Part shown: in pieces, positions 1 through 64,000 of the stretch
Layout of the letters: every line of letters begins with the position of its first letter
How positions within the stretch are numbered: the stretch's first letter is position 1
Assembly (NCBI RefSeq): GCF_000024905.1
Contig: NC_013522.1
Location: 496,001-560,000, forward strand
Source of the DNA: Thermanaerovibrio acidaminovorans DSM 6589
GTDB taxonomy: Bacteria; Synergistota; Synergistia; Synergistales; Synergistaceae
Direction: 5' to 3'
Length of the DNA stretch: 64,000 nt
Made by a program: the position numbers and the translations under genes
Notes under the pieces: model-generated
What the model saw: the letters and a program-made list of their open reading frames with translations, nothing else
What the model was told of the DNA's origin: nothing
Database searches by the model: none

Positions 1-420
1 CTGGACGGGGGGGATCTGGATGTGTTTGAGGTATCGGTTCACGTCCTGGTCCAGGGAGAGCCTTCCCCGTTGCTCAAGGGAGAGGGCGGTGAGGGCGGTT
101 ATGACCTTGGATATGGAGGCGGTTCGGACCACCGTCTCCTCCGTCATGGGCCGTTTGGACTCCAGGTCCGCCATTCCCACCCCGAAGCTGGCGATGACCC
201 GGTCGTCCGCCACCGCCACGAACACCGCGCCGGGCACGTGGCAGGTCCTCATGGCCCCCTCCAGGAAGCCCCTTACGAAGGAGTTGAACTCCCTGGGGTC
301 CAGGCCGCCGGCGTTGGGGGATCGCTTCTCAGCGCAGGGGGATGGGGAGGGGACGAACGCCAGGAGCAGCCCCAGGAGGAGGATCCATGGGCGGATTGGC
401 AAGGCGGATCTGGGTCTCAA
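1..420 (-). CDS. Serine hydrolase, beta-lactamase/penicillin-binding family (N-terminal part, cut by window edge)
   Basis: The minus strand is open for 140 codons from a TTG at 420 to the window edge. The protein begins with a signal peptide (Arg-rich start, then a Leu-rich core ending near ALA/CAE). It continues into the N-terminal part of a class-C-beta-lactamase-like serine hydrolase: a GAVFVAVADD strand, a GMADLE segment and TASISKV, which supplies the SxxK nucleophile/base pair, followed by the usual helix ITALTALSLEQRGRLSLD. Such proteins act outside the cytoplasmic membrane as DD-peptidases, esterases or beta-lactamases; the substrate cannot be told here. A TGA in frame 17 codons upstream and a GGGGTG Shine-Dalgarno support the TTG start. 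The YxN and KTG motifs lie outside the window. Confidence 0.85.
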   Translation of the reverse strand, partial: MRPRSALPIRPWILLLGLLLAFVPSPSPCAEKRSPNAGGLDPREFNSFVRGFLEGAMRTCHVPGAVFVAVADDRVIASFGVGMADLESKRPMTEETVVRTASISKVITALTALSLEQRGRLSLDQDVNRYLKHIQIPPVQ

Positions 421-454
421 GTCATCACCCCGCGGGAAGGTAATTGGGTTAAGT

Positions 455-466
455 TTTCCAGAATTA
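455..466 (-). promoter_or_regulatory. Candidate -10 element of the serine hydrolase gene
   Basis: A TATAAT hexamer on the minus strand lies about 40 nt upstream of the TTG start of the serine hydrolase. No convincing -35 box is visible, so the promoter call rests on the -10 alone. Confidence 0.4.
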
Positions 467-487
467 TATCATGGGGGTCCGGGGGGC

Positions 488-892
488 GGAAAATGATCGG
501 GGAGGACCTCATCTGGGTCCTCCCCTGGCGGTTCGGCGGAACCGCTTCCCGGACTGGCTACCGGCGTTGTGGCTACCCTATTCGGTTGTGAGGCTTCGTT
601 TCGCATGCTACTCCGCCGTTCCCCCCCTTCGGCTGTGGTCTTCACCGGGTCGGCTCAAAGTGAAACTGAACCGGGTCTCCAGCCCACTTACCGCTCTGCT
701 GTCGGTCCAGCGGTGCGGCGATCTGCTTCGGTTGACCTGCGGACGCCCCCGTGGTGCCCCTTCAGCGCTGGGACCCAACCGCCACCGGAACCCTCGTACG
801 TGCCCTCCGTTGCAAAAGTCTGCGTCGAGATGACCCGTTTACCCGAAGGTTCCCCCGACCCTCTCTTTAATCGCCCCTCCTCCTAGCTCTTC
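488..892 (-). ncRNA. Structured RNA of about 400 nt, family not recognised
   Basis: This stretch lies between two minus-strand genes and holds no plausible coding frame. On the minus strand it has a promoter-like pair (TTGAAA, 18 nt, TATCAT) just upstream and ends in a GC-rich hairpin followed by a short T tract, so it looks like an independent transcript. Several local stems can be drawn: ACC-UUCG-GGU, GCGGUU/AACCGC, CCGG/CCGG, GCCG/CGGC and GGCU/AGCC. I looked for RNase P RNA signatures (GAGGAAAGUCC, ACAGAAA), the tmRNA 3' arm and tag, the SRP apical loop and the T-box AGGGUGG motif, and found none. The size would suit an RNase P or another large ncRNA, but the sequence does not support naming it. 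Ends are approximate. Confidence 0.6.
499..525 (-). terminator. Hairpin terminator of the structured RNA
   Basis: GGGGAGGACC and GGTCCTCCCC form a 10-bp perfect stem with a 7-nt loop. On the minus strand it is followed by GATCATTTTCC, a modest T tract. It ends the RNA transcribed from about 892. Confidence 0.7.
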
Positions 893-898
893 GCCTAG

Positions 899-928
899 AT
901 GATACAAGGAAGTGGCGGTGAATTTCAA
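899..928 (-). promoter_or_regulatory. Promoter of the structured RNA
   Basis: On the minus strand TTGAAA (928-923) and TATCAT (904-899) are separated by 18 nt. Transcription would start near 892. The element lies just after the terminator of the phosphomannomutase gene, so the RNA would be a separate unit. Confidence 0.55.
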
Positions 929-956
929 GTTCGACCTAGGTTTTTTGTAGCTAAAA

Positions 957-998
957 AAACCGGCGAAAATGGGCAATATCTCCCATTTTCGCCGGTTT
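957..998 (-). terminator. Strong intrinsic terminator of the phosphomannomutase gene
   Basis: A perfect 17-bp stem (AAACCGGCGAAAATGGG and its complement) encloses an 8-nt loop. On the minus strand it is followed by a run of T residues (complement of 953-959). It lies 40 nt after the stop of the gene at 1040. Confidence 0.9.
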
Positions 999-1039
999 GC
1001 GTGGTTTCAGGTCATATCCTGCCTGAGGCTAGAGGGGCA

Positions 1040-2428
1040 TCAGAACTCCCACTCGAACTCCCCCAGCCCTGCCTCCAGCAGCCGGGCTTTCATGTCCTTG
1101 CAGATGGTGTCCAGGTCCTCCTGGGTCCTGCCCTCGCAGCGGGTCACCAGCACCGGCTGGGTGTTGGAGGCCCTGACTAGGCCCCAGCCGTTGGGGTAGA
1201 TTATCCTTACCCCGTCCACGGTGATGGTCTGAAGCTTCTCCTTGAGGGCCCGCTCCACCACCCGCTCCACCACCTGGAACTTCACCTGGTCGTTGGGGCA
1301 GTCCACCCGGGTCTCGGCGGTGCTCGGGTACTTGGGTATCCGGGACATGATCTGGGACAGCTTCTCGTCCGTGTTGGAGAGGATCCTCATGAGGCGACCT
1401 GCCGCGTAGAAGGCGTCGTCGAAACCGTAGAACTCGTCGGCGAAGAACATGTGTCCCGAGACCTCCCCGGCGAAGAGGGCGCTTATCTCCTTCATCTTCG
1501 CCTTTATGAGGGAGTGCCCGGACTTCCACCAGAGGGGGCGTCCCCCCATTCGCTGGGCCTCCTCTGGGAGCGCCATGGAGCTCTTGACCTCCACGATCAC
1601 CTCCGCCCCGGGGTGCTTGGGCAGAATCTCGGACCAGTAGAGGATCATTAGCCTGTCCCCCCAGATGACCTCCCCCTGGTCGTCCACAACCCCGATCCGG
1701 TCCGAGTCACCGTCGAAGCCCACCCCCGCGTCGGCCCCGTGGGCCCTGACGGTCTCGATGAGCTTGGGCAGGTTCTCCCTCTTGGTGGGGTCCGGATGGT
1801 GGTTGGGGAAGGTGCCGTCCGGCTCGCTGAATAGCTCGATCACTTCACAGCCTATCCGACGGAGCATCTCCGGCGCGAAGAGCCCGCCGGTGCCGTTGCC
1901 GGAGTCCACCACCACCTTCAGCTTCCTGGACCCCAGGGTTATCTTGGAGGCCAGCATGGATATGTAGGCCTCCTTGATGTCCTCCCGGCGAACCGAGGCG
2001 CCGCCGGGGATCTGGATCCGGTCCTCCTCGATGATCCGCCGGATCTCCTGGATCTCGTCCCCGTAGAGGGTCACCTTGCCGAAGGCCAGCTTAAGTCCGT
2101 TGAACTCCTTGGGGTTGTGGCTGCCGGTGACCATGATGCCCCCGTCAACCCCGAAGTGGTGCAGGCTCCAGTAGAAGCAAGGGGTGGCCACGGTGCCCAG
2201 GTCTATCACGTTCACCCCCGCCTCGGTGAGGCCCCCTATGGCGGCGTCCATTATCCTCCTGGTGGAGTGTCTCACGTCGCCCCCTACGGTGGCGGTCCCT
2301 ACCCCCCTGGACCTTAGGAACGTGCCGTACGCCTGGGCTATGAGGCGCACGTTATGGGATGTGAGCTCCTCCTCCGCCAGACCCCTGATGTCGTACTCCC
2401 TGAAGATGTGAGAGGGTACCTTGGGCAT
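1040..2428 (-). CDS. manB: Phosphomannomutase/phosphoglucomutase
   Basis: This 462-residue alpha-D-phosphohexomutase interconverts hexose 1- and 6-phosphates (mannose or glucose) for nucleotide-sugar and envelope polysaccharide synthesis in the cytoplasm. The N-terminal FREYDIRG segment, the phosphoserine loop VTGSHNP (Ser about 103), the Mg site GFDGDSDR (Asp about 239-243) and the sugar-binding loop GEVSGHMF are all present in the expected order. Length is typical. I chose the ATG at 2428 because AGGGGAGG precedes it at good spacing; an in-frame ATG 16 codons upstream has no such site. It is followed by a strong terminator, so it is probably monocistronic. Sequence alone does not separate mannose from glucose preference. 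Confidence 0.93.
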   Translation of the reverse strand: MPKVPSHIFREYDIRGLAEEELTSHNVRLIAQAYGTFLRSRGVGTATVGGDVRHSTRRIMDAAIGGLTEAGVNVIDLGTVATPCFYWSLHHFGVDGGIMVTGSHNPKEFNGLKLAFGKVTLYGDEIQEIRRIIEEDRIQIPGGASVRREDIKEAYISMLASKITLGSRKLKVVVDSGNGTGGLFAPEMLRRIGCEVIELFSEPDGTFPNHHPDPTKRENLPKLIETVRAHGADAGVGFDGDSDRIGVVDDQGEVIWGDRLMILYWSEILPKHPGAEVIVEVKSSMALPEEAQRMGGRPLWWKSGHSLIKAKMKEISALFAGEVSGHMFFADEFYGFDDAFYAAGRLMRILSNTDEKLSQIMSRIPKYPSTAETRVDCPNDQVKFQVVERVVERALKEKLQTITVDGVRIIYPNGWGLVRASNTQPVLVTRCEGRTQEDLDTICKDMKARLLEAGLGEFEWEF

Positions 2429-2560
2429 CCTATCGCCTCCCCTTTGGTTATCGTTGCGTGAGAAAAATTTTACCACCTAACCCGCCTTTCCGCCTTCCCC
2501 TTTTGCCAAATCGGGATTAGAATCAATATATCTAAAGTCTTACAGGCCGGAGGGATTCAC

Positions 2561-3382
2561 ATGTGGTCCGATGCTATGGTGGAGGCCTTCAACAGGGAGC
2601 TGTCGTCCTCCTTCGACCGGTACGCCAGCTCCTTTCGGGTTCAAGGGGAGCTGCCGTACCTCCTGGATCTGAAGCTTCGCCACTCCTACCGGGTCCGGGA
2701 GGAGGCGATGTCCATCGCCAGGCACTCAGACCAGGTGCCCCCCCATCAGCACCCCCTGGCCTTCGCGGTGGGGCTCCTGCACGACCTGGGCCGGTTCCAG
2801 CAGTATAGGCTCCACGGCACCTTCAACGACTCCGCCTCGGTGGACCACGGGGACCTGGGGGCCAGGATACTGGAGTCGGACCTCTCCCACCTTTCGGCCC
2901 TCATGCCCCAGCGGTGGTGGCACCTGCTGACGTTGTCCATCGGGCTCCACAACAAGCGCCGGGTGCCCCAGGGCCTCGACCCGGACGAGGAACTATGGGT
3001 CCGGTTGGCCCGGGATGCGGACCGGCTGGACGTCTACCGGGTCATAACCGGACACCTGGAGCGGGGAACCATGATCAAGATAATCCCCCGGCTGGTGGAC
3101 CAGGACTCCCCGCCATCGGACCTTATCGTGGAGGAGATCCTGTCCACCCACACCGCCGACTACTCCATGGTCAGGAGCCTCGCGGACCTGCTCCTGGTCC
3201 AGATATCCTGGGCGTACGACATGAGCTTCCCCTGGTCCATGGCGGAGGTGCTCCGCCGGGGGGTGGTGGAGCGCATCTCCCGCTTCGTCCCCAAGACCTC
3301 CGGGGCCAAGCGGGTCATCCAGGACGTGAAGGCCTGGCTTGTTTCCTCCACCAGGTCCCCCGCGGTCCAGGCCGGGGTCTAG
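2561..3382 (+). CDS. HD-domain phosphohydrolase
   Basis: A soluble 273-residue protein with an HD-superfamily metal site. The first His lies in LRHSYRV (about residue 40), the HD pair is in GLLHDLGRF (about 73-74), a further His is in DHGDLGARIL, and a late Asp is in DADRLDVYRV. HD proteins hydrolyse phosphomonoesters, nucleotides or cyclic dinucleotides; no HDxGYP or RelA signature marks it as a cyclic-di-GMP or ppGpp enzyme, so the substrate is unknown. GGAGG sits 7 nt before the ATG. It is divergent from the phosphomannomutase and followed by a hairpin, so it is probably its own unit. Confidence 0.8.
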   Translation: MWSDAMVEAFNRELSSSFDRYASSFRVQGELPYLLDLKLRHSYRVREEAMSIARHSDQVPPHQHPLAFAVGLLHDLGRFQQYRLHGTFNDSASVDHGDLGARILESDLSHLSALMPQRWWHLLTLSIGLHNKRRVPQGLDPDEELWVRLARDADRLDVYRVITGHLERGTMIKIIPRLVDQDSPPSDLIVEEILSTHTADYSMVRSLADLLLVQISWAYDMSFPWSMAEVLRRGVVERISRFVPKTSGAKRVIQDVKAWLVSSTRSPAVQAGV

Positions 3383-3423
3383 GTACACCGCCCCCGGGGG
3401 TACGGCTTATAGATAGTTTTTTG

Positions 3424-3444
3424 AACCGGGGTCAATCCCCGGTT
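3424..3444 (+). terminator. Hairpin after the HD-domain gene
   Basis: AACCGGGG and CCCCGGTT form an 8-bp perfect stem with a 5-nt loop 41 nt after the HD gene. The following TTTACTTG tract is weak. The rest of the 3383-3526 gap is AT-rich (around 3460-3490) and probably holds the promoter of the next operon, but I cannot fix its boxes. Confidence 0.55.
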
Positions 3445-3526
3445 TACTTGTATCCTCATGTTGTAAATTCTAAACTGTTATGATATACATCAGAGGTGAA
3501 ACGAGGCACTTGAGGAGGCGGATCCC

Positions 3527-3997
3527 ATGTCAGCGGACCACCATGATGACAGGCTCAAGGAGATCCTGCATCGGTACCCCCGGCACCCCAGGTTCCTCCT
3601 GGCCTTCCTGCAGGACGTCCAGCGGGAGTTCAAGCACGTTCCCCGGGAGGCCATGGAGGCCTCATCGGAGCGGTTCATGGTCCCCATGAGCCGGGTCTAC
3701 TCGGTGGCCACCTTCTACCGGGCCCTCAGCCTGGTGCCCCGGGGCAGGAAGACCATCAAGGTCTGCATGGGCACCGCGTGCCACCTCAGGGGGGCCCCAA
3801 GGGTCCTGGAGACCATAGAGGAGGCCCTGCAGGTCCGCTGCGGGGGCACCACCCAGGACGGGGAGTTCTCGGTAGAGGCGGTGAACTGTCTCGGGGCCTG
3901 CGCCCTGGCGCCGGTGGTCATGGTGGAAGACCGCTGCTACGGCTCCATGACCGCCGCGAAGGTGAGGGAGATGTTGGAGGAGGAGAGAGGGAGATGA
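3527..3997 (+). CDS. NuoE-like [2Fe-2S] thioredoxin-fold subunit (NADH dehydrogenase 24 kDa / HydC type)
   Basis: This 156-residue subunit of an NAD-linked oxidoreductase carries the four Cys of a thioredoxin-like [2Fe-2S] cluster: C80-x4-C85 and C121-x3-C125. The helical N-terminal half contains the family segment [30 protein letters not shown]. It would pass electrons between the flavin subunit encoded next and other carriers. The downstream gene overlaps its stop (ATGA), so the two are translationally coupled. Because the operon runs on to a tungsten aldehyde oxidoreductase and has no hydrogenase or membrane Nuo subunits, I read it as the C-type subunit of an NAD-coupled aldehyde oxidoreductase, not as part of complex I. 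Confidence 0.9.
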
Positions 3998-5856
3998 GGC
4001 TTTCTTCCCCGGAGGATCTGGAGCTCTACAGGGAGCAGCTCCTTAGGCGCGTTAAGCCCCAGCGGTGGGTCCGGGTCTGCGCCGGCACCGGGTGTCTCGC
4101 CGGCGGTAGCCAGGGGGTCTACGAGGCCCTGGTGGAGGAGGCCCGGCGGATAGGGTTGGACTCGCCGGTAAAGTTCCAGGCCAGGTGTTCCGGATGCCAC
4201 GGTTTCTGCGAGGAGGGGCCCCTGGTGGTCTGCGGCATGGGGGATTCGGAGGTCCTCTACAGGAAGGTCAGGCGGGAGGACGCGCTGGAGATCCTCCTGG
4301 CCCTGGCGGATGACCGGGTGGTGGAGCGGCTCCTCTACCGGGACGGCCGGGAGGTCTACCGGGAGGAGCGGCACATCCCCTTCTACGCCCTCCAGAGGCG
4401 GAAGGTGTTGGAGCGGTGCGGCAAGGTGGACCCCCGGGACGTGGACCACTACATCTCCCTGGGGGGCTACGCCTCCCTGGCCAGGGCCCTGTCCATGTCG
4501 CCCGAGGAGGTCATAGACTGGGTCACCCGGGCGGGCCTTAGAGGCCGCGGGGGTGGGGGCTTCCCGGCGGGGCAGAAGTGGGCCTCCTGCAGGTCCGCCT
4601 CGGGCCCCCAGAAGTTCGTGCTGGCCAACGGCGATGAGGGGGACCCGGGGGCCTTCATGGACCGGAGCCTGATGGAGGGGGACCCTCACTCGATCCTGGA
4701 GGGGATGATAATCGGGGCCCACGCGGTGGGGGCCTCCAAGGGGTTCATATACGTCCGGGACGAGTACCCCCTGGCGGTGGAGAACCTGGCCCACGCCATC
4801 CGGGAGGCCCGGCGGCTGGGGCTGCTTGGAAGGCGCATCCTTGGATCTGACCTTTCCTTCGACGTGGACATATGCCGGGGGGGCGGGGCCTTCGTCTGCG
4901 GCGAGTCCTCGGCCCTCATGGCCTCCATCGAGGGCAGGCCCGGGGAGCCCCGGGTCAAGTACATAAGGTCCACCGAGCGGGGCCTCTGGGAGTGTCCCAC
5001 GGTGCTGAACAACGTGGAGACCTGGGCCAACGTGCCCATCATCATCCGGGAGGGGGTGGATGGCTACAGGTCCCTGGGGACCAAGGACAGCCCGGGTACC
5101 AAGGTCTTCTCCCTGGTGGGCAAGGTCCGCCGGAGCGGCCTGGTGGAGGTCCCCATGGGGACGACCCTCCGGGAGATCATCTTCGAGATAGGCGGAGGGG
5201 TCATGGGCCGGAACCGGTTCAAGGCGGTCCAGACCGGGGGCCCATCCGGCGGGTGCCTGCCGGAGTCCAAGCTGGACCTGCCGGTGGACTTCGACCGTCT
5301 CACCCGGGAGGGGTCCATGATGGGCTCCGGGGGGATGATCGTCATGGACCACCGGAGCTGCATGGTGGACGTGGCCCGCTACTTCGTGAAGTTCCTGGAG
5401 GGGGAGTCCTGTGGCAAGTGCGCCCCCTGCAGGGAGGGTCTCAAGGCCATGGGGGAGATCCTGGAGGACCTGTGCTCCCGCCGGGGCCGCCCCGGCGACG
5501 TGGAGATGCTCCTCTTCATGGGCAACGCCCTGACCGACACGGCCCTCTGCGGCCTGGGCCAGACCGCGGCTAACCCGGTGCTCTCCACCCTGCGCCACTT
5601 CATGGAGGAGTACCGGGAGCACCAGGACCAGGGCTTCTGCCGGGCGGGGGTCTGCCGGGGCATGTTCGTAGCCCGGGTGGAGGCGGACCTGTGCGTATCC
5701 TGCGGCGCCTGCGCCAAGGTATGCCCCTTCGACGCCATACACAGGGATCCTTCCGGCAAGTTCGCGGTTGATCGGCGCTGTGAGGGTTGCGGGGCGTGCC
5801 TGGATGTCTGCCCCATGGGGGCCCTTTTGCCATCTCCTCGGGGGGTGAGGGAGTGA
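3994..5856 (+). CDS. NuoF-like FMN/NAD-binding subunit with added ferredoxin domains (HydB type)
   Basis: A 620-residue electron-transfer subunit. The domain order matches HydB/NfnB-like bifurcating flavoproteins: an N-terminal thioredoxin-like [2Fe-2S] domain (C29, C34, C68, C72, plus an extra C65), the NuoF core with FMN site [10 protein letters not shown] (about 181-190) and NAD site [12 protein letters not shown] (about 212-223), an SLBB region, the [4Fe-4S] motif [10 protein letters not shown] with a distal Cys in TALCGLGQ, and a C-terminal pair of [4Fe-4S] ferredoxin motifs ([12 protein letters not shown] and [12 protein letters not shown]). It is the likely site of NAD+ reduction and, if the complex bifurcates, of electron bifurcation. 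The ATG overlaps the previous stop by 4 nt; open frame further upstream is only read-through of that gene. Confidence 0.9.
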
Positions 5857-6575
5857 AGATATGGGTTGACGGACGGGAGCTGGACGTGGAGCGGGACGTC
5901 CTCCTGTACGATGCCATGGTTTCCGCCGGGGTGGAGGTGCCCGCCCTCTGCAGGCACGGGGGTCTCCCCCACGAGGGCACCTGCCGGGTGTGCATGGTGG
6001 AGGTGGATATCCGGGGCAAGAGGCGCCTGGTGGCCTCCTGCATGTACCCGGCGAGGGACCAGGGGCTCAAGGTCTACACCTCCACCCGGCGGGTGGAGGT
6101 GGCCAGGCGGTTCGTCATAGGCCTTCTGCTCCGGCGGAACCCCGCATCCCCCGCCATCCGGGCCCTGGCGGACCGGTGGGGGGCCATGGACACCTCCAGG
6201 CTCAGCCCCGTGGAGGGGAAGGACCTGTGCATCCGCTGCGGCCGTTGCGTCCGGGCCTGCGCCACCTTCGGAGCCAGGGCCATATCCTTCGCCAACCGGG
6301 GATGGGATCGGGAGGTGTGCACCCCCCTCAAGGAGCCCACGTTGAGCTGCGTGGGCTGCCTTTCCTGCGCGGAGGTGTGCCCCACGGGGCACATAACCTA
6401 CCGGGAGTCCCAGGGGGAGAGGCAGATATGGGGCAGGACGTTCCAGCTGGTCAGGTGTTCCCGGTGCGGCGATCCCTTCGCCACCCGGGAGCAGCTGGAG
6501 CTGGTGAGGGACCGGGGGGACGTGTGTCCCCGGTGCCTCCGGGAGGAGGAGGGGCTCGCCCTCCGGGACGGCTAG
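5853..6575 (+). CDS. NuoG N-terminal-like iron-sulfur subunit (2Fe-2S plus 4Fe-4S ferredoxin)
   Basis: A 240-residue subunit corresponding to the N-terminal electron wire of NuoG/HydA without any catalytic domain. A plant-type [2Fe-2S] ferredoxin comes first (Cys in ALCRHGG and [10 protein letters not shown], fourth in ASCMYP), then a [4Fe-4S] motif [11 protein letters not shown] and a second [12 protein letters not shown]. The C-terminal tail adds CSRCGDPF and CPRCL, a zinc-ribbon-like or extra cluster site. The GTG at 5853 overlaps the upstream stop by 4 nt and begins directly with the ferredoxin strand [10 protein letters not shown]. It lacks the H-cluster of Fe-Fe hydrogenases, so the terminal partner should be the oxidoreductase encoded downstream. 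Confidence 0.87.
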
Positions 6576-6631
6576 TGCCCGGGGGATGGCCTATAGATGA
6601 GATCCAAGCCAAGAGGGGGGATGGGTGAGTC

Positions 6632-7108
6632 ATGGATAAGGTTCTTCTGGTCACGCCCGAGCGGTGCATCGGGTGCGGCAGCTGTGAGCTGGCCTGCTCG
6701 TTCAACAAGTCCGGCCAGTTCAAGCCGTCGGTCAGCAGGGTGGGGGTTCACCGGTTCGAGAAGGGGCAGAACGTGCCCATGATGTGCTTCCAGTGCGACG
6801 AGGCCCCTTGCGCCAAGGCCTGCAAGCCCCAGGCGCTCCACAAGGGCACCAGTGGCCTGGTGGAGTTCGACAAGGACAAGTGCATCGGTTGCAGGATGTG
6901 CGTCATGGCCTGCCCGTTCGGCAACGTCTCCTACGACAGGTCCGCCAAGGAGCTCGTAAAGTGCGACCAGTGCGGTGGGGATCCCCAGTGCGTCCAGTTC
7001 TGCCCCACCAAGGCCATCGAGTACCTGCCGGCGGAATCGGCGGTGCTGAACAAGAAGCGCAGGTTCGCCAAGCGCATATCCGATGCCCTCGAGGAGGTGA
7101 AGGACTAG
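6632..7108 (+). CDS. 4Fe-4S polyferredoxin, small subunit of aldehyde oxidoreductase
   Basis: A 158-residue cytoplasmic polyferredoxin of the HycB/DmsB-like type with about 16 Cys in four [4Fe-4S] motifs: CIGCGSCELAC, CFQCDEAPCAKAC, CIGCRMCVMACP and CDQCGGDPQCVQFCP. Such subunits shuttle electrons from a molybdo- or tungstopterin enzyme to the next carrier. The AOR-family catalytic subunit starts at the very next base after its stop, as in aor/wor operons, so it is very probably the electron-transfer partner of that enzyme. Confidence 0.9.
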   Translation: MDKVLLVTPERCIGCGSCELACSFNKSGQFKPSVSRVGVHRFEKGQNVPMMCFQCDEAPCAKACKPQALHKGTSGLVEFDKDKCIGCRMCVMACPFGNVSYDRSAKELVKCDQCGGDPQCVQFCPTKAIEYLPAESAVLNKKRRFAKRISDALEEVKD

Positions 7109-8917
7109 ATGAAAGGCTGGATAGGACGGGTCCTGCGGGTGAACCTGTCGGAGGGTACCTATCGGTCGGAGCCCCTGAACGAGGAGTGGGCCAGGGAGTA
7201 CCTGGGGGGCCGCGGTCTCGGCACCCGGTACTACTTCGAGGAGGTGGGCCCCTCGGTGGATCCCCTGTCGGAGGGGAACAACCTCTACTTCGCCACCGGT
7301 CCCCTGACGGGCACCCTGGCGGCCTCCGCCGGGAGGTTCAACGTGGTGGCCAAGAGCCCCCTGACGGGCACCATAGGGGCCGCCAACTCCGGCGGCTACC
7401 TGGGGCCGGAGATGAAGTTCGCCGGCTGGGACATGATCGTAATAGAGGGCAAGGCCCCCAAGCCGGTCTACGTCTACGTCAACAACGACCAGGTTCGGAT
7501 CGAGGACGCCTCCTCCCTGTGGGGAACCGAGACCCACGAGGCCACCGACAGGCTCCTGGAGATGACCGATCCGGAGGCCAAGGTGGCGGTCATAGGTCCC
7601 GCGGGGGAGAACCTATCCCTCATAGCCAACATCATAAACGACAAGCACCGGGCACCAGGCCGGGGCGGCATGGGGGCGGTCATGGGGGCCAAGAACCTTA
7701 AGGCCCTGGTGGTGAGGGGCACCAAGGGGGTCTCCGTGGCGGACCGGGAGGCCTTCATGAGGGCAGTCAAGGTGGCCCGGGAGAAGCTTGCCCAACACCC
7801 GGTCACCGGATCCGGCCTTCCCCTCTACGGCACCAACGTGCTGGTCAACATCCTTAACCAGAATGGCGGCCTCCCAACCCGCAACTTCCGGGAGGGGGTC
7901 TTTGAGGGGGCGGACAAGATAAGCGGCGAGGCCCAGCGGGAGGGGCGGCTCTTGAGGAACAAGGGCTGCTTCGGCTGCTCCATCGGCTGCGGCCGGGTCT
8001 CCTTCGCGGAGGGTTACGACCACCACGGGGAGGGCCCGGAGTACGAGACCAGCTGGTCCTTCGGAGCGGACTGCGGGGTGGACGACATCGACGCGGTGGC
8101 CATGGCCAACTACCGGTGCAACGAGCTGGGGCTGGACACCATATCCATGGGGTCCACCATAGCCTGCGCCATGGAGCTCTACGAGATGGGGCTCATAACC
8201 AAGGAGATGGCGGGGCTGGAGTTGCGCTTCGGTAACAAGGACGCCCTGGTCCCCATGGTGGAGGCGGCGGCCCACAAGAGGGGCAAGATAGGGGAGCTAC
8301 TCTCCATGGGATCCTACCGGTTGGCCAGCCACTTTGGGCACCCGGAGCTGTCCATGACCTCCAAGAAGCAGGAGATGCCTGCCTACGACCCCAGGGCCAT
8401 CCAGGGCATAGGCCTGAACTACGCCACCAGCAACCGGGGGGCCTGCCACGTCAGGGGCTACACCATATCCCCCGAGATCCTGGGGGTTCCTCAGAAGCTG
8501 GATCCCCAGTCGACAGAGGATAAGCCCACCTGGGACAAGGTCTTCCAGGACCTGACCGCCGCGGTTGACTCGGTGGGCATGTGTCTGTTCACCACCTTCG
8601 GTATAGGGGCCGAGGAGATAGCGGATCAGCTATCCGCCGCCACCGGGATAGACTACTCGGTGGATGCCCTTATGAAGGCGGGAGAGCGGATATGGAACAT
8701 GGAACGTCTCTTCAACCTAAAGGAGGGCTTCACTTCCGCGGACGATTCGCTGCCCCCCAGGATGACCCAGGAGCCGTTGCCCCATGGGCCCCACAAGGGC
8801 AAGGTGAGCCGGGTGCCGGAGATGCTGCCCAGATACTACGATGCCAGGGGCTGGACCAGCGACGGGGTCCCAACCGAGGATAAGATCAGGGAGCTGGGAC
8901 TCCAGTGGGCCCGGTGA
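7109..8917 (+). CDS. Aldehyde:ferredoxin oxidoreductase family tungstopterin enzyme, catalytic subunit
   Basis: A 602-residue member of the AOR family, usual length. These enzymes hold a bis-pyranopterin tungsten centre and one [4Fe-4S] cluster and oxidise aldehydes to acids. The N-terminal segment [25 protein letters not shown] and the pterin-binding [15 protein letters not shown] are diagnostic. Cluster ligands are visible as C287-x2-C290-x3-C294 (CFGCSIGC) with the distal Cys in SVGMCLF (about 492). It is the last large gene of the NAD-linked electron-transfer operon, which implies that aldehyde oxidation is coupled to NAD+ and probably ferredoxin. The aldehyde substrate is unknown; in an amino-acid fermenter it may be derived from 2-oxoacids. 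Confidence 0.93.
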
Positions 8918-8918
8918 T

Positions 8919-9191
8919 GTGCGGTTGAAGGTCCTCTTCTTCGCCACCATCAGGGATCTGGCGGGCCGAAAGGAAGATCAGGCCAGCGCCGGCACCGTCC
9001 GGGAGCTGCTTAGCCTGCTCTCAGATCGGTACGGCCCCGCCTTCAGACGGGCGGTGCTGGAGGGTGGCGCCATGTCCCCCAACGTGATAGTGCTGGTGAA
9101 CGGACACCACGTGGCTCACCTGAAGGGGGAGGACACCCCCCTTCAGGAGGGGGATCAGGTGAGCATCTTCCCGGTGATAGGGGGCGGCTGA
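8919..9191 (+). CDS. MoaD/ThiS-family ubiquitin-like sulfur carrier
   Basis: A 90-residue beta-grasp protein ending in FPVIGGG; the C-terminal Gly-Gly is the thiocarboxylation site of MoaD/ThiS proteins. MoaD donates sulfur for molybdopterin, and AOR-linked MoaD-like genes are a recurrent neighbour of tungsten enzymes, so a role in cofactor maturation for the preceding oxidoreductase is likely. The GTG start at 8919 lies 1 nt after the upstream stop (a TTG at 8925 is possible), so it is co-translated. A hairpin follows, which ends the operon. Confidence 0.82.
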   Translation: MRLKVLFFATIRDLAGRKEDQASAGTVRELLSLLSDRYGPAFRRAVLEGGAMSPNVIVLVNGHHVAHLKGEDTPLQEGDQVSIFPVIGGG

Positions 9192-9199
9192 TTCAAACC

Positions 9200-9228
9200 G
9201 AAAGGGCGGGGTTCCTCCCCGCCCTTTC
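9200..9228 (+). terminator. Terminator of the aldehyde oxidoreductase operon
   Basis: GAAAGGGCGGGG and its complement form a 12-bp perfect stem with a 5-nt loop, 9 nt after the MoaD-like stop. The following AGTTTCC is a weak T tract. Confidence 0.75.
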
Positions 9229-9291
9229 AGTTTCCTCCCCGCCGGTTCGATAAAATAAGGGCTCATAGAACCGCTTTCGGGGGTGTTAGGC

Positions 9292-9600
9292 TTGAGTTTG
9301 AGATCCTTTGCGCGCTGGCTGGTTTTGGCTTCGGTCCTGTGGTGGGCCCCCTCTCCCTCCGCCGAGGGGGCCGGATGGGACCGTTACGCCGGGGGGCTCC
9401 TCTCCACCGAGGGGAGGAACGTGCTGGTTTACCAGCGGCGAAGCGACAGCTTCAGGACCGTGACCCTGCCGGTGGGCACCTACGTGCTCAACGCCGGTTG
9501 GGACAACGTCAAGCTGGTGATAAACTGCCTGGATCCGGAGGGGCACCCCATCAGATATGTGTACCTGACGCCGGAGCGGTTTCACTTGGAGAGGCGCTAG
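9292..9600 (+). CDS. Small exported protein of unknown function
   Basis: A 102-residue protein I do not recognise. A signal peptide is clear (basic start, hydrophobic WLVLASVLWW, small residues through about 25), leaving a mature domain of about 75 residues with alternating hydrophobics (NVLVYQRR, TVTLPVGTYVL, NVKLVINCLDPEG) that suggests a small beta-sandwich, and one Cys. I chose the TTG at 9292 because GGGGGTG lies 6 nt before it; a GTG at 9283 is in frame but overlaps that site. It stands between two separate units and has no informative partner. Confidence 0.6.
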   Translation: MSLRSFARWLVLASVLWWAPSPSAEGAGWDRYAGGLLSTEGRNVLVYQRRSDSFRTVTLPVGTYVLNAGWDNVKLVINCLDPEGHPIRYVYLTPERFHLERR

Positions 9601-9805
9601 CCCCCGGCGGGTATCCCATCAAGTCTTTTCCCTTGATGGCGAACATGCGAATTTTTCTTGAAACACCTTGTGGACTATCGGGTGGTTGCGCTTTAATATG
9701 TACAATAAGGTCCCCGAGGGGCCCGGAGGTGATAGGGGCCTGCTTTGGGAGGTGATGGTTTATTAGACCGGGGGCCGAAAAAAAGGAGCGAGGAGGTCGA
9801 GGTGC
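9601..9805 (+). other. Intergenic region before the antiporter gene
   Basis: This 205-nt gap holds an 8-bp hairpin (CCATCAAG/CTTGATGG, 9616-9639) followed at a distance by ATTTTTC, a possible weak terminator of the small exported gene. It also has an AT-rich patch near 9690-9708 (TTTAATATGTACAATAA), the likely -10 area of the antiporter gene. GGAGGTGAT occurs twice (near 9725 and 9750), but no coding frame of note follows. I see no riboswitch signature. Confidence 0.35.
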
Positions 9806-11113
9806 GTGATGCTGACCAACCCGGTGGTTCTGTCGGTGCTAGTCATGATCGTCCTGTGTCTTCTGAACCTGAACATCATCCTTGCGCTTCTGATATCCGC
9901 CCTGGTGGCCGGCGTGTCCGCCGGCATGTCGCTGGGGGACACCATGGGGGTTCTCATAGGCGGGATGGGAGGCAACTCGGAGACCGCGCTGAGCTACGTC
10001 CTGCTGGGCGCCCTGGCGGTGGCCATAAGCCAGACCGGGGTGGCGTCGCTGCTGAGCGCCAAGCTGTCCAAGGTGGTGGGGAACAGGAAGGCGTTCCTCC
10101 TGATCCTCATAGCGTCGGTGAGCTGTCTCTCCCAGAACCTGATCCCGGTGCACATAGCCTTCATACCCATACTGATCCCCCCCATGCTGGCCCTCTTCAA
10201 CCGGCTCAAGATGGATCGCCGCGGGGTGGCCTGCGCGCTCACCTTCGGCCTCAAGGCCCCCTACATAGTTCTCCCCGCGGGGTTCGGCCTCATATTCCAC
10301 GGGATCCTGTCGGACCAGATGGCGGCCAACGGGGTCAACGTGGCCAAGGGGGACATGTGGAACTACACCTGGATCCTTGGGGTGGGAATGGTGATAGGCC
10401 TCCTGTTGGCCATATTCGTCACCTATGCCCGGGACCGGGTTTACGATGACAAGCCGGTGATCGGCATGGAGGGAGTCCACGAGGCCCAATCGCTGACCAA
10501 GGAGCACTACATAACCTTGGCGGCGGTGCTGGTGGCCTTCGTGATCCAGCTTAAGACCAGCTCCCTGCCCCTTGGGGCCATAGTGGCCCTGGGCCTCATG
10601 GCCGCCGGTGGGGTCATCCGGTGGCGCAAGCTGGACGACGTCATGGCGGGCGGGATCGGCATCATGGGGATGATCGCCATGATCATGCTGGTGGCGGCGG
10701 GCTACGGCTCGGTCATAAGGGAGACCAAAGCGGTGGACGCCCTGGTCAACAGCTTGGTTACCCTGGTGGGGGGGAGCAAGTTCTACGGGGTTCTCCTGAT
10801 GCTCCTGGTGGGCCTCCTGGTCACCATGGGGATAGGGACCTCCTTCGGCACCATCCCGGTGGTGGCCGCCATCTACTGTCCATTGGGGATCAAGCTGGGG
10901 CTGACTCCCGGGGCCCTGGCCTGTGTCATGGCCGCCGCCGCAGCCCTGGGGGACGCGGGATCCCCCGCCTCGGACTCCACCTTGGGTCCCACCTCGGGGC
11001 TGAACGCGGATGGGCAGCACAACCACATATGGGACACCTGCGTCCCCACCTTCATCCACTTCAACATACCCCTCATCATCGCCGGTTTGATCGGCGCCAT
11101 GATGCTGTACTAG
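9806..11113 (+). CDS. Na+/H+ antiporter family (NhaC/YuiF-like) transporter
   Basis: A 435-residue polytopic inner-membrane protein with about 11-12 hydrophobic segments and very short loops. The sequence fits the YuiF-like branch of the NhaC/ion-transporter superfamily: an N-terminal LNLNIILALLISALVAG, MGGNSETALSYVLLGALAVAI, a re-entrant-looking LPAGFGLIFHGIL, and a C-terminal GDAGSPASDSTLGPTSGLN, the family's conserved polar Asp/Ser-rich stretch. Members exchange Na+ for H+, and some relatives move amino acids such as histidine, so the substrate is uncertain. GGAGGT lies 8 nt before the GTG at 9806 (an ATG follows directly). It appears monocistronic. Confidence 0.8.
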   Translation: MMLTNPVVLSVLVMIVLCLLNLNIILALLISALVAGVSAGMSLGDTMGVLIGGMGGNSETALSYVLLGALAVAISQTGVASLLSAKLSKVVGNRKAFLLILIASVSCLSQNLIPVHIAFIPILIPPMLALFNRLKMDRRGVACALTFGLKAPYIVLPAGFGLIFHGILSDQMAANGVNVAKGDMWNYTWILGVGMVIGLLLAIFVTYARDRVYDDKPVIGMEGVHEAQSLTKEHYITLAAVLVAFVIQLKTSSLPLGAIVALGLMAAGGVIRWRKLDDVMAGGIGIMGMIAMIMLVAAGYGSVIRETKAVDALVNSLVTLVGGSKFYGVLLMLLVGLLVTMGIGTSFGTIPVVAAIYCPLGIKLGLTPGALACVMAAAAALGDAGSPASDSTLGPTSGLNADGQHNHIWDTCVPTFIHFNIPLIIAGLIGAMMLY

Positions 11114-11118
11114 CCAAT

Positions 11119-11146
11119 GGGGGCCGGACCTGGTGGTCCGGCCCCC
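11119..11146 (+). terminator. Hairpin after the antiporter gene
   Basis: GGGGGCCGGACC and GGTCCGGCCCCC form a perfect 12-bp stem with a TGGT loop 5 nt after the stop codon. The T tract after it is poor. Confidence 0.7.
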
Positions 11147-11167
11147 AGCCTATCTTCCAGTGGGTAC

Positions 11168-11195
11168 AAAAAAAGAGGCGACCTCTGGCCGCCTC
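11168..11195 (-). terminator. Terminator of the tRNA-Gln gene
   Basis: On the minus strand GAGGCG and CGCCTC form a 6-bp stem with a 9-nt loop, followed by seven T residues (complement of 11168-11174). It lies 11 nt past the tRNA CCA end. Confidence 0.75.
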
Positions 11196-11205
11196 CGCTA
11201 TGTCA

Positions 11206-11279
11206 TGGCTGGGGAACCTGGATTCGAACCAGGATTACCTGATCCAGAGTCAGGCGTGCTGCCGTTGCACCATTCCCCA
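11206..11279 (-). tRNA. tRNA-Gln (anticodon CUG)
   Basis: A complete 74-nt cloverleaf on the minus strand. The acceptor TGGGGAA pairs with TTCCCCA, the discriminator is G and CCA is encoded. The anticodon stem CCTGA/TCAGG encloses the loop CTCTGGA, giving anticodon CTG. The T arm CCTGG-TTCGAAT-CCAGG is canonical. A promoter and an intrinsic terminator flank it, so it is a single-gene unit. Confidence 0.95.
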
Positions 11280-11293
11280 ATCGAACATAGAGG

Positions 11294-11321
11294 ATCTTAC
11301 CACAGGATCTCGGTTTTGCAA
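11294..11321 (-). promoter_or_regulatory. Promoter of tRNA-Gln
   Basis: On the minus strand TTGCAA (11321-11316) and TAAGAT (11299-11294) are 16 nt apart, and the -10 ends 14 nt before the mature tRNA 5' end. Confidence 0.7.
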
Positions 11322-11428
11322 AGGGGGGCCGACGTGATGTGGAATTTTTCTCGTGGCAAGTTTCCCCCTTGCGCTTATTTTTAGCCCGAACTGTGGTAGG
11401 ATTGTCCACTGGGAAGGGAGTTGAAAGG

Positions 11429-13147
11429 ATGGGCAAGGAATCCGGCGGATCCTCCCCCAGCAAGCCCAACAGGCGGCGGGGGAAGGGTAAGCCATCCAAT
11501 CGAGGCAAGGAACTGAAGTGGATACCCCTGGGTGGGATGGGGGAGATAGGCAAGAACATATCGGCCCTCCAGTACGGGGACGAGATGATCGTCATAGACT
11601 GCGGCCTCAAGTTCCCCGAGGAGGACATGCTGGGGATAGATCTCCTGATCCCGGACGTGTCGTTCCTGGAGCAGAACCGGGGCAAGATAAGGGGCATATT
11701 CATCACCCACGGTCACGAGGACCACATAGGGGGTCTTCCCTACGTGCTGCCCAAGCTGGACGTGCCGGTTTATGCCACCCGGCTCACCATAGGGCTCATA
11801 AAGAACAAGCTGGCGGAGGTCTGCCCCCGCTACAAGCCGGTCTTCCACGAGATAGGGGCGGGGGACACGGTGGACCTGGGGAGCTTCTCGGTGAGGGCCA
11901 TAGCGGTCTGTCACTCGATTCCCGATGCGCTTGCCTACGGGATCAGGACCCCCGCGGGGGTGGTGCTGCACACCGGGGACTTCAAGCTGGACGCCCAGCC
12001 CATAGACGGCAGGACCACCGACTACGGGGCCTTCGCCGAGCTGGGACGGGAGGGGGTTTTGCTGATGCTCTCGGACTCCACCAACGTGGAGAGGGAGGGC
12101 TTCACCCAGTCGGAGAGGACCGTGGGGCGCACCTTCGAGCAGCTCTTCCGGCTTCACAAGGACAAGAGGATCGTTATAGCCACCTTCGCCAGCAACCTCC
12201 ACCGGGCCCAGCAGGTCTTCAACATAGCCATGAGGTACAACCGGAAGGTGGCCCTTGTGGGGCGCAGCATGATAGCCTACGTGGACCTGGCCAGGAAGCT
12301 GGGGTACGTCTCCGCTCCGGACGACCTGTTCATCCCTGCCCAGGAGGCGGACGGGATGCAACCCAACCGGGTGGTGGTTCTAACCACCGGAAGCCAGGGG
12401 GAGCCCTTCTCCGGATTGGTCCTCATGAGCAAGGGAGAGCACCGACAGATCAAGCTCGGAAATCGAGATCTGGTGGTCATATCTGCAACCCCCATACCGG
12501 GCAACGAGAAGCTGGTGAGCCGCACCATAAACATGCTCTTCTCCTGCGGATGCGAGGTGGTCTACGAGAGGGATCAGGCCATCCACGTGTCCGGCCACGC
12601 CTCCAGGGAGGAGCTCAAAATGATGATAAGTCTGGTAAATCCCCGGTGCTTCGTGCCGGTCCACGGAGAGTACCGGCATCAGGTTAGGCATGCCCAACTG
12701 GCCAGGGATCTGGGGGTCCCCGCCAAGGGGGTCTTCGTAATGTCCAACGGGGATGTGCTCTCCCTGTCCCAGGGCGGAAAGGGCAGTGTGGAGGGCCGGG
12801 TCCAGGCGGGCACCATAATGGTGGATGGGCTGGCGGTGGGTGAGTTCCAGGGGAGCCTCCTCAAGGAGCGCCGGGAGCTGGCCCAGGACGGGATCCTTAC
12901 CATAGCGGTGGCCCTGGGGCCCGACGGTTCCGTCCGTGGCGTGGACATGGACAGCCGGGGCTTCCTGCACCGGCAGGACGCCAAGGACCTCTACGGCGAG
13001 TTGGAGAGGGCGGTGGTGAAGGCCCTGGAGGCCCCCATGGGGGACGATGCCATGAGGACCGCCATCCGCAAGAGTGCCAGGGAGGTGCTGAGCCGCTACA
13101 CCAAGGGCTATCCGGCCATAGTGCCCCTGCTGGTCCGGCAGGGGTGA
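11429..13147 (+). CDS. rnj: Ribonuclease J
   Basis: A 572-residue beta-CASP metallo-beta-lactamase RNase, a combined 5'-exonuclease and endonuclease for mRNA decay and rRNA maturation. The metal-binding HGHEDHIGG, the downstream His in CHSIPDA, HTGDFK and DSTN, and the beta-CASP SGHAS followed by VPVHGEYRH are all present. The C-terminal part matches the RNase J dimerisation domain. A basic, Gly/Pro/Arg-rich N-terminal tail of about 35 residues precedes LKWIPLGGMGEIGKN. The ATG at 11429 has AAGGGAG upstream; 30 more in-frame codons exist but overlap the likely promoter. The chain is at the usual length. Confidence 0.95.
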   Translation: MGKESGGSSPSKPNRRRGKGKPSNRGKELKWIPLGGMGEIGKNISALQYGDEMIVIDCGLKFPEEDMLGIDLLIPDVSFLEQNRGKIRGIFITHGHEDHIGGLPYVLPKLDVPVYATRLTIGLIKNKLAEVCPRYKPVFHEIGAGDTVDLGSFSVRAIAVCHSIPDALAYGIRTPAGVVLHTGDFKLDAQPIDGRTTDYGAFAELGREGVLLMLSDSTNVEREGFTQSERTVGRTFEQLFRLHKDKRIVIATFASNLHRAQQVFNIAMRYNRKVALVGRSMIAYVDLARKLGYVSAPDDLFIPAQEADGMQPNRVVVLTTGSQGEPFSGLVLMSKGEHRQIKLGNRDLVVISATPIPGNEKLVSRTINMLFSCGCEVVYERDQAIHVSGHASREELKMMISLVNPRCFVPVHGEYRHQVRHAQLARDLGVPAKGVFVMSNGDVLSLSQGGKGSVEGRVQAGTIMVDGLAVGEFQGSLLKERRELAQDGILTIAVALGPDGSVRGVDMDSRGFLHRQDAKDLYGELERAVVKALEAPMGDDAMRTAIRKSAREVLSRYTKGYPAIVPLLVRQG

Positions 13148-13244
13148 GGATTACCCTGAGATCCAGGATCCGCTTCCCCCAGCCGGATTCAGGTGCCTGC
13201 GGGGGTAAAAGCTTCTAAACTAAACCTTGGAGGGGTTTTTGAAG

Positions 13245-14855
13245 ATGTCACTGAAGGTGCTCCTTCAGCTGGTGGGCGGCATAGGGATGTTGATCTACGG
13301 GATAAAGGTCATGGGGGACTCGCTTCAGAACCTGGCGGGTGACAGGCTGAGGCGCCTCATCGCCAAGCTCACCGGCACCCCCGTGAAGGGGGTGCTGGTG
13401 GGCACCGCGGTGACCACCATAATCCAGAGCAGCTCCGCCACCACGGTGATGACCGTAAGCTTCGTCCACGCGGGGCTCATGACCCTCTACCAGGCCTTTG
13501 GGGTCATCATGGGGGCCAACATAGGAACCACTGTCACCGCCCAGATAATGGCCTTCAAGATAACCGACCTGGCCTACATCAGCGTTGCGATTGGGGCCTT
13601 CGTATTCCTATTGGCCAAGAACAAGCGCCAGCGGGAGATAGGGGCTGGATTGGCGGGTTTCGGTGTCCTATTCATCGGGATGCACATGATGGGGGACGCC
13701 ATGTCGTTCCTGAAGGAAAGGCAGGACCTTTTCATGCCCTTCAGGTATCACCCCCTCTGGGCGGTCCTAGCCGGCACTGCGGTCACCATGGTGATCCAGT
13801 CCAGCTCCGCCACGGTGGGTCTCACCATGGCCATGGCGGCCCAGGGCTTCATGCCCCTCAACGTGGCCATAGCGTTCATCATGGGTGACAACATAGGTAC
13901 CACCATAACCGCCGTTTTGGCCTCCCTCGGGGCCAACCGGTCTGCCAAACAGGCGGCGACATGCCACGTTATGTTTAACGTGATGGGCACCCTGATACTG
14001 TTGCCCTTTCTTCCCTGGTACTCGGAGTTCATATCCCATACTTCATCGGACATATCCCGCCAGGTGGCCAACGCCCACACCTTATTCAACGTGGGCAACA
14101 CCCTGCTCTTCCTGCCCTTCACCAGGCCCTTCGTCAACCTGGTGAGACGAGTGGTCCCCGACGATGGCATGGTCAAGGTCTACGGGGCCGCCTTCCTGGA
14201 CCGGAACCTGATTACCGCATCCCCAGCCGCTGCCCTGGACGCCCTCAAGAAGGAGATGGTGCGAATGGCCCGGTTCGCCAAGTCCATGCTGGAGGGTTGC
14301 CGGGCGGCCATAGTCAATGGCAGTGATTTGGAGGCCCGGGAGGTTCTGAACACCGAGAAGATAGTCAACGAGCTAACCCATGAGATAGTGGCCTATGGCA
14401 CCCTGATAGGCCAGAAGGGGCTCTCGGAGGACCTATCCTTCATCCTCAACTCCTGCATAAACGGGGTGGGTGACATAGAGAGGATGGGGGACCATGCCAC
14501 CAACCTGGTTGAGATGTACGAATACATGAGGGATCACAACCTCAAGTTCTCCGACCAGGGCATACGGGAGTTCGAGGAGATGTTCTCCTTGGTCCACCAG
14601 GCGGTGGCCATGAGCATCGAGGCGCTGGATCGGGAGGATCTGGACCTGGCCAATCAGGTGATGGCCCTGGAGGATCGGGTAGATGAGATGGAGAAGCGCC
14701 TCAGGGCCCGGCACATAGACCGGCTTAACCATGGCAAGTGCAGCCCCGGTGCGGGGGTGGTCTTCATAGACATACTGAGCAACCTGGAGAGAGTTGGTGA
14801 TCACGCCCACAACCTGGCCTGCGTGGTAATGGACCTGGCGAAGGTTAGGGGGTAG
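13245..14855 (+). CDS. Na+/phosphate cotransporter (NptA/YjbB family) with PhoU-like domain
   Basis: A 536-residue protein. The membrane half has two inverted PF02690 repeats, each with the hallmark QSSSAT motif (about residues 63 and 184) and GxNIGTT (GANIGTTVTA and GDNIGTTITA). The C-terminal 200 residues form a PhoU-like helical bundle with paired segments INGVGDIERMGDHATNL and LSNLERVGDHAHNL, typical metal-binding repeats. It should move phosphate with Na+, perhaps outward in this family, at the cytoplasmic membrane. GGAGGGG lies 9 nt before the ATG. It opens a long co-directional run; uppP follows after 5 nt. Confidence 0.9.
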   Translation: MSLKVLLQLVGGIGMLIYGIKVMGDSLQNLAGDRLRRLIAKLTGTPVKGVLVGTAVTTIIQSSSATTVMTVSFVHAGLMTLYQAFGVIMGANIGTTVTAQIMAFKITDLAYISVAIGAFVFLLAKNKRQREIGAGLAGFGVLFIGMHMMGDAMSFLKERQDLFMPFRYHPLWAVLAGTAVTMVIQSSSATVGLTMAMAAQGFMPLNVAIAFIMGDNIGTTITAVLASLGANRSAKQAATCHVMFNVMGTLILLPFLPWYSEFISHTSSDISRQVANAHTLFNVGNTLLFLPFTRPFVNLVRRVVPDDGMVKVYGAAFLDRNLITASPAAALDALKKEMVRMARFAKSMLEGCRAAIVNGSDLEAREVLNTEKIVNELTHEIVAYGTLIGQKGLSEDLSFILNSCINGVGDIERMGDHATNLVEMYEYMRDHNLKFSDQGIREFEEMFSLVHQAVAMSIEALDREDLDLANQVMALEDRVDEMEKRLRARHIDRLNHGKCSPGAGVVFIDILSNLERVGDHAHNLACVVMDLAKVRG

Positions 14856-14860
14856 GTATT

Positions 14861-15670
14861 TTGAGCTCGACCTTGAGCCTTATTATCCTGGGTGCGGTTC
14901 AGGGGCTGGCGGAGTTCCTGCCGGTCAGTAGCTCCGGACACCTGGCACTTATGCAGATCTTCATGGGGATGAAGGGTCCCCAGATGAGCCTGGACCTGGC
15001 CCTTCACGTGGCCACCCTGCTGGCGGTCTTCGCCTACTTCGGGCGGGACATGGCCACCCTCCTCCAGCAGTTCATCCGTGGCTTCCGCTCCCCGGAGGCC
15101 CGACGGTCCGACGGTTGGCGGTACGGTTGGTCCATCCTGGCGGGTACGGCGGTAACCGCCGCGCTTGGGATCCCCCTCAAGCCGGTGGTGGAGATGGCCT
15201 CCCAGAACTCCCTCTGGGTCGGCTGCGGACTCGTGATCACCGGGGCGGTGCTGATCCTATCCCGTTACGTTCCCCAGAGGGATCGTCGGGTGGGGCTTCT
15301 GGTGGGCATGATGGTGGGTTTAGCCCAGGGGTTGGCGGTTATGCCCGGAGTTTCCAGGTCCGGCATGACCATCGTGGCGGGGCTCATAATGGGGCTGGCC
15401 CCGGTGGAGGCTTTTCGGTTCTCATTCCTCCTGTCTGTGCCCGCCATAGTTGGGGCAACCCTGCTGGAGTGGCTGGATCTCGAGGGGGCTTTCATGGCAT
15501 ACCTGCCGCAGGGCTGGGTCTTCGGCTTCGCCACCGCTTCCCTGTTGGGTCTCGCCTCCTTGGTGGTGCTCAAGAGGGTGTCCCTCTTCAGGGCCTGGTG
15601 GGTATTCGGGGCCTACTGTGCGGTGGTGGGCCTGGGTGTGGTGGGCTTCTCCCTCCTGGGGGTGTACTGA
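14861..15670 (+). CDS. uppP: Undecaprenyl-diphosphatase (BacA/UppP)
   Basis: A 269-residue polytopic membrane enzyme that recycles undecaprenyl diphosphate to the monophosphate carrier for peptidoglycan and other envelope polymers. Both active-site signatures are seen: GLAEFLPVSSSGHLAL near residue 15 and PGVSRSGMTIVAG near 160. Length is standard. It starts with TTG 5 nt after the phosphate transporter and is followed after 2 nt by the small DUF4321 gene, so it is part of the same operon. Confidence 0.93.
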   Translation: MSSTLSLIILGAVQGLAEFLPVSSSGHLALMQIFMGMKGPQMSLDLALHVATLLAVFAYFGRDMATLLQQFIRGFRSPEARRSDGWRYGWSILAGTAVTAALGIPLKPVVEMASQNSLWVGCGLVITGAVLILSRYVPQRDRRVGLLVGMMVGLAQGLAVMPGVSRSGMTIVAGLIMGLAPVEAFRFSFLLSVPAIVGATLLEWLDLEGAFMAYLPQGWVFGFATASLLGLASLVVLKRVSLFRAWWVFGAYCAVVGLGVVGFSLLGVY

Positions 15671-15672
15671 CC

Positions 15673-15930
15673 ATGGCCAAGGTCGGGGCGCTGTCCCCCC
15701 GGGTGCCCGGGTGGATGCTGGTGCTGCTGTGTCTCATGATGGGCACCTTCCTGGGCAAGTTGCTGCAGATCTTCTCCCTCAGCGCCCCCCTGTTCCGGGA
15801 CCTCCTCTACTTTGGGGTGGACACCGGAAGGGTGGATCTCATGGCCTTCAGCGTGGGCTTCAGCTTCAGGATGGACTTCAACCTTGGGACTTTCATCGGA
15901 GGAGTGATAGGGGTTTGGATCGCAAAGTGA
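15673..15930 (+). CDS. DUF4321-type small membrane protein
   Basis: An 85-residue protein with two hydrophobic helices: PGWMLVLLCLMMGTFLGKLL and the C-terminal FNLGTFIGGVIGVWIAK. The central VDLMAFSVGFSFRMDFNLG segment resembles DUF4321 proteins, which typically sit beside maf in anaerobic bacteria. Function is unknown. The ATG follows the uppP stop by 2 nt, and the maf GTG overlaps its own stop (GTGA). Confidence 0.72.
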   Translation: MAKVGALSPRVPGWMLVLLCLMMGTFLGKLLQIFSLSAPLFRDLLYFGVDTGRVDLMAFSVGFSFRMDFNLGTFIGGVIGVWIAK

Positions 15931-16520
15931 CGTTGGTCCTCGCCTCGGGCAGCCCCCGGAGGAGGGATCTGCTCCGGGGAGTGACCGAGGACTTCAGGGT
16001 GATTCCGTCGTCGGTGGATGAGACCCCTCTGGACGGGGAGACCGTGGAGGATATGGTGCTCAGGCTGTCCCTGGCCAAGGCCAGGGATGTGTTCGTTAGG
16101 GAGCCCTTGAGTTGGGTGATCGGGGCCGACACGGCGGTGGAGGTGGATGGTAGGATCCTGGGCAAACCCCGGGACCGGTCCGAGGCCTTCGAGATGATAA
16201 CCGCCCTCCAGGGCAGGGAGCATCGGGTCCTCACTGGCGTATCGGTGGTGTCCCCCCACGGGGAGGAGTCCCGGGTGGAGAGGACCCTGGTCCGGTTCAG
16301 GCCCCTGACGGAGGAGGAGGCCTGGGCGTACGTGGACACCGGCGAGGGGGACGACAAGGCGGGGGCCTACGCTATCCAGGGGAAGGGCTCCCTGCTGGTG
16401 GAGTCCATCGAGGGCTGCTACTTCAACGTGGTGGGGCTCCCCATGGTGTGTCTCAGCCGCATGCTCCACAATCTGGGTTTCCCCCTCTACCTTCAGCTGG
16501 GGGTGAAGGCCCATGAGTAG
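15927..16520 (+). CDS. maf: Maf-family nucleotide pyrophosphatase
   Basis: A 197-residue house-cleaning nucleoside triphosphate pyrophosphatase acting on dTTP/UTP or modified nucleotides, linked to septum inhibition in Bacillus. The N-terminal LASGSPRRRDLL, the GADTAVEVDGRILGKPRD segment and the C-terminal YAIQGKGSLLVESIEGCYFNVVGLP are family signatures. I chose the GTG at 15927 that overlaps the DUF4321 stop by 4 nt; a TTG at 15915 has a better spaced GGAGGAG and cannot be excluded. Confidence 0.92.
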   Translation: MTLVLASGSPRRRDLLRGVTEDFRVIPSSVDETPLDGETVEDMVLRLSLAKARDVFVREPLSWVIGADTAVEVDGRILGKPRDRSEAFEMITALQGREHRVLTGVSVVSPHGEESRVERTLVRFRPLTEEEAWAYVDTGEGDDKAGAYAIQGKGSLLVESIEGCYFNVVGLPMVCLSRMLHNLGFPLYLQLGVKAHE

Positions 16521-18402
16521 GCCCTCGCTCTCCAAACTCTCGGCGGCTCTGATGCTGGCCGCCCTGGTCATATCGGCGCTTGCCCTGATACCCCGGGTGA
16601 GGTCCGAGATGGGGGACAGGAACGTGGGGCTGGTGTGCGACTACAGGGACCTCACCTCCCTAGCCAGGGAGGGGACGCTGTCCCCCGGTGCGCTCCTGAG
16701 GGAGCTCAAAGGGCTTGGCCTTGGGGGCATCCTGGTTAGCGAGCTCACCGGCAAGGACCTTCTGGCGGGCCTCTCCCCGGTTAGGCTCTCCCCTGTAAGG
16801 GACCTGCCGTTCAAGTTCCCCCAGGGGCTTCCCCAGGACAGGGCGGTGCTTTTCGGTCCCGCGGAGGACCGGGGCGTCCAGCTGATCGCCCGTTACCTGG
16901 AGGCCAAGTTCCCCGCCTCCAGCCGGATCTCCTCCGGCGCTAACCTGGCGGTGGTGCTGCCCCTGGGCATGTCAGAGGCCTCCGACGGCGGCCTGGTGCC
17001 CGACGTGGAGGGGTTGGAGTTCGCCCGGGCCAACGGCCTTCCGATCATATTCAGGCCCTCCCCCTGCGTCGGGGTGGGTGGGTCCTCCGTGGCCATGGCG
17101 GTGGAGGGGCTCATGGAGGCCTACCCCATAAGGGGCATCCTGCCCGCGGGGCTTTCCGTGGCGGGCTACCCGGACCTGGAGCCCCTGGGGGCGCTGATAA
17201 GGGGCAACGGCCTCTTCCTGGCCCAGACGGAGTTCGTAAAGCAGGTGGGCATGTCGAACCTGGTGAAGGAGAGCTTTCCCCGGGTGATCCCCATCCACAG
17301 CGTGGTGAAGGACGAGGTGTTCTCCAAGAACATCACCCGGGAGCAGCTGGTGGAGCGGATGGTCCGGGCGGTGCACGAGCGTTCCGTCAGGCTCCTTTTG
17401 GTCAGGCCCTACGACCTATACCCGGCGGACCGGCTGGGAAGCTTCAGGGAGGATCTGCGGCACCTGAGCTCCTCCCTGGAGGCCCGGCGCTACCACCTCA
17501 GGTTCCCCTCCCCCAAGGGGGACGTGCCCAGGTCCTGGCTGGGGGCCCTGGGGGCCGCGTTGGCCCTTCTCGGGGTTTGGCTTCGGCTCCGGGCCCGGTT
17601 CGCCCCCCACTTCCCCCGCCTCCTTGGGCGCCTGGGGTCCATGGGGATCCTGGCTGCCCTGGGGACCCTAGGGCTACTGGCGATACCCTTCGGTGGGCTG
17701 CCCATGAGGCTGTTGGGCGCCCTCCTGGGGGCCCTTGGGGCCTCCGAGGGGGCCTTGACCGCCCTGGAGGAGGAGAACCCCCTCCGGGGAGCGATGAGGG
17801 GCTTCGCGGTGACCGCCGTGGCGGGACTCGCCATAGGGGCCATGTACGGCTTCAGCTTCTACATGTTGAGGGTCGGGGTCTTCTCGGGGGTTAAGCTCAC
17901 CCTGGTGGTTCCCCCTGCGGCGGTTCTCCTGAACGACCTGCTGAAGAGGGTCTACCCGGAGGGGCGGGAGATGCTGTCGAGGCCCCCCATGTGGGGGGAG
18001 CTGCTGGTGGCCTCCGGGCTGCTCCTGGCCCTGGCGTTCATGGCCATAAGGAGCGACAACACCGCCCTGGTGCCCCAGTGGGAGCTGACCCTGAGGGAGT
18101 GGCTCGAGAGGGCGCTGCTGGTTCGCCCCAGGACCAAGGAGCTCATCGGCTACCCGTGTCTCTTCCTCTACGGTTGGCTCTCCCGCCGGGGCCTTGGGGG
18201 GCGTTTCGGTGAGGTGCTTAGGATCGGCTCCTCCCTGGCCTTCGCGTCCGCCCTCAACTCCTTCTGTCACCTCCACACCCCCCTGTTCTTGACCCTTTTG
18301 AGGGGGCTGAACGGCCTTTGGGTGGGGTCTCTGCTTGGATTTGCCGGGTGCCTGGCCCTCTCCCTGTCGCTTCCATTGCTCAAGGGGGTTGATCGCCCAT
18401 GA
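16513..18402 (+). CDS. DUF5693 family membrane protein
   Basis: A 629-residue protein with one N-terminal anchor (LMLAALVISALALI), an extracytoplasmic region of about 310 residues and a C-terminal block of roughly eight transmembrane helices. The soluble part has motifs such as LSKGLGLGGILVSEL-like turns, PVHSV-type IPIHSVVKDE and LLLVRPYDLYP, seen in DUF5693 proteins that recur directly upstream of csaB. That link suggests work in cell-wall polymer pyruvylation or S-layer anchoring, but the biochemical function is unknown. The start overlaps the maf stop by 8 nt, and the stop overlaps csaB by 4 nt. Confidence 0.75.
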   Translation: MSRPSLSKLSAALMLAALVISALALIPRVRSEMGDRNVGLVCDYRDLTSLAREGTLSPGALLRELKGLGLGGILVSELTGKDLLAGLSPVRLSPVRDLPFKFPQGLPQDRAVLFGPAEDRGVQLIARYLEAKFPASSRISSGANLAVVLPLGMSEASDGGLVPDVEGLEFARANGLPIIFRPSPCVGVGGSSVAMAVEGLMEAYPIRGILPAGLSVAGYPDLEPLGALIRGNGLFLAQTEFVKQVGMSNLVKESFPRVIPIHSVVKDEVFSKNITREQLVERMVRAVHERSVRLLLVRPYDLYPADRLGSFREDLRHLSSSLEARRYHLRFPSPKGDVPRSWLGALGAALALLGVWLRLRARFAPHFPRLLGRLGSMGILAALGTLGLLAIPFGGLPMRLLGALLGALGASEGALTALEEENPLRGAMRGFAVTAVAGLAIGAMYGFSFYMLRVGVFSGVKLTLVVPPAAVLLNDLLKRVYPEGREMLSRPPMWGELLVASGLLLALAFMAIRSDNTALVPQWELTLREWLERALLVRPRTKELIGYPCLFLYGWLSRRGLGGRFGEVLRIGSSLAFASALNSFCHLHTPLFLTLLRGLNGLWVGSLLGFAGCLALSLSLPLLKGVDRP

Positions 18403-19409
18403 GGGAGCTGGACGTGGTCCTCTGCGGCTACTACGGGTTCGGCAACCTGGGGGACGAGCTTCTGGCCAAGGCCCTGGTGGAGCTCCTATGCCTCAGCGGG
18501 GTGGATAGGGACCGCATAGGGGTCCTGTCCGCCTCCCCGGACCAGACCGCAGGGGAGCTGGGGGTTCGCTCCGAGGACCGATGGAGCCCCAGGAGTGTCT
18601 TCAGGTTCCTATCCTCCTCCAGGACCCTGCTCCTGGGGGGAGGGGGGCTATTCCAGGACGTGACCAGCCTCAAGAGCCCCCTCTACTACTGGGGAGTCAC
18701 CTTCATGGCCCGCCGGGCCGGGGCGGTTCCCTGGGCCTTCGGCCAGTCCCTTGGTCCCTTAAGTAGCTCCTTGGGTCGCCGGCTGGCCACCAGGTCACTG
18801 GGGGCCTGCAAGGTTAGGGTCTTGAGGGACGCCCCGTCGGTCAAGCTGGCCCAGTCCATGGGCATAGGGGCGGTGATGATGGCTCCGGACCCGGTGTTGG
18901 CCTTGAGGCCAAACGTGGGGGAGAGGACCGGGGCCTTCATAGGGGTCAACGTCCGGCCCACCCGGTCGGTGAGTCTCAAGAAGGTGGCCTACTGCATCCG
19001 GGATCTGGTGCTCAAGGAAGGCCTGCCGGTGGTGGGTTTGGCCCTGGCGGAGGAGGACCTGTTGGCCCTGAGGGACCTGGAGACCTTCGGGGTCAGGATG
19101 GGGGACGTGAGGCTCATGCGGTCCCTTCGGGACTTCGAAGCGGTGGCGGGATCCCTTCGGGGGACGGTCTCCATGCGGCTCCACGGGGTGGTGCTGTCGG
19201 TGGCGTCCCGGATCCCCTGCGTGGCCATCCCTTACGATCCCAAGGTGGAGGCCTTCGCGGGGCAGTTCTTGGTGCCCATGTCCTCCGGGGACCGTCCCAT
19301 GGAGTTCGGGGACCCGGTGGACGTGTCGGCGCTCGATGAGGCCCAGGGGGCTCTGAGGGAGGCCATGGGTCTTGCGGTGTCCAAGCTGGGCATAGGGGGT
19401 GGGTCATGA
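18399..19409 (+). CDS. csaB: Polysaccharide pyruvyl transferase CsaB
   Basis: A 336-residue GT-B-like enzyme that transfers pyruvyl from phosphoenolpyruvate onto a cell-wall polysaccharide, which lets SLH-domain proteins bind. Signatures: the N-terminal CGYYGFGNLGDELLAKAL, LLLGGGGLFQDVTS and the C-terminal SMRLHGVVLS with VAIPYDPKV, the acceptor/donor-site His region. It overlaps the DUF5693 gene (ATGA) and the transketolase-like gene after it. Its presence implies an S-layer held by pyruvylated polymer. Confidence 0.9.
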   Translation: MRELDVVLCGYYGFGNLGDELLAKALVELLCLSGVDRDRIGVLSASPDQTAGELGVRSEDRWSPRSVFRFLSSSRTLLLGGGGLFQDVTSLKSPLYYWGVTFMARRAGAVPWAFGQSLGPLSSSLGRRLATRSLGACKVRVLRDAPSVKLAQSMGIGAVMMAPDPVLALRPNVGERTGAFIGVNVRPTRSVSLKKVAYCIRDLVLKEGLPVVGLALAEEDLLALRDLETFGVRMGDVRLMRSLRDFEAVAGSLRGTVSMRLHGVVLSVASRIPCVAIPYDPKVEAFAGQFLVPMSSGDRPMEFGDPVDVSALDEAQGALREAMGLAVSKLGIGGGS

Positions 19410-20239
19410 TGGACCCAGTGCGGTCCCGAGAGTTGGGCACCTTGGCCAAGGAGGTCCGGAAGGACGTGGTCCGGATGATAGGCTTGTCCAAGGTGGGGTG
19501 CCTTGGGGTATCGCTGGCCCTGGTGGACCTTTTGGTCTTCCTCTACTGGGAGTTGATGCGGGTGGACCCTGCCGACGCCAGGATGGCCGAGCGGGACCGG
19601 CTGGTGTTGAGCAAGTGGAGGGGCTCCCCCGCCCTCTACTCGGTGCTGGCCCGGCGGGGCTTCTTCTCCCGGGAGGAGCTCTGGAGCTTCGGAAGGCTGG
19701 GGGCCCTTCTGCAGGGTAGCCCCGATTGTCGCCGGGTGCCTGGGGTGGACGCCCCGTCGGGCCCTTCCGGCATGGGGCTTGGGATGGCGGTGGGGCTCTC
19801 CATAGCGCTCAGGATGGACGGGCTGCCCAGCCGGGTCTTCTGCCTCATGGGGGATGGGGAGCTGAGGGATGGCCTCTCCTGGGAGGCGGCCTTCTCCGCC
19901 TCCTTCCACCGGCTTGACCGGCTGGTGGCGGTGATAAACGTGACGGACCACGGGGGGGAGCCCTGGGGTCCCGCGGATGACCCGGAGTCCATGGGGCGCA
20001 AGCTGGCCACCTTCGGCTGGGCGGTCTCCCAGGGGGACGGGCACGATTTCCCCTCCATGGAGACGGCCTTTGCGCAGGTGATGGGGGCCAACGCTCCCAA
20101 GGCGGTGATCCTGCGCACCCTCGAGGGAGGAGGCGTCCCGTTGCCCAGGGGTGGGGATGCCCTCTCCAGGGGTGACGTGGACTCGGTGATCGGCCAGATA
20201 GAGTACGAAGGGAGGGGGCCTTTGGATGACAGGACCTAG
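19406..20239 (+). CDS. Transketolase-like protein, N-terminal (TPP-binding) half, active-site histidines replaced
   Basis: A 277-residue protein matching the N-terminal half of split transketolases. The TPP/Mg motif is intact: GDGE at about 149-152, then N178 in VAVIN. LVLSK...GSPALYSVLA, PGVDAPSGPSGMGLGMAVG and DGLSWEAAFSA match the family order. Two conserved substrate-site His are missing: the SxGHGS loop reads SKWRGS (Arg72) and the GHPE loop reads GSPD (Ser105). It may therefore use another donor or acceptor, or have lost classical transketolase activity. It lies between csaB and ftsE and overlaps its partner gene by 14 nt. Confidence 0.82.
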   Translation: MMDPVRSRELGTLAKEVRKDVVRMIGLSKVGCLGVSLALVDLLVFLYWELMRVDPADARMAERDRLVLSKWRGSPALYSVLARRGFFSREELWSFGRLGALLQGSPDCRRVPGVDAPSGPSGMGLGMAVGLSIALRMDGLPSRVFCLMGDGELRDGLSWEAAFSASFHRLDRLVAVINVTDHGGEPWGPADDPESMGRKLATFGWAVSQGDGHDFPSMETAFAQVMGANAPKAVILRTLEGGGVPLPRGGDALSRGDVDSVIGQIEYEGRGPLDDRT

Positions 20240-21167
20240 TCCCATGTGGCACGGATACGAGGAGGCCCTCTGCCGCTCCGCACTGGATGTGCCCCACCTG
20301 GTGGTGGTGGACTCTCGGGAGGGGACCTTGGGGGGGGAGTTCAGGGACAGGTTCCCCCACCGGTTCTTCGTGGCTGGCACGTCGGAGCAGGAGGTGGTGC
20401 TCACCGCCGCTGGGTTGGCCCTGGGGGGCAAGAAGGTGTTCGCCTCCTGGTCGAGCCCCTTCCTGGTGGGGCGGTCCTACGATCTGATACGGTCCGCCAT
20501 AGCCATACCGGCCCTTTCGGTGGTGCTGGTTAGCCCCTTCGGGTGGCTGGACCGTGGGCCCAGCGGGGCCCATCATCAGCTGGTGGAGGACCTGGGGCTC
20601 ATGACCGCCATGCCGGGCATGCCGGTGCTGGTCCCCTCCGACGGGGTGTCCGCCCGATGCCTTATCGAGCGGCTGGCCCGATCCGAGGGTCCCGCCTACG
20701 TGAGGCTCACCGCCGGGAACGTGCCAGGGGTTTACCAGGACGATGACGGCGATTTCCCCCTTGGGGGCGCCAGGTTCCTCACCCGGGGAGATGGGGTCAC
20801 CATATGTGCGTGTGGTATCATGGTCCACGAGGCGTTGAAGGCCGCCCGGGTGCTGTCAAGCCAGGGGATAGAGGCGGAGGTAATAGACTGTTACAGCGTC
20901 CGGCCCCTGGCGGAGCAGGTTGTTCTCTCGTCGGTCCGCCGGACTGGGTGTTGCGTGGTGGCGGAGGAGCACAGCCTGCACGGTGGGCTCGGCAGCGCGG
21001 TTTGCCAGTGCCTGTCCTCCCGGTACCCGGTGCCGGTGGGCATGGTGTGCGCCGACGACAGGTTCGGCCAGAGCGGCTCCCCGGAGGAACTCCGGGAGTT
21101 CTACGGCCTCACTGCTGGACGGATAGTGAGCTCCGCCGTCCAGGTTTTCAGCATGCGCAGGAGGTAG
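20226..21167 (+). CDS. Transketolase-like protein, C-terminal (pyrimidine-binding) half
   Basis: A 313-residue partner of the preceding gene. It carries the TPP-activating Glu in GTSEQEVV (E54), the pyrimidine-domain helix SYDLIRSAIAIPALSVVLV, the loop GPSGAHHQLVEDLGLM (His116/117) and a C-terminal transketolase domain with CYSVRPLAEQVV and VAEEHSLHGGLGSAV. The pair should form a heterotetramer with two TPP sites at the interface. Since the N half lacks substrate His residues, the reaction is uncertain. ftsE starts 6 nt later. Confidence 0.85.
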   Translation: MTGPSPMWHGYEEALCRSALDVPHLVVVDSREGTLGGEFRDRFPHRFFVAGTSEQEVVLTAAGLALGGKKVFASWSSPFLVGRSYDLIRSAIAIPALSVVLVSPFGWLDRGPSGAHHQLVEDLGLMTAMPGMPVLVPSDGVSARCLIERLARSEGPAYVRLTAGNVPGVYQDDDGDFPLGGARFLTRGDGVTICACGIMVHEALKAARVLSSQGIEAEVIDCYSVRPLAEQVVLSSVRRTGCCVVAEEHSLHGGLGSAVCQCLSSRYPVPVGMVCADDRFGQSGSPEELREFYGLTAGRIVSSAVQVFSMRRR

Positions 21168-21173
21168 AAGCCG

Positions 21174-21869
21174 ATGGACATACGGCTATCTGGGGTTACT
21201 AAGATATTCCACCCGGATATAACCGCTCTTGAGGACATATATTTGGACATCCCCAAGGGGGAGTTCGTGTACTTGGTGGGGCCCACCGGGTCCGGCAAGA
21301 CCACCCTGATGAGGACCATAACCCGGGAGGTTTTGCCAACCAGGGGGCAGGTGATGGTGGGGTCCTACAGCTTAAGGAAGATAGGCCGGGTGGATCTCTC
21401 CCTCTTCCGCCGGGAGGTGGGGGTGGTCTATCAGGATTTCTGTCTTTTGCCCCACCTAAACGTGTTCGAGAACGTGGCCTTCGTCCTGGAGGTGCTTGGG
21501 ATGCCCCCCCGGGAGGTGAAGGAGAGGGCCGATGAGGTGCTGGAGCGGGTGAACCTGTGGCGCCGCAGGTTCCTGTACCCTCCCCAGCTGTCCGGCGGTG
21601 AGCAGCAGCGGGTTGCCATAGCCAGGGCCATAGTGAACTCTCCGTCGATCCTGTTGGCGGACGAGCCCACCGGCAACCTGGACCTTCACACCGCGGAGGA
21701 GATAATGCAGTTGTTGCTGTCCATAAACGCCATGGGGACCACCATCCTCATGGCCACCCATAACCAGTACCTGGTGGATTCCTACCGTCAGCGGGTGGTG
21801 GAGTTGAAGATGGGTCGGATAGTCCGAGACGAGAAGAGGGGAAGGTACGAGATCGATGGGGAGCTTTAG
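21174..21869 (+). CDS. ftsE: Cell-division ATP-binding protein FtsE
   Basis: A 231-residue ABC ATPase that, with FtsX, transmits ATP hydrolysis across the membrane to activate cell-wall hydrolases at the septum. Walker [10 protein letters not shown] (about 38-46), Q-loop VYQDFCLLP, signature [14 protein letters not shown], Walker [13 protein letters not shown] and switch His in MATHN are all present. The 3' end overlaps ftsX by 14 nt. Confidence 0.95.
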
Positions 21870-22740
21870 GTATTCTGTAAGGGACGGGCTCAGGTTGGTC
21901 TTCCGCCACTGGGGGCTAAGCTTCCTGACCCTTTTCACCTCCGCCGCGGTCTTCTACCTGATGGGGGCCAGCATCCTGTTCGTTCTGAACACCCGGCATG
22001 TGGTAAGGAACCTGGAGGGGGAGCTCTCCATCCAGGCCTACATGACCCCCCGGGCGGACCTGGAGGCGGTGGCCAAGCGGATCAGGTCCATGCCCCACGT
22101 GAGGGCGGTGGAGGTCATAACCCCCGCCAAGGCGCTGGACAGGCTGAAGGCCCGGCTTGGGAGCCAGGTTCAGGCGGTGACGCTGCTCGGGGAGAACCCG
22201 TTGCCTCCCAGCGTGGAGGTGTGGGTGGACAAGGCGGCGTCGGTGCCGGTGGTGGCTAGGGAGCTTCTGACCGTGGAGGAGGTCCAGGACGTGGTCTACG
22301 CGGGGAAGCTGGCGGAGAAGCTGTCCAAGCTCTCCCGGTTTGCTGGCCGGTTCTCCCTGGGGGTCCTGTTGGTGGCCATCGCCGCCAGCGGGGTGGTGCT
22401 ATTCAACACCATAAGGATAGCGGTCTACTCCAAGGAGGAGGAAATAGCCATCATGCTCATGGTGGGTGCCACCCCCACCTTCGTGGCCATGCCCTTCATA
22501 ATCCAGGGGGTCCTCCTGGGTTCCCTGGGGGCCCTCCTGTCGTCTGGCATGCTGGCCATGTCCTACAAGGCCGCCATAGAGAGGCTCAAGGACTTCCTCC
22601 CCTTCCTGGAGTTTCTTAACGATCCCATGTTGCTTCTCCGGCTAACCGGCGTTCTGGTGGCCGGCGGGGCGGTGGTGAGCTTCATCTCCAGCTTCATGGC
22701 GGTGGAGCGGTTCATCCGCCGGGCCCTGAAGCCCCTATAG
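21856..22740 (+). CDS. ftsX: Cell-division protein FtsX
   Basis: A 294-residue four-helix permease-like protein. After the first helix (LTLFTSAAVFYLMGASILFVLN) comes a large extracytoplasmic loop of about 130 residues that normally binds the hydrolase or activator, then three C-terminal helices. ELSIQAYMTP and VYSKEEEIAIMLMVGAT are family landmarks. The gene overlaps ftsE, and an M23 hydrolase/activator gene follows after 15 nt, the classical FtsEX-EnvC arrangement. Confidence 0.93.
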   Translation: MGSFRYSVRDGLRLVFRHWGLSFLTLFTSAAVFYLMGASILFVLNTRHVVRNLEGELSIQAYMTPRADLEAVAKRIRSMPHVRAVEVITPAKALDRLKARLGSQVQAVTLLGENPLPPSVEVWVDKAASVPVVARELLTVEEVQDVVYAGKLAEKLSKLSRFAGRFSLGVLLVAIAASGVVLFNTIRIAVYSKEEEIAIMLMVGATPTFVAMPFIIQGVLLGSLGALLSSGMLAMSYKAAIERLKDFLPFLEFLNDPMLLLRLTGVLVAGGAVVSFISSFMAVERFIRRALKPL

Positions 22741-22755
22741 CGGAGGGTGTCTGAG

Positions 22756-23970
22756 TTGAGCCGGTTGGGACGCTTTCATCTCCGGCTGACCTTGTCGGTC
22801 CTCTGCCTCTTGGCGCTTGGCATCCCCGGGTGGTGCAGCACCTCCGACCTGGACAGGCGGCTCAAACAGGAGGAGAAGCGGCTGAATCAGGTCCAGGGGC
22901 AGATCTCCTATCACCGTAAGAAGGTCCAGGAGATGGAGGGCAAGGAGAGGAACGTAATCTCCGAGATAGAGTCCCTGGCGCAGCAGATGGCGGTGACGGA
23001 GCAGCGGATATCGGTTATCAACCTTCGCCGGGAAAAGGTGAAGGAGCGGATGAGGCAGCTGACGGAGGAGATAAAGCACACCTCCTCCCGGATAGACTAC
23101 GTGAAGGACCTCTTGAGGGCCCGGCTGGTGGCCATATACAAGTACGGCGGCGTGGCGGAGTTCAACCTGCTGCTCTCCGCCCCGGGGGCCATGGACGCCC
23201 TGTCCACCTCCTACCTGCTGGGCAAGATAGCCGACCAGGACCGGCGGCTCATAACGGAGCTTTCGGACAGGAAGGCCCGGTTGGACATGGCCCACCGGGA
23301 GCTAAAGGAGCAGCGGGCCCTGCTGGAGAGGCAGAACCAGGAGCTCCAGGAGAACAAATTGAAGCTTAGGGTGGCCACCGACCGGCGGAACGACCTCCTC
23401 AAACGGGTTAGGAGCGAGAAGAGCCTGCACCTGGCGGAGCTTCGGGAGTACGAGCGGATGGAGCAGGAGATAAACTCCACCATAACCAGGCTCATGGCGG
23501 AGAAGCGCCGGCGCCTGGCGGAGGCCCGTGCCAAGGCGGCGAAGGCCCAGGGCACTGCGCCTCAGGAGGTGGTCTACTACAAGGGTGGGCGGCTGGCGTG
23601 GCCCCTGGTGGGACAGATCCGGAGCAGCTTCGGCGTCCGGGTTCACCCGGTGTTCAGGACCAGGATCATGCACACCGGGCTGGACATATCGGGATCCACC
23701 GGGGACCCGGTGAGGGCGGCGGAGAGCGGCGAGGTCCTCTACGCCGGGTGGCTTCGGGGGTACGGGCAGGTGATAATCCTGGACCACGGGAGGGATCTCA
23801 CCACCGTCTACGCCCACCTCTCCAAGATAGAGGTGAACGAGGGTGAGAAGGTCAGCCGGGGCGAGCAGATAGGCCGGGTGGGTAGCACCGGCATAGCCAC
23901 CGGGCCGCACCTGCACTTCGAGGTTCGGGTAAACGGCAAGGCGGTCAACCCAATGGGCTACCTCAAGTAG
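22756..23970 (+). CDS. envC: Murein hydrolase activator/peptidase M23 with coiled coil (EnvC-like)
   Basis: A 404-residue exported protein: signal peptide to about residue 27, then about 230 residues of coiled coil (repeated KRLNQVQ, QQMAVTEQRI, KERMRQLTEEI) and a C-terminal LytM/M23 domain. The coiled coil should dock onto the FtsX loop. The zinc site looks intact: H-x3-D in MHTGLD (about 306-310), YAHLS and HLHFE (about 385-387). E. coli EnvC lacks these ligands and only activates amidases, so this homologue may itself cut peptidoglycan. I chose TTG 22756 because GGAGGG lies 8 nt upstream. Confidence 0.9.
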   Translation: MSRLGRFHLRLTLSVLCLLALGIPGWCSTSDLDRRLKQEEKRLNQVQGQISYHRKKVQEMEGKERNVISEIESLAQQMAVTEQRISVINLRREKVKERMRQLTEEIKHTSSRIDYVKDLLRARLVAIYKYGGVAEFNLLLSAPGAMDALSTSYLLGKIADQDRRLITELSDRKARLDMAHRELKEQRALLERQNQELQENKLKLRVATDRRNDLLKRVRSEKSLHLAELREYERMEQEINSTITRLMAEKRRRLAEARAKAAKAQGTAPQEVVYYKGGRLAWPLVGQIRSSFGVRVHPVFRTRIMHTGLDISGSTGDPVRAAESGEVLYAGWLRGYGQVIILDHGRDLTTVYAHLSKIEVNEGEKVSRGEQIGRVGSTGIATGPHLHFEVRVNGKAVNPMGYLK

Positions 23971-23999
23971 CGGGTCCGTCTTAGGTCTTTGGGAAGGGG

Positions 24000-25202
24000 A
24001 TGCGGCGTTTGCTGAGCTTCATGAAGAGATTCAGGGACGTGTTCCTTGGGGTGGCGATAGGCGCCCTGGCGGTGACGGGGATGATGGCGGCGGTGGCCAA
24101 CGACGGGTCCCAGCCGGACTCCCTGAAGCCCCCGTTCTCGGTGAGGAACATGGCCATACTTCGCCAGGCCAGGGCCATAATGGAGCTTTACCACGTGGAC
24201 GCGGACAAGCTCCCGGGGGAGCAGAAGCTGTTCTACGGGGCCATGAAGGGCATGGTCTCCGCCGCGGGGGACCCCTACACCCGGTTCGTGGACCCCTCCC
24301 AGCTCAAAGAGGAGTCCATCGAGATGGAGGGCCAGTACGGTGGGGTGGGTATGTACGTGGGGCAGCGGGACGGCAAGGTGCTGGTGATAAGCCCCATGGA
24401 GGGGACCCCGGCCCACCGGGCAGGGCTCAAACCCATGGACGAGATCGTGAAGGTGAACGACAAGGTCGTGGTGGGGATGGCCCAGGACGAGGTGGTTAAC
24501 ATGCTCCGGGGCCAGGCGGGCACCAAGGTCACCGTCTGGGTGAGGCGGAAGGGCAAGGACGAGATCCTCAAGTTCAACCTGGTGAGGGAGATAATAAAGG
24601 TTAAGTCCGTCCGCTACAGCCTCCTGGAGGAGGGGTACGCCTACGTCAGGCTCGCCCACTTCACCCAGACCTCCGGGCAGGAGATGCGGGAGGCGGTATC
24701 CTGGGCCAGGTCCAAGGGGGCCAAGGGTATGGTGCTGGACCTTAGAAACGACCCCGGGGGGCTCCTCAACGCGGCGGTGGACGTGGCGTCCTGCTTCTTG
24801 AACGACGGTGACCTGGTGGTCAGCACCCGGGGCCGGGTGGAGAGGGCAAACGAGGCCATGTACGCCTCCGGCGGCGTCAAGTACCCTGGTCCCCTGGTGG
24901 TGCTCATAAACGAGGGCAGCGCCAGCGCCTCGGAGATAGTGGCGGGGGCCCTGCGGGACCACAAGCGGGCCAAGCTGGTGGGGACCAAGAGCTTCGGGAA
25001 GGGCTCGGTCCAGACCCTGTTCAACCTGCCGGACGGGGCGGGGATGTACGTAACCATAGCCCGGTACTACACCCCGTCGGGCAAGATGATAGACAAGGTG
25101 GGCCTCGAGCCGGACGTGAAGGTCCGGGGGGAGCCAAACGAGAATCCCAAGAAGGACGTCCAGCTGAAGCGGGCCCTGGAGGTCCTCAAGAAGGGTCGGT
25201 AG
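24000..25202 (+). CDS. ctpA: C-terminal processing peptidase, S41 family
   Basis: A 400-residue periplasmic or membrane-anchored serine protease. The layout is N-terminal anchor (VFLGVAIGALAVTGMMAAVA), a PDZ domain at about 95-180 (GGVGMYVG, SPMEGTPAHRAGLKPMDEIVKVN), and the S41 fold with catalytic Ser in GSASASEI (about 305) and Lys in KSFGKGSVQ (about 330). CtpA-type enzymes trim C termini of envelope proteins and peptidoglycan hydrolases. Its place right after the FtsEX-linked M23 gene suggests control of that hydrolase. The exact start is uncertain, since GGGAAGGGG directly abuts the ATG. Confidence 0.93.
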   Translation: MRRLLSFMKRFRDVFLGVAIGALAVTGMMAAVANDGSQPDSLKPPFSVRNMAILRQARAIMELYHVDADKLPGEQKLFYGAMKGMVSAAGDPYTRFVDPSQLKEESIEMEGQYGGVGMYVGQRDGKVLVISPMEGTPAHRAGLKPMDEIVKVNDKVVVGMAQDEVVNMLRGQAGTKVTVWVRRKGKDEILKFNLVREIIKVKSVRYSLLEEGYAYVRLAHFTQTSGQEMREAVSWARSKGAKGMVLDLRNDPGGLLNAAVDVASCFLNDGDLVVSTRGRVERANEAMYASGGVKYPGPLVVLINEGSASASEIVAGALRDHKRAKLVGTKSFGKGSVQTLFNLPDGAGMYVTIARYYTPSGKMIDKVGLEPDVKVRGEPNENPKKDVQLKRALEVLKKGR

Positions 25203-25206
25203 GCCC

Positions 25207-26184
25207 TTGAGGCTCTCCCGGTGGGGCCTGTGGGCCCTGGTTCTGGTGGCCCTGGGGGTGGGACTCTGGTCCATGGGGATCGCCTCCAGGTCCCCCATGC
25301 CCGGCCCCCTCGAGAAGATGGTGTCGGCGGACCTGACGGGGGAGGAACCTCCCGCTGAGGCTCCCGGTACCCCCCCGGAGGCGCCACCCTCGGGGGAGGG
25401 GCGGGTTGAGGGCACGCCCAAGGGGGATGAACCTCAAGGGCACCCCAAGGCGGGCTTGAAGAGGCCCCCAGTGGAGAGGCCCGCTCTCCCGGGTGGAAGG
25501 GGGCGCCCGTGGCTGGCCATCGTGGTGGATGATATGGGGTACGACCTTTCCGCCGCCAGGCGCCTTGCGGCGCTCCGGATCCCCATGACCTGGGCTATAA
25601 TACCCGGGGCGCCCCGGGCCTCCCAGGTGGCGGAGATCGCCCGGGCCCATGGGATACCCTATTTGGTCCACCTTCCCATGCAGGCCCTGTCGGACCCGGA
25701 CGGTGGGGAGTCGGTGATCCATGTGGGCATGGATGCTAAGGACATGAGGGCCAGGGTCCGCAGGGCCTTCGACTCCCTACCCGGAGCGGTGGGGGTCAAC
25801 AACCACCGGGGGTCCGCCGCCACGTCGGACTCCAAGACCATGGGGGACTTCGTGAAGGTCCTGGCGGAGCTGAGGCCCGGATGGTTCTTCCTGGACAGCG
25901 CCACCTCCCCAAGGTCGGTGGCGCGGAAGGAGGCTCTGCGGCGGGGCATAAGGTCCCTTAGGAACGGTTACTTCATCGATAGCGTCCCCGGGCGGGAGGA
26001 TAGGGCCCTTGCGGCGGCCGTCAAGGGGGCGTTGAAGAGCGGGGGGGCTGTGGCCATAGGCCATCCGAGGCCCGGTACTCTGGAAGCGCTCTCCCGCCTG
26101 GCGGCGGGCAGGGCGGAGCTACCGGTCCGTCTGGTTGCTCTTCCGGAGGCGATGGGGGATTCAGGAGGAGGAGAAGCGAGATGA
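25207..26184 (+). CDS. Divergent polysaccharide deacetylase (YibQ/DUF610 family)
   Basis: A 325-residue exported or anchored protein: an N-terminal helix (WALVLVALGVGLWSMGIA), a Pro/Glu/Gly-rich linker to about residue 100, then the NodB-like barrel. IVVDDMGYDLSAARRL, IPYLVHLPMQAL, VGVNNHRGSAAT and FFLDSATS are the family's metal-site motifs. YibQ sits next to envC in proteobacteria too, so a role in wall remodelling at division is likely, though the substrate is unproven. It starts with TTG 5 nt after ctpA and overlaps purA by 4 nt. Confidence 0.85.
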   Translation: MRLSRWGLWALVLVALGVGLWSMGIASRSPMPGPLEKMVSADLTGEEPPAEAPGTPPEAPPSGEGRVEGTPKGDEPQGHPKAGLKRPPVERPALPGGRGRPWLAIVVDDMGYDLSAARRLAALRIPMTWAIIPGAPRASQVAEIARAHGIPYLVHLPMQALSDPDGGESVIHVGMDAKDMRARVRRAFDSLPGAVGVNNHRGSAATSDSKTMGDFVKVLAELRPGWFFLDSATSPRSVARKEALRRGIRSLRNGYFIDSVPGREDRALAAAVKGALKSGGAVAIGHPRPGTLEALSRLAAGRAELPVRLVALPEAMGDSGGGEAR

Positions 26185-27467
26185 AGCGGGGAGCTGAGGT
26201 AATAATAGGTGCCCAATGGGGAGATGAGGGCAAGGGCCGGGTGGTGGATGCCATAGCGGACCGGGTGGACCTGGTGGTGCGCTACCAGGGTGGTGCCAAC
26301 GCGGGGCACACGGTGATCACCGGGGACGAGAAGTTCGTTTTCCATCTTCTGCCGTCGGGGATGCTGTATCCCGGCAAGGTGTGCGTCATAGGCGGCGGCG
26401 TGGTGGTGGATCCGGACCAGCTGCTGGCGGAGCTGTCGGAGCTCCGGGAGAAGGGGCGGGACAGGGCCCGGCTTGTGGTGAGCCGCAACGCCCACGTGGT
26501 GATGCCCTACCACAAGATGCTGGACGTGCTGTCCGAGAGGGAGCGCAGCGCCTCCCAGAGGATAGGCACCACCAGCCGGGGGATAGGGCCCTGCTACGTG
26601 GACAAGTTCGCCCGGGTGGGCATACGGATAGGGGACCTGATGGACGAGGAGGTCCTGAGGGAGAAGCTTACCCTGAACCTGGAGAGCAAGAACATGGTGC
26701 TCACCCGGATATACGGGGAGAAGCCGTTGGCTCTGGACGAGCTGCTGGAGAAGGGGCTCCAGTGGGGTAGGAGCCTCTCCCCCTTCGTTGGGGACGCGTA
26801 CCTGGAGGTGAACAACGCCCTGGACCAGGGGAAGGGGGTCCTTTTCGAGGGGGCCCAGGGGACCCTGCTGGACGTGGACTTCGGCACCTATCCTTACGTC
26901 ACCAGCTCCAGCCCCACCTCCGGGGGGGCCTGCACCGGCACCGGCGTGGGGCCCAACCGGATAGACCGGGTCATAGGGGTTGCCAAGGCCTACTGCACCC
27001 GGGTGGGGGAGGGGCCCTTCCCCACCGAGCTGTCCGACCCGATAGGGGACCGGCTACGGAGCGTGGGCAACGAGTACGGGGCCACCACCGGCAGACCCAG
27101 GCGATGCGGTTGGCTTGACCTGGTGGCCCTTAAGTTCTCCGTGATGGTGAACGGCCTGGACTGCATAGCCCTGACCAAGATGGACGTGCTGTCCGGGCTG
27201 GAGGAGATAAAGGTGGCGGTGGAGTACCAGCTGGACGGCCAGCGCATATCCCACTTCCCCCTGGATCACCGGTCCCTGAGCCGGGTCACCCCGGTCTACA
27301 GGACGCTCAAGGGCTTCGGTGAGGACATATCCGCCTGCCGGTCCTTCGACGACCTCCCCAAGGCGGCCAGGGACTACGTGGCCTTCATCGAGGAGTACTG
27401 CGGGGTTCCGGTGGCGCTCTTGGGCGTTGGGCCCGCCAGGGAGGCCACCATAATAAGGGGGCTCTAG
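26181..27467 (+). CDS. purA: Adenylosuccinate synthetase
   Basis: A 428-residue cytoplasmic enzyme converting IMP and aspartate to adenylosuccinate with GTP in AMP synthesis. The GTP loop GAQWGDEGKGRVVD, the IMP-site NAGHTV, TTSRGIGP and ARVGIRIGDL, the GTYPYVTSSSPTSGG segment and GEGPFPTEL are present and the length is standard. It is coupled by ATGA overlap to the envelope gene before it, with no functional relation evident. Confidence 0.97.
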   Translation: MKRGAEVIIGAQWGDEGKGRVVDAIADRVDLVVRYQGGANAGHTVITGDEKFVFHLLPSGMLYPGKVCVIGGGVVVDPDQLLAELSELREKGRDRARLVVSRNAHVVMPYHKMLDVLSERERSASQRIGTTSRGIGPCYVDKFARVGIRIGDLMDEEVLREKLTLNLESKNMVLTRIYGEKPLALDELLEKGLQWGRSLSPFVGDAYLEVNNALDQGKGVLFEGAQGTLLDVDFGTYPYVTSSSPTSGGACTGTGVGPNRIDRVIGVAKAYCTRVGEGPFPTELSDPIGDRLRSVGNEYGATTGRPRRCGWLDLVALKFSVMVNGLDCIALTKMDVLSGLEEIKVAVEYQLDGQRISHFPLDHRSLSRVTPVYRTLKGFGEDISACRSFDDLPKAARDYVAFIEEYCGVPVALLGVGPAREATIIRGL

Positions 27468-27472
27468 GCGGG

Positions 27473-27940
27473 TTGATCATAGCGGACATAAGGCCCTGCC
27501 AGGCGGGTCACGTGCCCGAGCTGGAGAGGATCGACTCCCTCTGTGGGTCCCCTGCCTGGGGCAGGGGACCCTTTCTCCATCACGTGGCGTCCGACGCGGG
27601 GGGTATGGTGTTGGGGGCCTTCCTGAAGGGTGAGCTGAGGGGCTTCCTGGCCTGGGAGATGCGGGGGGAGGAGGCATGGATCCTCAGGCTAGGGGTTCAT
27701 CCGGAGTTCCGGCGCCTTGGCCTGGCCTCCCAGCTCATATGCGCCCTGGAGGTGCTGGCCCTGTCCCAGGGGTGCGCCCGACTCTGCCTTCACGTGAGGT
27801 CCTGGAACCATCCCGCCCGGGCCCTCTACCTCTCCATGGGCTTCCGGTCCATGGGGGTCCAGGAGGGCTACTACTCCGACGGGGAGGCGGGGGAGCTGAT
27901 GACCGCCTCCCTGCCCCTGGAGGTTCTGGAGGATCTGTAG
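27473..27940 (+). CDS. GNAT-family N-acetyltransferase (RimI-like)
   Basis: A 155-residue acetyltransferase with the acetyl-CoA loop RRLGLASQLI (Q/RxxGxG/A) at about 80-90 and the C-terminal NHPARALYLSMGFRSMG typical of RimI-type enzymes that acetylate protein N termini. The specific substrate is unknown. TTG start 5 nt after purA. Its last 70 nt overlap the 3' end of the convergent gene on the minus strand. Confidence 0.82.
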   Translation: MIIADIRPCQAGHVPELERIDSLCGSPAWGRGPFLHHVASDAGGMVLGAFLKGELRGFLAWEMRGEEAWILRLGVHPEFRRLGLASQLICALEVLALSQGCARLCLHVRSWNHPARALYLSMGFRSMGVQEGYYSDGEAGELMTASLPLEVLEDL

Positions 27941-28473
27941 GGACAGCGGGCCAGTGGGCAGCTCCCGCACCGGTGGGCCCCGGTTCCGCATCCCCTTACC
28001 GCCAGGGCAGAGAGGGACTGAAGGGGCGTCAGCTGCCCCTCCGGGGAGCAGCCTACACCTATGGAGGGGCCCCCTAGGGATCTCCATAGGTCCACCTGGG
28101 CGGATATGGGCAGGTCCTCCCCGGGGATCAGGATCCGGTTCTCCCCAAGGCGCAGATCCGCCGCCAGCTGGAGGGACCTCAGGGGTACGGCCAGGGCCTC
28201 CATGACCGCCCCTCCCATGAGGAGATCCATCACCAGCCCACCGCCTACCTCCGTTCCCTGGGACTGGGCGGTGGCCAACAGCCCCAGTCCCAAGGTCCCC
28301 TCAAGCCCAGGCAGCTCCAGCCTCACTGGGCCCAGGATCCACCGGACCAGGAAGCGCAGGCGGGACAGCATCTTGACCTGTGGCCGGGACGGGGGCACGT
28401 GGAGCCTCCGGGCCAGCGCCGCTGGGTCCTGGATGGAGAAGCTCTGGCTGAAGAGGGTGTTCAAGGATCTCAC
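27871..28473 (-). CDS. MetH activation-domain-like protein (corrinoid/methionine synthase reactivation)
   Basis: A 200-residue protein resembling stand-alone vitamin B12-dependent methionine synthase activation domains: MDLLMGGAVMEALA in the helix region, the PGEDLPISAQ turn, GPSIGVGCSPEGQLTPLQSLSAL as the SAM-side loop and a Cys-rich tail CGSCPLARCPYR seen in anaerobe versions, perhaps an Fe-S site. It is divergent from a RACo-like ATPase that reactivates corrinoid proteins, which supports the assignment. A GTG at 28473 or TTG at 28464 could start it; AAGGTGAG precedes the TTG. The 3' end overlaps rimI by 70 nt. Confidence 0.68.
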   Translation of the reverse strand: MRSLNTLFSQSFSIQDPAALARRLHVPPSRPQVKMLSRLRFLVRWILGPVRLELPGLEGTLGLGLLATAQSQGTEVGGGLVMDLLMGGAVMEALAVPLRSLQLAADLRLGENRILIPGEDLPISAQVDLWRSLGGPSIGVGCSPEGQLTPLQSLSALAVRGCGTGAHRCGSCPLARCPYRSSRTSRGREAVISSPASPSE

Positions 28474-28530
28474 CTTGCCTTATCCTATGGTCTTCGGGAG
28501 AGTTTGTCCCATGGGGGGGGTGAAAGTAAA

Positions 28531-30237
28531 GTGCCCTTTTGTAAGGTTCGCCTGCCAGGGGGAGACCGGGTGATACCCTTCGATCCGGGGGCGTCCCTGC
28601 GGGACGTGTTGGCCTCTTGTGGGCTGTCGCTCGGGACCTGCGGCGGCAGGGGCACGTGTGGGGGTTGCCAGGTGTCCGTGAGCGGTCACCTGCCTCCGAG
28701 GGACCCAAGGGAGGACCGCCTGCCCTCGGGGCGCAGGTTCGCGTGCCTCACCAGGCCCCTGGGGGACGTGGAGGTCCGCCTGGACGAGCCCGGGGGTGCC
28801 CGGGTGGTGCCATTGGAGCTTAGGGTGGAGCCCCGGGCCCTGCCCTTCCAGGTGGAACTGGATAGGGGTTCCCTGGGGGACTTCAGGGACATCAGGGGGG
28901 CCATCGGGGGTCTGGCCTCCAAGGGGGGTCTTCATGTCCGTGAGGTGTCCCTCCCAGCCCTTCGAGGGGCATTGGAGCTCCTGGGGATGAGACGGTCCCA
29001 CGCGATGGGATGGGTCCTGGGGGGCCGGGTGGTCCTGGTGGCCCCCCAGGGGGTGGTTCCGGTGGGGATCGCCGCGGACCTGGGGAGCAGCAACCTGGAC
29101 CTGGCGGCGGTGGACCTCGTATCCGGGGTGGTTATGGGCCGGGTTAGGGTGGAGAACCTGCAGCGCCGAGTGGCCTCCGATCTGGTGAGCCGCCTGGCCC
29201 TGGCCCTGGAGGGGGGGCTGGAGGAGCTCCGGTCCCTGCTGGTAAGGTCCTTCCAGGTTGGGTTGGAGAAGCTACTTGGTGTGTCGGGGGTGGAGCCCCG
29301 GCAGGTGGTGGCGGTCTACTGCGGCTGCAACCCGGTGGTGGGGGATCTGCTGGCGGGGCTTCCGCCCTCGGGGCTGGCGGAGAGCCCCTTCATTCCCTCC
29401 GACTTCGGGGTGAGGCGCCTCTGTGCCCGGGCTCTGGGGCTGGGGCTGGACTGTCCGTTGGTGATCCTGGCGGGCATGGGGGGGTTCGTGGGCTCCGACG
29501 CGCTGGCCCTCCTCTACGGTACCAGGGATCTGGATAGGGTCCCTTGCCTGCTGATGGACCTGGGGACCAACGGGGAGGTGGTCCTTGACCTGGGGGATCG
29601 GGTCCTGGGGGCCTCCACCGCCGCGGGGCCCGCCTTTGAGGGGTACGGCATATCCTGCGGGGTCCCCGCCGGGGAGGGGGCCGTCACGGCGGTCCGCGGG
29701 TCCATTGGGGATATGGAACTGGAGGTCCAGGGGGGAGGGGAGCCAATGGGGATCTGCGGCTCCGGGCTCATCTCCCTGGTGTCGTTTCTGCTCCGGGAGG
29801 GGCTCATGGACGGGTCCGGCAAGCTCAAGGGTCCCCAATTCTTCGAGCTCCGCCCGGACCCCCCTTTGAGGGTCACCCAGAGGGACTTAAGGCAGTTCCA
29901 GCTGGCCAAGGGGGCGGTGAGGGCCGCGGCGGAGCTGCTGCTAATGGAGGCGGGTCTCTCCCCCCATCGGGTGGTCCGGTGGGTGGTGTCGGGCCTCTTG
30001 GGCAGTTCGGTGGGGGTGGATGACCTGGTTAGGGTGGGTCTGATGCCCTTTGGGGTGGAGGAGAGGGTTGAGGTGGAGCCCAACGGGGTGTTGGTGGGGC
30101 TCGCGAGGGCCCTGGCGTCCGGGGAGGATGGGCTTAGGGAGGTGGAGGACCTATCCGGGATGTGTCGGGTGGTGAGGCTGGACGGGGCCCGTCACTTCAA
30201 CCGGGTGCTGATGGATTCCTTGGGGTACCAGGGGTGA
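28531..30237 (+). CDS. RACo-like corrinoid activation protein (2Fe-2S ferredoxin plus ASKHA ATPase)
   Basis: A 568-residue protein with an N-terminal [2Fe-2S] ferredoxin (C37-x5-C43-x2-C46, fourth C72) joined to a DUF4445/RACo-type ASKHA ATPase. GIAADLGSSNLDLAAVDL is the phosphate-1 loop and MDLGTNGEVVL the phosphate-2 loop; VYCGCNPVVGDLLAG and GPAFEGYGISCG are RACo signatures. Such proteins use ATP to reduce inactive Co(II) corrinoids to Co(I). No methyltransferase or corrinoid protein lies nearby, so the client is encoded elsewhere. The GTG at 28531 has GGTGA upstream; earlier in-frame codons overlap the divergent gene. Confidence 0.85.
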   Translation: MPFCKVRLPGGDRVIPFDPGASLRDVLASCGLSLGTCGGRGTCGGCQVSVSGHLPPRDPREDRLPSGRRFACLTRPLGDVEVRLDEPGGARVVPLELRVEPRALPFQVELDRGSLGDFRDIRGAIGGLASKGGLHVREVSLPALRGALELLGMRRSHAMGWVLGGRVVLVAPQGVVPVGIAADLGSSNLDLAAVDLVSGVVMGRVRVENLQRRVASDLVSRLALALEGGLEELRSLLVRSFQVGLEKLLGVSGVEPRQVVAVYCGCNPVVGDLLAGLPPSGLAESPFIPSDFGVRRLCARALGLGLDCPLVILAGMGGFVGSDALALLYGTRDLDRVPCLLMDLGTNGEVVLDLGDRVLGASTAAGPAFEGYGISCGVPAGEGAVTAVRGSIGDMELEVQGGGEPMGICGSGLISLVSFLLREGLMDGSGKLKGPQFFELRPDPPLRVTQRDLRQFQLAKGAVRAAAELLLMEAGLSPHRVVRWVVSGLLGSSVGVDDLVRVGLMPFGVEERVEVEPNGVLVGLARALASGEDGLREVEDLSGMCRVVRLDGARHFNRVLMDSLGYQG

Positions 30238-30260
30238 TATCTGATCATGGGGGTGTTGGC

Positions 30261-32972
30261 TTGAAGCACGCGATTCCTTTGTTGGTGATGGGGTTCCTGC
30301 TGGTGTCCTGGGCTCCCGCCTTCGGCGCCGCCAGGGTCAAGGCGGAGCCGTCCATAGGTGGGGTGACCGAGTACCAGCTGGGGAACGGTCTTAAGGTCCT
30401 TCTGATCCGGGACCCCGGGGCGTCCAACGTGACGGTGAACGTGGTCTATCGGGTTGGTTCCTCCGACGAGAGGGACGGGCAGAGGGGACTGGCTCACCTG
30501 TTGGAGCACCTGCTGTTCAAGGGGACCCCGTCCCATCCGGACATACCCAGCGAGATAGCTGCCCGGGGGGGCAGGGCTAACGGCACCACCTGGACCGACA
30601 GGACCTGCTACTTCCAGACCCTGCCGGCCACGATGGAGAACCTCCGGTGGGCCCTCTCCCTGGAGTCGGAGCGGATGACCTCCGCCAGGATAACCGCCGA
30701 GGAGCTGGAGAGGGAGCGGGGGGTGGTGATAAACGAGCTGGTCCGGGGGGAGAACGATCCGGTGTCGGTGTTGCTGAACCGGCTCAGCAGCGTGGCCTTC
30801 GACTGGCACACCTACGGCAACTCCACCATAGGGAACCGCCGGGACCTGGAGACGGTCTCTCTGGATGAGGTGCTTGGTTTCTACCGGTCCTTCGTTAGGC
30901 CCGACAACGGGGTCCTGGTGATCGCCTCCCCGTTCGAGGACCGGGAGGTCCTTGGGGAGGTGGAGGCGAGGTTCGGTTCCATCCCAAGGCCGTCGCATCC
31001 GGTGCCCCGGAGGGTGAGCCAGGAGCTTGGCAAGGACGGGGACCGGTTCGTTAGGCTCCGTCAACCCGGTCAGTTTAGGGCGGTGGGGGCCCTGTATCAC
31101 GGCCCCGCCGGGTCGTCTCCCGAGGCGGCGGCGTTTCAGGTCCTCATGGAGGTTATGGGCCTGGAGCCCTCCGGTGGGCTCTACCGGGAGCTGGTCATGA
31201 AGGGGCTTGCGGGGGCGGTCTGGGCGGGTTCGTTCCTCTTCAGGGACTCGTCCATGGGGCTGGTCCTGGCTCAGCTCCCCATGGACGGGAACCCGGACCG
31301 GGCGGCGGAGGTCATGCTATCCGTCCTGGAGGATCCATCCAGGATAGATCAGCGGGACGTGGAGCAGGCCAAGCAGCGGCTCATGAAGAAGATGGACCTC
31401 AAGTACGCCAACCCGGACGACCTGGCGGTGGAGCTGACCGAGTGGATATCCCGGGGGGACTGGCGGCTGTTCTTCGCCCACCGGCGCCGGCTGGAGATGG
31501 TGTCCGTGGAGGATGTGAGGCGGGTGGCCTCCAGGTACCTGGTGAGGGACAACCGGACCTGGGGGATCTTCGAACCGTCGGATAGGCGGGTCCTCATATC
31601 CACCGACGGCCCCAGGGATGTAGAGCCGGGGGAGCTCTCGGCCCTGGGGGGTCTCCAGGAGCAGGGGGAGGCGGTGGGTCCCTCCCCGGAGGCATTGGAG
31701 GCCAGGACCAGCCGTTTCCGGGTGTCGGGCCTCAAGGGGGCGGTGATCAACAAGAGGACCCGAGGTGGGTGGGTCTACGGTCGGCTGGGGTTGAACTTCG
31801 GCAACCTGTCGGACCTGGAGGGTAGGTCTGTGATTGGGGAGGTCCTGTCCAGGTACCTTGGCAGGGGTGCGGGGGATCTCTCCCGGGAGGAGGTCCAGCG
31901 GGAGTTCGATCGCCTCCGGGCCTCGGTTAGCTTCTCCGGATCCGCCACGGGAGTTACGGTGGATCTGAAGGTCCCGGTGGAGAACCTGGAGGGGGTTCTG
32001 GCCCTGGTGGCCCGGTGCCTTAGGGAACCCCGGTTCGATGAGGGAGAGCTCAGGGTGCTCAAGCTGGAGATGAGGTCCGAGATAGAGGATCAGCTGGACG
32101 ACCCGTCGGTTCTGGCGGAGGAGGAGCTGGACCGGGCCTTCAACCCCTATCCGGTGGGGGACGTTCGTCGTCCGGTCCCCATGGCGGAGCGGCTTAGGGC
32201 CATAGATTCCGTGAGGCTTAGGGACCTCAGGGACTTCCACCGTCGGTTCTTTGGCCTGGTGGACGGGGAGCTGGCGGTTGTGGGGCCGGTGGAGGAGGGG
32301 GCCCTCATGGGCATGATGTCCTCCCTCTTCGGCGGCTGGGTTCCCCGGGCCACTTACGAGAGGGTGCCCTACCCCTTCGTGGCCGTGGAGGGGGGGCGCA
32401 GGAGGGTGGAGGTGCCGGGCAAGCCCAACGCCACCGTGGCCGCCTGGGCGCCGCTGAGGCTTACCCAGGACTCGCCGGACTATCCGGCCCTCCTGGTGGC
32501 GGTCAACGTGCTCGGTGGCGGTTGGTTGGACTCCCGGCTGGCCCGGCGGATAAGGCACCAGGACGGCACCAGCTACGGGGTGCGGCTTTCGCTGAACGCC
32601 TTCGACCCGGACGAGTCCGCCCGGCTGGAGTTCTGGGCCATAGCGGCGCCAGGGGACGTGGAGAGGGTCAGGGAGTCCTTCTACGATGAGGTCAGGCGGG
32701 CCCTTGAGGGGGGCTTCACCGCCGAGGAGGTATCCCGGGCCAAGGCGTTCATCCTTGAGGGAGTGAAGGTGGACCGGTCCCAGGACGGCAAGCTGGTCCG
32801 TCGGATGGAGAGGGATCTCTACCTGGGGCGAGACTTCGGGTGGCATCGCCGGATGGAGGAGGCGGTGGGGGCGGTGACCTCCGACTCCGCCCTGGAGGCG
32901 TTGAGGCGCCACTTGAGGGGGCCCGAGGCCTTCCTGCTGGTGGAGGTGGGTAGCTTTGAGGGCAGGCCCTAG
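30261..32972 (+). CDS. Insulinase-like metallopeptidase, M16 family, two-domain
   Basis: A 903-residue exported zinc peptidase with a signal peptide ending near AFGA. The first half carries the inverted zinc motif HLLEH with the distal ENELVRGEN-type glutamate about 75 residues later (VVINELVRGEND). The second half is a related, catalytically empty M16C domain with no HxxEH, as usual for fused two-domain members. It probably degrades peptides in the periplasm. The TTG start has GGGGGTG 6 nt upstream. It follows the RACo-like gene by 23 nt, but a shared function is not obvious. Confidence 0.9.
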   Translation: MKHAIPLLVMGFLLVSWAPAFGAARVKAEPSIGGVTEYQLGNGLKVLLIRDPGASNVTVNVVYRVGSSDERDGQRGLAHLLEHLLFKGTPSHPDIPSEIAARGGRANGTTWTDRTCYFQTLPATMENLRWALSLESERMTSARITAEELERERGVVINELVRGENDPVSVLLNRLSSVAFDWHTYGNSTIGNRRDLETVSLDEVLGFYRSFVRPDNGVLVIASPFEDREVLGEVEARFGSIPRPSHPVPRRVSQELGKDGDRFVRLRQPGQFRAVGALYHGPAGSSPEAAAFQVLMEVMGLEPSGGLYRELVMKGLAGAVWAGSFLFRDSSMGLVLAQLPMDGNPDRAAEVMLSVLEDPSRIDQRDVEQAKQRLMKKMDLKYANPDDLAVELTEWISRGDWRLFFAHRRRLEMVSVEDVRRVASRYLVRDNRTWGIFEPSDRRVLISTDGPRDVEPGELSALGGLQEQGEAVGPSPEALEARTSRFRVSGLKGAVINKRTRGGWVYGRLGLNFGNLSDLEGRSVIGEVLSRYLGRGAGDLSREEVQREFDRLRASVSFSGSATGVTVDLKVPVENLEGVLALVARCLREPRFDEGELRVLKLEMRSEIEDQLDDPSVLAEEELDRAFNPYPVGDVRRPVPMAERLRAIDSVRLRDLRDFHRRFFGLVDGELAVVGPVEEGALMGMMSSLFGGWVPRATYERVPYPFVAVEGGRRRVEVPGKPNATVAAWAPLRLTQDSPDYPALLVAVNVLGGGWLDSRLARRIRHQDGTSYGVRLSLNAFDPDESARLEFWAIAAPGDVERVRESFYDEVRRALEGGFTAEEVSRAKAFILEGVKVDRSQDGKLVRRMERDLYLGRDFGWHRRMEEAVGAVTSDSALEALRRHLRGPEAFLLVEVGSFEGRP

Positions 32973-32988
32973 GGCCTGGATAGGTTCG

Positions 32989-33011
32989 GCGGGGGGCCAT
33001 AGGCCCCCCGC
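32989..33011. terminator. Bidirectional hairpin between convergent genes
   Basis: GCGGGGGGCC and GGCCCCCCGC form a 10-bp stem with a 3-nt loop between the M16 stop and the oxidoreductase stop. Neither side has a strong T tract (CGTTTGGG on the plus side). Confidence 0.65.
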
Positions 33012-33034
33012 GGTCGTTTGGGTATGGGATGGAG

Positions 33035-34417
33035 CTATAGCTTCCTCAGCATGGCCCGGGCGGCCCAGATGCCCGAGGCGGAGGCCTGGATGACCCCCCT
33101 GGTTACCCCAGCCCCGTCGCCGGCGGCGTAGAGGCCCCTTATATTGGTCTCCAGGTCCTTGGAGAGGGCCAGCTTGAGGCTGTAGAACTTGACCTCCACC
33201 CCGTATAGGAGGGTGTGGTTGCCGTTTATGCCCGGCATCAGGGAGTCCAATGCCTCGATCATCTCCATTATCCCCTTGAGGTGCCTGTAGGGGAGGACGA
33301 AGGAGAGGTCCCCGGGCTCCGCGGTCTTCAGTGTGGGCCGCACCAGCCCCCGGGCTATCCTGTCGTGGGTGGATCTGCGGCCCCTCTTGAGGTCCCCCAG
33401 CCGCTGGACCAGCACGGTTCCCCCCAGCATGTTGGCCAGCCGGGCTATGTGGCTCCCGTAGCCGTTGGGATCCTTGAAGGGCTTGGTGAACTGGGTGGAC
33501 ACCAGGATGGCGAAGTTGGTGTTCTCCGTCTTCTTGTCCTCGTCCCGGTTGGAGTGACCGTTCACGGTGAGGATCCCGTGGTGGGTCTGGTACTCGGTGG
33601 TCACCTCCCCGTTGGGACACATGCAGAAGGTCCTCACCTTGTCGTCGAAGGTGGGGGTGTCCAAGATGGCCTTTATCTCGTAGAACTGGTCGGTTATCTC
33701 CTTGGCCCAGGCGGCGGGGATCTCCACCCTCACCCCTATATCCACCGGCAGGGACTCGATCTCCAGCCCCAGCCTCCGGACCGCCTCCTCCATCCAGGGG
33801 GCCCCCTCCCTGCCGGGGGCGAGCATCACCATCCGGGACCTTAGCTCCGTCCCGTCCGACAGGCGGATCCCCAGGACCTGACCGTCCTCCACCAGGACCT
33901 CCGAGACCGCCTTACCGAGGATTATGTCAGCCCCCCCCTCCAACTCCCTCATTATGCTGGAGAGGATGTCCTTGGACCTGTCGGTCCCCATGTGCCTTAT
34001 GGTGGCGGGTATGACCTGTAGGCCGGACCGCCTGGCTCGGTCCATGACGCTCATGGCCAGGTTGGAGTCCGGGGAGAAGAGCTCCTGGCTGGCCCCGTGC
34101 TCCACGTAGACCCGGTCCACCTGGCCTATGAGGCGGACCAGCTCCTCCCTTCCGCAGTAGCTCTCCAGGTTGCCTCCGAACTCGGGAGTCAGGGTGAGCT
34201 TGCCGTCGCTGTAGGCCCCTGCCCCACCCCAGCCGCAGACCACGTTGCAGGGGTTGCACTGGACGCACCGGTTCACCTTCCCCTCCTTTAGGGGGCAGTG
34301 ACGGCTCCCTATGTCCCTCCCCTTGTCCACCACCGCCACCCGCTTGCCCGCCTTGACCAGCTCCCGGGCGGCGAGGATGCCGGCGGGGCCGGCTCCAACC
34401 ATTATCACGTCGTACAC
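33035..34417 (-). CDS. FAD-dependent oxidoreductase (COG2509-type) with Cys-rich loop
   Basis: A 460-residue flavoprotein. The N-terminal dinucleotide fold VGAGPAGILAARE is followed by an unusual Cys loop CVQCNPCNVVCGWGGAGAYSDGKL (about 51-74), and the C terminus has the FAD-closing LYAAGDGAGVTRGVIQASASG. This layout matches the uncharacterised FAD-dependent dehydrogenase family common in anaerobes. The Cys residues could hold a redox centre. The substrate is unknown. The GTG start has AGGGGG at 8 nt. A good promoter lies upstream, and the gene is divergent from the arsenic locus. Confidence 0.82.
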   Translation of the reverse strand: MYDVIMVGAGPAGILAARELVKAGKRVAVVDKGRDIGSRHCPLKEGKVNRCVQCNPCNVVCGWGGAGAYSDGKLTLTPEFGGNLESYCGREELVRLIGQVDRVYVEHGASQELFSPDSNLAMSVMDRARRSGLQVIPATIRHMGTDRSKDILSSIMRELEGGADIILGKAVSEVLVEDGQVLGIRLSDGTELRSRMVMLAPGREGAPWMEEAVRRLGLEIESLPVDIGVRVEIPAAWAKEITDQFYEIKAILDTPTFDDKVRTFCMCPNGEVTTEYQTHHGILTVNGHSNRDEDKKTENTNFAILVSTQFTKPFKDPNGYGSHIARLANMLGGTVLVQRLGDLKRGRRSTHDRIARGLVRPTLKTAEPGDLSFVLPYRHLKGIMEMIEALDSLMPGINGNHTLLYGVEVKFYSLKLALSKDLETNIRGLYAAGDGAGVTRGVIQASASGIWAARAMLRKL

Positions 34418-34483
34418 CTGATGGTCCCCCTCTCGATGGGATCAGCCGTTGGGTATTTGGGCCCGTCCAAATCCCAAACGAAT

Positions 34484-34512
34484 ATAATATACGGATCCGA
34501 TAGATTTGTAAA
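34484..34512 (-). promoter_or_regulatory. Promoter of the FAD oxidoreductase gene
   Basis: On the minus strand TTTACA (34512-34507) and TATTAT (34489-34484) are 17 nt apart, about 65 nt before the GTG start. Confidence 0.6.
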
Positions 34513-34555
34513 CTCTAATATATTCTAACGTTTCCGTGACATGATGGGTGAGGGA

Positions 34556-34584
34556 TTGCGTGGTGAATGCAATGATTGTATCAT
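34556..34584 (+). promoter_or_regulatory. Promoter of the marR-arsM operon
   Basis: TTGCGT (34556-34561) and TATCAT (34579-34584) are exactly 17 nt apart, 51 nt before the MarR start. The -10 lies inside an inverted repeat, so the promoter is likely repressed by a protein bound there. Confidence 0.6.
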
Positions 34585-34591
34585 GCAATCA
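34573..34591. promoter_or_regulatory. Candidate operator of the MarR regulator
   Basis: TGATTG and CAATCA form an inverted repeat with a 7-nt centre that is the -10 hexamer itself; outer GCAAT and ATTGC add a second imperfect arm. The position fits autorepression by the MarR protein encoded next. Confidence 0.5.
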
Positions 34592-34635
34592 AATTGCCGC
34601 CCGGCTGGCTAGCCTGCCATGGAGGTGTGGTCCGG

Positions 34636-35118
34636 TTGAAAAAGGATATTCCGGGGCATGTTGATGCGGTAAGGCGCCTTAGGGCGGACCTAAGGCAGCT
34701 TCTCCGCCTCCTTGGGGTATTGGATCGGGAGGAGGCCCGTTGCTGTGGCATGAGCCTGGCCCAATGCAATGCCCTATTAGAGGTGGCCAGCTGTCCAGGC
34801 CTGTCAGTGTCCGACCTGGCGGAGAGGCTACTTCTGGACCGCAGCACCGCAAGCCGCCTGGTGGATCGGCTTGTGTCTCTGGGGTTGCTCAAACGGGAGT
34901 TGTCGCCGGAGGATCGTAGACGGGTTACACTCACACCCTCCGAAGAAGGCTGGGAGCTGGTTGGTGGGGTGGAGCGGAGCATGGATGAGTGGTTTGAATC
35001 CGCCCTCACACTCCTCTCGGAGGACGAGCGCAGGATGGTCTTCTGTGGATTGAAGTTGCTACTCAAGGTACTGGATGGCACATCTCCCGAGGGTTGCCAT
35101 GTAAGGGGTCCGCTTTGA
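34636..35118 (+). CDS. MarR-family regulator, cysteine-rich
   Basis: A 160-residue winged-helix repressor. The recognition-helix region LSVSDLAERLLLDRSTASRLVDRLVSLGLLKRE and the wing DRRRVTLTPSEEG are typical MarR. It has six Cys, including RCCG, AQC and ASC before the HTH, which could bind arsenite or another thiophile. The gene is followed after 45 nt by arsM and preceded by a promoter-operator, so it probably senses arsenic and controls the operon; arsenic regulation by a MarR rather than an ArsR protein is less usual. The TTG start is placed by GGAGG at 10 nt. Confidence 0.8.
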   Translation: MKKDIPGHVDAVRRLRADLRQLLRLLGVLDREEARCCGMSLAQCNALLEVASCPGLSVSDLAERLLLDRSTASRLVDRLVSLGLLKRELSPEDRRRVTLTPSEEGWELVGGVERSMDEWFESALTLLSEDERRMVFCGLKLLLKVLDGTSPEGCHVRGPL

Positions 35119-35163
35119 TGGTCTAGACTGAATTTGGATTGAAGGTTAGGAGGCGAGTGGATC

Positions 35164-35958
35164 GTGGGGGACATAAGAGATGAAGTGCGGAGGAAATACG
35201 CGGAGGCCATCGCCGGGGGGTGTTGCTGTGCCTCCGGTGGGTGCTGTTCTGGTGGGGGGCCGGATGTGATAACCGGGGGCAACTATCGCCCGGAGGACCT
35301 TCCCCCGCTACTTAGGGATATGGATGTACCCACCTTCGGGTGTGGGAACCCCATCGCCATTGGGTCCCTTAAGCCCGGGGAGGTGGTGTTGGACCTGGGT
35401 AGCGGTGCGGGGCTTGACGTGATGCTGGCGGCGTTGAAGGTGGGGCCCTCCGGCCGGGTGTACGGCCTGGACATGACCGACGAGATGCTTGCCCGGGCGG
35501 AGGAGAATCGACGGAGGGCCGGGTTGGAGAACGTGATCTTCATCAAGGGGCACATGGAGGAGATACCCCTTCCGGACCGGAGCGTGGACGTGGTTATCTC
35601 CAACTGTGTGGTGAACCTGTCCCCGGACAAGGGCCGGGTGTTTAGGGAGGCCTTCCGGGTCCTCCGGCATGGGGGGCGGCTCGCCATATCCGATGTGGTG
35701 CTGTTGCGCCCCCTGCCGGAGGCGGTTCTGCGCAGCGTTTCCGCCTGGACCGGGTGCATCGCCGGCGCCCTGCCGGTGGAGGAGGCGGAACGCCAGGTCC
35801 GCATTGCCGGGTTCGAGGACGTGGATGTACGGGTTGTGAAGGTCTACTCCTTCTCGCCATCCGAGGCCCGGGGGCTGTTCCCCCATCTATCCGATGACGA
35901 GCTACCCCTGGTGGACGGAGCCGCCGGCAGCGCCCTCATCACCGGCCGCAAGGGATGA
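35164..35958 (+). CDS. arsM: Arsenite S-adenosylmethionine methyltransferase ArsM
   Basis: A 264-residue enzyme that methylates trivalent arsenic with SAM. The N terminus has the Cys cluster GGCCCASGGCC, then FGCGNP (C60), the SAM loop VLDLGSGAGLD, SNCVVNLSP (C148) and TGCIAGALP (C198); these last three Cys correspond to the As(III)-binding set of the family. Length is typical. GTG start, AGGAGG at 10 nt. It is followed after 6 nt by an ArsN2-like fragment. Confidence 0.93.
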   Translation: MGDIRDEVRRKYAEAIAGGCCCASGGCCSGGGPDVITGGNYRPEDLPPLLRDMDVPTFGCGNPIAIGSLKPGEVVLDLGSGAGLDVMLAALKVGPSGRVYGLDMTDEMLARAEENRRRAGLENVIFIKGHMEEIPLPDRSVDVVISNCVVNLSPDKGRVFREAFRVLRHGGRLAISDVVLLRPLPEAVLRSVSAWTGCIAGALPVEEAERQVRIAGFEDVDVRVVKVYSFSPSEARGLFPHLSDDELPLVDGAAGSALITGRKG

Positions 35959-35964
35959 GGCGGG

Positions 35965-36177
35965 GTGAGCCTTAGGAGGTCCAGGTCCTGGGATCTGGGG
36001 GACGCGCTGAAACTGTTGGAACAGTGCGGGCTACCCCTGGATGGGGCTGAGGAAAATTTTAGTAACTTTTTTAGCGGCCCGGTCCCCGGAGGGTCCATCC
36101 TGAGGGTGGTGGGGTTGGAGGTGGTCCGGGCTGAAGACGGGGAAGGTGGGCCGGTCCGCATGGCCATAATTTTATGA
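35965..36177 (+). pseudogene. Truncated ArsN2-like GNAT (N-terminal fragment)
   Basis: A 70-codon frame right after arsM. Its sequence, with DALKLLEQCGLPLDGAEE, FSNFF and ILRVVGLEVV, resembles the start of ArsN2-type N-acetyltransferases that commonly follow arsM in arsenic operons. It stops after MAIIL, before the acetyl-CoA-binding motif, and nothing downstream continues the domain in any frame. I read it as a broken remnant; a genuine small protein is possible. The end coincides with a TTTTATGAT repeat shared with the downstream hairpin. Confidence 0.5.
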
Positions 36178-36231
36178 TCCGATCCGCCCCCTGGGGGCGC
36201 GGCCCCGCCATTGAGCTCCCCGCCATGGAGA

Positions 36232-36273
36232 GTTTTATGATACATTCATCCGGGTTCGGGTGTATCATAAAAC
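36232..36273. repeat. Strong inverted repeat upstream of pepA
   Basis: GTTTTATGATACA and its exact complement TGTATCATAAAAC are separated by 16 nt that themselves pair (CATCCG with CGGGTG). No T tract follows on either strand, so it is not a standard terminator. It lies 19 nt before the pepA ATG. The arm core TTTTATGAT also occurs at 36170-36178. The rest of the 36178-36292 gap is GC-rich and shows no other feature. Confidence 0.7.
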
Positions 36274-36292
36274 AAAAATCTTTGGGGGGTAG

Positions 36293-37723
36293 ATGGGTAT
36301 GGATTTCGTATGCTTCAGCGGTTCCACCTTGCCCGATGGGGTCAAAGGGGTATTGGTGCTGGTGAGGGAGGGGGAGGCCCCCGCGTTCCCCGGCTGTCCC
36401 GCCTTCGCCTCCGCACTGGCCTCGGCGGAGACCCTCAAGGGTAAGCCCAAGGATAGGGCCCTTGGCCTCTCCCCCGAGGGCCTCTGGGTGGCCATGGCCG
36501 GCGTTGGTGGGGCATCATCGGTGGAGGTGATGACCTCCGTGGCGGAGGGGTTGAGGTCCCTGGCCGCCAAGGGCTGCGAGTCCGTGGCGGTGGTCTCCTC
36601 CTTCATGGACCGGGAGCGCAGCGTCTCCGTGGCGGAGGGGGCGGTGCTGGGGCTCTACCGGTTCGACCGCTACAAGGCCAAGGACCCGGACGAGAGGTTC
36701 AAGCTCCCCTCGCGGGTCCACGTGATGGCCGGTGACCACCAGGCCATGGCGGAGGGGGCGGTTCTGGGGGCCGCCCAGAACTACGCCCGGGACCTGGCCA
36801 ACGAGCCGGGCAACGTGATAACCCCTTCGGAGCTGGCCAGGAGGGCCCTGGAGCTGGCGGAGCGTTGCGGTTGCGAGGCCCGGGTGCTGGACGAGGTCCA
36901 GATGAGGGAGATGGGCATGAACGCCATCCTGGCGGTGGGGGCCGGGTCCGCCAACCCCCCAAGGCTCATACACCTGGTCCGCCGGGTTGACTCCCCCAAG
37001 GCCAAGGTGGCCCTGGTGGGGAAGGGGCTCACCTTCGACAGCGGGGGGCTCAACATAAAGCCCGGGGACTCAATGAGGACCATGAAGGGGGACAAGTCCG
37101 GGGCCTGCACGGTGCTGGGGGCCTTCCTGGCCGCCTGTGAGCTGGACCTGCCGGTGGAGCTTCACGTGGTGGTGGCGGCGGTGGAGAACATGCCTGACGG
37201 GGGCTCCTACAGGCCGGATGACATAATAAGGACCTACTCGGGCAAGACCGTGGAGGTGGTTAACACCGATGCGGAGGGCCGGCTGACCCTGGCGGACGCG
37301 CTCCACTACGCCTGTTCCCAGGGGGTTGACCACGTGGTGGACGTGGCCACCCTAACCGGCGCCTGCGTGGTTGCCCTGGGGGAGAACACCGCGGGGCTCT
37401 TCACCCCCGATGACCTCCTGTCGTCCCAGCTGGAGGTGGCGTTCCGCTCCTGCGGTGAGAGGGTCTGGCGGCTCCCCATTGACGATGAGCAGCTCAAGGA
37501 GGAGCTGAAGTCCCCTGTGGCGGACATGACCAACTGCGGATCCAGGTACGGGGGGGCCATAACCGCCGCCCTGTTCCTCAAGGAGTTCGTGTCCGACTCG
37601 GTCAAGTGGGCCCACCTGGACATAGCGGGGGTGGATGCGGTAAAGAAGACCCGGGGCGTCCTGGTGGAGGGGGCCAGCGGTTTCGGCGTCAGGCCCCTGG
37701 TCAGGTGGGTCAAGGGGTTGTAA
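36293..37723 (+). CDS. pepA: Leucyl aminopeptidase, M17 family
   Basis: A 476-residue cytosolic di-zinc/manganese aminopeptidase, active as a hexamer. The signature NTDAEGRL, the metal-site lysine segment GKGLTFDSGGLNIKP, MKGDKSGA and the late PVADMTNCGSRYGGAITAALFL are all intact. It liberates amino acids from peptides, in line with amino-acid fermentation. The start could be the ATG at 36293 or at 36299, the latter better spaced from GGGGGG. Confidence 0.95.
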   Translation: MGMDFVCFSGSTLPDGVKGVLVLVREGEAPAFPGCPAFASALASAETLKGKPKDRALGLSPEGLWVAMAGVGGASSVEVMTSVAEGLRSLAAKGCESVAVVSSFMDRERSVSVAEGAVLGLYRFDRYKAKDPDERFKLPSRVHVMAGDHQAMAEGAVLGAAQNYARDLANEPGNVITPSELARRALELAERCGCEARVLDEVQMREMGMNAILAVGAGSANPPRLIHLVRRVDSPKAKVALVGKGLTFDSGGLNIKPGDSMRTMKGDKSGACTVLGAFLAACELDLPVELHVVVAAVENMPDGGSYRPDDIIRTYSGKTVEVVNTDAEGRLTLADALHYACSQGVDHVVDVATLTGACVVALGENTAGLFTPDDLLSSQLEVAFRSCGERVWRLPIDDEQLKEELKSPVADMTNCGSRYGGAITAALFLKEFVSDSVKWAHLDIAGVDAVKKTRGVLVEGASGFGVRPLVRWVKGL

Positions 37724-37768
37724 CCTCATCTAGATCTAGAGTGCACTGAACCGAAGGGGAGGGTTCCG

Positions 37769-39382
37769 ATGGATCGTGGGGCTACCATAGGGATAATAAA
37801 CGCGGTTGTCTACCCATTGGCTCCCCCCGGCAGGGCCACCGCCCTGTTCGCCCGGGATGGGATCGTGGAACTGGTGGGGAGCGACCAGGAGGTCATAGCC
37901 CGCTGCGACCATCGGACCCCCCTCCTGGACCTCAAGGGGGCCTTCGTCTTCCCCGCCTTCGGGGACACCCATCTTCACCTGATGGAGTACGGCCGGTCCC
38001 TGTCGTCCCTGGACCTGCGAATGGTGAGGTCCATATCCCAGCTGATAGGCCTGGGCAGGAGGCGGGTGGAGGAGGTGGGATCCGGGTGGATCATAGGCTG
38101 GGGATGGGACCAGGAGATGCTGGAGGAGATGCGCTTCCCCAACCGGCACGACCTGGACCTGATCAGCCGGGACCTGCCCATCTTCCTGGAGAGGGCCTGC
38201 GGGCACGTTGGGGTGCTGAACAGCGCGGCCCTGAGGGCCCTGGGGCTGATGGATGCCCCAGCCGTGGCGGGCCCCTTCGTGGAGGTGGATAGGTCCGGGG
38301 TGCCCACCGGTGTGGTAAGCGAGGAGGCCCTCATGTGGGTCCGATCCCGCCTGCCGGAGCCCTCGGAGGAGGAGCTGCGGGGCTACCTCAAGGAGGCCTG
38401 TGGGGCCCTGCTGTCCCGGGGGGTCACCTGGGTGCAGAGCGATGACCTGTCGGTCTTCGGGAGCTTCAAGCGGATGGTGGAGTTCTACCTGGGGGAGGAC
38501 AAGGAGGGCCGGCTACCCTTGAGGATCGATCCCATATTCCGGGTATCGTCCCTTGGGGACCTGGAGGACCTGGAGGAGGCCTTGCGGCTCTTTCAGGCCT
38601 TCAAGCCCCGGTGGTGTCATCCCGGCCCGGTGAAGCTGGTGCTGGACGGCACCATAGGGGCCAGGACCGCGGCGCTGAGGGAGCCCTACTCGGATGCCCC
38701 GTCGGAGATGGGGTTCCTTGCCTTCGATCACCGGGACCTGAGGTCCCTCATGGCCCAGGCGGACAGGCTGGGGCTGCAGGTGGCCTGCCATGCCATAGGG
38801 GACCGGGCCCTGGAGCAGGCGGTGGAGTGTTTCGAGGCCGTTGGGGTAGGGTCCGCCTCCGGGCTTCCCCCCCGGATCCTCCACTGCCAGGTGGGGGACC
38901 CGGACCTCTACTCCCGGATGGCCCAGATGGGGGTGACCGCGGACATACAGCCCTTGTTCCTGGCCAACGATTGGAAGATAATACTAGGCCGCCTGGGTCC
39001 CCACAGGGCCAGGAACAGCTATGCCTGGAAGGACATGATGGAGCGGGGGGTGGCCATGGCGGGGGAGTCCGATGCTCCCTACGGCCCTTCGGATCCTCTG
39101 GAAGGGATGAGGATAGCGGTGACCCGGATGGACTCCCACATGGAGCCCGAGCACGGCTGGATGCCCCATCAGAGGCTGGACATATCCGAGGCGTTCTGGC
39201 TCTACACCGGCGGGGCCGCCAAGGTGTGCGGCCGGTGGCGTCGGAGGGGGTCGCTGGAGGTTGGCAAGGCGGCGGACTTCGTGGCCCTCATGGAGGACCC
39301 ATTCAGGGTGGATCCCAACCAGGTGGGGCGGATCCAGGTGGGGCTCACGGTCTGTGGCGGGAGGATAAGGCATCTGGTCTAG
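37769..39382 (+). CDS. Amidohydrolase family protein (YtcJ-like)
   Basis: A 537-residue metal-dependent hydrolase of the amidohydrolase-3 branch. The N-terminal beta domain is followed by FGDTHLHLMEYG (HxH metal pair), the YtcJ-type GWGWDQEMLEE, HAIGDRALEQAVE with a conserved His, HCQV and the catalytic Asp in MAGESDAPYGPSDP. Related enzymes cleave amides or formamides in the cytoplasm; substrate unknown. GGGAGGG lies 6 nt before the ATG. Confidence 0.87.
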   Translation: MDRGATIGIINAVVYPLAPPGRATALFARDGIVELVGSDQEVIARCDHRTPLLDLKGAFVFPAFGDTHLHLMEYGRSLSSLDLRMVRSISQLIGLGRRRVEEVGSGWIIGWGWDQEMLEEMRFPNRHDLDLISRDLPIFLERACGHVGVLNSAALRALGLMDAPAVAGPFVEVDRSGVPTGVVSEEALMWVRSRLPEPSEEELRGYLKEACGALLSRGVTWVQSDDLSVFGSFKRMVEFYLGEDKEGRLPLRIDPIFRVSSLGDLEDLEEALRLFQAFKPRWCHPGPVKLVLDGTIGARTAALREPYSDAPSEMGFLAFDHRDLRSLMAQADRLGLQVACHAIGDRALEQAVECFEAVGVGSASGLPPRILHCQVGDPDLYSRMAQMGVTADIQPLFLANDWKIILGRLGPHRARNSYAWKDMMERGVAMAGESDAPYGPSDPLEGMRIAVTRMDSHMEPEHGWMPHQRLDISEAFWLYTGGAAKVCGRWRRRGSLEVGKAADFVALMEDPFRVDPNQVGRIQVGLTVCGGRIRHLV

Positions 39383-39404
39383 TACAGAGGGGAGACGGAT
39401 CGTT

Positions 39405-40700
39405 TTGGTCATTTCAATCAAGTCGTTCCTCCGTAGGGAGGTTCGTCCCGCCCTGGGGTGTACCGAGCCCGGGGCGGTGGCTTTGAGCGTCGCCAGGGCC
39501 TGTGAGGAACTGAGCGACCGGGAGCACGTGGCGGCGGTCAGGGTAACGGTGAGCACCAGCATCTACAAGAACGGCATGGCGGTGGGCATCCCGGGGGCTA
39601 ACGGGGCCAAGGGCAACGCCCTGGCGGCGGCCCTGGGGGCCATAGTGGGCAGGTCCTCCTACGGCCTGGAGGTCCTGAAGGACACCACCGAGGCCCACGT
39701 GGAGAGGGCCCGGGGGTGGGTGGACGAGGAGAGGGTGAGCGTGGTATGCGACCCGGGCAGGAGCGGGGTCTACGTGCTGTCCGCGGTCTTCACCCCCACC
39801 CACAAGGCGGTCTGCCTGGTGTCCGGGAGCCACGACAGGATAGCCAAGGTGATGCTGGACGGGCGCACGGTCTACGAGGCCCAGTCGGAGGGCAGCTCCC
39901 AGGAGAGTGTGGAGGAGCTGCCGTCCTCCTACGATGAGGCCTTCGGGATGGTGGATCACCTGGACTCGGAGGACGAGGACTTCCTCCTCCGGGGGGTGGA
40001 AATGAACATGGCGGTGGCCCGGGTTGGGCTATCCGGCGACGGCAGGTCCCTGGGGCTTGGCAGGAGCCTGATGGAGGTGTCCGCCGGAGGGGACGTGGGG
40101 CTCAAGATAAGGGCCTACTGTACCGCCGCAGCGGACAGCCGGATGTGGGGGGTCCAGATGCCGGTGATGAGCAGCGCCGGCAGCGGCAACCACGGCATAA
40201 CCGCCATACTGCCGGTGGCCATCCTGGGAGAGGAGCTCATGGCCTCCAGGTCCCAGGTGGCCCGGGCCCTGGCCCTCAGCCACCTGTCCACCAGCTTCAT
40301 AAAGAGGCGGCTGGGGCGCCTCTCCCCGGTCTGCGGCTGTTCGGTGGCGGCTGGCGCCGGAGCTGCGGCGGGCATGTGTCTCCTCATGGGGGGAGGCCTT
40401 GAGGAGGTCAAGGAGGCCATGGGGATGGTCCTGGCCAACCTGGCGGGGATGCTCTGCGACGGGGCCAAGGAGAGCTGCGCCCTCAAGGTGGGCACCGGGT
40501 CCTACGAGGCCTACCTGGCGGCCCGGTGGGCGGTCCAGGGGATCAAGATGTTCAAGCCCCAGGGGGTCCTATCGGACCTGTTCGAGGAGAGCGTGGAGAA
40601 CGTGGCCAGGGTGAACTCCGAGGGGATGAGGGACGTGGACAAGGTGATGATCCACATAATGGACAGGTACCCCTTGGGATCCCGGGGAGGGGAGGCGTAG
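39405..40700 (+). CDS. cyuA: L-cysteine desulfidase (CyuA/UPF0597 family)
   Basis: A 431-residue [4Fe-4S]-dependent lyase related to the serine dehydratase alpha chain; it splits L-cysteine to pyruvate, sulfide and ammonia. Expected cluster Cys are present: LGCTEPGAVAL (C19), PVCGCSVAAGAG (about 310-312) and MLCDGAKESC (about 351 and 358). It fits an amino-acid-degrading anaerobe that can use cysteine as carbon and energy source. TTG start with GGGAG at 10 nt. The RecD2 gene starts at the next base after its stop. Confidence 0.9.
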   Translation: MVISIKSFLRREVRPALGCTEPGAVALSVARACEELSDREHVAAVRVTVSTSIYKNGMAVGIPGANGAKGNALAAALGAIVGRSSYGLEVLKDTTEAHVERARGWVDEERVSVVCDPGRSGVYVLSAVFTPTHKAVCLVSGSHDRIAKVMLDGRTVYEAQSEGSSQESVEELPSSYDEAFGMVDHLDSEDEDFLLRGVEMNMAVARVGLSGDGRSLGLGRSLMEVSAGGDVGLKIRAYCTAAADSRMWGVQMPVMSSAGSGNHGITAILPVAILGEELMASRSQVARALALSHLSTSFIKRRLGRLSPVCGCSVAAGAGAAAGMCLLMGGGLEEVKEAMGMVLANLAGMLCDGAKESCALKVGTGSYEAYLAARWAVQGIKMFKPQGVLSDLFEESVENVARVNSEGMRDVDKVMIHIMDRYPLGSRGGEA

Positions 40701-42848
40701 TTGCTCCAGCGCCTTGAGGGGGAGGTGTTGGAGGTCTCCTATCGGGACCAGGTTACGGGCTACACGGTGGCCTCGGTGGTGGTCTCCGATGGGCAGGTGG
40801 TTACCGTGGTGGGGGCCTTCCCGCTCCCCATGGCGGGGGAGCGGCTGGTCATGGAGGGCCGTTGGACCGTTCACCGGCGCTACGGCCGGCAGTTTTGTGC
40901 CGAGGACGTGCGGATGGCCATGCCCTCCTCCCTGGAGGGGCTGGTTCGCTACCTCTCCTCCGGGGTGATACCCAAGGTGGGCCCCTCCACCGCCCGGAGG
41001 ATAGTGGAGCACTTCAAGGAGGAGACCCTTGACGTGCTGGACAACCGGGTGGAACGCCTTCTGGAGATACCCGGGATAGGGCCCAAGCGGGTGGAGGAGG
41101 TTCGCCTGCATTGGGAGGAGCACCGCCGGAGGCGTCAGGCGGTGCTCCAGTTGCTGGATTTCGGCATAGGCTCCGCCCTGGCGGACCGGATAGTCCGCAT
41201 CTACGGGGACCTGGCGGCGGAGGTGGTCAGATCTAACCCCTACCAGCTGGCCTACGACGTGGCGGGCATAGGGTTCGTCACCGCCGACAGGATAGCCCAG
41301 CGGGTTGGCATATGCCGGGATGCGCCGGAGAGGCTGGATGCGGGGATCCTCTTCTCCATGAGGAGGGCGGTGGAGGAGGGGCACTCCATGTTGCCCTGGG
41401 ATGAGCTGCTCCAGCGCTCCCGTCGGCTCCTGGCGGTGGACTCCGGGGTGGAGGATAGGCTCGAGCTTCTCTGCACCCTGGGCATGCTGGAGGCCGAGGA
41501 GCTTGGGGGGCTCAGGTGCGTTTACCTGCCGGGCCTCCGCAGGGCGGAGGCCGCCTCCGCCGGGGCGGTGCGCGACATGGCCGCGTCCTCGGGGGCGAGG
41601 CTGGGCTGGGAGCTGGAGGGGATGATAACCGCCCTGGAGGGGCAGTTCGGCATAAGGCTGGAGGAGCCCCAGCGCCGGGCGGTGAAGGGGGCCCTCTCCC
41701 ACCGGATCTTCGTCATAACCGGTGGACCCGGGACCGGAAAGACCACCCTTCTCAGGTTCACCGTGAGGTTATGCCAGATGATGGGCCTTCGGGTGCTTCT
41801 TGCGGCCCCCACCGGCAGGGCGGCGAAGCGGATGGCGGAGGTCACCAGGGTGGAGGCCTACACCCTGCATCGGGCCCTGGAGTACGACCCCAGGTCCAAC
41901 CGCTTCGGAAGGGGGCGCAGCAGACCCCTGGAGGCGGACGTGGTGATCGTGGACGAGTTCTCCATGGTGGACCTCCCCATGTTTCACCGCCTCCTGAGCG
42001 GCATCGGGGAGGATGCCTCCCTGGTCCTGGTGGGGGACTCGAACCAGCTCCCCTCCATAGGTCCCGGCAGCGTCCTCAAGGACCTCATATCCTCCGGATC
42101 GGTCCCCAAGGTGGAGCTCAAGGAGATCTTTAGGCAGGCCCAGAGGAGCCTAATAATCCGGAACTCCTACCGGATCCTCGAAGGGGGTACCCTGGAGCTA
42201 CCACCCCTATCGCAGGGGCTTGACGTGGCCTTTGTGGAGGAGGATGATCCGTCCCTGGCGGCGGAGGCGGTGGTGGACCTGGTGGGCTACGAGATCCCCC
42301 GGTGCACCGGCCTGTCGCCCTGGGACGTGCAGGTGCTCACCCCCATGCATAAGGGGGAGGCGGGGGCGAGGAACCTTTGCCTGCGCCTCCAGGAGGTGCT
42401 TAACCCCTCTGGGGAGAGGCTCCGCCGGGGAGAGGGGGGATTCAGGCGGGGGGACAAGGTGATACAGCTCAAGAACGACTACGACCTTGAGATATACAAC
42501 GGCGACATAGGAGTGGTGGAGGGACAGGTGGACCAGGGGCTCCTGGTGGACTTCGAGGGGCGAAGGGTTCAGATCCGCCGGGAGGCGGAGGTCAACCTGG
42601 CGTTGGCCTATGCGCTCACCATCCACAAGTCCCAGGGGAGCGAGTACCCGGCGGTGGTGGTCCCCCTGTTGGACCAGCACTTTGTTATGTTGAAGCGAAA
42701 CCTGCTGTACACCGCTTTGACCCGGGCCAAGCGGTTGGCGGTCCTGGTGGGGTCCAGGAGGGCCATAGAGAGGGCGGTATCCACCCAGGAAGGCAACGCC
42801 AGGTATGGGGCGCTAAGGTGGCGCCTCGCCAAGAGGGAGGAAGCTTGA
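40701..42848 (+). CDS. recD2: ATP-dependent DNA helicase, RecD2 type
   Basis: A 715-residue SF1B 5'-3' helicase. The N-terminal OB/HhH region (GIGPKRVEEVRLH, two helix-hairpin-helix motifs) is followed by Walker A GGPGTGKTTLL, motif II VIVDEFSMVD, motif III LVGDSNQLPSIGPGSVL and C-terminal TIHKSQGSEYPAVVVPL. RecD2 proteins act in DNA repair independently of RecBC. It starts with TTG directly after the desulfidase. Confidence 0.93.
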   Translation: MLQRLEGEVLEVSYRDQVTGYTVASVVVSDGQVVTVVGAFPLPMAGERLVMEGRWTVHRRYGRQFCAEDVRMAMPSSLEGLVRYLSSGVIPKVGPSTARRIVEHFKEETLDVLDNRVERLLEIPGIGPKRVEEVRLHWEEHRRRRQAVLQLLDFGIGSALADRIVRIYGDLAAEVVRSNPYQLAYDVAGIGFVTADRIAQRVGICRDAPERLDAGILFSMRRAVEEGHSMLPWDELLQRSRRLLAVDSGVEDRLELLCTLGMLEAEELGGLRCVYLPGLRRAEAASAGAVRDMAASSGARLGWELEGMITALEGQFGIRLEEPQRRAVKGALSHRIFVITGGPGTGKTTLLRFTVRLCQMMGLRVLLAAPTGRAAKRMAEVTRVEAYTLHRALEYDPRSNRFGRGRSRPLEADVVIVDEFSMVDLPMFHRLLSGIGEDASLVLVGDSNQLPSIGPGSVLKDLISSGSVPKVELKEIFRQAQRSLIIRNSYRILEGGTLELPPLSQGLDVAFVEEDDPSLAAEAVVDLVGYEIPRCTGLSPWDVQVLTPMHKGEAGARNLCLRLQEVLNPSGERLRRGEGGFRRGDKVIQLKNDYDLEIYNGDIGVVEGQVDQGLLVDFEGRRVQIRREAEVNLALAYALTIHKSQGSEYPAVVVPLLDQHFVMLKRNLLYTALTRAKRLAVLVGSRRAIERAVSTQEGNARYGALRWRLAKREEA

Positions 42849-42851
42849 AAA

Positions 42852-44207
42852 GTGGAACCTAAAGGTAAGTTTCGTGTAGGTAGCGTTTTTGCCCTGCTGG
42901 TCCTGTGCCTGGGCCTGATGATATGTGGCGCCGCCCAGGGGGCGGAGGAGGCTGGGACCCTGTCGCAGTTTGCGGTTCGATTCGAGGCCACCTACGGGGA
43001 GCTGGCGGAGTTGGCGGACTCCAAGCTCCCGCTTCGCATAGATGGCAGGGAGACCTACTCCCAGGGTCCCCTGTCGGGCAACGTGAGGTACGTGGTGACT
43101 CGCAAGGGGAGGCCGGTGGTGAGGCGAATGGGGGACCGGGTGGCCATGGATGTCCCCCTCTACTTCAGCGTCACCTTCAGCAGCGGGGTTGGGATCCCCG
43201 TGTCCGCCAACGCGGACGGGGAATTGGTGGCCACGGTTATAAGCCGCCCGAGGCTAACCCCGGACTGGCGGGTGGCCACCGATCCGGAGGTGCGGATAGC
43301 CTGGAGGAAGCCCCCGGCGGTCAACATGATGGGCTTCCGGGTGTCCTTCCAGCCCGTGGCGGATCGGGTCCTCAACGACTGGGTCGCCCAGAGGAAGGGG
43401 CGGCTCGATGTGATCCTGAACGAAAAGCTGAACCTGCGGCGCCGGGCGGACGAGCTATGGCGGGCCCTCTCGAAGCCGGTTCCCATCGGGGAGGGGGACA
43501 TCCTGTGGCTGGTGGCTCGGCCGGAGCGGTTCTGGGCCTCCCCCCTTCAGGTCACGTCCAAGGGGATCCTCATGTCCGCCGGGCTGGACGCCAGGATGAG
43601 GGTGGTTGGGGGTGCGTTCCCCGGCCGTCCATCGGTGGCGCCCCTGCCAAATCTGTCCAGCGGCGCCGGGGACGGCACCTTCCGGGTGATACTCCCCGCC
43701 ACTATTCACTATGCGTTTGTTAATTCCCTGATAGCCAAGAACTGGACCCCTCGGGACATCCGGATGCCCGACGGTGGGGTGGCTAGGCTCGAGAGGTTCG
43801 GCATGACCGGCCGCCAGGACCGGTTCGTCCTGGGGGCCCAGCTGATAGGAACCGACAGCAAGGGATCCCCCTTCGACTCGGTGGTCAACTTCGTGGGGCG
43901 CCCCTCCTACGACGTGGCCACCAGGACCGTGGCCATAGAGGACCTTCAGGTGGAGTCCGACGGGGCATTGGCGTTCCTGAACGATTCGGTGGCCCCCGCC
44001 CTGAGGGACGTGCTCCGCTTCCCCATCGGGGATCAGCTTGACCAGCTGAGCCAGGGCCTTCAGGGGGCCCTGTCGGGGCTCAGCTACGGGGGGGCCAGGC
44101 TGGACTTCCGCCCCACCAGCTTCGGGGTGATCGGCGTCTCCGCCGACTCCCAGGGGATGCACGCCAAGGTCCAGGCCCAGGGGACCGTCACCGTATCTTT
44201 AAAGTAG
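42852..44207 (+). CDS. DUF4403 family exported protein
   Basis: A 451-residue protein with a signal peptide (FALLVLCLGLMICGAAQG). The two-fold arrangement, LPLRIDGRE near the start, a TPDWRVATDPEVRI segment, a helical VADRVLNDWVAQRKGRLDVIL followed by LWRALSKPVPI, and a second half with LPATIHYAFVNSLIA, fit DUF4403, whose members are SMP/BPI-like lipid-binding candidates of the envelope. I cannot assign a ligand. GTG start 3 nt after recD2. Confidence 0.75.
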   Translation: MEPKGKFRVGSVFALLVLCLGLMICGAAQGAEEAGTLSQFAVRFEATYGELAELADSKLPLRIDGRETYSQGPLSGNVRYVVTRKGRPVVRRMGDRVAMDVPLYFSVTFSSGVGIPVSANADGELVATVISRPRLTPDWRVATDPEVRIAWRKPPAVNMMGFRVSFQPVADRVLNDWVAQRKGRLDVILNEKLNLRRRADELWRALSKPVPIGEGDILWLVARPERFWASPLQVTSKGILMSAGLDARMRVVGGAFPGRPSVAPLPNLSSGAGDGTFRVILPATIHYAFVNSLIAKNWTPRDIRMPDGGVARLERFGMTGRQDRFVLGAQLIGTDSKGSPFDSVVNFVGRPSYDVATRTVAIEDLQVESDGALAFLNDSVAPALRDVLRFPIGDQLDQLSQGLQGALSGLSYGGARLDFRPTSFGVIGVSADSQGMHAKVQAQGTVTVSLK

Positions 44208-44256
44208 GCCCGGCAGGGCTTAGATATAGATGAAAATCATGTAATAGGGGGGATCT

Positions 44257-45174
44257 ATGATGAGGTTAGGAAAGGGAATCAGGGGGTTGGTCCTATCGTT
44301 TCTTTTGGTGGCCCTCTTGGCCTGCGCCGGTGAGGCCAAGACCGCGCTGGTGTTCCAGACGGACTTCGGCCTCAAGGACGGGGCTGTGTCCGCCATGAAG
44401 GGGGTGGCGTTCGGGGTGGATCAGGATCTTCCGATGTTCGACCTTACCCACGAGATCCCCGCCTTCTCCATCTGGGACGGGGCGTACCGCCTCTACCAGA
44501 CCCTGGAGTTCTGGCCCAAGGGCACGGTCTTCGTCTCGGTGGTGGATCCCGGGGTGGGCACCGAGAGGAAGCCTGTGGTGGTTAGGACCAAGTCGGGACA
44601 CTACGTGGTCACCCCGGACAACGGCACGGTTACCTTGATCATGGATTCCATAGGGATTGACCAGGTCAGGACCATAGACGAGACCAAGCACCGACTGAAG
44701 GGCTCCGAGCGGTCCTATACCTTCCACGGCCGGGATCTCTTCGCCTACACGGGGGCCAAGCTCGCCTCCGGCAAGATATCCTTCGAGGAAGTGGGCCCCC
44801 TCCTAAAGGGTCAGCCGGTGCGGATCCCCTATCAGAGGGCGGAGATCAAGGACGGGGCGGCGTTGGGCACCATACCGGTGTTGGACGTCCAGTACGGCAA
44901 CGTGTGGACCAACATAGGGGCGGATCTGTTCGATAGCTTCAAGCCCTCCAAGGGGAAGCTCTACGAGGTAAGGATCCTCAAGGAGGGCAAGGAGGTATAT
45001 AGGGGCACGGTGCCGTTCGCGGACACCTTCGGCGACGTGCCGGAGGGGAAGCCCCTTCTCTACTACAACAGCCTCATGAACCTGTCGCTGGCCCTCAACA
45101 TGGACAGCTTCGCCGACAAGCACAAGGTCTCCTCCGGTCCCGAGTGGTCTGTGGTGGTCCGTCCCGTCAAGTAA
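44257..45174 (+). CDS. SAM hydroxide adenosyltransferase (DUF62 family) with signal peptide
   Basis: A 305-residue protein of the fluorinase/chlorinase superfamily whose simple members hydrolyse SAM to adenosine and methionine. The Asp-Arg-His triad of these enzymes is intact: VVDPGVGTER (D97, R104) and FHGRDLFA (H157), with QTDFG at 35-39 and PDNGT. Unusually, a clear signal peptide or lipoprotein-like leader (LVLSFLLVALLACAGEA) precedes the domain. It is preceded by the exported DUF4403 gene and followed by a strong terminator. Confidence 0.9.
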   Translation: MMRLGKGIRGLVLSFLLVALLACAGEAKTALVFQTDFGLKDGAVSAMKGVAFGVDQDLPMFDLTHEIPAFSIWDGAYRLYQTLEFWPKGTVFVSVVDPGVGTERKPVVVRTKSGHYVVTPDNGTVTLIMDSIGIDQVRTIDETKHRLKGSERSYTFHGRDLFAYTGAKLASGKISFEEVGPLLKGQPVRIPYQRAEIKDGAALGTIPVLDVQYGNVWTNIGADLFDSFKPSKGKLYEVRILKEGKEVYRGTVPFADTFGDVPEGKPLLYYNSLMNLSLALNMDSFADKHKVSSGPEWSVVVRPVK

Positions 45175-45181
45175 TGGGTCC

Positions 45182-45208
45182 AGGGGCCCGGGTGAAGCCC
45201 GGGCCCCT
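45182..45208. terminator. Bidirectional terminator
   Basis: AGGGGCCCGGG and CCCGGGCCCCT form an 11-bp perfect stem with a TGAAG loop, between the SAM hydrolase stop and the convergent homoserine dehydrogenase stop. TTCCTTG follows on the plus strand. Confidence 0.8.
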
Positions 45209-45217
45209 TCCTTGTGA

Positions 45218-46228
45218 TCAATCCCTGCCTATGGAGATGATGTCCGTGAGGAGCGCCTGGGCGGTCTCGTCCCGCCCCGCACCGGGACCCGAGACGGTGA
45301 CCTTTCCCAGGTGATCGGTCCAGATGGTGGCGGCGTTCACCGCCCCCCCGATCCCGTGGAGCGGGTGGTCCGCCTCCAGCTCCTGGGGTTTCACCTGGGC
45401 CATTATCGACTCCCCTTGGGTCCACAGGGACGCCACCAGCTTCACCGACCGGCCGGATCTCGCCGCCCTCTCCACCTGCTCCCCGGTCAGCCCCGATATG
45501 CCGGTGCGGTCCACCTGGTCAACCCCTATCTCCCGCCGGAACGCCACCCAGGCTAGGATGCATAGCTTGACCGCCGGGTCGAAGCCCTCCACGTCGGCGG
45601 TGGGGTCCGCCTCCGCGTACCCCAGATCCTGGGCCTCCTCGAGGGCCTCCGGGTAGCTGAGTCCCTGGGCCATCCGGGTAAGCATGTAGTTGGTGGTGCC
45701 GTTGAGGATCCCCTCTATCCTGGATATGGAGCAGCCCGCCAGGCCGTTCCTTATGAGGCTTATCAGGGGGGTCCCGCTCATCACCGCCCCCTCGTAGAGG
45801 AACTTGAGCCCCCGCTCCCGGGCCATCTCCTCCAGCTCCCGGGCCGCCACCGCCAGGGGCCCCTTGCTGGTGGTCACGAAGTGGGCCCCGGACGACAGGG
45901 CCCCGCGGGCGTTGGAGAGCCCCGGCTCCCCGGTCCGGAGGTCCGTTGGGGTGGCGTCCGCCACCACCGTGGCGCCCATGGACTTCACCACCTCGGACAC
46001 GTCCCCCCGGAAGGCCTCGGGCAGGGCCCCCCGGTCCAGCATCTCCAGGACCGCCCCGGGGTCCAGCCCCTGGGAATCCGCCGCGGCCCCCACTCGGGGA
46101 TCCCCCACGTACACCAGCCTCATCCTGACCCCGTATGCCCCCTCCAGGTGCCGTCCCTTACGGTTCAGTATCCCTATCAGGGCCTTGCCCACGTTGCCGC
46201 ACCCCAGAAGGGCTATCCGCTGCTCCAA
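45218..46228 (-). CDS. hom: Homoserine dehydrogenase
   Basis: A 336-residue NAD(P)-dependent enzyme making homoserine from aspartate semialdehyde. The dinucleotide fold LLGCGNVGKAL, TTSKGPLAVA, EGAVMSGTPLI, the ILNGTTNYMLTRM strand and AEADPTADVEGFDPAVKL are diagnostic. It lacks the C-terminal ACT domain, so it is probably not threonine-inhibited. TTG start with AAGGGGG at 7 nt. It follows the NlpC/P60 gene by 22 nt on the same strand. Confidence 0.93.
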   Translation of the reverse strand: MEQRIALLGCGNVGKALIGILNRKGRHLEGAYGVRMRLVYVGDPRVGAAADSQGLDPGAVLEMLDRGALPEAFRGDVSEVVKSMGATVVADATPTDLRTGEPGLSNARGALSSGAHFVTTSKGPLAVAARELEEMARERGLKFLYEGAVMSGTPLISLIRNGLAGCSISRIEGILNGTTNYMLTRMAQGLSYPEALEEAQDLGYAEADPTADVEGFDPAVKLCILAWVAFRREIGVDQVDRTGISGLTGEQVERAARSGRSVKLVASLWTQGESIMAQVKPQELEADHPLHGIGGAVNAATIWTDHLGKVTVSGPGAGRDETAQALLTDIISIGRD

Positions 46229-46250
46229 CCCAGATCCCCCCTTGGATTTT

Positions 46251-47450
46251 TTAGGGAGAAGTATAGCACACCCCCGGAGGGAACCAGGGGAAGACCATCT
46301 TGATGACCCGGTCTATCAGCGGTGGCTCCCCGATGTTCAGGTCCGTTACCACGCAGCGGCCTATTACCTCCTCCTGCCCTCCGCGCTTCACGCTCCAGAT
46401 GTTGTGTAGCACCGTTGGGTTGAGGCCCTGGGAGCCGGTGTAGAGCATCACGTGCCCCCGCATGTAGAGGATGGTCATGAAGGGTACCCCCCGTTCGACT
46501 ATGATCCTGGCCTTGGCCGTCCTCCCCAGGTTGGACAGGTCCACGCCGGGCAGGTCCCCCTGTCCCCTGGAGTTCCTTGGGATCCAGCTGCCGAAGGGGG
46601 TGAAGATGTCCCGGGTGGTGGAGGAGCAGTCCCGGTTCCAGTTCTGGCCCCCCCAGCCGTAGGGTTGCCCCAGCATGGATGAGGCGATCTGGGACAGCAG
46701 CTCCCGGCTGGGCTCGAGCGGAAAGGGCTTGAGGGTCCCCTCGGGGGCCCGGGCGGGCACCAGGGAGGCGGTACCTTCAGAGGGATCCCAGCGGACCACC
46801 ATTGGCTCACCGTCCTCCCCCATGGGGATGAGGGCGCCTATGTGGGCCTCCAGGGCGGAGATCCCGGAGGTGTAGGTTATTACCGTCCGGTCCCTCACCA
46901 CCGCCAGCATGGGCATGCTCATGATCCGGGTCATCAGAGGAGGGTCCACTATGGCCACCGCGTCCTCCCGAACCCAGCCGGAGGCCCAGGGGGTGGTGAC
47001 CAGTAGCCACCCCTCACCCCGGCGGGTGATGGACAGGGGCTCCATGGGGTGGACCGTGCCGTTCTGTAGCCGGTCGAAGGGGTACGACGTCTTAGGCCCC
47101 CCGGGGGGCTCGAAGAGCGGTTCTTCGGTGGGCAGGACCCTTAGGTGGGCCTCCTTGATGGAGATTCCCTTCAGGTTCACCGCCGCGGCGGAGAGGGCCC
47201 GGTTTAGCCAGGCCTCCTTGGTGCTCCGGTCCACGGGCCGCAGGTTGCTCCCCAGGTGCTGGCCGTTCAGGATCTCCTGGTACCATCCAGTCCAGTTCTC
47301 CTCCCGGGCCTCCTGGGTCCAGGGCCTGAAGTATCGCTCCAGGAAGGCCCCGGCGGGCCCGTTGGAACGGACCTCATTCCCCAGGGCGACGGGGCTGGTT
47401 AGGGTGCACAGCAGGAGCGCAAGGGGGATCAGCTTCAGCATGTGGCGCAT
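46251..47450 (-). CDS. NlpC/P60 cell-wall hydrolase with SH3 domains
   Basis: A 399-residue exported cysteine peptidase. After the signal peptide (LIPLALLLCTLTSPVALG) there is an N-terminal helical domain, SH3-like segments (ISIKEAHLRVLPTEEP, SITRRGEGWLLVTT, SGWVREDAVAI) and a C-terminal NlpC/P60 domain: catalytic Cys in NRDCSSTTRDIF, His in RGHVMLYTG and the third polar residue near VLHNIWS. GQPYGWGG is the family lead-in. It should cut peptide stems of peptidoglycan. The ATG lies just after a terminator whose 3' arm supplies GGGAGG at 8 nt. Confidence 0.9.
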   Translation of the reverse strand: MRHMLKLIPLALLLCTLTSPVALGNEVRSNGPAGAFLERYFRPWTQEAREENWTGWYQEILNGQHLGSNLRPVDRSTKEAWLNRALSAAAVNLKGISIKEAHLRVLPTEEPLFEPPGGPKTSYPFDRLQNGTVHPMEPLSITRRGEGWLLVTTPWASGWVREDAVAIVDPPLMTRIMSMPMLAVVRDRTVITYTSGISALEAHIGALIPMGEDGEPMVVRWDPSEGTASLVPARAPEGTLKPFPLEPSRELLSQIASSMLGQPYGWGGQNWNRDCSSTTRDIFTPFGSWIPRNSRGQGDLPGVDLSNLGRTAKARIIVERGVPFMTILYMRGHVMLYTGSQGLNPTVLHNIWSVKRGGQEEVIGRCVVTDLNIGEPPLIDRVIKMVFPWFPPGVCYTSP

Positions 47451-47456
47451 TTAAAA

Positions 47457-47487
47457 AACCTCCCGGGCAGGATCTACCCGGGAGGTT
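47457..47487 (-). terminator. Terminator of the RNA helicase gene, overlapping the next ribosome binding site
   Basis: On the minus strand AACCTCCCGGG and CCCGGGAGGTT form an 11-bp perfect stem with a 9-nt loop followed by TTTT. The 3' arm contains GGGAGG 8 nt before the ATG of the NlpC/P60 gene. Confidence 0.85.
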
Positions 47488-47508
47488 ATCACATGATGAG
47501 CTCCGGTC

Positions 47509-49185
47509 CTAGTAGCGGTTTCTGGACGGGGTCCTGGGCCGTTGGGTCCCATGGTTCTGGCGGGGCTCCGACCTGGAGAAGCCATCCAGCCCCTCCCTGG
47601 CCAGGTTGTCCCTCCGGCGCTCTATTTGGGATGCCGCGTAGGGGGAGAGCTCCACGAAGGCACAACGGTCCTTAAGCTTTATGTTGCCCACGTCCTCCCG
47701 CCGTATTCCGAGCCCCCTGCAGAGGGCCCCCAGCAGGGGGCCCACCTCCCATCCGTCCTCCCTTCCGGAGGAGAAGCGCATGGTTACCGAGCCGGACACC
47801 AGCTTCCTAAGGGGTCGCTGGTCCCGGGCCTTTGGCCTGTCGGCTCTCCGGCTCCTGGCCATCTCCGCCTGGACGTCCTCCTGGATGGAGTAGCCCTTGG
47901 GGATCCCCTCGAAGGAGCGGCTGAGCAGCCCCGCCACGATCAGCTGGGCGTCCTCCCGCTGGAGTATCTCCTCCGCCCAGTCCATGTAGTCCTCCCCCTC
48001 GGCGGGGTTCTCCAAGCACCAGCGCTCGATCTCCGCCCGGGTGAGGGACTCCAGCTCCTCTGCGTCGGGAGCGGGGAGCCACTCCACCTCCAGGGAGGTG
48101 CCCCGGATCATCCCCCGGAACTCCCCCGCCTCCCGGGCGGTGAGTAGGATGAGGTTGCGGCCCTCCTGGCCCGCCCGGCCGGTTCTGCCGCTCCGGTGGA
48201 TGAAGGTCTCCAGGCACCCGGGCAGGCCGAACTGGATCACGTGGGACACGCCGCTTATGTCCAGCCCCCGGGCTGCCACGTCGGTGGCCACAAGGATCTG
48301 GCTCCTTCCACGGCGCAGGTTCTCCAGCGCCATGTTCCTCTCCCGCTGGGTCATGTCCCCGTGAAGGGCCGAGGCCTTGAAGCCCTCGTCGCATAGCCGC
48401 TCCGCCAGCTCCTGGGTCTGTAGCTTGGTGGCGCAGAACACGATCCCCCGGCGGGGCCTCTCGAAAAGGAGCACGTTGGCCAGCCCCTCGAACCGCCGTC
48501 TGGCGGGTATTATGTAGGCCCTCTGGACTATGTCGTCATGCTTGGCCGCGTCCTCCACCAGGGAGATCTTCCGGGGGGCGTCCAGGTACTGCTTGGCCAG
48601 GGTCACCACTTCCTCCGGCATGGTGGCGGAGAAGAGCCAGCTTCTCTCCACCTGGGTCATGGCGGCCATGATGTCCTCCAGCTCGTCCTTGAAGCCCAGG
48701 TCCAGCATGTGGTCCCCCTCATCCAGCACCAGGCTCTCCACCAGGTCCGCCCGGAAGGTTCCCCGCCTTATGTGGTCCAGCACCCGCCCTGGGGTGCCCA
48801 CCACCACCGCGGCCCCCTCTCGAAGGGCCTTGACCTGCCTCTCCATGTCCATGCCACCCACCAGGGAGGCCACCCGGATCCTGAGGTCGTAACCCAGCCA
48901 CTGGAACTCCCGGGCGGTCTGAAGGGCCAGCTCCCGGGTGGGGGAGAGGACCAGCACCTTAGGGGACCTCTCGCCGAACTCCATTCGGTTGAGAAGGGGG
49001 AGGGCGAAGGCCAAGGTCTTGCCGGAGCCGGTCTTGGCCTGGACTATGAGGTCCCCGTCCACCAGGGTGGGGTCCTCCAGCATGCTGACCTGAACCGGCA
49101 TGGGATGCTCGAACCCCTTGCGCCTGAGGGCGCTGAGGAGCTCATCCCGAAGGGGATACTGATCGAAACGTTTGTTGGTGTTCAA
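47509..49185 (-). CDS. DEAD-box-family ATP-dependent RNA helicase (variant DEGD motif)
   Basis: A 558-residue SF2 RNA helicase with a DbpA-like C-terminal RNA-binding domain. Motifs seen: Q motif PMPVQVSML, Walker A AKTGSGKT (about 50-57), PTRELALQ, TPGR, motif II VLDEGDHMLD (DEGD instead of DEAD, about 155-158), SAT in LFSATMPEEV and HRSGRTGRAG. The C-terminal MRFSSGREDGWEVGPLLGALC segment matches the DbpA RNA-binding fold, followed by a basic tail. The TTG at 49185 has AGGAGGT at 6 nt. The long leader carries a promoter and a hairpin. Confidence 0.92.
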   Translation of the reverse strand: MNTNKRFDQYPLRDELLSALRRKGFEHPMPVQVSMLEDPTLVDGDLIVQAKTGSGKTLAFALPLLNRMEFGERSPKVLVLSPTRELALQTAREFQWLGYDLRIRVASLVGGMDMERQVKALREGAAVVVGTPGRVLDHIRRGTFRADLVESLVLDEGDHMLDLGFKDELEDIMAAMTQVERSWLFSATMPEEVVTLAKQYLDAPRKISLVEDAAKHDDIVQRAYIIPARRRFEGLANVLLFERPRRGIVFCATKLQTQELAERLCDEGFKASALHGDMTQRERNMALENLRRGRSQILVATDVAARGLDISGVSHVIQFGLPGCLETFIHRSGRTGRAGQEGRNLILLTAREAGEFRGMIRGTSLEVEWLPAPDAEELESLTRAEIERWCLENPAEGEDYMDWAEEILQREDAQLIVAGLLSRSFEGIPKGYSIQEDVQAEMARSRRADRPKARDQRPLRKLVSGSVTMRFSSGREDGWEVGPLLGALCRGLGIRREDVGNIKLKDRCAFVELSPYAASQIERRRDNLAREGLDGFSRSEPRQNHGTQRPRTPSRNRY

Positions 49186-49348
49186 AGTGTTACCTCCTGA
49201 AGTTGTAAAGGGCCGGGTTTCCCGCCGTCCCAGTCCCCTATACCCCAAGAGCCAACTGGCTTGCACTCAACGGCGTTACAAACGGACCAAGCGGAAAACT
49301 CTGTTCCCTTTAGGTTGATTTGGAACTCCCCGGTGAGCACTAAAAAAA

Positions 49349-49368
49349 GGAGCGCGACCCGGCGCTCC
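49349..49368 (-). terminator. Intrinsic terminator upstream of the RNA helicase
   Basis: On the minus strand GGAGCGC and GCGCTCC form a 7-bp stem with a 6-nt loop followed by seven T residues. AAAAAG on the other side makes it potentially bidirectional. Confidence 0.8.
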
Positions 49369-49397
49369 CTTTTTAAGTACCCCGTAAAGTCACCAGA

Positions 49398-49427
49398 TCA
49401 TTATGGGCCTTTGCGGCCATTTGTCAA
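49398..49427 (-). promoter_or_regulatory. Promoter, consensus -35
   Basis: On the minus strand TTGACA (49427-49422) is followed after 18 nt by TAATGA (49403-49398), or after 17 nt by ATAATG. The spacer holds an inverted repeat ATGGCC/GGCCcAT. It lies between the zinc-ribbon gene and the terminator at 49349. Confidence 0.6.
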
Positions 49428-49457
49428 CCTCGAATGGGGATGATCGGGGGATCCACC

Positions 49458-50171
49458 TCACCTCAGCACGAATATGGCCCCGGCCCCTATGGCCACCCCA
49501 AGGGCGAGGAGCGCCAAGAGCGCGGCGATGCGGATCAGGATCGTGGTGGGGGAGGCGGGTAGCAGGGACCTTACGTTGGGCATCGAAGGCCTTGGCAGCC
49601 TTAACCCACCAAGAAGCCCCTTTATCCTGTCCATCACCCCTGCGGCGGACCCCTGACGGGGATCCACCTCCTCGGGGCCCGAGGATGCATCAGCCCCCTC
49701 CTGGGCCGGGGTCATCTCCTCCATCGCCTCCGCCGATGAGGCCTCCGTGAGGGCCTGATCCAGTTCCGGTGCGGCATCTGGCGCCTCCAGGCGGTCGCCA
49801 TCCTCAAAGTTCTCCACCTGCGGGGCACCGGATAGGATCCTGTCAATCTCCTCGGCGGAGGGCTCGTCGGCCTTTGGGCCCTCCGGGAGGGTCGCTTCCT
49901 GCCCCAGATCCTCCGGTAGCTCACCTTGATCGTCGGCCTCCGGGATGGGGAGGTCCTCCGGTTCCTGGGCGATGGCGGATCTCCTGGGGGCGGTGGATGC
50001 GTCGGCGCCGCAGGAGGCGCAGAACATGGCGTGCCCCTCGTTCAGCTCACCGCAGCTTGGGCAGACCTTGGGGTCCGGGTCCTTCACCCCCTCCGCGGCC
50101 AGAGGGGAACCGCACAGGATGCAGAACCTGGCGCTGGAGGAGTTGTTGTAGCCGCAGCTACTGCAAAGCAT
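49458..50171 (-). CDS. Double zinc-ribbon, single-pass membrane protein
   Basis: A 237-residue protein I cannot name. Two zinc ribbons open it (CSSCG with CILCG, then CPSCG with CASCG, residues 3-60). A long acidic, Ala/Glu/Pro-rich linker of about 120 residues follows, then a basic stretch and a C-terminal helix (IRIAALLALLALGVAIGAGAIFVL). This gives a tail-anchored layout with the ribbons in the cytoplasm. ATG at 50171 with GGGAGGTG upstream. Zinc-ribbon proteins of this type can be adaptors; no neighbour suggests a role. Confidence 0.7.
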   Translation of the reverse strand: MLCSSCGYNNSSSARFCILCGSPLAAEGVKDPDPKVCPSCGELNEGHAMFCASCGADASTAPRRSAIAQEPEDLPIPEADDQGELPEDLGQEATLPEGPKADEPSAEEIDRILSGAPQVENFEDGDRLEAPDAAPELDQALTEASSAEAMEEMTPAQEGADASSGPEEVDPRQGSAAGVMDRIKGLLGGLRLPRPSMPNVRSLLPASPTTILIRIAALLALLALGVAIGAGAIFVLR

Positions 50172-50267
50172 CTGAATCACCTCCCGGGGAGGGCATGACT
50201 GGCTTCCCCTATGTTAGCACAGGAAGAAGTATTATAATTATTTAAAACCCATGGAGGTGATGACCCG

Positions 50268-51605
50268 GTGGGAGAGGACAGGAAGGATAGGCGAGGCTAC
50301 AGGAGCTGGGATTTTCTTAAGGGACTGGGGGAGGATCACTTGGAGGGGGCCCTTGGCTTCATGTCCCGCTGCAAGACCGAGCGGGAGGCGGTGAGGCATC
50401 TGGCCTCCGCCCTTGCCCAGGCGGGCTTCGGCCAGGATGGCCAGGTGACCCAGCGGGGCACCTTCGTAAACCTTAAGGGTCGGGCCATCGGCGCCTACAG
50501 GCCCGGCAGGCGTCCCGCTCGGGAGGGGGTCAGGATCGTGGCATCTCACGGGGACTCCCCCAGGATAGATATAAAGCCCAAGCCCCTCTACGAGGACAAG
50601 GGGCTCCTCATGGGGGACTGCCACTACTACGGGGGCATAAAGCAGTACCAGTGGGTCAACGTGCCCCTGGAGCTGAGGGGAGAGGTGCACCTCAAGGACG
50701 GCACGGCGGTGGAGCTGGACGGATCCCAGTTCCGGCTAGTGATCCCCGATCTGGCCCCCCATCTGGACAGGAACATGGACGCCCGCAAGGCCAGCGAGAC
50801 CATAAAGGGGGAGGACCTGGACGTGATCCTGGGCCATCGTCCCGGGGATAGCGACGTCAAGGGGGCGGTGCTGGGGCTCCTCAAGGACCGTTACGGGTTC
50901 GGCGAGGAGGATCTGGTCTCCGCGGACCTGGCCCTGGTGCCTCAGGGGGACGCGTTTCTGGGGGGCGTGGACGGTTCGCTCCTCATATCCTACGGGCTGG
51001 ACGATAGGATCTGCACCTACACCTCCTTCGAGGCCTTCATGGGGGCCCGGGACCTGGAGCAGGGGGCGGTCTTCCTGTGCCTGGATCGGGAGGAGATAGG
51101 TAGCGAGGGGGTAGGGGGTGCCCAGGGGGCGCTGATCCGGCTCCTCCTTTCCTACGTCCTGGAGGCGGAGGGGGCCTCGGGGCCCTTCGATCTGGAAAGG
51201 GCCCTGGCGGCGTCGGAGGCCATAAGCGCCGACGTGACCGAGGCCTACAACCCCATGTACAAGGACGCCTTCGACCATAACCAGTTGCCGGTGGCGGGGG
51301 ACGGGCCCGCCATGATGAAGTTCACCGGCGTGAAGGGCAAGTACGACGCCAGCGAGAGCCGGGGGGAGTTCGTGGCCCGGGTCCGCGCCAGGCTGTACGG
51401 AGCCTCGGTGCCCTGGCAGGTGGGGAGCCTTGGCAAGGTGGGAACCGGTGGAGGCGGCACGGTGGCCAAGTACCTGGCCCGGTACGGCATGGACGTGCTG
51501 GACCTGGGGCCCGCAGTCATCTCCCTGCACGCCCCCTATGAGATAATGAGCGCCGCGGACGTGACCGCCACGGTGGCGGCCTACCGGGCGTTCTACGAGA
51601 GGTGA
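50268..51605 (+). CDS. Aspartyl aminopeptidase, M18 family
   Basis: A 445-residue cytosolic di-metal aminopeptidase. Metal and catalytic residues are in ASHGDSPRIDIKP (His, Asp), GLDDRIC (bridging Asp), CLDREEIGSEG (catalytic and metal Glu) and the C-terminal SLHAPYEIMSAADV (His). Length is typical. It releases N-terminal acidic or other residues from peptides. GTG start with GGAGGTG at 8 nt; a hairpin follows the gene. Confidence 0.93.
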   Translation: MGEDRKDRRGYRSWDFLKGLGEDHLEGALGFMSRCKTEREAVRHLASALAQAGFGQDGQVTQRGTFVNLKGRAIGAYRPGRRPAREGVRIVASHGDSPRIDIKPKPLYEDKGLLMGDCHYYGGIKQYQWVNVPLELRGEVHLKDGTAVELDGSQFRLVIPDLAPHLDRNMDARKASETIKGEDLDVILGHRPGDSDVKGAVLGLLKDRYGFGEEDLVSADLALVPQGDAFLGGVDGSLLISYGLDDRICTYTSFEAFMGARDLEQGAVFLCLDREEIGSEGVGGAQGALIRLLLSYVLEAEGASGPFDLERALAASEAISADVTEAYNPMYKDAFDHNQLPVAGDGPAMMKFTGVKGKYDASESRGEFVARVRARLYGASVPWQVGSLGKVGTGGGGTVAKYLARYGMDVLDLGPAVISLHAPYEIMSAADVTATVAAYRAFYER

Positions 51606-51611
51606 TCCGCC

Positions 51612-51636
51612 GGGGCGGACCGTCCAGGTCCGCCCC
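51612..51636 (+). terminator. Hairpin after the M18 aminopeptidase
   Basis: GGGGCGGACC and GGTCCGCCCC form a 10-bp perfect stem with a 5-nt loop, 6 nt after the stop. The T tract is weak (GATTCGG). Confidence 0.7.
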
Positions 51637-51693
51637 GATTCGGCCCATTGCTTATAAGGGGGGATTCGCATTACCGGTCTCATCCTGGCGTCC

Positions 51694-52491
51694 ATGCTCA
51701 TCCTGAAGGACGTTCAGCTCCACTACGAGGTCCACGGCTCCGAGGGGCCACCGTTGCTCATGATCGCCGGGCTCGCCTCCGACGTCTCCAGCTGGCAGTC
51801 GGTGTTGCCGGAGCTCTCCAAGCGCTTCCGGGTCATCCTGGTGGACAACCGGGGGGTGGGCAGATCCAAGCCGGAGGACCCGGAGATATCCATAGGCCTC
51901 ATGGCGGACGATTGCGCCGCCCTCATAGACCACCTGGGCTATGGACCGGTGCACGTGTTGGGCCACTCCATGGGGGGCATGGTGGCCATGGACCTGGCCA
52001 TCCGGCATCCCCAGAAGGCGAGGAGCCTGGTGCTGGCCGCCACCGGGGATCGGGTATCGGGGCGCAACGCCATGCTCTTCTCGGACCTGGCGGACCGGTA
52101 CGACCGAGGAGGGGACCTGTCGGACTTTTACCGGACCATCCTCTACTGGATCTTATCTCCTCCCTTCTTCGAGGACCGGGGGATGGTCGATGAGGCGGTG
52201 GACTACCTGTTGGCCTACCCGTATAAGCAGTCCCCCCGTTCATTCCGGGGACAGGTGGAGGCCATAACGTCCTTCCGGGGGCTGGACCTTGGGAGGATCC
52301 AGTGCCCCACCCTGGTTTTGGCGGGGGAGCGGGACCTGCTCTTCCCCCTGGAGGAGGCCAGGGATCTGGCCCGCCGGTTGAGGGGCGCCCAGATCCGGGT
52401 CCTGGCCGGGGCGGCCCACTCGGTCCACGAGGAGAGGCCCGCGGAGTTCGTGGCGGCAGTGGAGGGTTTCATCAAGGGGGTGGACAGGTGA
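51694..52491 (+). CDS. Alpha/beta hydrolase
   Basis: A 265-residue alpha/beta-fold hydrolase with a complete triad: nucleophile Ser in LGHSMGGMVA (about 91), Asp in LAGERDLLFP and His in GAAHSVHEERP. The oxyanion strand LLMIAGLASDVSSW and DNRGVGRS are typical. It may be an esterase or a lactone or peroxide-type hydrolase; sequence alone does not decide. It is coupled to the next gene by a GTGA overlap. Confidence 0.85.
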   Translation: MLILKDVQLHYEVHGSEGPPLLMIAGLASDVSSWQSVLPELSKRFRVILVDNRGVGRSKPEDPEISIGLMADDCAALIDHLGYGPVHVLGHSMGGMVAMDLAIRHPQKARSLVLAATGDRVSGRNAMLFSDLADRYDRGGDLSDFYRTILYWILSPPFFEDRGMVDEAVDYLLAYPYKQSPRSFRGQVEAITSFRGLDLGRIQCPTLVLAGERDLLFPLEEARDLARRLRGAQIRVLAGAAHSVHEERPAEFVAAVEGFIKGVDR

Positions 52492-53072
52492 ACATAAGGA
52501 AGTACATATACGTGGACTACGAGAACCTGCCGGGCGTCCAGCTGGAGAGCATAGACGACGCCAAGATCTTCATCTTTCTCGGGGAGAACCAGAAGAAGAT
52601 CCCAGCGGAGACCATAAAGAGGATCCAGCCCATGGGCGACCGGGTGGAGTGGATAACCATAAGCGGCGTGGGGCGCAACGCCTTGGATTTCCACATCGCC
52701 TACTACCTGGCCAGGAACCACAAGGACCCATCCGCCTGTCACTACATAGTCTCCATGGACGCGGGGTACGACCCGCTGATCAGACACGTGGCCACCTTCG
52801 GCCAGCGGGTCAAGCGGATAATAAGCCTGGAGGACATAAAGGAGAGGCCCGCCCTCCGAGAGGACCTGGTGCCCAAGTACGGCAAGGTGAAGGAGATCCT
52901 CAGGAAGCAGGACAAGTCCCGGCGGCCCAAGTCCAGGAAGACCCTGGCGTCCAGCATCGAGACCCTCTTCCAGGGGCAGGTAAGCAAGGAGGACGTGGAG
53001 CTAATGGTGGAGCACCTCTTCCGGGAGAGGTTCATGGAGGAGAAGAACCGGCGGATAACCTACCTTGACTGA
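52488..53072 (+). CDS. PIN/NYN-like nuclease-fold protein
   Basis: A 194-residue protein that opens with YIYVDYENLPGVQL, an acidic VDxEN start typical of NYN/PIN-like RNases. It continues with IFIFLGENQKKIP, GRNALDFHIAYYLA (conserved Asp) and CHYIVSMDAGYDPLIRHV (second acidic strand). A Lys/Arg-rich helical tail follows (about 130-194). It could be an RNase acting on structured RNA or a degenerate relative. GTG start overlaps the hydrolase stop by 4 nt. Confidence 0.7.
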   Translation: MNIRKYIYVDYENLPGVQLESIDDAKIFIFLGENQKKIPAETIKRIQPMGDRVEWITISGVGRNALDFHIAYYLARNHKDPSACHYIVSMDAGYDPLIRHVATFGQRVKRIISLEDIKERPALREDLVPKYGKVKEILRKQDKSRRPKSRKTLASSIETLFQGQVSKEDVELMVEHLFRERFMEEKNRRITYLD

Positions 53073-53096
53073 CGGGGTGGGGGAGGCCCCACCCCG
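53073..53096. terminator. Bidirectional hairpin between convergent genes
   Basis: CGGGGTGGGG and CCCCACCCCG form a 10-bp perfect stem with a 4-nt loop, directly after the PIN-like stop and 8 nt from the LemA stop. Confidence 0.75.
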
Positions 53097-53103
53097 CTCA
53101 GGC

Positions 53104-53658
53104 TCAGCTGAAGCTCACCCTGGGGGCGCTCCTCTCCGCCGGATCCTCCAGCTGGAAGAAGTCCCTCTTGCCGTAGCCCATCATCCGGGCCACCAGGAGG
53201 CTCGGGAATGCGTCCACCATGATGTTGTAGTCCCTGACGGTGCCGTTGTAGTACCGCCGGGCCAGCTGGATGTCGTTCTCCAGCTCCCCCAGCGTTCGCT
53301 GGAGCTCCGTGAAGTTCTCCGACGCCCGAAGCTGGGGATAAGCCTCTGCCACGGCGAAAAGGGTCCTCAGCGTCTGGGTAAGCCCGTTCTCCACCTGGGC
53401 CCGCTCGCTCACCGACGAGGCGGACGTGAGTTGGTTGCGCAGCCGGGCCACCTCTTCGAAGATCTCCCGCTCGTGGGCCGCGTAGCCCTTGACGGTCTCC
53501 ACCAGGTTGCCCACCAGGTCCCATCGCCTCTTGAGCTGCACGTCCACCCCGCTCCAGGCCTCGTCCACCATGTTCCTCAGTTTGACGAAGCGGTTGTATA
53601 TTCCCAGGAACCACAGGAGCAGAACCCCTAAAACCCCCAATGCGATCAGAAGGACCAT
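53104..53658 (-). CDS. lemA: LemA family protein
   Basis: A 184-residue protein with an N-terminal membrane helix (VLLIALGVLGVLLLWFLGIYN) and a four-helix LemA domain: NRFVKLRNMVDEAWSGVDVQLKRRWDLVGNLVETVKGY, FAVAEAYPQLRASENF and a C-terminal ARRYYNGTVRDYN. LemA proteins often pair with DUF2207 or TPM-type membrane proteins, as here. The function is unknown, perhaps membrane stress. GAGGAGGT lies 5 nt before the ATG; 38 nt separate it from the DUF2207 gene. Confidence 0.92.
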   Translation of the reverse strand: MVLLIALGVLGVLLLWFLGIYNRFVKLRNMVDEAWSGVDVQLKRRWDLVGNLVETVKGYAAHEREIFEEVARLRNQLTSASSVSERAQVENGLTQTLRTLFAVAEAYPQLRASENFTELQRTLGELENDIQLARRYYNGTVRDYNIMVDAFPSLLVARMMGYGKRDFFQLEDPAERSAPRVSFS

Positions 53659-53696
53659 GTCCAACCTCCTCTCCAGTATCCTTGATCCTTTATCTC

Positions 53697-55616
53697 CTAC
53701 CATCCACCCCCGCCGCCGCCACCTCCCCCTCCGCCGGATGAGCCCCCACCCCCGAAGCCCGAGGACGACCCAGGCGGGGTGGAGGCGGATGCGATGGAGG
53801 ACGCCAGGCCACTGGACAGGGACTCCCCGAAGTCCCTGCCCAGGTCCATCAGGTTCCCATGATACCAGAGGGGAACGTAGGCGTGGGATACCTCACCCCT
53901 GCTGGCCGCCTCCTGGGCCATCTGGGAGAACCTCTCGGACCAGCGGTTCTCCACGTCCAGCGCCATGGCGTAGGGAAGGTACGACTCGAAGGTCTGAAGG
54001 CTCATCTCCGGCGGGTTGAGCCGATCCAGCCGGTCCTTCTCGGTTATGGCCAGGAACATCTTGAACCCCTCCAGCTCGTCCATCAGCCTTCGTCCCTCCC
54101 GGGTGGGGGCCTTCATCAGCCCCTTGAAGACCCCGCACAGGGTCCCAAGGAGGATGATCTGCCCGGTGGGTACCGGCCCGAGCACCGATTGCAGGATGTA
54201 GATGCCGAAGAGCTCCCCTGCAAGGAATGGGAGGAAGAATAACGTCAGGAACAGGGCCTTGAAAAAGGACCTGAAGGACCGGTAGCTGCGGAAGCCCCTC
54301 CAGGCGCCGATCACGTTCATACCCAGCACCATGATCCCCACGGTCCAGCCGGTTAGCCAGAGTCCCATGAAGAGCCCAAGCCCCTCCTGGACGTCCAGGG
54401 CGCTCGCCATGATGGCTCCCACGGACAGAAGGCTGAGCAGGACCCCCCCTAGCCAGGGAAGGGTGTTGGACCTGTAATAGGTACCCTCCAGCTGGTCCTC
54501 CGCCAGACCCTTCAGGGCGGTTAGGGCGTTCCTGAGCCGCTGGTGCTCCCCCTGAACCAGGGATATCTCCTTGGTCCCCATGGTGAAGAGGTTGGCCAGC
54601 ACCACCGCCAGTTCCCTGGGCAGGCTCCTCATGTCCTCCGCCTTTAGGGTTATCAGGTAGTTCCTGCCCGCCCGGTCGATGGTCACGAACCCCTTGACCG
54701 CCGCGTCCACGATGGCACAGGCCAGACACTTGTGATCGAACCCCATCCGTATCAGGGCCCTGGCCATTGGAGGGGAGAGCCCCTCCGGGGGGTAGAAGCG
54801 GGGGATTACGGTCCCCCTTTCCGGATCCCTGCCCACCCGGTACCAGGTGATGAAGAGGAAACCCACCGCCAGGGCCCCTAGGGCGTAGCTCAAGGCCCGC
54901 CAGAGCCGGGCGGTGAGCCCAAGGACCTTAGGGGGCACGTTGCGGACGATCCCCTTGGGAAATGCGGCCGCCACCGTGAGCCCCTCGTAGGGGCCCAGGG
55001 GCTTGGTGGTCCAGAAGAGGGCGCTACCGTCGTCGTCAATCTTGAACTTGGCGTCCCTGCCGGTGCTCCCCATGGGGCCAGTGAAGGCGTCCAGCTTGGT
55101 GAAGTGGCCTCCCTTGGGCAGGTATATCCTGCAGGCGGCGGAGGCTATGGGGAGGGCCCAGCCGTTGCCAGTCACGTTCCAGTAGATCTCGTCGTGCCGA
55201 TCGAAGAAGCCCACCTGCCTTGCGGTCCTGTAGGTCACGTCGTAGCGGTACCGTCCCGGCGGCAGGATCACGTCCTTGGACCCTATGTAGACCCTCACGC
55301 CGTTGCTGACCCCCTCGGTGTGCCAGGCCTCCGGCTTGCCGTCCCGGAACACCCTCTCCACCTTGAAGGGGACCCGAACGGTCCTGCCCTCCCGATCCCG
55401 GTAGGTGGTGGGGAAGTCCCTGTATATGCCGCGCCTTATCAGGTTTCCCTCCGCCCGGACCACGATGGTCTCCGTGACGGTCAGCTCCCCCTTCTCGGAT
55501 ATCCTGACAAGGCTGCCGAAGCTCAGTATGGCCTCCGACGCCACCGCCATGGACCCAAAACCCAGAACTGCCGCCAGGGCCAACCCCAGGATCATCGCTC
55601 CGAAGGATCTCCTCAT
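53697..55616 (-). CDS. DUF2207 domain-containing membrane protein
   Basis: A 639-residue protein: signal peptide (MILGLALAAVLGFG), an extracytoplasmic DUF2207 beta domain (VTETIVVRAEGNLIRRGIYRDFPT, YRYDVTYRTARQVGF, DEIYWNVTGNGW), a membrane helix around 240, a cytoplasmic winged-helix-like region and two further helix groups, ending in a Gly/Ser-rich tail with eleven consecutive Gly before the final Trp. This domain order and tail are typical of the family found beside lemA. Transcription probably runs from the divergent region at 55617-55744. Confidence 0.9.
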   Translation of the reverse strand: MRRSFGAMILGLALAAVLGFGSMAVASEAILSFGSLVRISEKGELTVTETIVVRAEGNLIRRGIYRDFPTTYRDREGRTVRVPFKVERVFRDGKPEAWHTEGVSNGVRVYIGSKDVILPPGRYRYDVTYRTARQVGFFDRHDEIYWNVTGNGWALPIASAACRIYLPKGGHFTKLDAFTGPMGSTGRDAKFKIDDDGSALFWTTKPLGPYEGLTVAAAFPKGIVRNVPPKVLGLTARLWRALSYALGALAVGFLFITWYRVGRDPERGTVIPRFYPPEGLSPPMARALIRMGFDHKCLACAIVDAAVKGFVTIDRAGRNYLITLKAEDMRSLPRELAVVLANLFTMGTKEISLVQGEHQRLRNALTALKGLAEDQLEGTYYRSNTLPWLGGVLLSLLSVGAIMASALDVQEGLGLFMGLWLTGWTVGIMVLGMNVIGAWRGFRSYRSFRSFFKALFLTLFFLPFLAGELFGIYILQSVLGPVPTGQIILLGTLCGVFKGLMKAPTREGRRLMDELEGFKMFLAITEKDRLDRLNPPEMSLQTFESYLPYAMALDVENRWSERFSQMAQEAASRGEVSHAYVPLWYHGNLMDLGRDFGESLSSGLASSIASASTPPGSSSGFGGGGSSGGGGGGGGGGGW

Positions 55617-55663
55617 CCAATCACCCCCCACGGGGCCAGGACCCCGCGTTTCGAGCCTTCATT

Positions 55664-55691
55664 ATATCGCCACTACGCAATGTGGCGATAT
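55664..55691. promoter_or_regulatory. Candidate LacI-family operator
   Basis: ATATCGCCAC and GTGGCGATAT form a perfect 10-bp inverted repeat with an 8-nt centre in the divergent region between DUF2207 and the lacI-type gene. It abuts a TATAAT on the minus strand (55663-55668), and a TATAAT on the plus strand lies at about 55704. Binding by the adjacent regulator is likely. Confidence 0.6.
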
Positions 55692-55744
55692 GGATTCTTG
55701 AAATATAATCCAGGGGAAGCGATCGATTTAGGGGGGTGTTCTTC

Positions 55745-56518
55745 TTGGCCACCATGAAGGACGTGGCGGCCCTGGCGGGGGTGGACAAGGGGACCGTCAG
55801 CCGGGTGCTGAACGGGGATCCGAGGATATCCGCCGCCACAGCCGAGAGGGTGTGGGAGGCGGTGAGGGCCCTCAACTATAGGCCCGACAAGGTGGCCAGC
55901 GGGCTATCCCGAGGCACCAGCGGGCTCGTGGCGCTGGTGCTGGCCAACGCTTCCGCCTGGTGGGTGGGGCCTCTCCTGGAGGGGATGGCCCGGTCTTTGG
56001 GATTGAAGGGCAGGGGGATCCTGGTATTGGGACAGGGCTGGTTTCGGTCGATCCCGGAGGAGCTGGCATCCCGCCGGGTGGACGGGGCGGTTTGGATGGG
56101 TCCCGTGGAGGGGGAGGTGGAGGTGTCGTTCCCGTTGGTGTGCTGGGGGCTGGATGTGGGGCCCCACTCGGTGGGTTTCTCGCTGGACCGGCTCCAAGGA
56201 TCCATCCTGGAGGCGGTGGGCCCCTTCCGCTACGTGGGTTACGGCTGGAGCCCCTTCTCCCAGCTGGAGGGGGCGGCGGACCCCTCCGCCTCGGCGGCGG
56301 TGGTGGACCTGGCGTCCGGACCGTTTCCGCCGGGGCAGGTCCTGGGGGGAGATGTGGTCCTCTGCGGCCCCCCGCCGGGGGTGCGGGGGAGGCTGTGGGT
56401 TCCCTTCAGCCCCATGGAGGTGGGGACCGCGTTGGGCCGGACGCTTCTCCTGGCAAGCAGGGCTAGCGCCCGGCCCCTCCGGGTGAGGCTGGAGGCGAGG
56501 CTGGAGGCTCAAGGCTAG
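55745..56518 (+). CDS. LacI-family transcriptional regulator, short form
   Basis: A 257-residue regulator with a full LacI helix-turn-helix and hinge (TMKDVAALAGVDKGTVSRVLNG, NYRPDKVASGLSRG). The effector domain is about 195 residues, 70-80 shorter than usual and rich in Gly/Pro, so the ligand may differ from the typical sugars. TTG start with GGGGGGTG at 6 nt. It lies divergent from DUF2207-lemA across a palindrome, which suggests control of those genes and of itself. Confidence 0.82.
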   Translation: MATMKDVAALAGVDKGTVSRVLNGDPRISAATAERVWEAVRALNYRPDKVASGLSRGTSGLVALVLANASAWWVGPLLEGMARSLGLKGRGILVLGQGWFRSIPEELASRRVDGAVWMGPVEGEVEVSFPLVCWGLDVGPHSVGFSLDRLQGSILEAVGPFRYVGYGWSPFSQLEGAADPSASAAVVDLASGPFPPGQVLGGDVVLCGPPPGVRGRLWVPFSPMEVGTALGRTLLLASRASARPLRVRLEARLEAQG

Positions 56519-56527
56519 GCCCCGGGC

Positions 56528-57895
56528 CTACTTCATCCTCTGGTTTATCTCCGTCAGTGTGACCCGGGTCAGCTCCGATCGGGGCAGAAGCTTAAGGATC
56601 TCCCAGCCTATGTCCAGCGACTCGGATATGTCCCGGTCCTCCTCCTGTCCCTGGCGAAGGAACCTCTCCTCGAAGGCGGTGCCGAAGGTTAGGGACTGCT
56701 TGTCCGCCGGGGAGAGCTCCTCCTCCCCAACCACCGACGCCAGGGCCCTCACGTCCTGGACCCGGCTGTAGGATGCGAAGAGCTGGCTCGCCAGGTTTGG
56801 GTGGTCCTCCCGGGTGTACCCCTTGCCTATGCCGTCCTTCATCAGCCTGGACAGGCTGGTCAGCACGTCTATGGGGGGGTATATGCCCTTGGAGTTAAGC
56901 TCCCGGGAGAGCACTATCTGTCCCTCGGTTATGAAGCCCGTTAGGTCCGGGATCGGGTGGGTGATGTCGTCATTGGGCATGGTAAGGATGGGCAGCTGGG
57001 TAACGCTGCCGGGCCTGTCCTTGAGCACCCCCGCCCGCTCGTAGAGGCTCGCCAGGTCGCTGTAGAGGTACGAGGGGTACCCCTTTCGGCTGGGAACCTC
57101 CCCGGCGGCCACCCCTAGCTCCCTCAGGGCCTCGCAGTAGTTGGTCATGTCGGTTATTATCACCAGCACGTGCATCCCCAGCTCGAAGGCCAGGTACTCT
57201 GCGGTGGTCAGCGCCATCCTGGGGGTGGCTATCCGTTCGATGACCGGATCGTCCGCCAGGTTGAGGAACGTAACCATGTTGGCGTTTCTGCCCCGCTGGG
57301 ACAGCTCCCTCATGAAGAAGGCCGCGTCGTCGTGCTTTATGCCTATGCCGGCGAAGCACACCGCGAAGCTCTCGTCCCCCACAATCCTGGACTGGGTTGC
57401 TATCTGGACCGCCAGACGGTTGTGGGGGAGCCCGTTGCCGGAGAAGATGGGCAGCTTCTGGCCCCTTATCAGGGTCGTCAGGGTGTCTATGGCGGATATG
57501 CCGGTGTGGATGAAGTTCCTGGGGTACCTCCGGGCCACCGGGTTGAGGGGGAGGCCGTTGACCGACACCCTCTTCCCGCCGTACACGGGTCCGCAGCCGT
57601 CTATGGGCTCCCCGATGCCGTTGAAGGTCCTCCCCAGCACCTGTCTTGACAGGGGCATCTCCAGGGGTCGCTTGAGGAACCGGACCGACGTGGAGGAGGG
57701 GACCAGGTCCTGGGTGCCCTCGAAGACCTGTACCGTGATGGCCTTCTGGCTCACCAGCACCACCCGGCCGCGCCTGGTGGACCCGTCCGCCCCAGTCACC
57801 TCCACCAGCTCCCCGTAGCCAACCCCCGGCACCGGGTCCATGAAAATGAACGGGCCGGTTATCCGGTTCAGACCCTTGAATTCAGCGGTAGCCAA
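56528..57895 (-). CDS. ntpB: V-type ATPase subunit B
   Basis: A 455-residue regulatory subunit of the V1 hexamer. It has the beta-barrel start, [48 protein letters not shown] and [32 protein letters not shown], and no intact Walker A, as expected for B. TTG start with GGGAGGTG at 7 nt. It is the last gene of the operon; the usual subunit D gene does not follow. Confidence 0.96.
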
Positions 57896-57901
57896 GGTCC
57901 G

Positions 57902-59686
57902 TCACCTCCCCGTGGAGGCGGCGGTCCGCTCCCGGGCCACCCGCTCGATGTGGGCGTCCAGCCGCCGTTTGTGATCGTCGAAGGCCCTTATGTCGTCGGC
58001 GGGCAGCTCCCGCAGGTGCGCCATGGCCTCCACCGACTCGTGCCCCTTGATGAGCGACAGGGGGACTCCCTTCTTTATGAGCCCCTCGCATCGGTCGTGG
58101 AAGTATATGATCCTGTCCAGGATGGCGAAGCCCTTTGAGGGTGGTGAGTAGGCGTCGGGCCCGAAGGCGCTCTGCTGGAGGTAGCCGTTCTTTATCAGGA
58201 AGGCGGTGAAGGCCACCAGCTTCTGCTCGTCGGGGAGCACGTCCTCTCCAACCAGCCTTATTATCTGCTGGATCTTGTTATCCTCCGCCAGGATCTGGCT
58301 GGCCCGGGTCCTCAGGTCCTTCCACCGGGGGTCCACCTGGGCGGCGAACCAGTCCTCCACTTCCCGGGCGTACTCGCTGTAGGAGTCCAGCCACGAGATG
58401 GCGGGGAAGTGCCTGGCGTTGGCCAGGGACTTGTCCAACCCCCAGAAGCACCGGATGTACCTCTTGGTGTGCCGGGTCACCGGCTCGGTGAAGTCCCCCC
58501 CGGGGGGTGACACCGCCCCTATGATGGTTACGCTCCCGGTCTCGCCCCCCAGGGTTATGACCCGCCCGGCCCGTTCGTAGAACTCCGCCAGGCGGCTCGG
58601 CAGGTAGGCGGGGAACCCCTCCTCGGCGGGGATCTCCTCCAGTCGGCCGGATATCTCCCTCAGCGCCTCCGCCCACCGGCTGGTGGAGTCCGCCATGAGG
58701 GCCACGTGGTAGCCCATGTCCCGGAAGTACTCCGCTATGGTTATGCCGGTGTATATGGAGGCCTCCCGGGCCGCCACCGGCATGTTGGACGTGTTGGCGA
58801 TCAGGATGGTCCTCTCCATCAGGGGCCTACCGGATCTGGGGTCCTCCAGGACCGGGAACTCCTCCAGCACGTCGGTCATCTCGTTTCCCCGCTCGCCGCA
58901 GCCGATGTACACCACCACCTGGGCCTCGCTCCACTTGGCCAGCTGATGTTGGGTCACCGTCTTGCCGGTGCCGAAGCCGCCGGGGATAGCGGCGGTACCC
59001 CCCTTGGCGATGGGGAATAGGCCATCGATGACCCGCTGTCCGGTCACAAGGGGCTCGTTTGGAAGCAGCCGCTCCCGGTATGGCCTGGGCATCCTGACAG
59101 GCCAGCTCTGTGCCAGGTGGACGGGGGTCACCCTTCCGGACCCGTCCGCCACCTTCACCACCCAGTCACGGGTGCGCAGGCTGCCCGAGGGCTGGACCTC
59201 CACCACCTCCCCCTCAACGCCGGGGGGCACCATGATCCGGTGGACCATGAGGGGCGTCTCCTGCACCTCCGCCACCACGGTCCCAGGGGAGACCATCTGT
59301 CCCCTCCGGGCGGTAACGGTCACGTCCCACCGGGCGTCCAGGTCCAGCTGTTCCACCTGGGCCCCGGGGGTTATGTATATCCCCTGGCTCTCCATCAGCC
59401 TCTCCAGGGGACGGCCGATGCCATCGAAGAAGCCCCCGATGAGCCCCGGCCCCAGGGTTATCGACAGGGACCTACCGGTACCCCGGATGGGCTCTCCAAC
59501 CTTCAGCCCCTGGGTATCGTCGTAAACCTGGATAAGGGCCTCGTCGTCTTCCAGCCTTATGACCTCCCCCAGGAGCCCCAGGGATCCTATGTGGACCATC
59601 TCCCTCATCCCGAAGCTTCCCATGGAGGAGCCCCTTATGACCGGTCCGTTGACCATGGTCACGAACCCCATCTTGAGTTCTGACAA
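57902..59686 (-). CDS. ntpA: V-type ATPase catalytic subunit A
   Basis: A 594-residue catalytic subunit. Walker A GGFGTGKTV (about 230-238), YIGCGERGNEM with the arginine/glutamate region, the 'non-homologous' insertion at about 115-190, MADSTSRWAEALREISGRLEEIPAEEGFPAYL and GAVSPPGGDFTEPVT are present. Together with B it forms the rotary headpiece that hydrolyses or makes ATP. The TTG start is preceded by GGGG. 6 nt separate it from B. Confidence 0.97.
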   Translation of the reverse strand: MSELKMGFVTMVNGPVIRGSSMGSFGMREMVHIGSLGLLGEVIRLEDDEALIQVYDDTQGLKVGEPIRGTGRSLSITLGPGLIGGFFDGIGRPLERLMESQGIYITPGAQVEQLDLDARWDVTVTARRGQMVSPGTVVAEVQETPLMVHRIMVPPGVEGEVVEVQPSGSLRTRDWVVKVADGSGRVTPVHLAQSWPVRMPRPYRERLLPNEPLVTGQRVIDGLFPIAKGGTAAIPGGFGTGKTVTQHQLAKWSEAQVVVYIGCGERGNEMTDVLEEFPVLEDPRSGRPLMERTILIANTSNMPVAAREASIYTGITIAEYFRDMGYHVALMADSTSRWAEALREISGRLEEIPAEEGFPAYLPSRLAEFYERAGRVITLGGETGSVTIIGAVSPPGGDFTEPVTRHTKRYIRCFWGLDKSLANARHFPAISWLDSYSEYAREVEDWFAAQVDPRWKDLRTRASQILAEDNKIQQIIRLVGEDVLPDEQKLVAFTAFLIKNGYLQQSAFGPDAYSPPSKGFAILDRIIYFHDRCEGLIKKGVPLSLIKGHESVEAMAHLRELPADDIRAFDDHKRRLDAHIERVARERTAASTGR

Positions 59687-59698
59687 ATCGCTTCCCCC

Positions 59699-60310
59699 CT
59701 AAAGAAGCTGAAGCAGCCTCTCGGCCAGCTTTTCGGATAGCTCCTGGGCCCTGGCCTGCCAGTCCAGCCGGACCTCCCTTCGTCCATCCTGGGAGGCGAG
59801 CCACAGCCCCCCCAGGATGGGGGCCGGCTCCGGGTCGAAGGAGACCCGGGCATCGGGCATGTTGGTCTTCACCAGCCAGGCCACCTGATCCCCCAGGCTG
59901 GAGTCGTTGGCCGATAGGCGGATCAGGTACGCCCCCTCCATCCCGGCGGACTCGATGCCCTCCATGGCCAGCCCCGCCAGGATCATGGGGTAGTCGTCCC
60001 GCTCCCTCAGCTTAACCAGCTCCTCCCGGAGCATTGCCAGGGCCTCGGAGATGAGCCGGTTCTGGTATCTAAGCGTCTCAAGGGAGTCCTCCCGCTCGGC
60101 ATTTATCACTTGCCTTAACCGTACCTCCTCTGCCCTGCGGCGGGCGTCATCCAGGATCATCTCCTCCTCCTTGGCGAGACGATCCTCCTGTTCCCTTAGC
60201 CAGCCCTGCAGCTCCTCCCGGGCCTCCTGAAGGATCCGGTGCCTCTGGGCCTCCGCCTGGTCCAGCAGGAGCTCCTTGAGGGCGCTAAGCTTGTCGTCTC
60301 CGGTGGTCAT
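59699..60310 (-). CDS. ntpE: V-type ATPase subunit E (peripheral stalk)
   Basis: A 203-residue stator subunit: a long coiled-coil N-terminal half (AEAQRHRILQEAREEL, EEMILDDARRRAEEVRLRQ) and a globular C-terminal domain (ILGGLWLASQDGRREVRLDW) typical of E. It starts at an ATG that overlaps the stop of the F gene by 4 nt and ends 12 nt before A. Confidence 0.87.
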   Translation of the reverse strand: MTTGDDKLSALKELLLDQAEAQRHRILQEAREELQGWLREQEDRLAKEEEMILDDARRRAEEVRLRQVINAEREDSLETLRYQNRLISEALAMLREELVKLRERDDYPMILAGLAMEGIESAGMEGAYLIRLSANDSSLGDQVAWLVKTNMPDARVSFDPEPAPILGGLWLASQDGRREVRLDWQARAQELSEKLAERLLQLL

Positions 60311-60621
60311 CCCATATTCACCCCTATGGCTTCCTGAACGTAGCGGGTCAGGAAGTCCTCCCCCCGCCTGGTACCGTGCCGGTCCGGTATCTCCACCAGC
60401 AGGGGTAGCTCCCCGCTCTGCCTGAGCTGCCTCACCTTCTCCGGCGCCGCCTTGGCGGCCAGCTCGGTCACCAGGAGTATCCCCACGTCCCTCATCTCCC
60501 GGATCACCCGGTCGATGGCCTCCTCGGTGGCCTCCCGGCCGTGCACCACCACCCCCTCGATGCCCGCCAGCCTCATGGCCACCAGGGAGTCGTGGTTGTC
60601 GCTCACCAGGAACGCCCTCAT
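60307..60621 (-). CDS. ntpG: V-type ATPase subunit F
   Basis: A 104-residue central-stalk subunit with a CheY-like fold: FLVSDNHDSLVAMRLAGIEGVVV at the start, EMRDVGILLVTELAAK in the middle and a C-terminal helix ending in GVNMG. It contacts D and the A/B ring. The start is 1 nt from the K stop and the stop overlaps E. Confidence 0.88.
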   Translation of the reverse strand: MRAFLVSDNHDSLVAMRLAGIEGVVVHGREATEEAIDRVIREMRDVGILLVTELAAKAAPEKVRQLRQSGELPLLVEIPDRHGTRRGEDFLTRYVQEAIGVNMG

Positions 60622-60622
60622 G

Positions 60623-61042
60623 TCACATCTTGCCCATTATGAGGAGCGATACGATGACCCCGTAGATGGCGATACCCTCCGCCAGGCCCAGGTAGATAAG
60701 GGTGGTGCCCAGCATCTGGGGCTTCTCCCCCACCAGCCCAAGGGCGGCGGCCCCCACGCCGCTAACCGCCAGCCCCGCCCCCAGACAGGCTAGGCCGGTG
60801 GACAGGCTGGCCCCTATGAACCCAAGGCCGGACTGGGTCCCCGGCCCCGCGGCCGCCCCGGAGGAGGCCATGGCACCCCCCTCCATCAGGGCCAGGGCGG
60901 CGCCGGTGAGCACCAAGAGGGCCGATACCCCCACCGCTGCCCGCAACACGCCCCTTGGGTTCCTTGGTACCCGCCTGATTAGCGCCAACCCCACCAACAC
61001 GAGCCCCACTGGGGCAGATACGGTAATCATGAGTCCGATCAT
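60623..61042 (-). CDS. ntpK: V-type ATPase subunit K (membrane rotor proteolipid)
   Basis: A 139-residue proteolipid with four predicted helices; the last two form the ion-binding hairpin (GASLSTGLACLGAGLAVSGVG, then the carboxylate in LGLAEGIAIYG). The two N-terminal helices lack a matching carboxylate, giving one site per chain, as in clostridial-type K subunits. I cannot tell Na+ from H+ specificity from these residues. Confidence 0.88.
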   Translation of the reverse strand: MIGLMITVSAPVGLVLVGLALIRRVPRNPRGVLRAAVGVSALLVLTGAALALMEGGAMASSGAAAGPGTQSGLGFIGASLSTGLACLGAGLAVSGVGAAALGLVGEKPQMLGTTLIYLGLAEGIAIYGVIVSLLIMGKM

Positions 61043-61077
61043 CTAGATACCCTCCTTTTGATGTCCTCTCGCCCGGA

Positions 61078-63000
61078 TCAGAGGCCGCCTCCGATCCTGA
61101 CCCTTGGGTTGTCCCATCCGATGGGCTTGAAGGTCCTACCACCCCCCCTGTAGAACTTGCTGAAGAACTCGTAGTACTCCAGCCTTAGGGTCTGGATGAA
61201 AACGATGAGCCCCTCCAGCCCCACGATCAGCAGGTTCCCCGCCACCAGGATCAGCCCCCGGAAGAAGAGTCCCCCGGGGAGGTCCTTGACCATGTCGGAC
61301 AGCATCATCACCGCCAGGGAGAGGCCCACGTGGTTGAGGGCGAAGGCCGCCAGGCGGACGAACGAGGCGGTGTTGCTCAGGAAGGACATTATCCCGTGCA
61401 GCGCTTCGAAGGCCTGAAGGTACAGGGGCTCCTGATGGGACGTCTTGGACTTGAGCAACACCCGGGCCAGCACGTCCCGGAGAACCATGACCGCCACGAG
61501 CCCCGTGAGCCCCAAGGATATGACCCAGGAAGGCACCGGCAAAGCCACCCCCCGGAAGGAGGCGTACAGCACCGTGGCGGCCACCCAGTAGAACACCAGC
61601 CCCGCCAAGCCGCCCCCGTCGAACAGCAGCCGCCCGAAATCCCCCCGCCGGTACTGGGTCACCATGTTGAACACCATCCCGGTGGTGACCATCAGCATGC
61701 CCACCGTAACGGCGGTGCCTATGAGCCTATCCATATCGTGCATTGGGGAGAGCCACAGGGAGGGCAGGAGCCCCTCCACGCCGAAGGCGCTGCCGTAGAG
61801 GAAGCCGAAGATGATCGATGACGCGCCGGCGTAGTAGAGGACCGTGGCGAAGGAGCGCCGCATGATCCCCCGTCGCCTCATGAGCCAGGTGCCAGCCATC
61901 AGCATGAGGCCGTGCCCCACGTCCCCGAACATGAACCCGAAGAACAGGCAGAAGGTTATCGCCACCGCCAGCGAGGGGTCGATCTCCCCGTAGGAGGGGA
62001 CGCTGTAGAGGGCCACCACGTCCTGGAAGGCCCGGACCAGCCTGGAGTTCCTGAGCATGGTCGGGGCCCAGTGGGCGTCCCCCCTCATGGGCATGTCCTG
62101 GACGGAGAAGATGGACCTGGGCGCCAGGGCCTGGACCCGGTCCTTGACATCCTGGAAGGTGTCCTCCGGTATCCAGCCGGAGAGGACGAACAGGCCGCTT
62201 ATCTCCCCCCGCCCCTGGCACAGGTCGTATATGCGTTGCATGGTGTACACCCGGGAGAACAGTCTCTCGTAGTAGTCCCGGTTCTCGCTTAAGCGCCGCC
62301 GGGACGCCCCCTTCAGGGCCTCCATGGCCCGCCTTACCTTGGATATCTGTTCCTCCAGTTGGTCCACCCCCAGGGGCAGAGGGGGGTACTCCTTGAAGTA
62401 GATGGAGTTAAGTAGCTTCCTCATGTTGCCCTCGTACTCCGGGAAGGTCATCACCATGGCCCAGGTACGCCCCCCCTGGGAGCGGATCTCCCGGGCGATT
62501 ATGGGGGACTCCTCGATGCTGTCCAGGAGCCGCTTGAAGTTCTCGTTGGAGGCGCTGCCCATGACCACCCGGAGGAACCTGGTCCCGGTCACGTCATCCA
62601 CGGACCGCCCCGCCTCCTCGAGGGCGGAGGCTAGTATCAGTGACGCCTCCATGTGCTCCAGCCGGTCCTCCAGGGCCTCCAGCCTGTCCCGCCAGACCCT
62701 GACGGTGGAGGTCACCCTCTCCACCTCCTCCCTCAACCGATCCAGTGAGAGGGACTGGTCCACCGTGACCGGGAAGGGCTCCGGCATCTCCTCCCCCGCG
62801 GCGCTCCACAGGGAGGACAGTCCTGTGAGCAGCTCATCGTAGGGGTTGTCCCTCCGGGTGGTCACCTTGGCCCTTATGGACCCGTCGGATATGAGGTAGT
62901 CCAGCGGCATGGGCTGGAAACCCCCGGAGAGCACCATCTCCCGGGCCACCAGCTCCATCTCCTCCTTGGGCCCCACGATGGTGAGGGCCAGCATCCTCAT
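61078..63000 (-). CDS. ntpI: V-type ATPase subunit I (membrane stator)
   Basis: A 640-residue protein. The N-terminal half is cytoplasmic and partly coiled coil (VTSTVRVWRDRLEALEDRLEHME), the C-terminal half has about seven or eight transmembrane segments (VAITFCLFFGFMFGDVGHGLML, FVRLAAFALNHVGLSLAVMM). The FGFMFGDVGHG and RLAAFALNHVGL motifs are signatures of subunit I/a, and the latter area bears the half-channel arginine. The ATG overlaps the subunit C stop by 1 nt. Confidence 0.93.
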   Translation of the reverse strand: MRMLALTIVGPKEEMELVAREMVLSGGFQPMPLDYLISDGSIRAKVTTRRDNPYDELLTGLSSLWSAAGEEMPEPFPVTVDQSLSLDRLREEVERVTSTVRVWRDRLEALEDRLEHMEASLILASALEEAGRSVDDVTGTRFLRVVMGSASNENFKRLLDSIEESPIIAREIRSQGGRTWAMVMTFPEYEGNMRKLLNSIYFKEYPPLPLGVDQLEEQISKVRRAMEALKGASRRRLSENRDYYERLFSRVYTMQRIYDLCQGRGEISGLFVLSGWIPEDTFQDVKDRVQALAPRSIFSVQDMPMRGDAHWAPTMLRNSRLVRAFQDVVALYSVPSYGEIDPSLAVAITFCLFFGFMFGDVGHGLMLMAGTWLMRRRGIMRRSFATVLYYAGASSIIFGFLYGSAFGVEGLLPSLWLSPMHDMDRLIGTAVTVGMLMVTTGMVFNMVTQYRRGDFGRLLFDGGGLAGLVFYWVAATVLYASFRGVALPVPSWVISLGLTGLVAVMVLRDVLARVLLKSKTSHQEPLYLQAFEALHGIMSFLSNTASFVRLAAFALNHVGLSLAVMMLSDMVKDLPGGLFFRGLILVAGNLLIVGLEGLIVFIQTLRLEYYEFFSKFYRGGGRTFKPIGWDNPRVRIGGGL

Positions 63001-64000
63001 CACTGCCACAGGGAATCCCCCCTCGCTATGAGAGGCCTCGAGAGGTACAGGGCGGCGCTCCGCCTGTCGTAGTCGTACCTCACGTCCTCGATGGCGGTTA
63101 TCAAGTCCTCCACCTCCAGCTCCCGGATGTAGATGTAGCAGAAGACGGACCCGAAGGAGGGGGGGGTGCGCCGCAGGATCCCCGCCGCCTTGATGAACAG
63201 GTGCCTCTTCAGGTTCCGCTCCAGTCCCATGTCGTCCCCCATCACCTTGGGGTTGAACACGTGTCCGTAGGGGGTCCGCTGGAGCTCTTCGGCGAAGGAG
63301 GAGGGCCTCTCCGCCTTCGCCAGGGCCCTAAGGAACCCCAGTTGCAACCGGTGCCGGTGGGGAAGTAGTTGCCCCATGATCTCCTCGGCGCCCATGGAGA
63401 GGATGAACCTGCCCCGGTAGATGGTGTACAGGTTGAAGAGGTCCCACCGCTCCCCCAGGAGGGGACCTATGTGGCGGCGGTCGTCACGATCGAGCCTCCC
63501 CAGGGCCTTGTAGAGGTTGCCCTCGGTGGTCAGGTCCAGCGCCATCTCCGCGTTGAAGAGGTCCCTTACCTCCCCCTCCTGGAGCCTTTGGAGGGGTTGC
63601 CTGAGGGGCTGGTGGTAGCAGGTGCCCTTGAGGGCCTCCAGCACCTCCTGGAAGGTGGAGGCGGAGACAAGCACCTCCAGCCGGACCCTGGAGAGGGGCA
63701 CCTGGAACATCCTCTCCACGCCGGGGGATGGGTCCCTTCGGCCCCAAAGGATCCGCCTCAGGACCGACTTGATGTTGTCCCCATCCTTCCGCCATCCCCA
63801 GTGGACCAGGAGGTCCCTCCTGGGTCCCGTGAGGCGCCCGATGAAGTCCCCGGTCTCGCTCAAGGGGATGTGCTTCAGGGCGCTCTCCAGGTCCTGGCGG
63901 TGGACCTCCCCCATTGGCAACTTGGAGAGGTGGTCCCGGTAGCCCTCGTGGTGGGACAGCCGTTGGGCTATATCATCCACCCCGTCGGCGTTGAGCACCT
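63000..64000 (-). CDS. ntpC: V-type ATPase subunit C (AC39/d family), 5' end outside the window
   Basis: At least 333 residues of an all-helical socket subunit that links the rotor to the central stalk: LKGTCYHQPLRQPLQRL, a repeated helical unit with ALDLTTEGNLYKALGRLDRDDR and NLYTIYRGRFIL, and the C-terminal VFCYIYIRELEVEDLITAIEDV, typical of family C. The frame stays open to the window edge; a GTG at 63998 is probably internal, since family members start about 20 residues earlier. Confidence 0.88.
   Translation of the reverse strand, partial: VLNADGVDDIAQRLSHHEGYRDHLSKLPMGEVHRQDLESALKHIPLSETGDFIGRLTGPRRDLLVHWGWRKDGDNIKSVLRRILWGRRDPSPGVERMFQVPLSRVRLEVLVSASTFQEVLEALKGTCYHQPLRQPLQRLQEGEVRDLFNAEMALDLTTEGNLYKALGRLDRDDRRHIGPLLGERWDLFNLYTIYRGRFILSMGAEEIMGQLLPHRHRLQLGFLRALAKAERPSSFAEELQRTPYGHVFNPKVMGDDMGLERNLKRHLFIKAAGILRRTPPSFGSVFCYIYIRELEVEDLITAIEDVRYDYDRRSAALYLSRPLIARGDSLWQ

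Follow-up and report, generated by a model that had tools for sequence, protein, structure and literature searches.

A putatively exported SAM hydrolase-family enzyme of Thermanaerovibrio acidaminovorans belongs to a cross-phylum DUF62 branch that may harvest methionine from extracellular SAM

What could a hydrolase of S-adenosylmethionine (SAM), a cytoplasmic compound, do outside the inner membrane? The question is raised by a DUF62 gene within the window, the 64,000-nucleotide stretch of T. acidaminovorans DNA analyzed here, whose product begins with an apparent export leader. The first-pass annotation had taken the presence of this leader to imply either another substrate or an external role. 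The gene, its parts and its neighbors are as follows.

42852..44207, + strand: upstream neighbor, DUF4403 (5.4e-99), itself starting with a leader-like sequence; separated from the window gene by 49 bp
44246..44253, + strand: Shine-Dalgarno-like purine run agggggga just 5' of the ATG, read from the sequence
44257..45174, + strand: SAM hydroxide adenosyltransferase gene (SAM hydrolase, DUF62), putatively exported; 305 aa, ATG start, stop included
44257..44337, + strand: leader, codons 1-27, with basic n-region, hydrophobic core and GEA/K end (probably type I, although C23 could belong to a lipobox)
44338..45171, + strand: mature enzyme, residues 28-305, modeled by AlphaFold2 at pLDDT 89.8, with 2zbu as the nearest solved structure
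44362..44364, + strand: D36 of TDFG, invariant in every group aligned
44545..44547, + strand: D97, triad Asp, by alignment
44566..44568, + strand: R104, triad Arg, by alignment
44725..44727, + strand: H157, triad His, by alignment; 9 of the 12 exported members from Synergistota have Phe or Leu here
44905..44907, + strand: W217 of YGNVW, present in 120/120 exported, 9/9 leaderless-clade and 0/23 canonical sequences
45221-46228, - strand: homoserine dehydrogenase, convergent, by domain match
46254-47450, - strand: NlpC/P60 protein with an SH3b1 domain and a leader-like N-terminus, by domain match

The predicted product carries both Pfam domains of the family, SAM_HAT_N (PF01887) over residues 32-180 (1.2e-52; 177.9 bits against a cutoff of 26.3) and SAM_HAT_C (PF20257) over residues 204-297 (3.6e-19; 69.3 bits against 25.5), and it is the single PF01887 match in the window genome (1,848,474 bp, one contig). 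Membership at the level of the fold was assessed with an AlphaFold2 model built from an alignment of 35 branch members. All 40 of the 40 Foldseek matches at E values up to 0.001 were chains of the DUF62/chlorinase/fluorinase family, with Thermotoga maritima 2zbu at the top. Alignment with 2zbu and the chlorinase SalL placed the catalytic triad at D97, R104 and H157, in agreement with the first-pass annotation, which had described an intact Asp-Arg-His triad. SalL has Y, T and Y at these positions, and a halogenase identity was ruled out because the triad is retained. The window protein did not reach the cutoff of the fluorinase model TIGR04507 (79.7 of 400 bits) and scored below those of the (R)-SAM hydrolase equivalogs NF058624 and NF053629 (122.7 of 350 and 118.6 of 470 bits, respectively). 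Judged from its sequence, the window open reading frame encodes a complete member of the DUF62 family in which the hydrolase triad is intact. It shares the fold (TM-score of 0.83 to 2zbu), both Pfam domains and the D-R-H triad with the characterized hydrolases PH0463, T. maritima 2zbu, MJ1651 and StDUF62, and differs from them in the addition of a leader and of residues W86, A43 and W217. With SalL and FlA it has the fold in common, and the YGNVWTNI-like motif and A43 are as in SalL; in contrast to SalL, however, it keeps D97, R104 and H157, and a halide pocket would not be expected. To our knowledge, the characterized DUF62 members are cytoplasmic.

Residues 1-27 of the window protein (MMRLGKGIRGLVLSFLLVALLACAGEA) comprise a basic n-region, a hydrophobic core and a polar segment that ends in GEA/K (the slash marks the putative cleavage point). 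The leader was called from hydropathy and conservation among orthologues. An A-x-A-like end lies at approximately the same position in nine Synergistota branch loci outside the genus (for example, ASA/K and GLA/K), making cleavage by signal peptidase I the likelier prediction; the genus-specific LLAC could be a lipobox. The first-pass annotation had proposed a signal or lipoprotein leader and had suggested a survey of leader-bearing DUF62 proteins in Synergistota. The leader is borne out by hydropathy and by its recurrence: under the hydropathy rule, 118 of the 119 sequences in the exported score class begin with one, and in the survey all 12 Synergistota members of the exported branch carried one. 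The counts covered 119 exported (without L216), 8 leaderless (without L215), 11 second-tier and 23 canonical sequences; L063 has no usable start, and the one leader call among the leaderless sequences (L197) depends on a TTG start and was discounted. Only 1 of the 23 canonical relatives has a leader, and this exception (L135) looks like a real lipoprotein. A second exported group, formed by Acidobacteriota loci L124-L134 (194-238 bits) and separate from the main branch, is leadered in 11 of 11 cases and keeps the triad His in 11 of 11 and the Arg in 10 of 11. Leaders diverge in sequence and in type: a loose lipobox pattern is present in 37, a few of these probably by chance, and the clear lipobox leaders belong mostly to spirochaete and Bacteroidota sequences. 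Retention of export despite such divergence is what selection for export would predict. Translation from a start downstream of the leader, which the first-pass annotation had named as a refutation, was not supported, as the sole in-frame ATG, GTG or TTG between the leader end and D36 is a GTG at V32, inside strand beta1 (precursor residues 31-35).

A profile of the exported branch divided the loci into distinct score classes. Sequences with a profile score of at least 380 bits were assigned to the exported class, and the leaderless clade was separated from it by hand after inspection of the scores. The exported class spans Bacteroidota, Aeromonas, Escherichia coli, Treponema, Verrucomicrobiota and others; the best 80 of 227 relatives, at 56-70% identity, come from Synergistota, Aeromonas, Pasteurellaceae, Cardiobacteriaceae, Bacteroidota, Verrucomicrobiota, KSB1, Treponema and Holophagaceae. 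Within Synergistota, the family was found in 21 of 185 genomes, 12 with leadered members and 9 with a separate leaderless group of 28-34% identity, whose neighbors in L013 are Jag/KhpB- and HtrA-like and whose corresponding neighbor clusters recur in 7/9 and 8/9 loci. With the profile at E values up to 1e-50, matches were found in 31 of 247 Spirochaetota genomes (5 hold leaderless members) and in 3 of 398 Pseudomonadota genomes, the search-centre genome being counted in both cases, while among 247 Acidobacteriota genomes a main-branch member was found only in the search-centre genome. A second PF01887 member was absent from 9 of the 12 scanned genomes that hold an exported member. In E. coli, 2374 of 5426 complete genomes contain a match. 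The E. coli gene (L206, L210, L211), named SAM hydrolase/SAM-dependent halogenase family protein in RefSeq, lies in two records inspected between uvrD and yigE, the latter encoding a NAGPA-type glycosidase. It is absent from the yigE-uvrD locus of K-12 MG1655, whereas the E. coli control genome matches PF01887. A leadered homologue, by eye much like the E. coli protein, is also present in a Helicobacter pylori prophage record (L216, 4965-5867).

For phylogenetic analysis, 46 duplicate-named loci and matches of fewer than 240 model columns were removed, leaving 163 rows, or 89 after an 85% identity cut. The tree was built without the leaders, using a quick search with SH-aLRT support and no bootstrap, and long branches were flagged, mostly among canonical rows. 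Exported and leaderless sequences together form one branch of 63 rows on a long stem (SH-aLRT of 100). Of these rows, 53 are exported and represent many phyla, 9 are leaderless and group as a single clade (96), and the last is L063. The seven exported Synergistota rows form a clade (97) beside Verrucomicrobiota (95). Exported and leaderless states require 3 changes on this tree, or 4 if L063 is treated as its own class, against a shuffled mean of 23.5. The predicted exported form is the rule, as far as the sequences indicate, in a large cross-phylum branch that includes E. coli.

The loci of the leaderless sister clade differ from those of the exported genes in the presence of importers. An importer adjoins the leaderless gene in 7 of 8 loci (an ECF S component in 5/8, SBP_bac_3 in 2/8), whereas ECF and SBP_bac_3 queries matched none of 100 exported loci, in a comparison that used seven query proteins, included many close relatives among the exported loci and covered flanks of mostly 3-6 kb, some of them cut. 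The ECF S component (PF07155, with a riboflavin-type annotation) is accompanied by an ATPase and a T component in three spirochaetes, an Enterococcus faecium plasmid and a Staphylococcus aureus-type contig, while an SBP_bac_3 amino acid binding protein and a permease lie beside the leaderless gene in two spirochaetes. Neither an ECF nor an SBP_bac_3 importer was found at the Listeria leaderless loci. Riboflavin was rejected as the substrate, since the S-component annotation is a family name only. Because the leaderless loci form one clade, leaderless versus exported is a contrast of two layouts and not of many independent events. The importer contrast fits a substrate that originates outside the cell. 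One spirochaete ECF cluster (L197, 936-9094) contains two copies of the leaderless enzyme, with PTS and transketolase genes upstream.

Evidence for methionine control was found upstream of three leaderless genes, two from Listeria (L207 and L217) and one from the E. faecium plasmid (L208). T-boxes (RF00230, 104.1-110.5 bits, cutoff 93) end approximately 69-101 nt 5' of these genes, and in all three the specifier reads AUG, then G, after a conserved GAA and one base, at the position that the specifier codon takes in T-boxes. The T-box preceding the permease-mmuM genes of the E. faecium plasmid likewise has AUG, at an equal distance from UGAG. There was no T-box at the S. aureus-type contig (L215), a SAM element was found in none of 17 loci scanned, and the RNA family scan detected no RNA element upstream of the window gene. 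A cobalamin riboswitch in L193 was rejected because it is located between the enzyme gene and the following gene. On the E. faecium plasmid (L208, 5989-9990), the leaderless enzyme and a complete ECF importer stand behind the Met T-box, between two IS1216-type transposase genes. With mmuM just outside, this is possibly a mobile methionine-salvage cassette.

A different form of methionine control was found for the exported gene of Aeromonas, which is preceded between about -30 and -80 by tandem 8-mers that closely resemble the MetJ box (AGACGTCT, as given in PMC4239095). Three-box MetJ scores over 200 nt upstream (maximum of 24) reached 16-17 in 13 of 24 Aeromonas loci and at least 14 in 20, the remaining 4 scoring 10-13. 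As controls, seven E. coli met promoters (metB, metJ, metF, metE, metR, metN and metA, some of which share DNA) scored 16-18, and other E. coli upstream regions scored 10-13, except for gmhB and yjaB, which share DNA with metN and metA. Among 134 other upstream regions from the Aeromonas loci, 13 scored at least 16, all of them of the divergent neighbor and so the same intergenic DNA; four scored 15 (two of the divergent neighbor and two from one other place in L029), and three scored 14. A metJ match was present in 3/3 Aeromonas genomes tested. No MetJ array was found upstream of the E. coli exported gene (three-box score of 11 of 24), and L042 and L199 (12 and 11), from genomes with metJ, likewise lacked one. 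Since a score of 15 also occurs in L198 (G1038) and L050 (G196), whose genomes lack a metJ match, we rely on scores of at least 16 together with the controls. The Aeromonas boxes may reflect one inherited event. PurR boxes were also considered and were rejected (best score of 11 of 16).

Taken with the leader, these observations lead us to propose, with moderate confidence, that the putatively exported enzyme splits extracellular SAM, giving methionine and adenosine for uptake. Outside the inner membrane, an activated water would attack the 5' carbon of SAM in line, with methionine as the leaving group, and the products, L-methionine and adenosine, would be imported by separate carriers. The gain to the cell would be methionine and purine regained from the SAM of lysed or leaking neighbors. 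In the leaderless sisters, the same reaction would take place inside the cell once the importer has delivered intact substrate. The role suggested for the window gene is carried over from its relatives, as the regulatory evidence comes from Aeromonas, Listeria and Enterococcus rather than from Synergistota. Free SAM is short-lived, which counts against scavenging. No PF03180 (MetQ-type) methionine binding protein was found in the window genome, and methionine uptake there would therefore need another carrier.

The surroundings of the exported genes bear on what the products might be used for. No neighbor conserved across lineages was seen among the loci compared. The leader-bearing DUF4403 protein that the first-pass annotation had noted ahead of the window gene is indeed encoded there, but its cluster adjoins the enzyme gene in only 3 genomes, all of the window genus, and it was rejected as a conserved partner; PhoX, TonB receptor and MauG neighbors, each in one lineage only, were rejected likewise. 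Several loci raise the alternative that the exported enzyme serves purine supply, or disposes of a sulfonium that is toxic or damaged, for example (R,S)-SAM, and does not serve methionine. The Holophagaceae member lies in a run of deoC, enzyme, Bmp, ATPase and permease genes, although the Bmp query matched 1 of 100 exported loci. A cytosine/purine-type permease is encoded 122-300 bp downstream in Synergistota L022 and L023 (the L022 protein was scanned, and that of L023 falls in the same cluster), and about 58 kb from the window gene its genome holds a run of a LacI regulator, Bmp, an ATPase, two permeases and an inosine-uridine nucleoside hydrolase. In addition, StDUF62 chiefly targets (R,S)-SAM, according to the substrate data cited from PMC12120602. 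We nevertheless regard a purine or damage-control function as unlikely, given the Met T-boxes or MetJ boxes in Listeria, Enterococcus and Aeromonas, and given that damage control would be expected in the cytoplasm, the site of SAM synthesis.

A second alternative is that the enzyme acts on a different nucleoside or sulfonium, or that its chemistry has drifted. Residues D36, D97, R104, N122, D160, D210, N215 and W217 show no variation among the 120 exported sequences, and the counterparts of D36, D97, N122, D210, N215 and W217 in relatives contact SAM. The triad His is replaced by Phe or Leu in L004-L012, with Asp and Arg retained, and these His-less Synergistota members could have lower activity, rely on a different base or have a different substrate. 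In the alignment the triad His is also missing from 9 of 23 canonical sequences (five E, two D, one Q and one F), whereas the hydrolase triad, His-Arg-Asp, is termed strictly conserved in a review's description of the family (PMC10491745). The loss of His, together with W86, A43 and W217, which mark the branch off from the canonical sequences aligned, would suit a changed substrate. Set against this, D36, D97, R104, N122, D160, D210 and W217 hold throughout the exported sequences, the window genus keeps the His, and SalL, which uses SAM, also has W217 and A43; we consider a different substrate or chemistry improbable, and more so than a purine or damage-control function. Of the two options named in the first-pass annotation, the external role is favored by the leader, and another substrate is not needed in view of the invariant D36, D97, N122, D210, N215 and W217 and of regulation that points to methionine in some relatives. 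As methionine is a product of SAM hydrolysis, an external role on SAM itself is the better reading.

It seems very improbable that the leader stems from misannotation and that the enzyme stays in the cytoplasm. Although the start of most canonical members lies no more than 7 residues from the domain and the GTG at V32 is available, that lone start codon falls in a strand and leaders of divergent sequence but like features, some with a lipobox, are found in 118 of 119 sequences.

Extended from the window gene to the branch, the proposal of methionine harvest would make extracellular SAM a nutrient. Whether a cross-phylum DUF62 branch harvests methionine, and with it adenosine, by two interchangeable layouts, in which either the hydrolase is exported or SAM is imported, under the methionine control at hand in several lineages (MetJ in Aeromonas; Met T-boxes in Listeria and Enterococcus), is in our estimation an evenly balanced matter. 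If true, it would give a physiological role to part of the DUF62 family, including the E. coli exported gene, and it predicts that SAM is an exchangeable nutrient within microbial communities. Why cells hydrolyze costly SAM is presented as unresolved in a 2025 paper (PMC12120602); the exported branch and the methionine control in some relatives would offer a concrete, testable answer for part of the family.

Two known systems resemble parts of this arrangement. The mmuPM system imports intact S-methylmethionine and transfers its methyl group, with no known external hydrolysis. Like the proposed pathway, it salvages an external sulfonium for methionine, under MetJ (in the regulon described in PMC4239095) or a Met T-box. 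The mtsABC transporter of Vibrionales, placed under MetJ in the regulon descriptions of PMC4239095 and PMC3228920 and described as ECF-type by one of them and as cobalt-type by the other, is a methionine-controlled importer that may in principle parallel the ECF importers beside the leaderless sisters. The terms "adenosyltransferase" and "DUF62" do not occur in the main texts of these two papers, and no paper on exported DUF62 members was found among the matches listed, judged by titles and the starts of abstracts. The enzyme family is known and the gene is annotated in RefSeq, but no description of the export or the role was found; the exported branch is widespread and apparently undescribed.

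Two further features were observed near exported members. The homoserine dehydrogenase encoded beside the window gene catalyzes a step toward methionine and threonine, a neighborhood that is probably due to chance. In L104, a molybdenum/tungsten (Moco) riboswitch aptamer (4665-4784, + strand) lies near the divergent genes next to an exported member.
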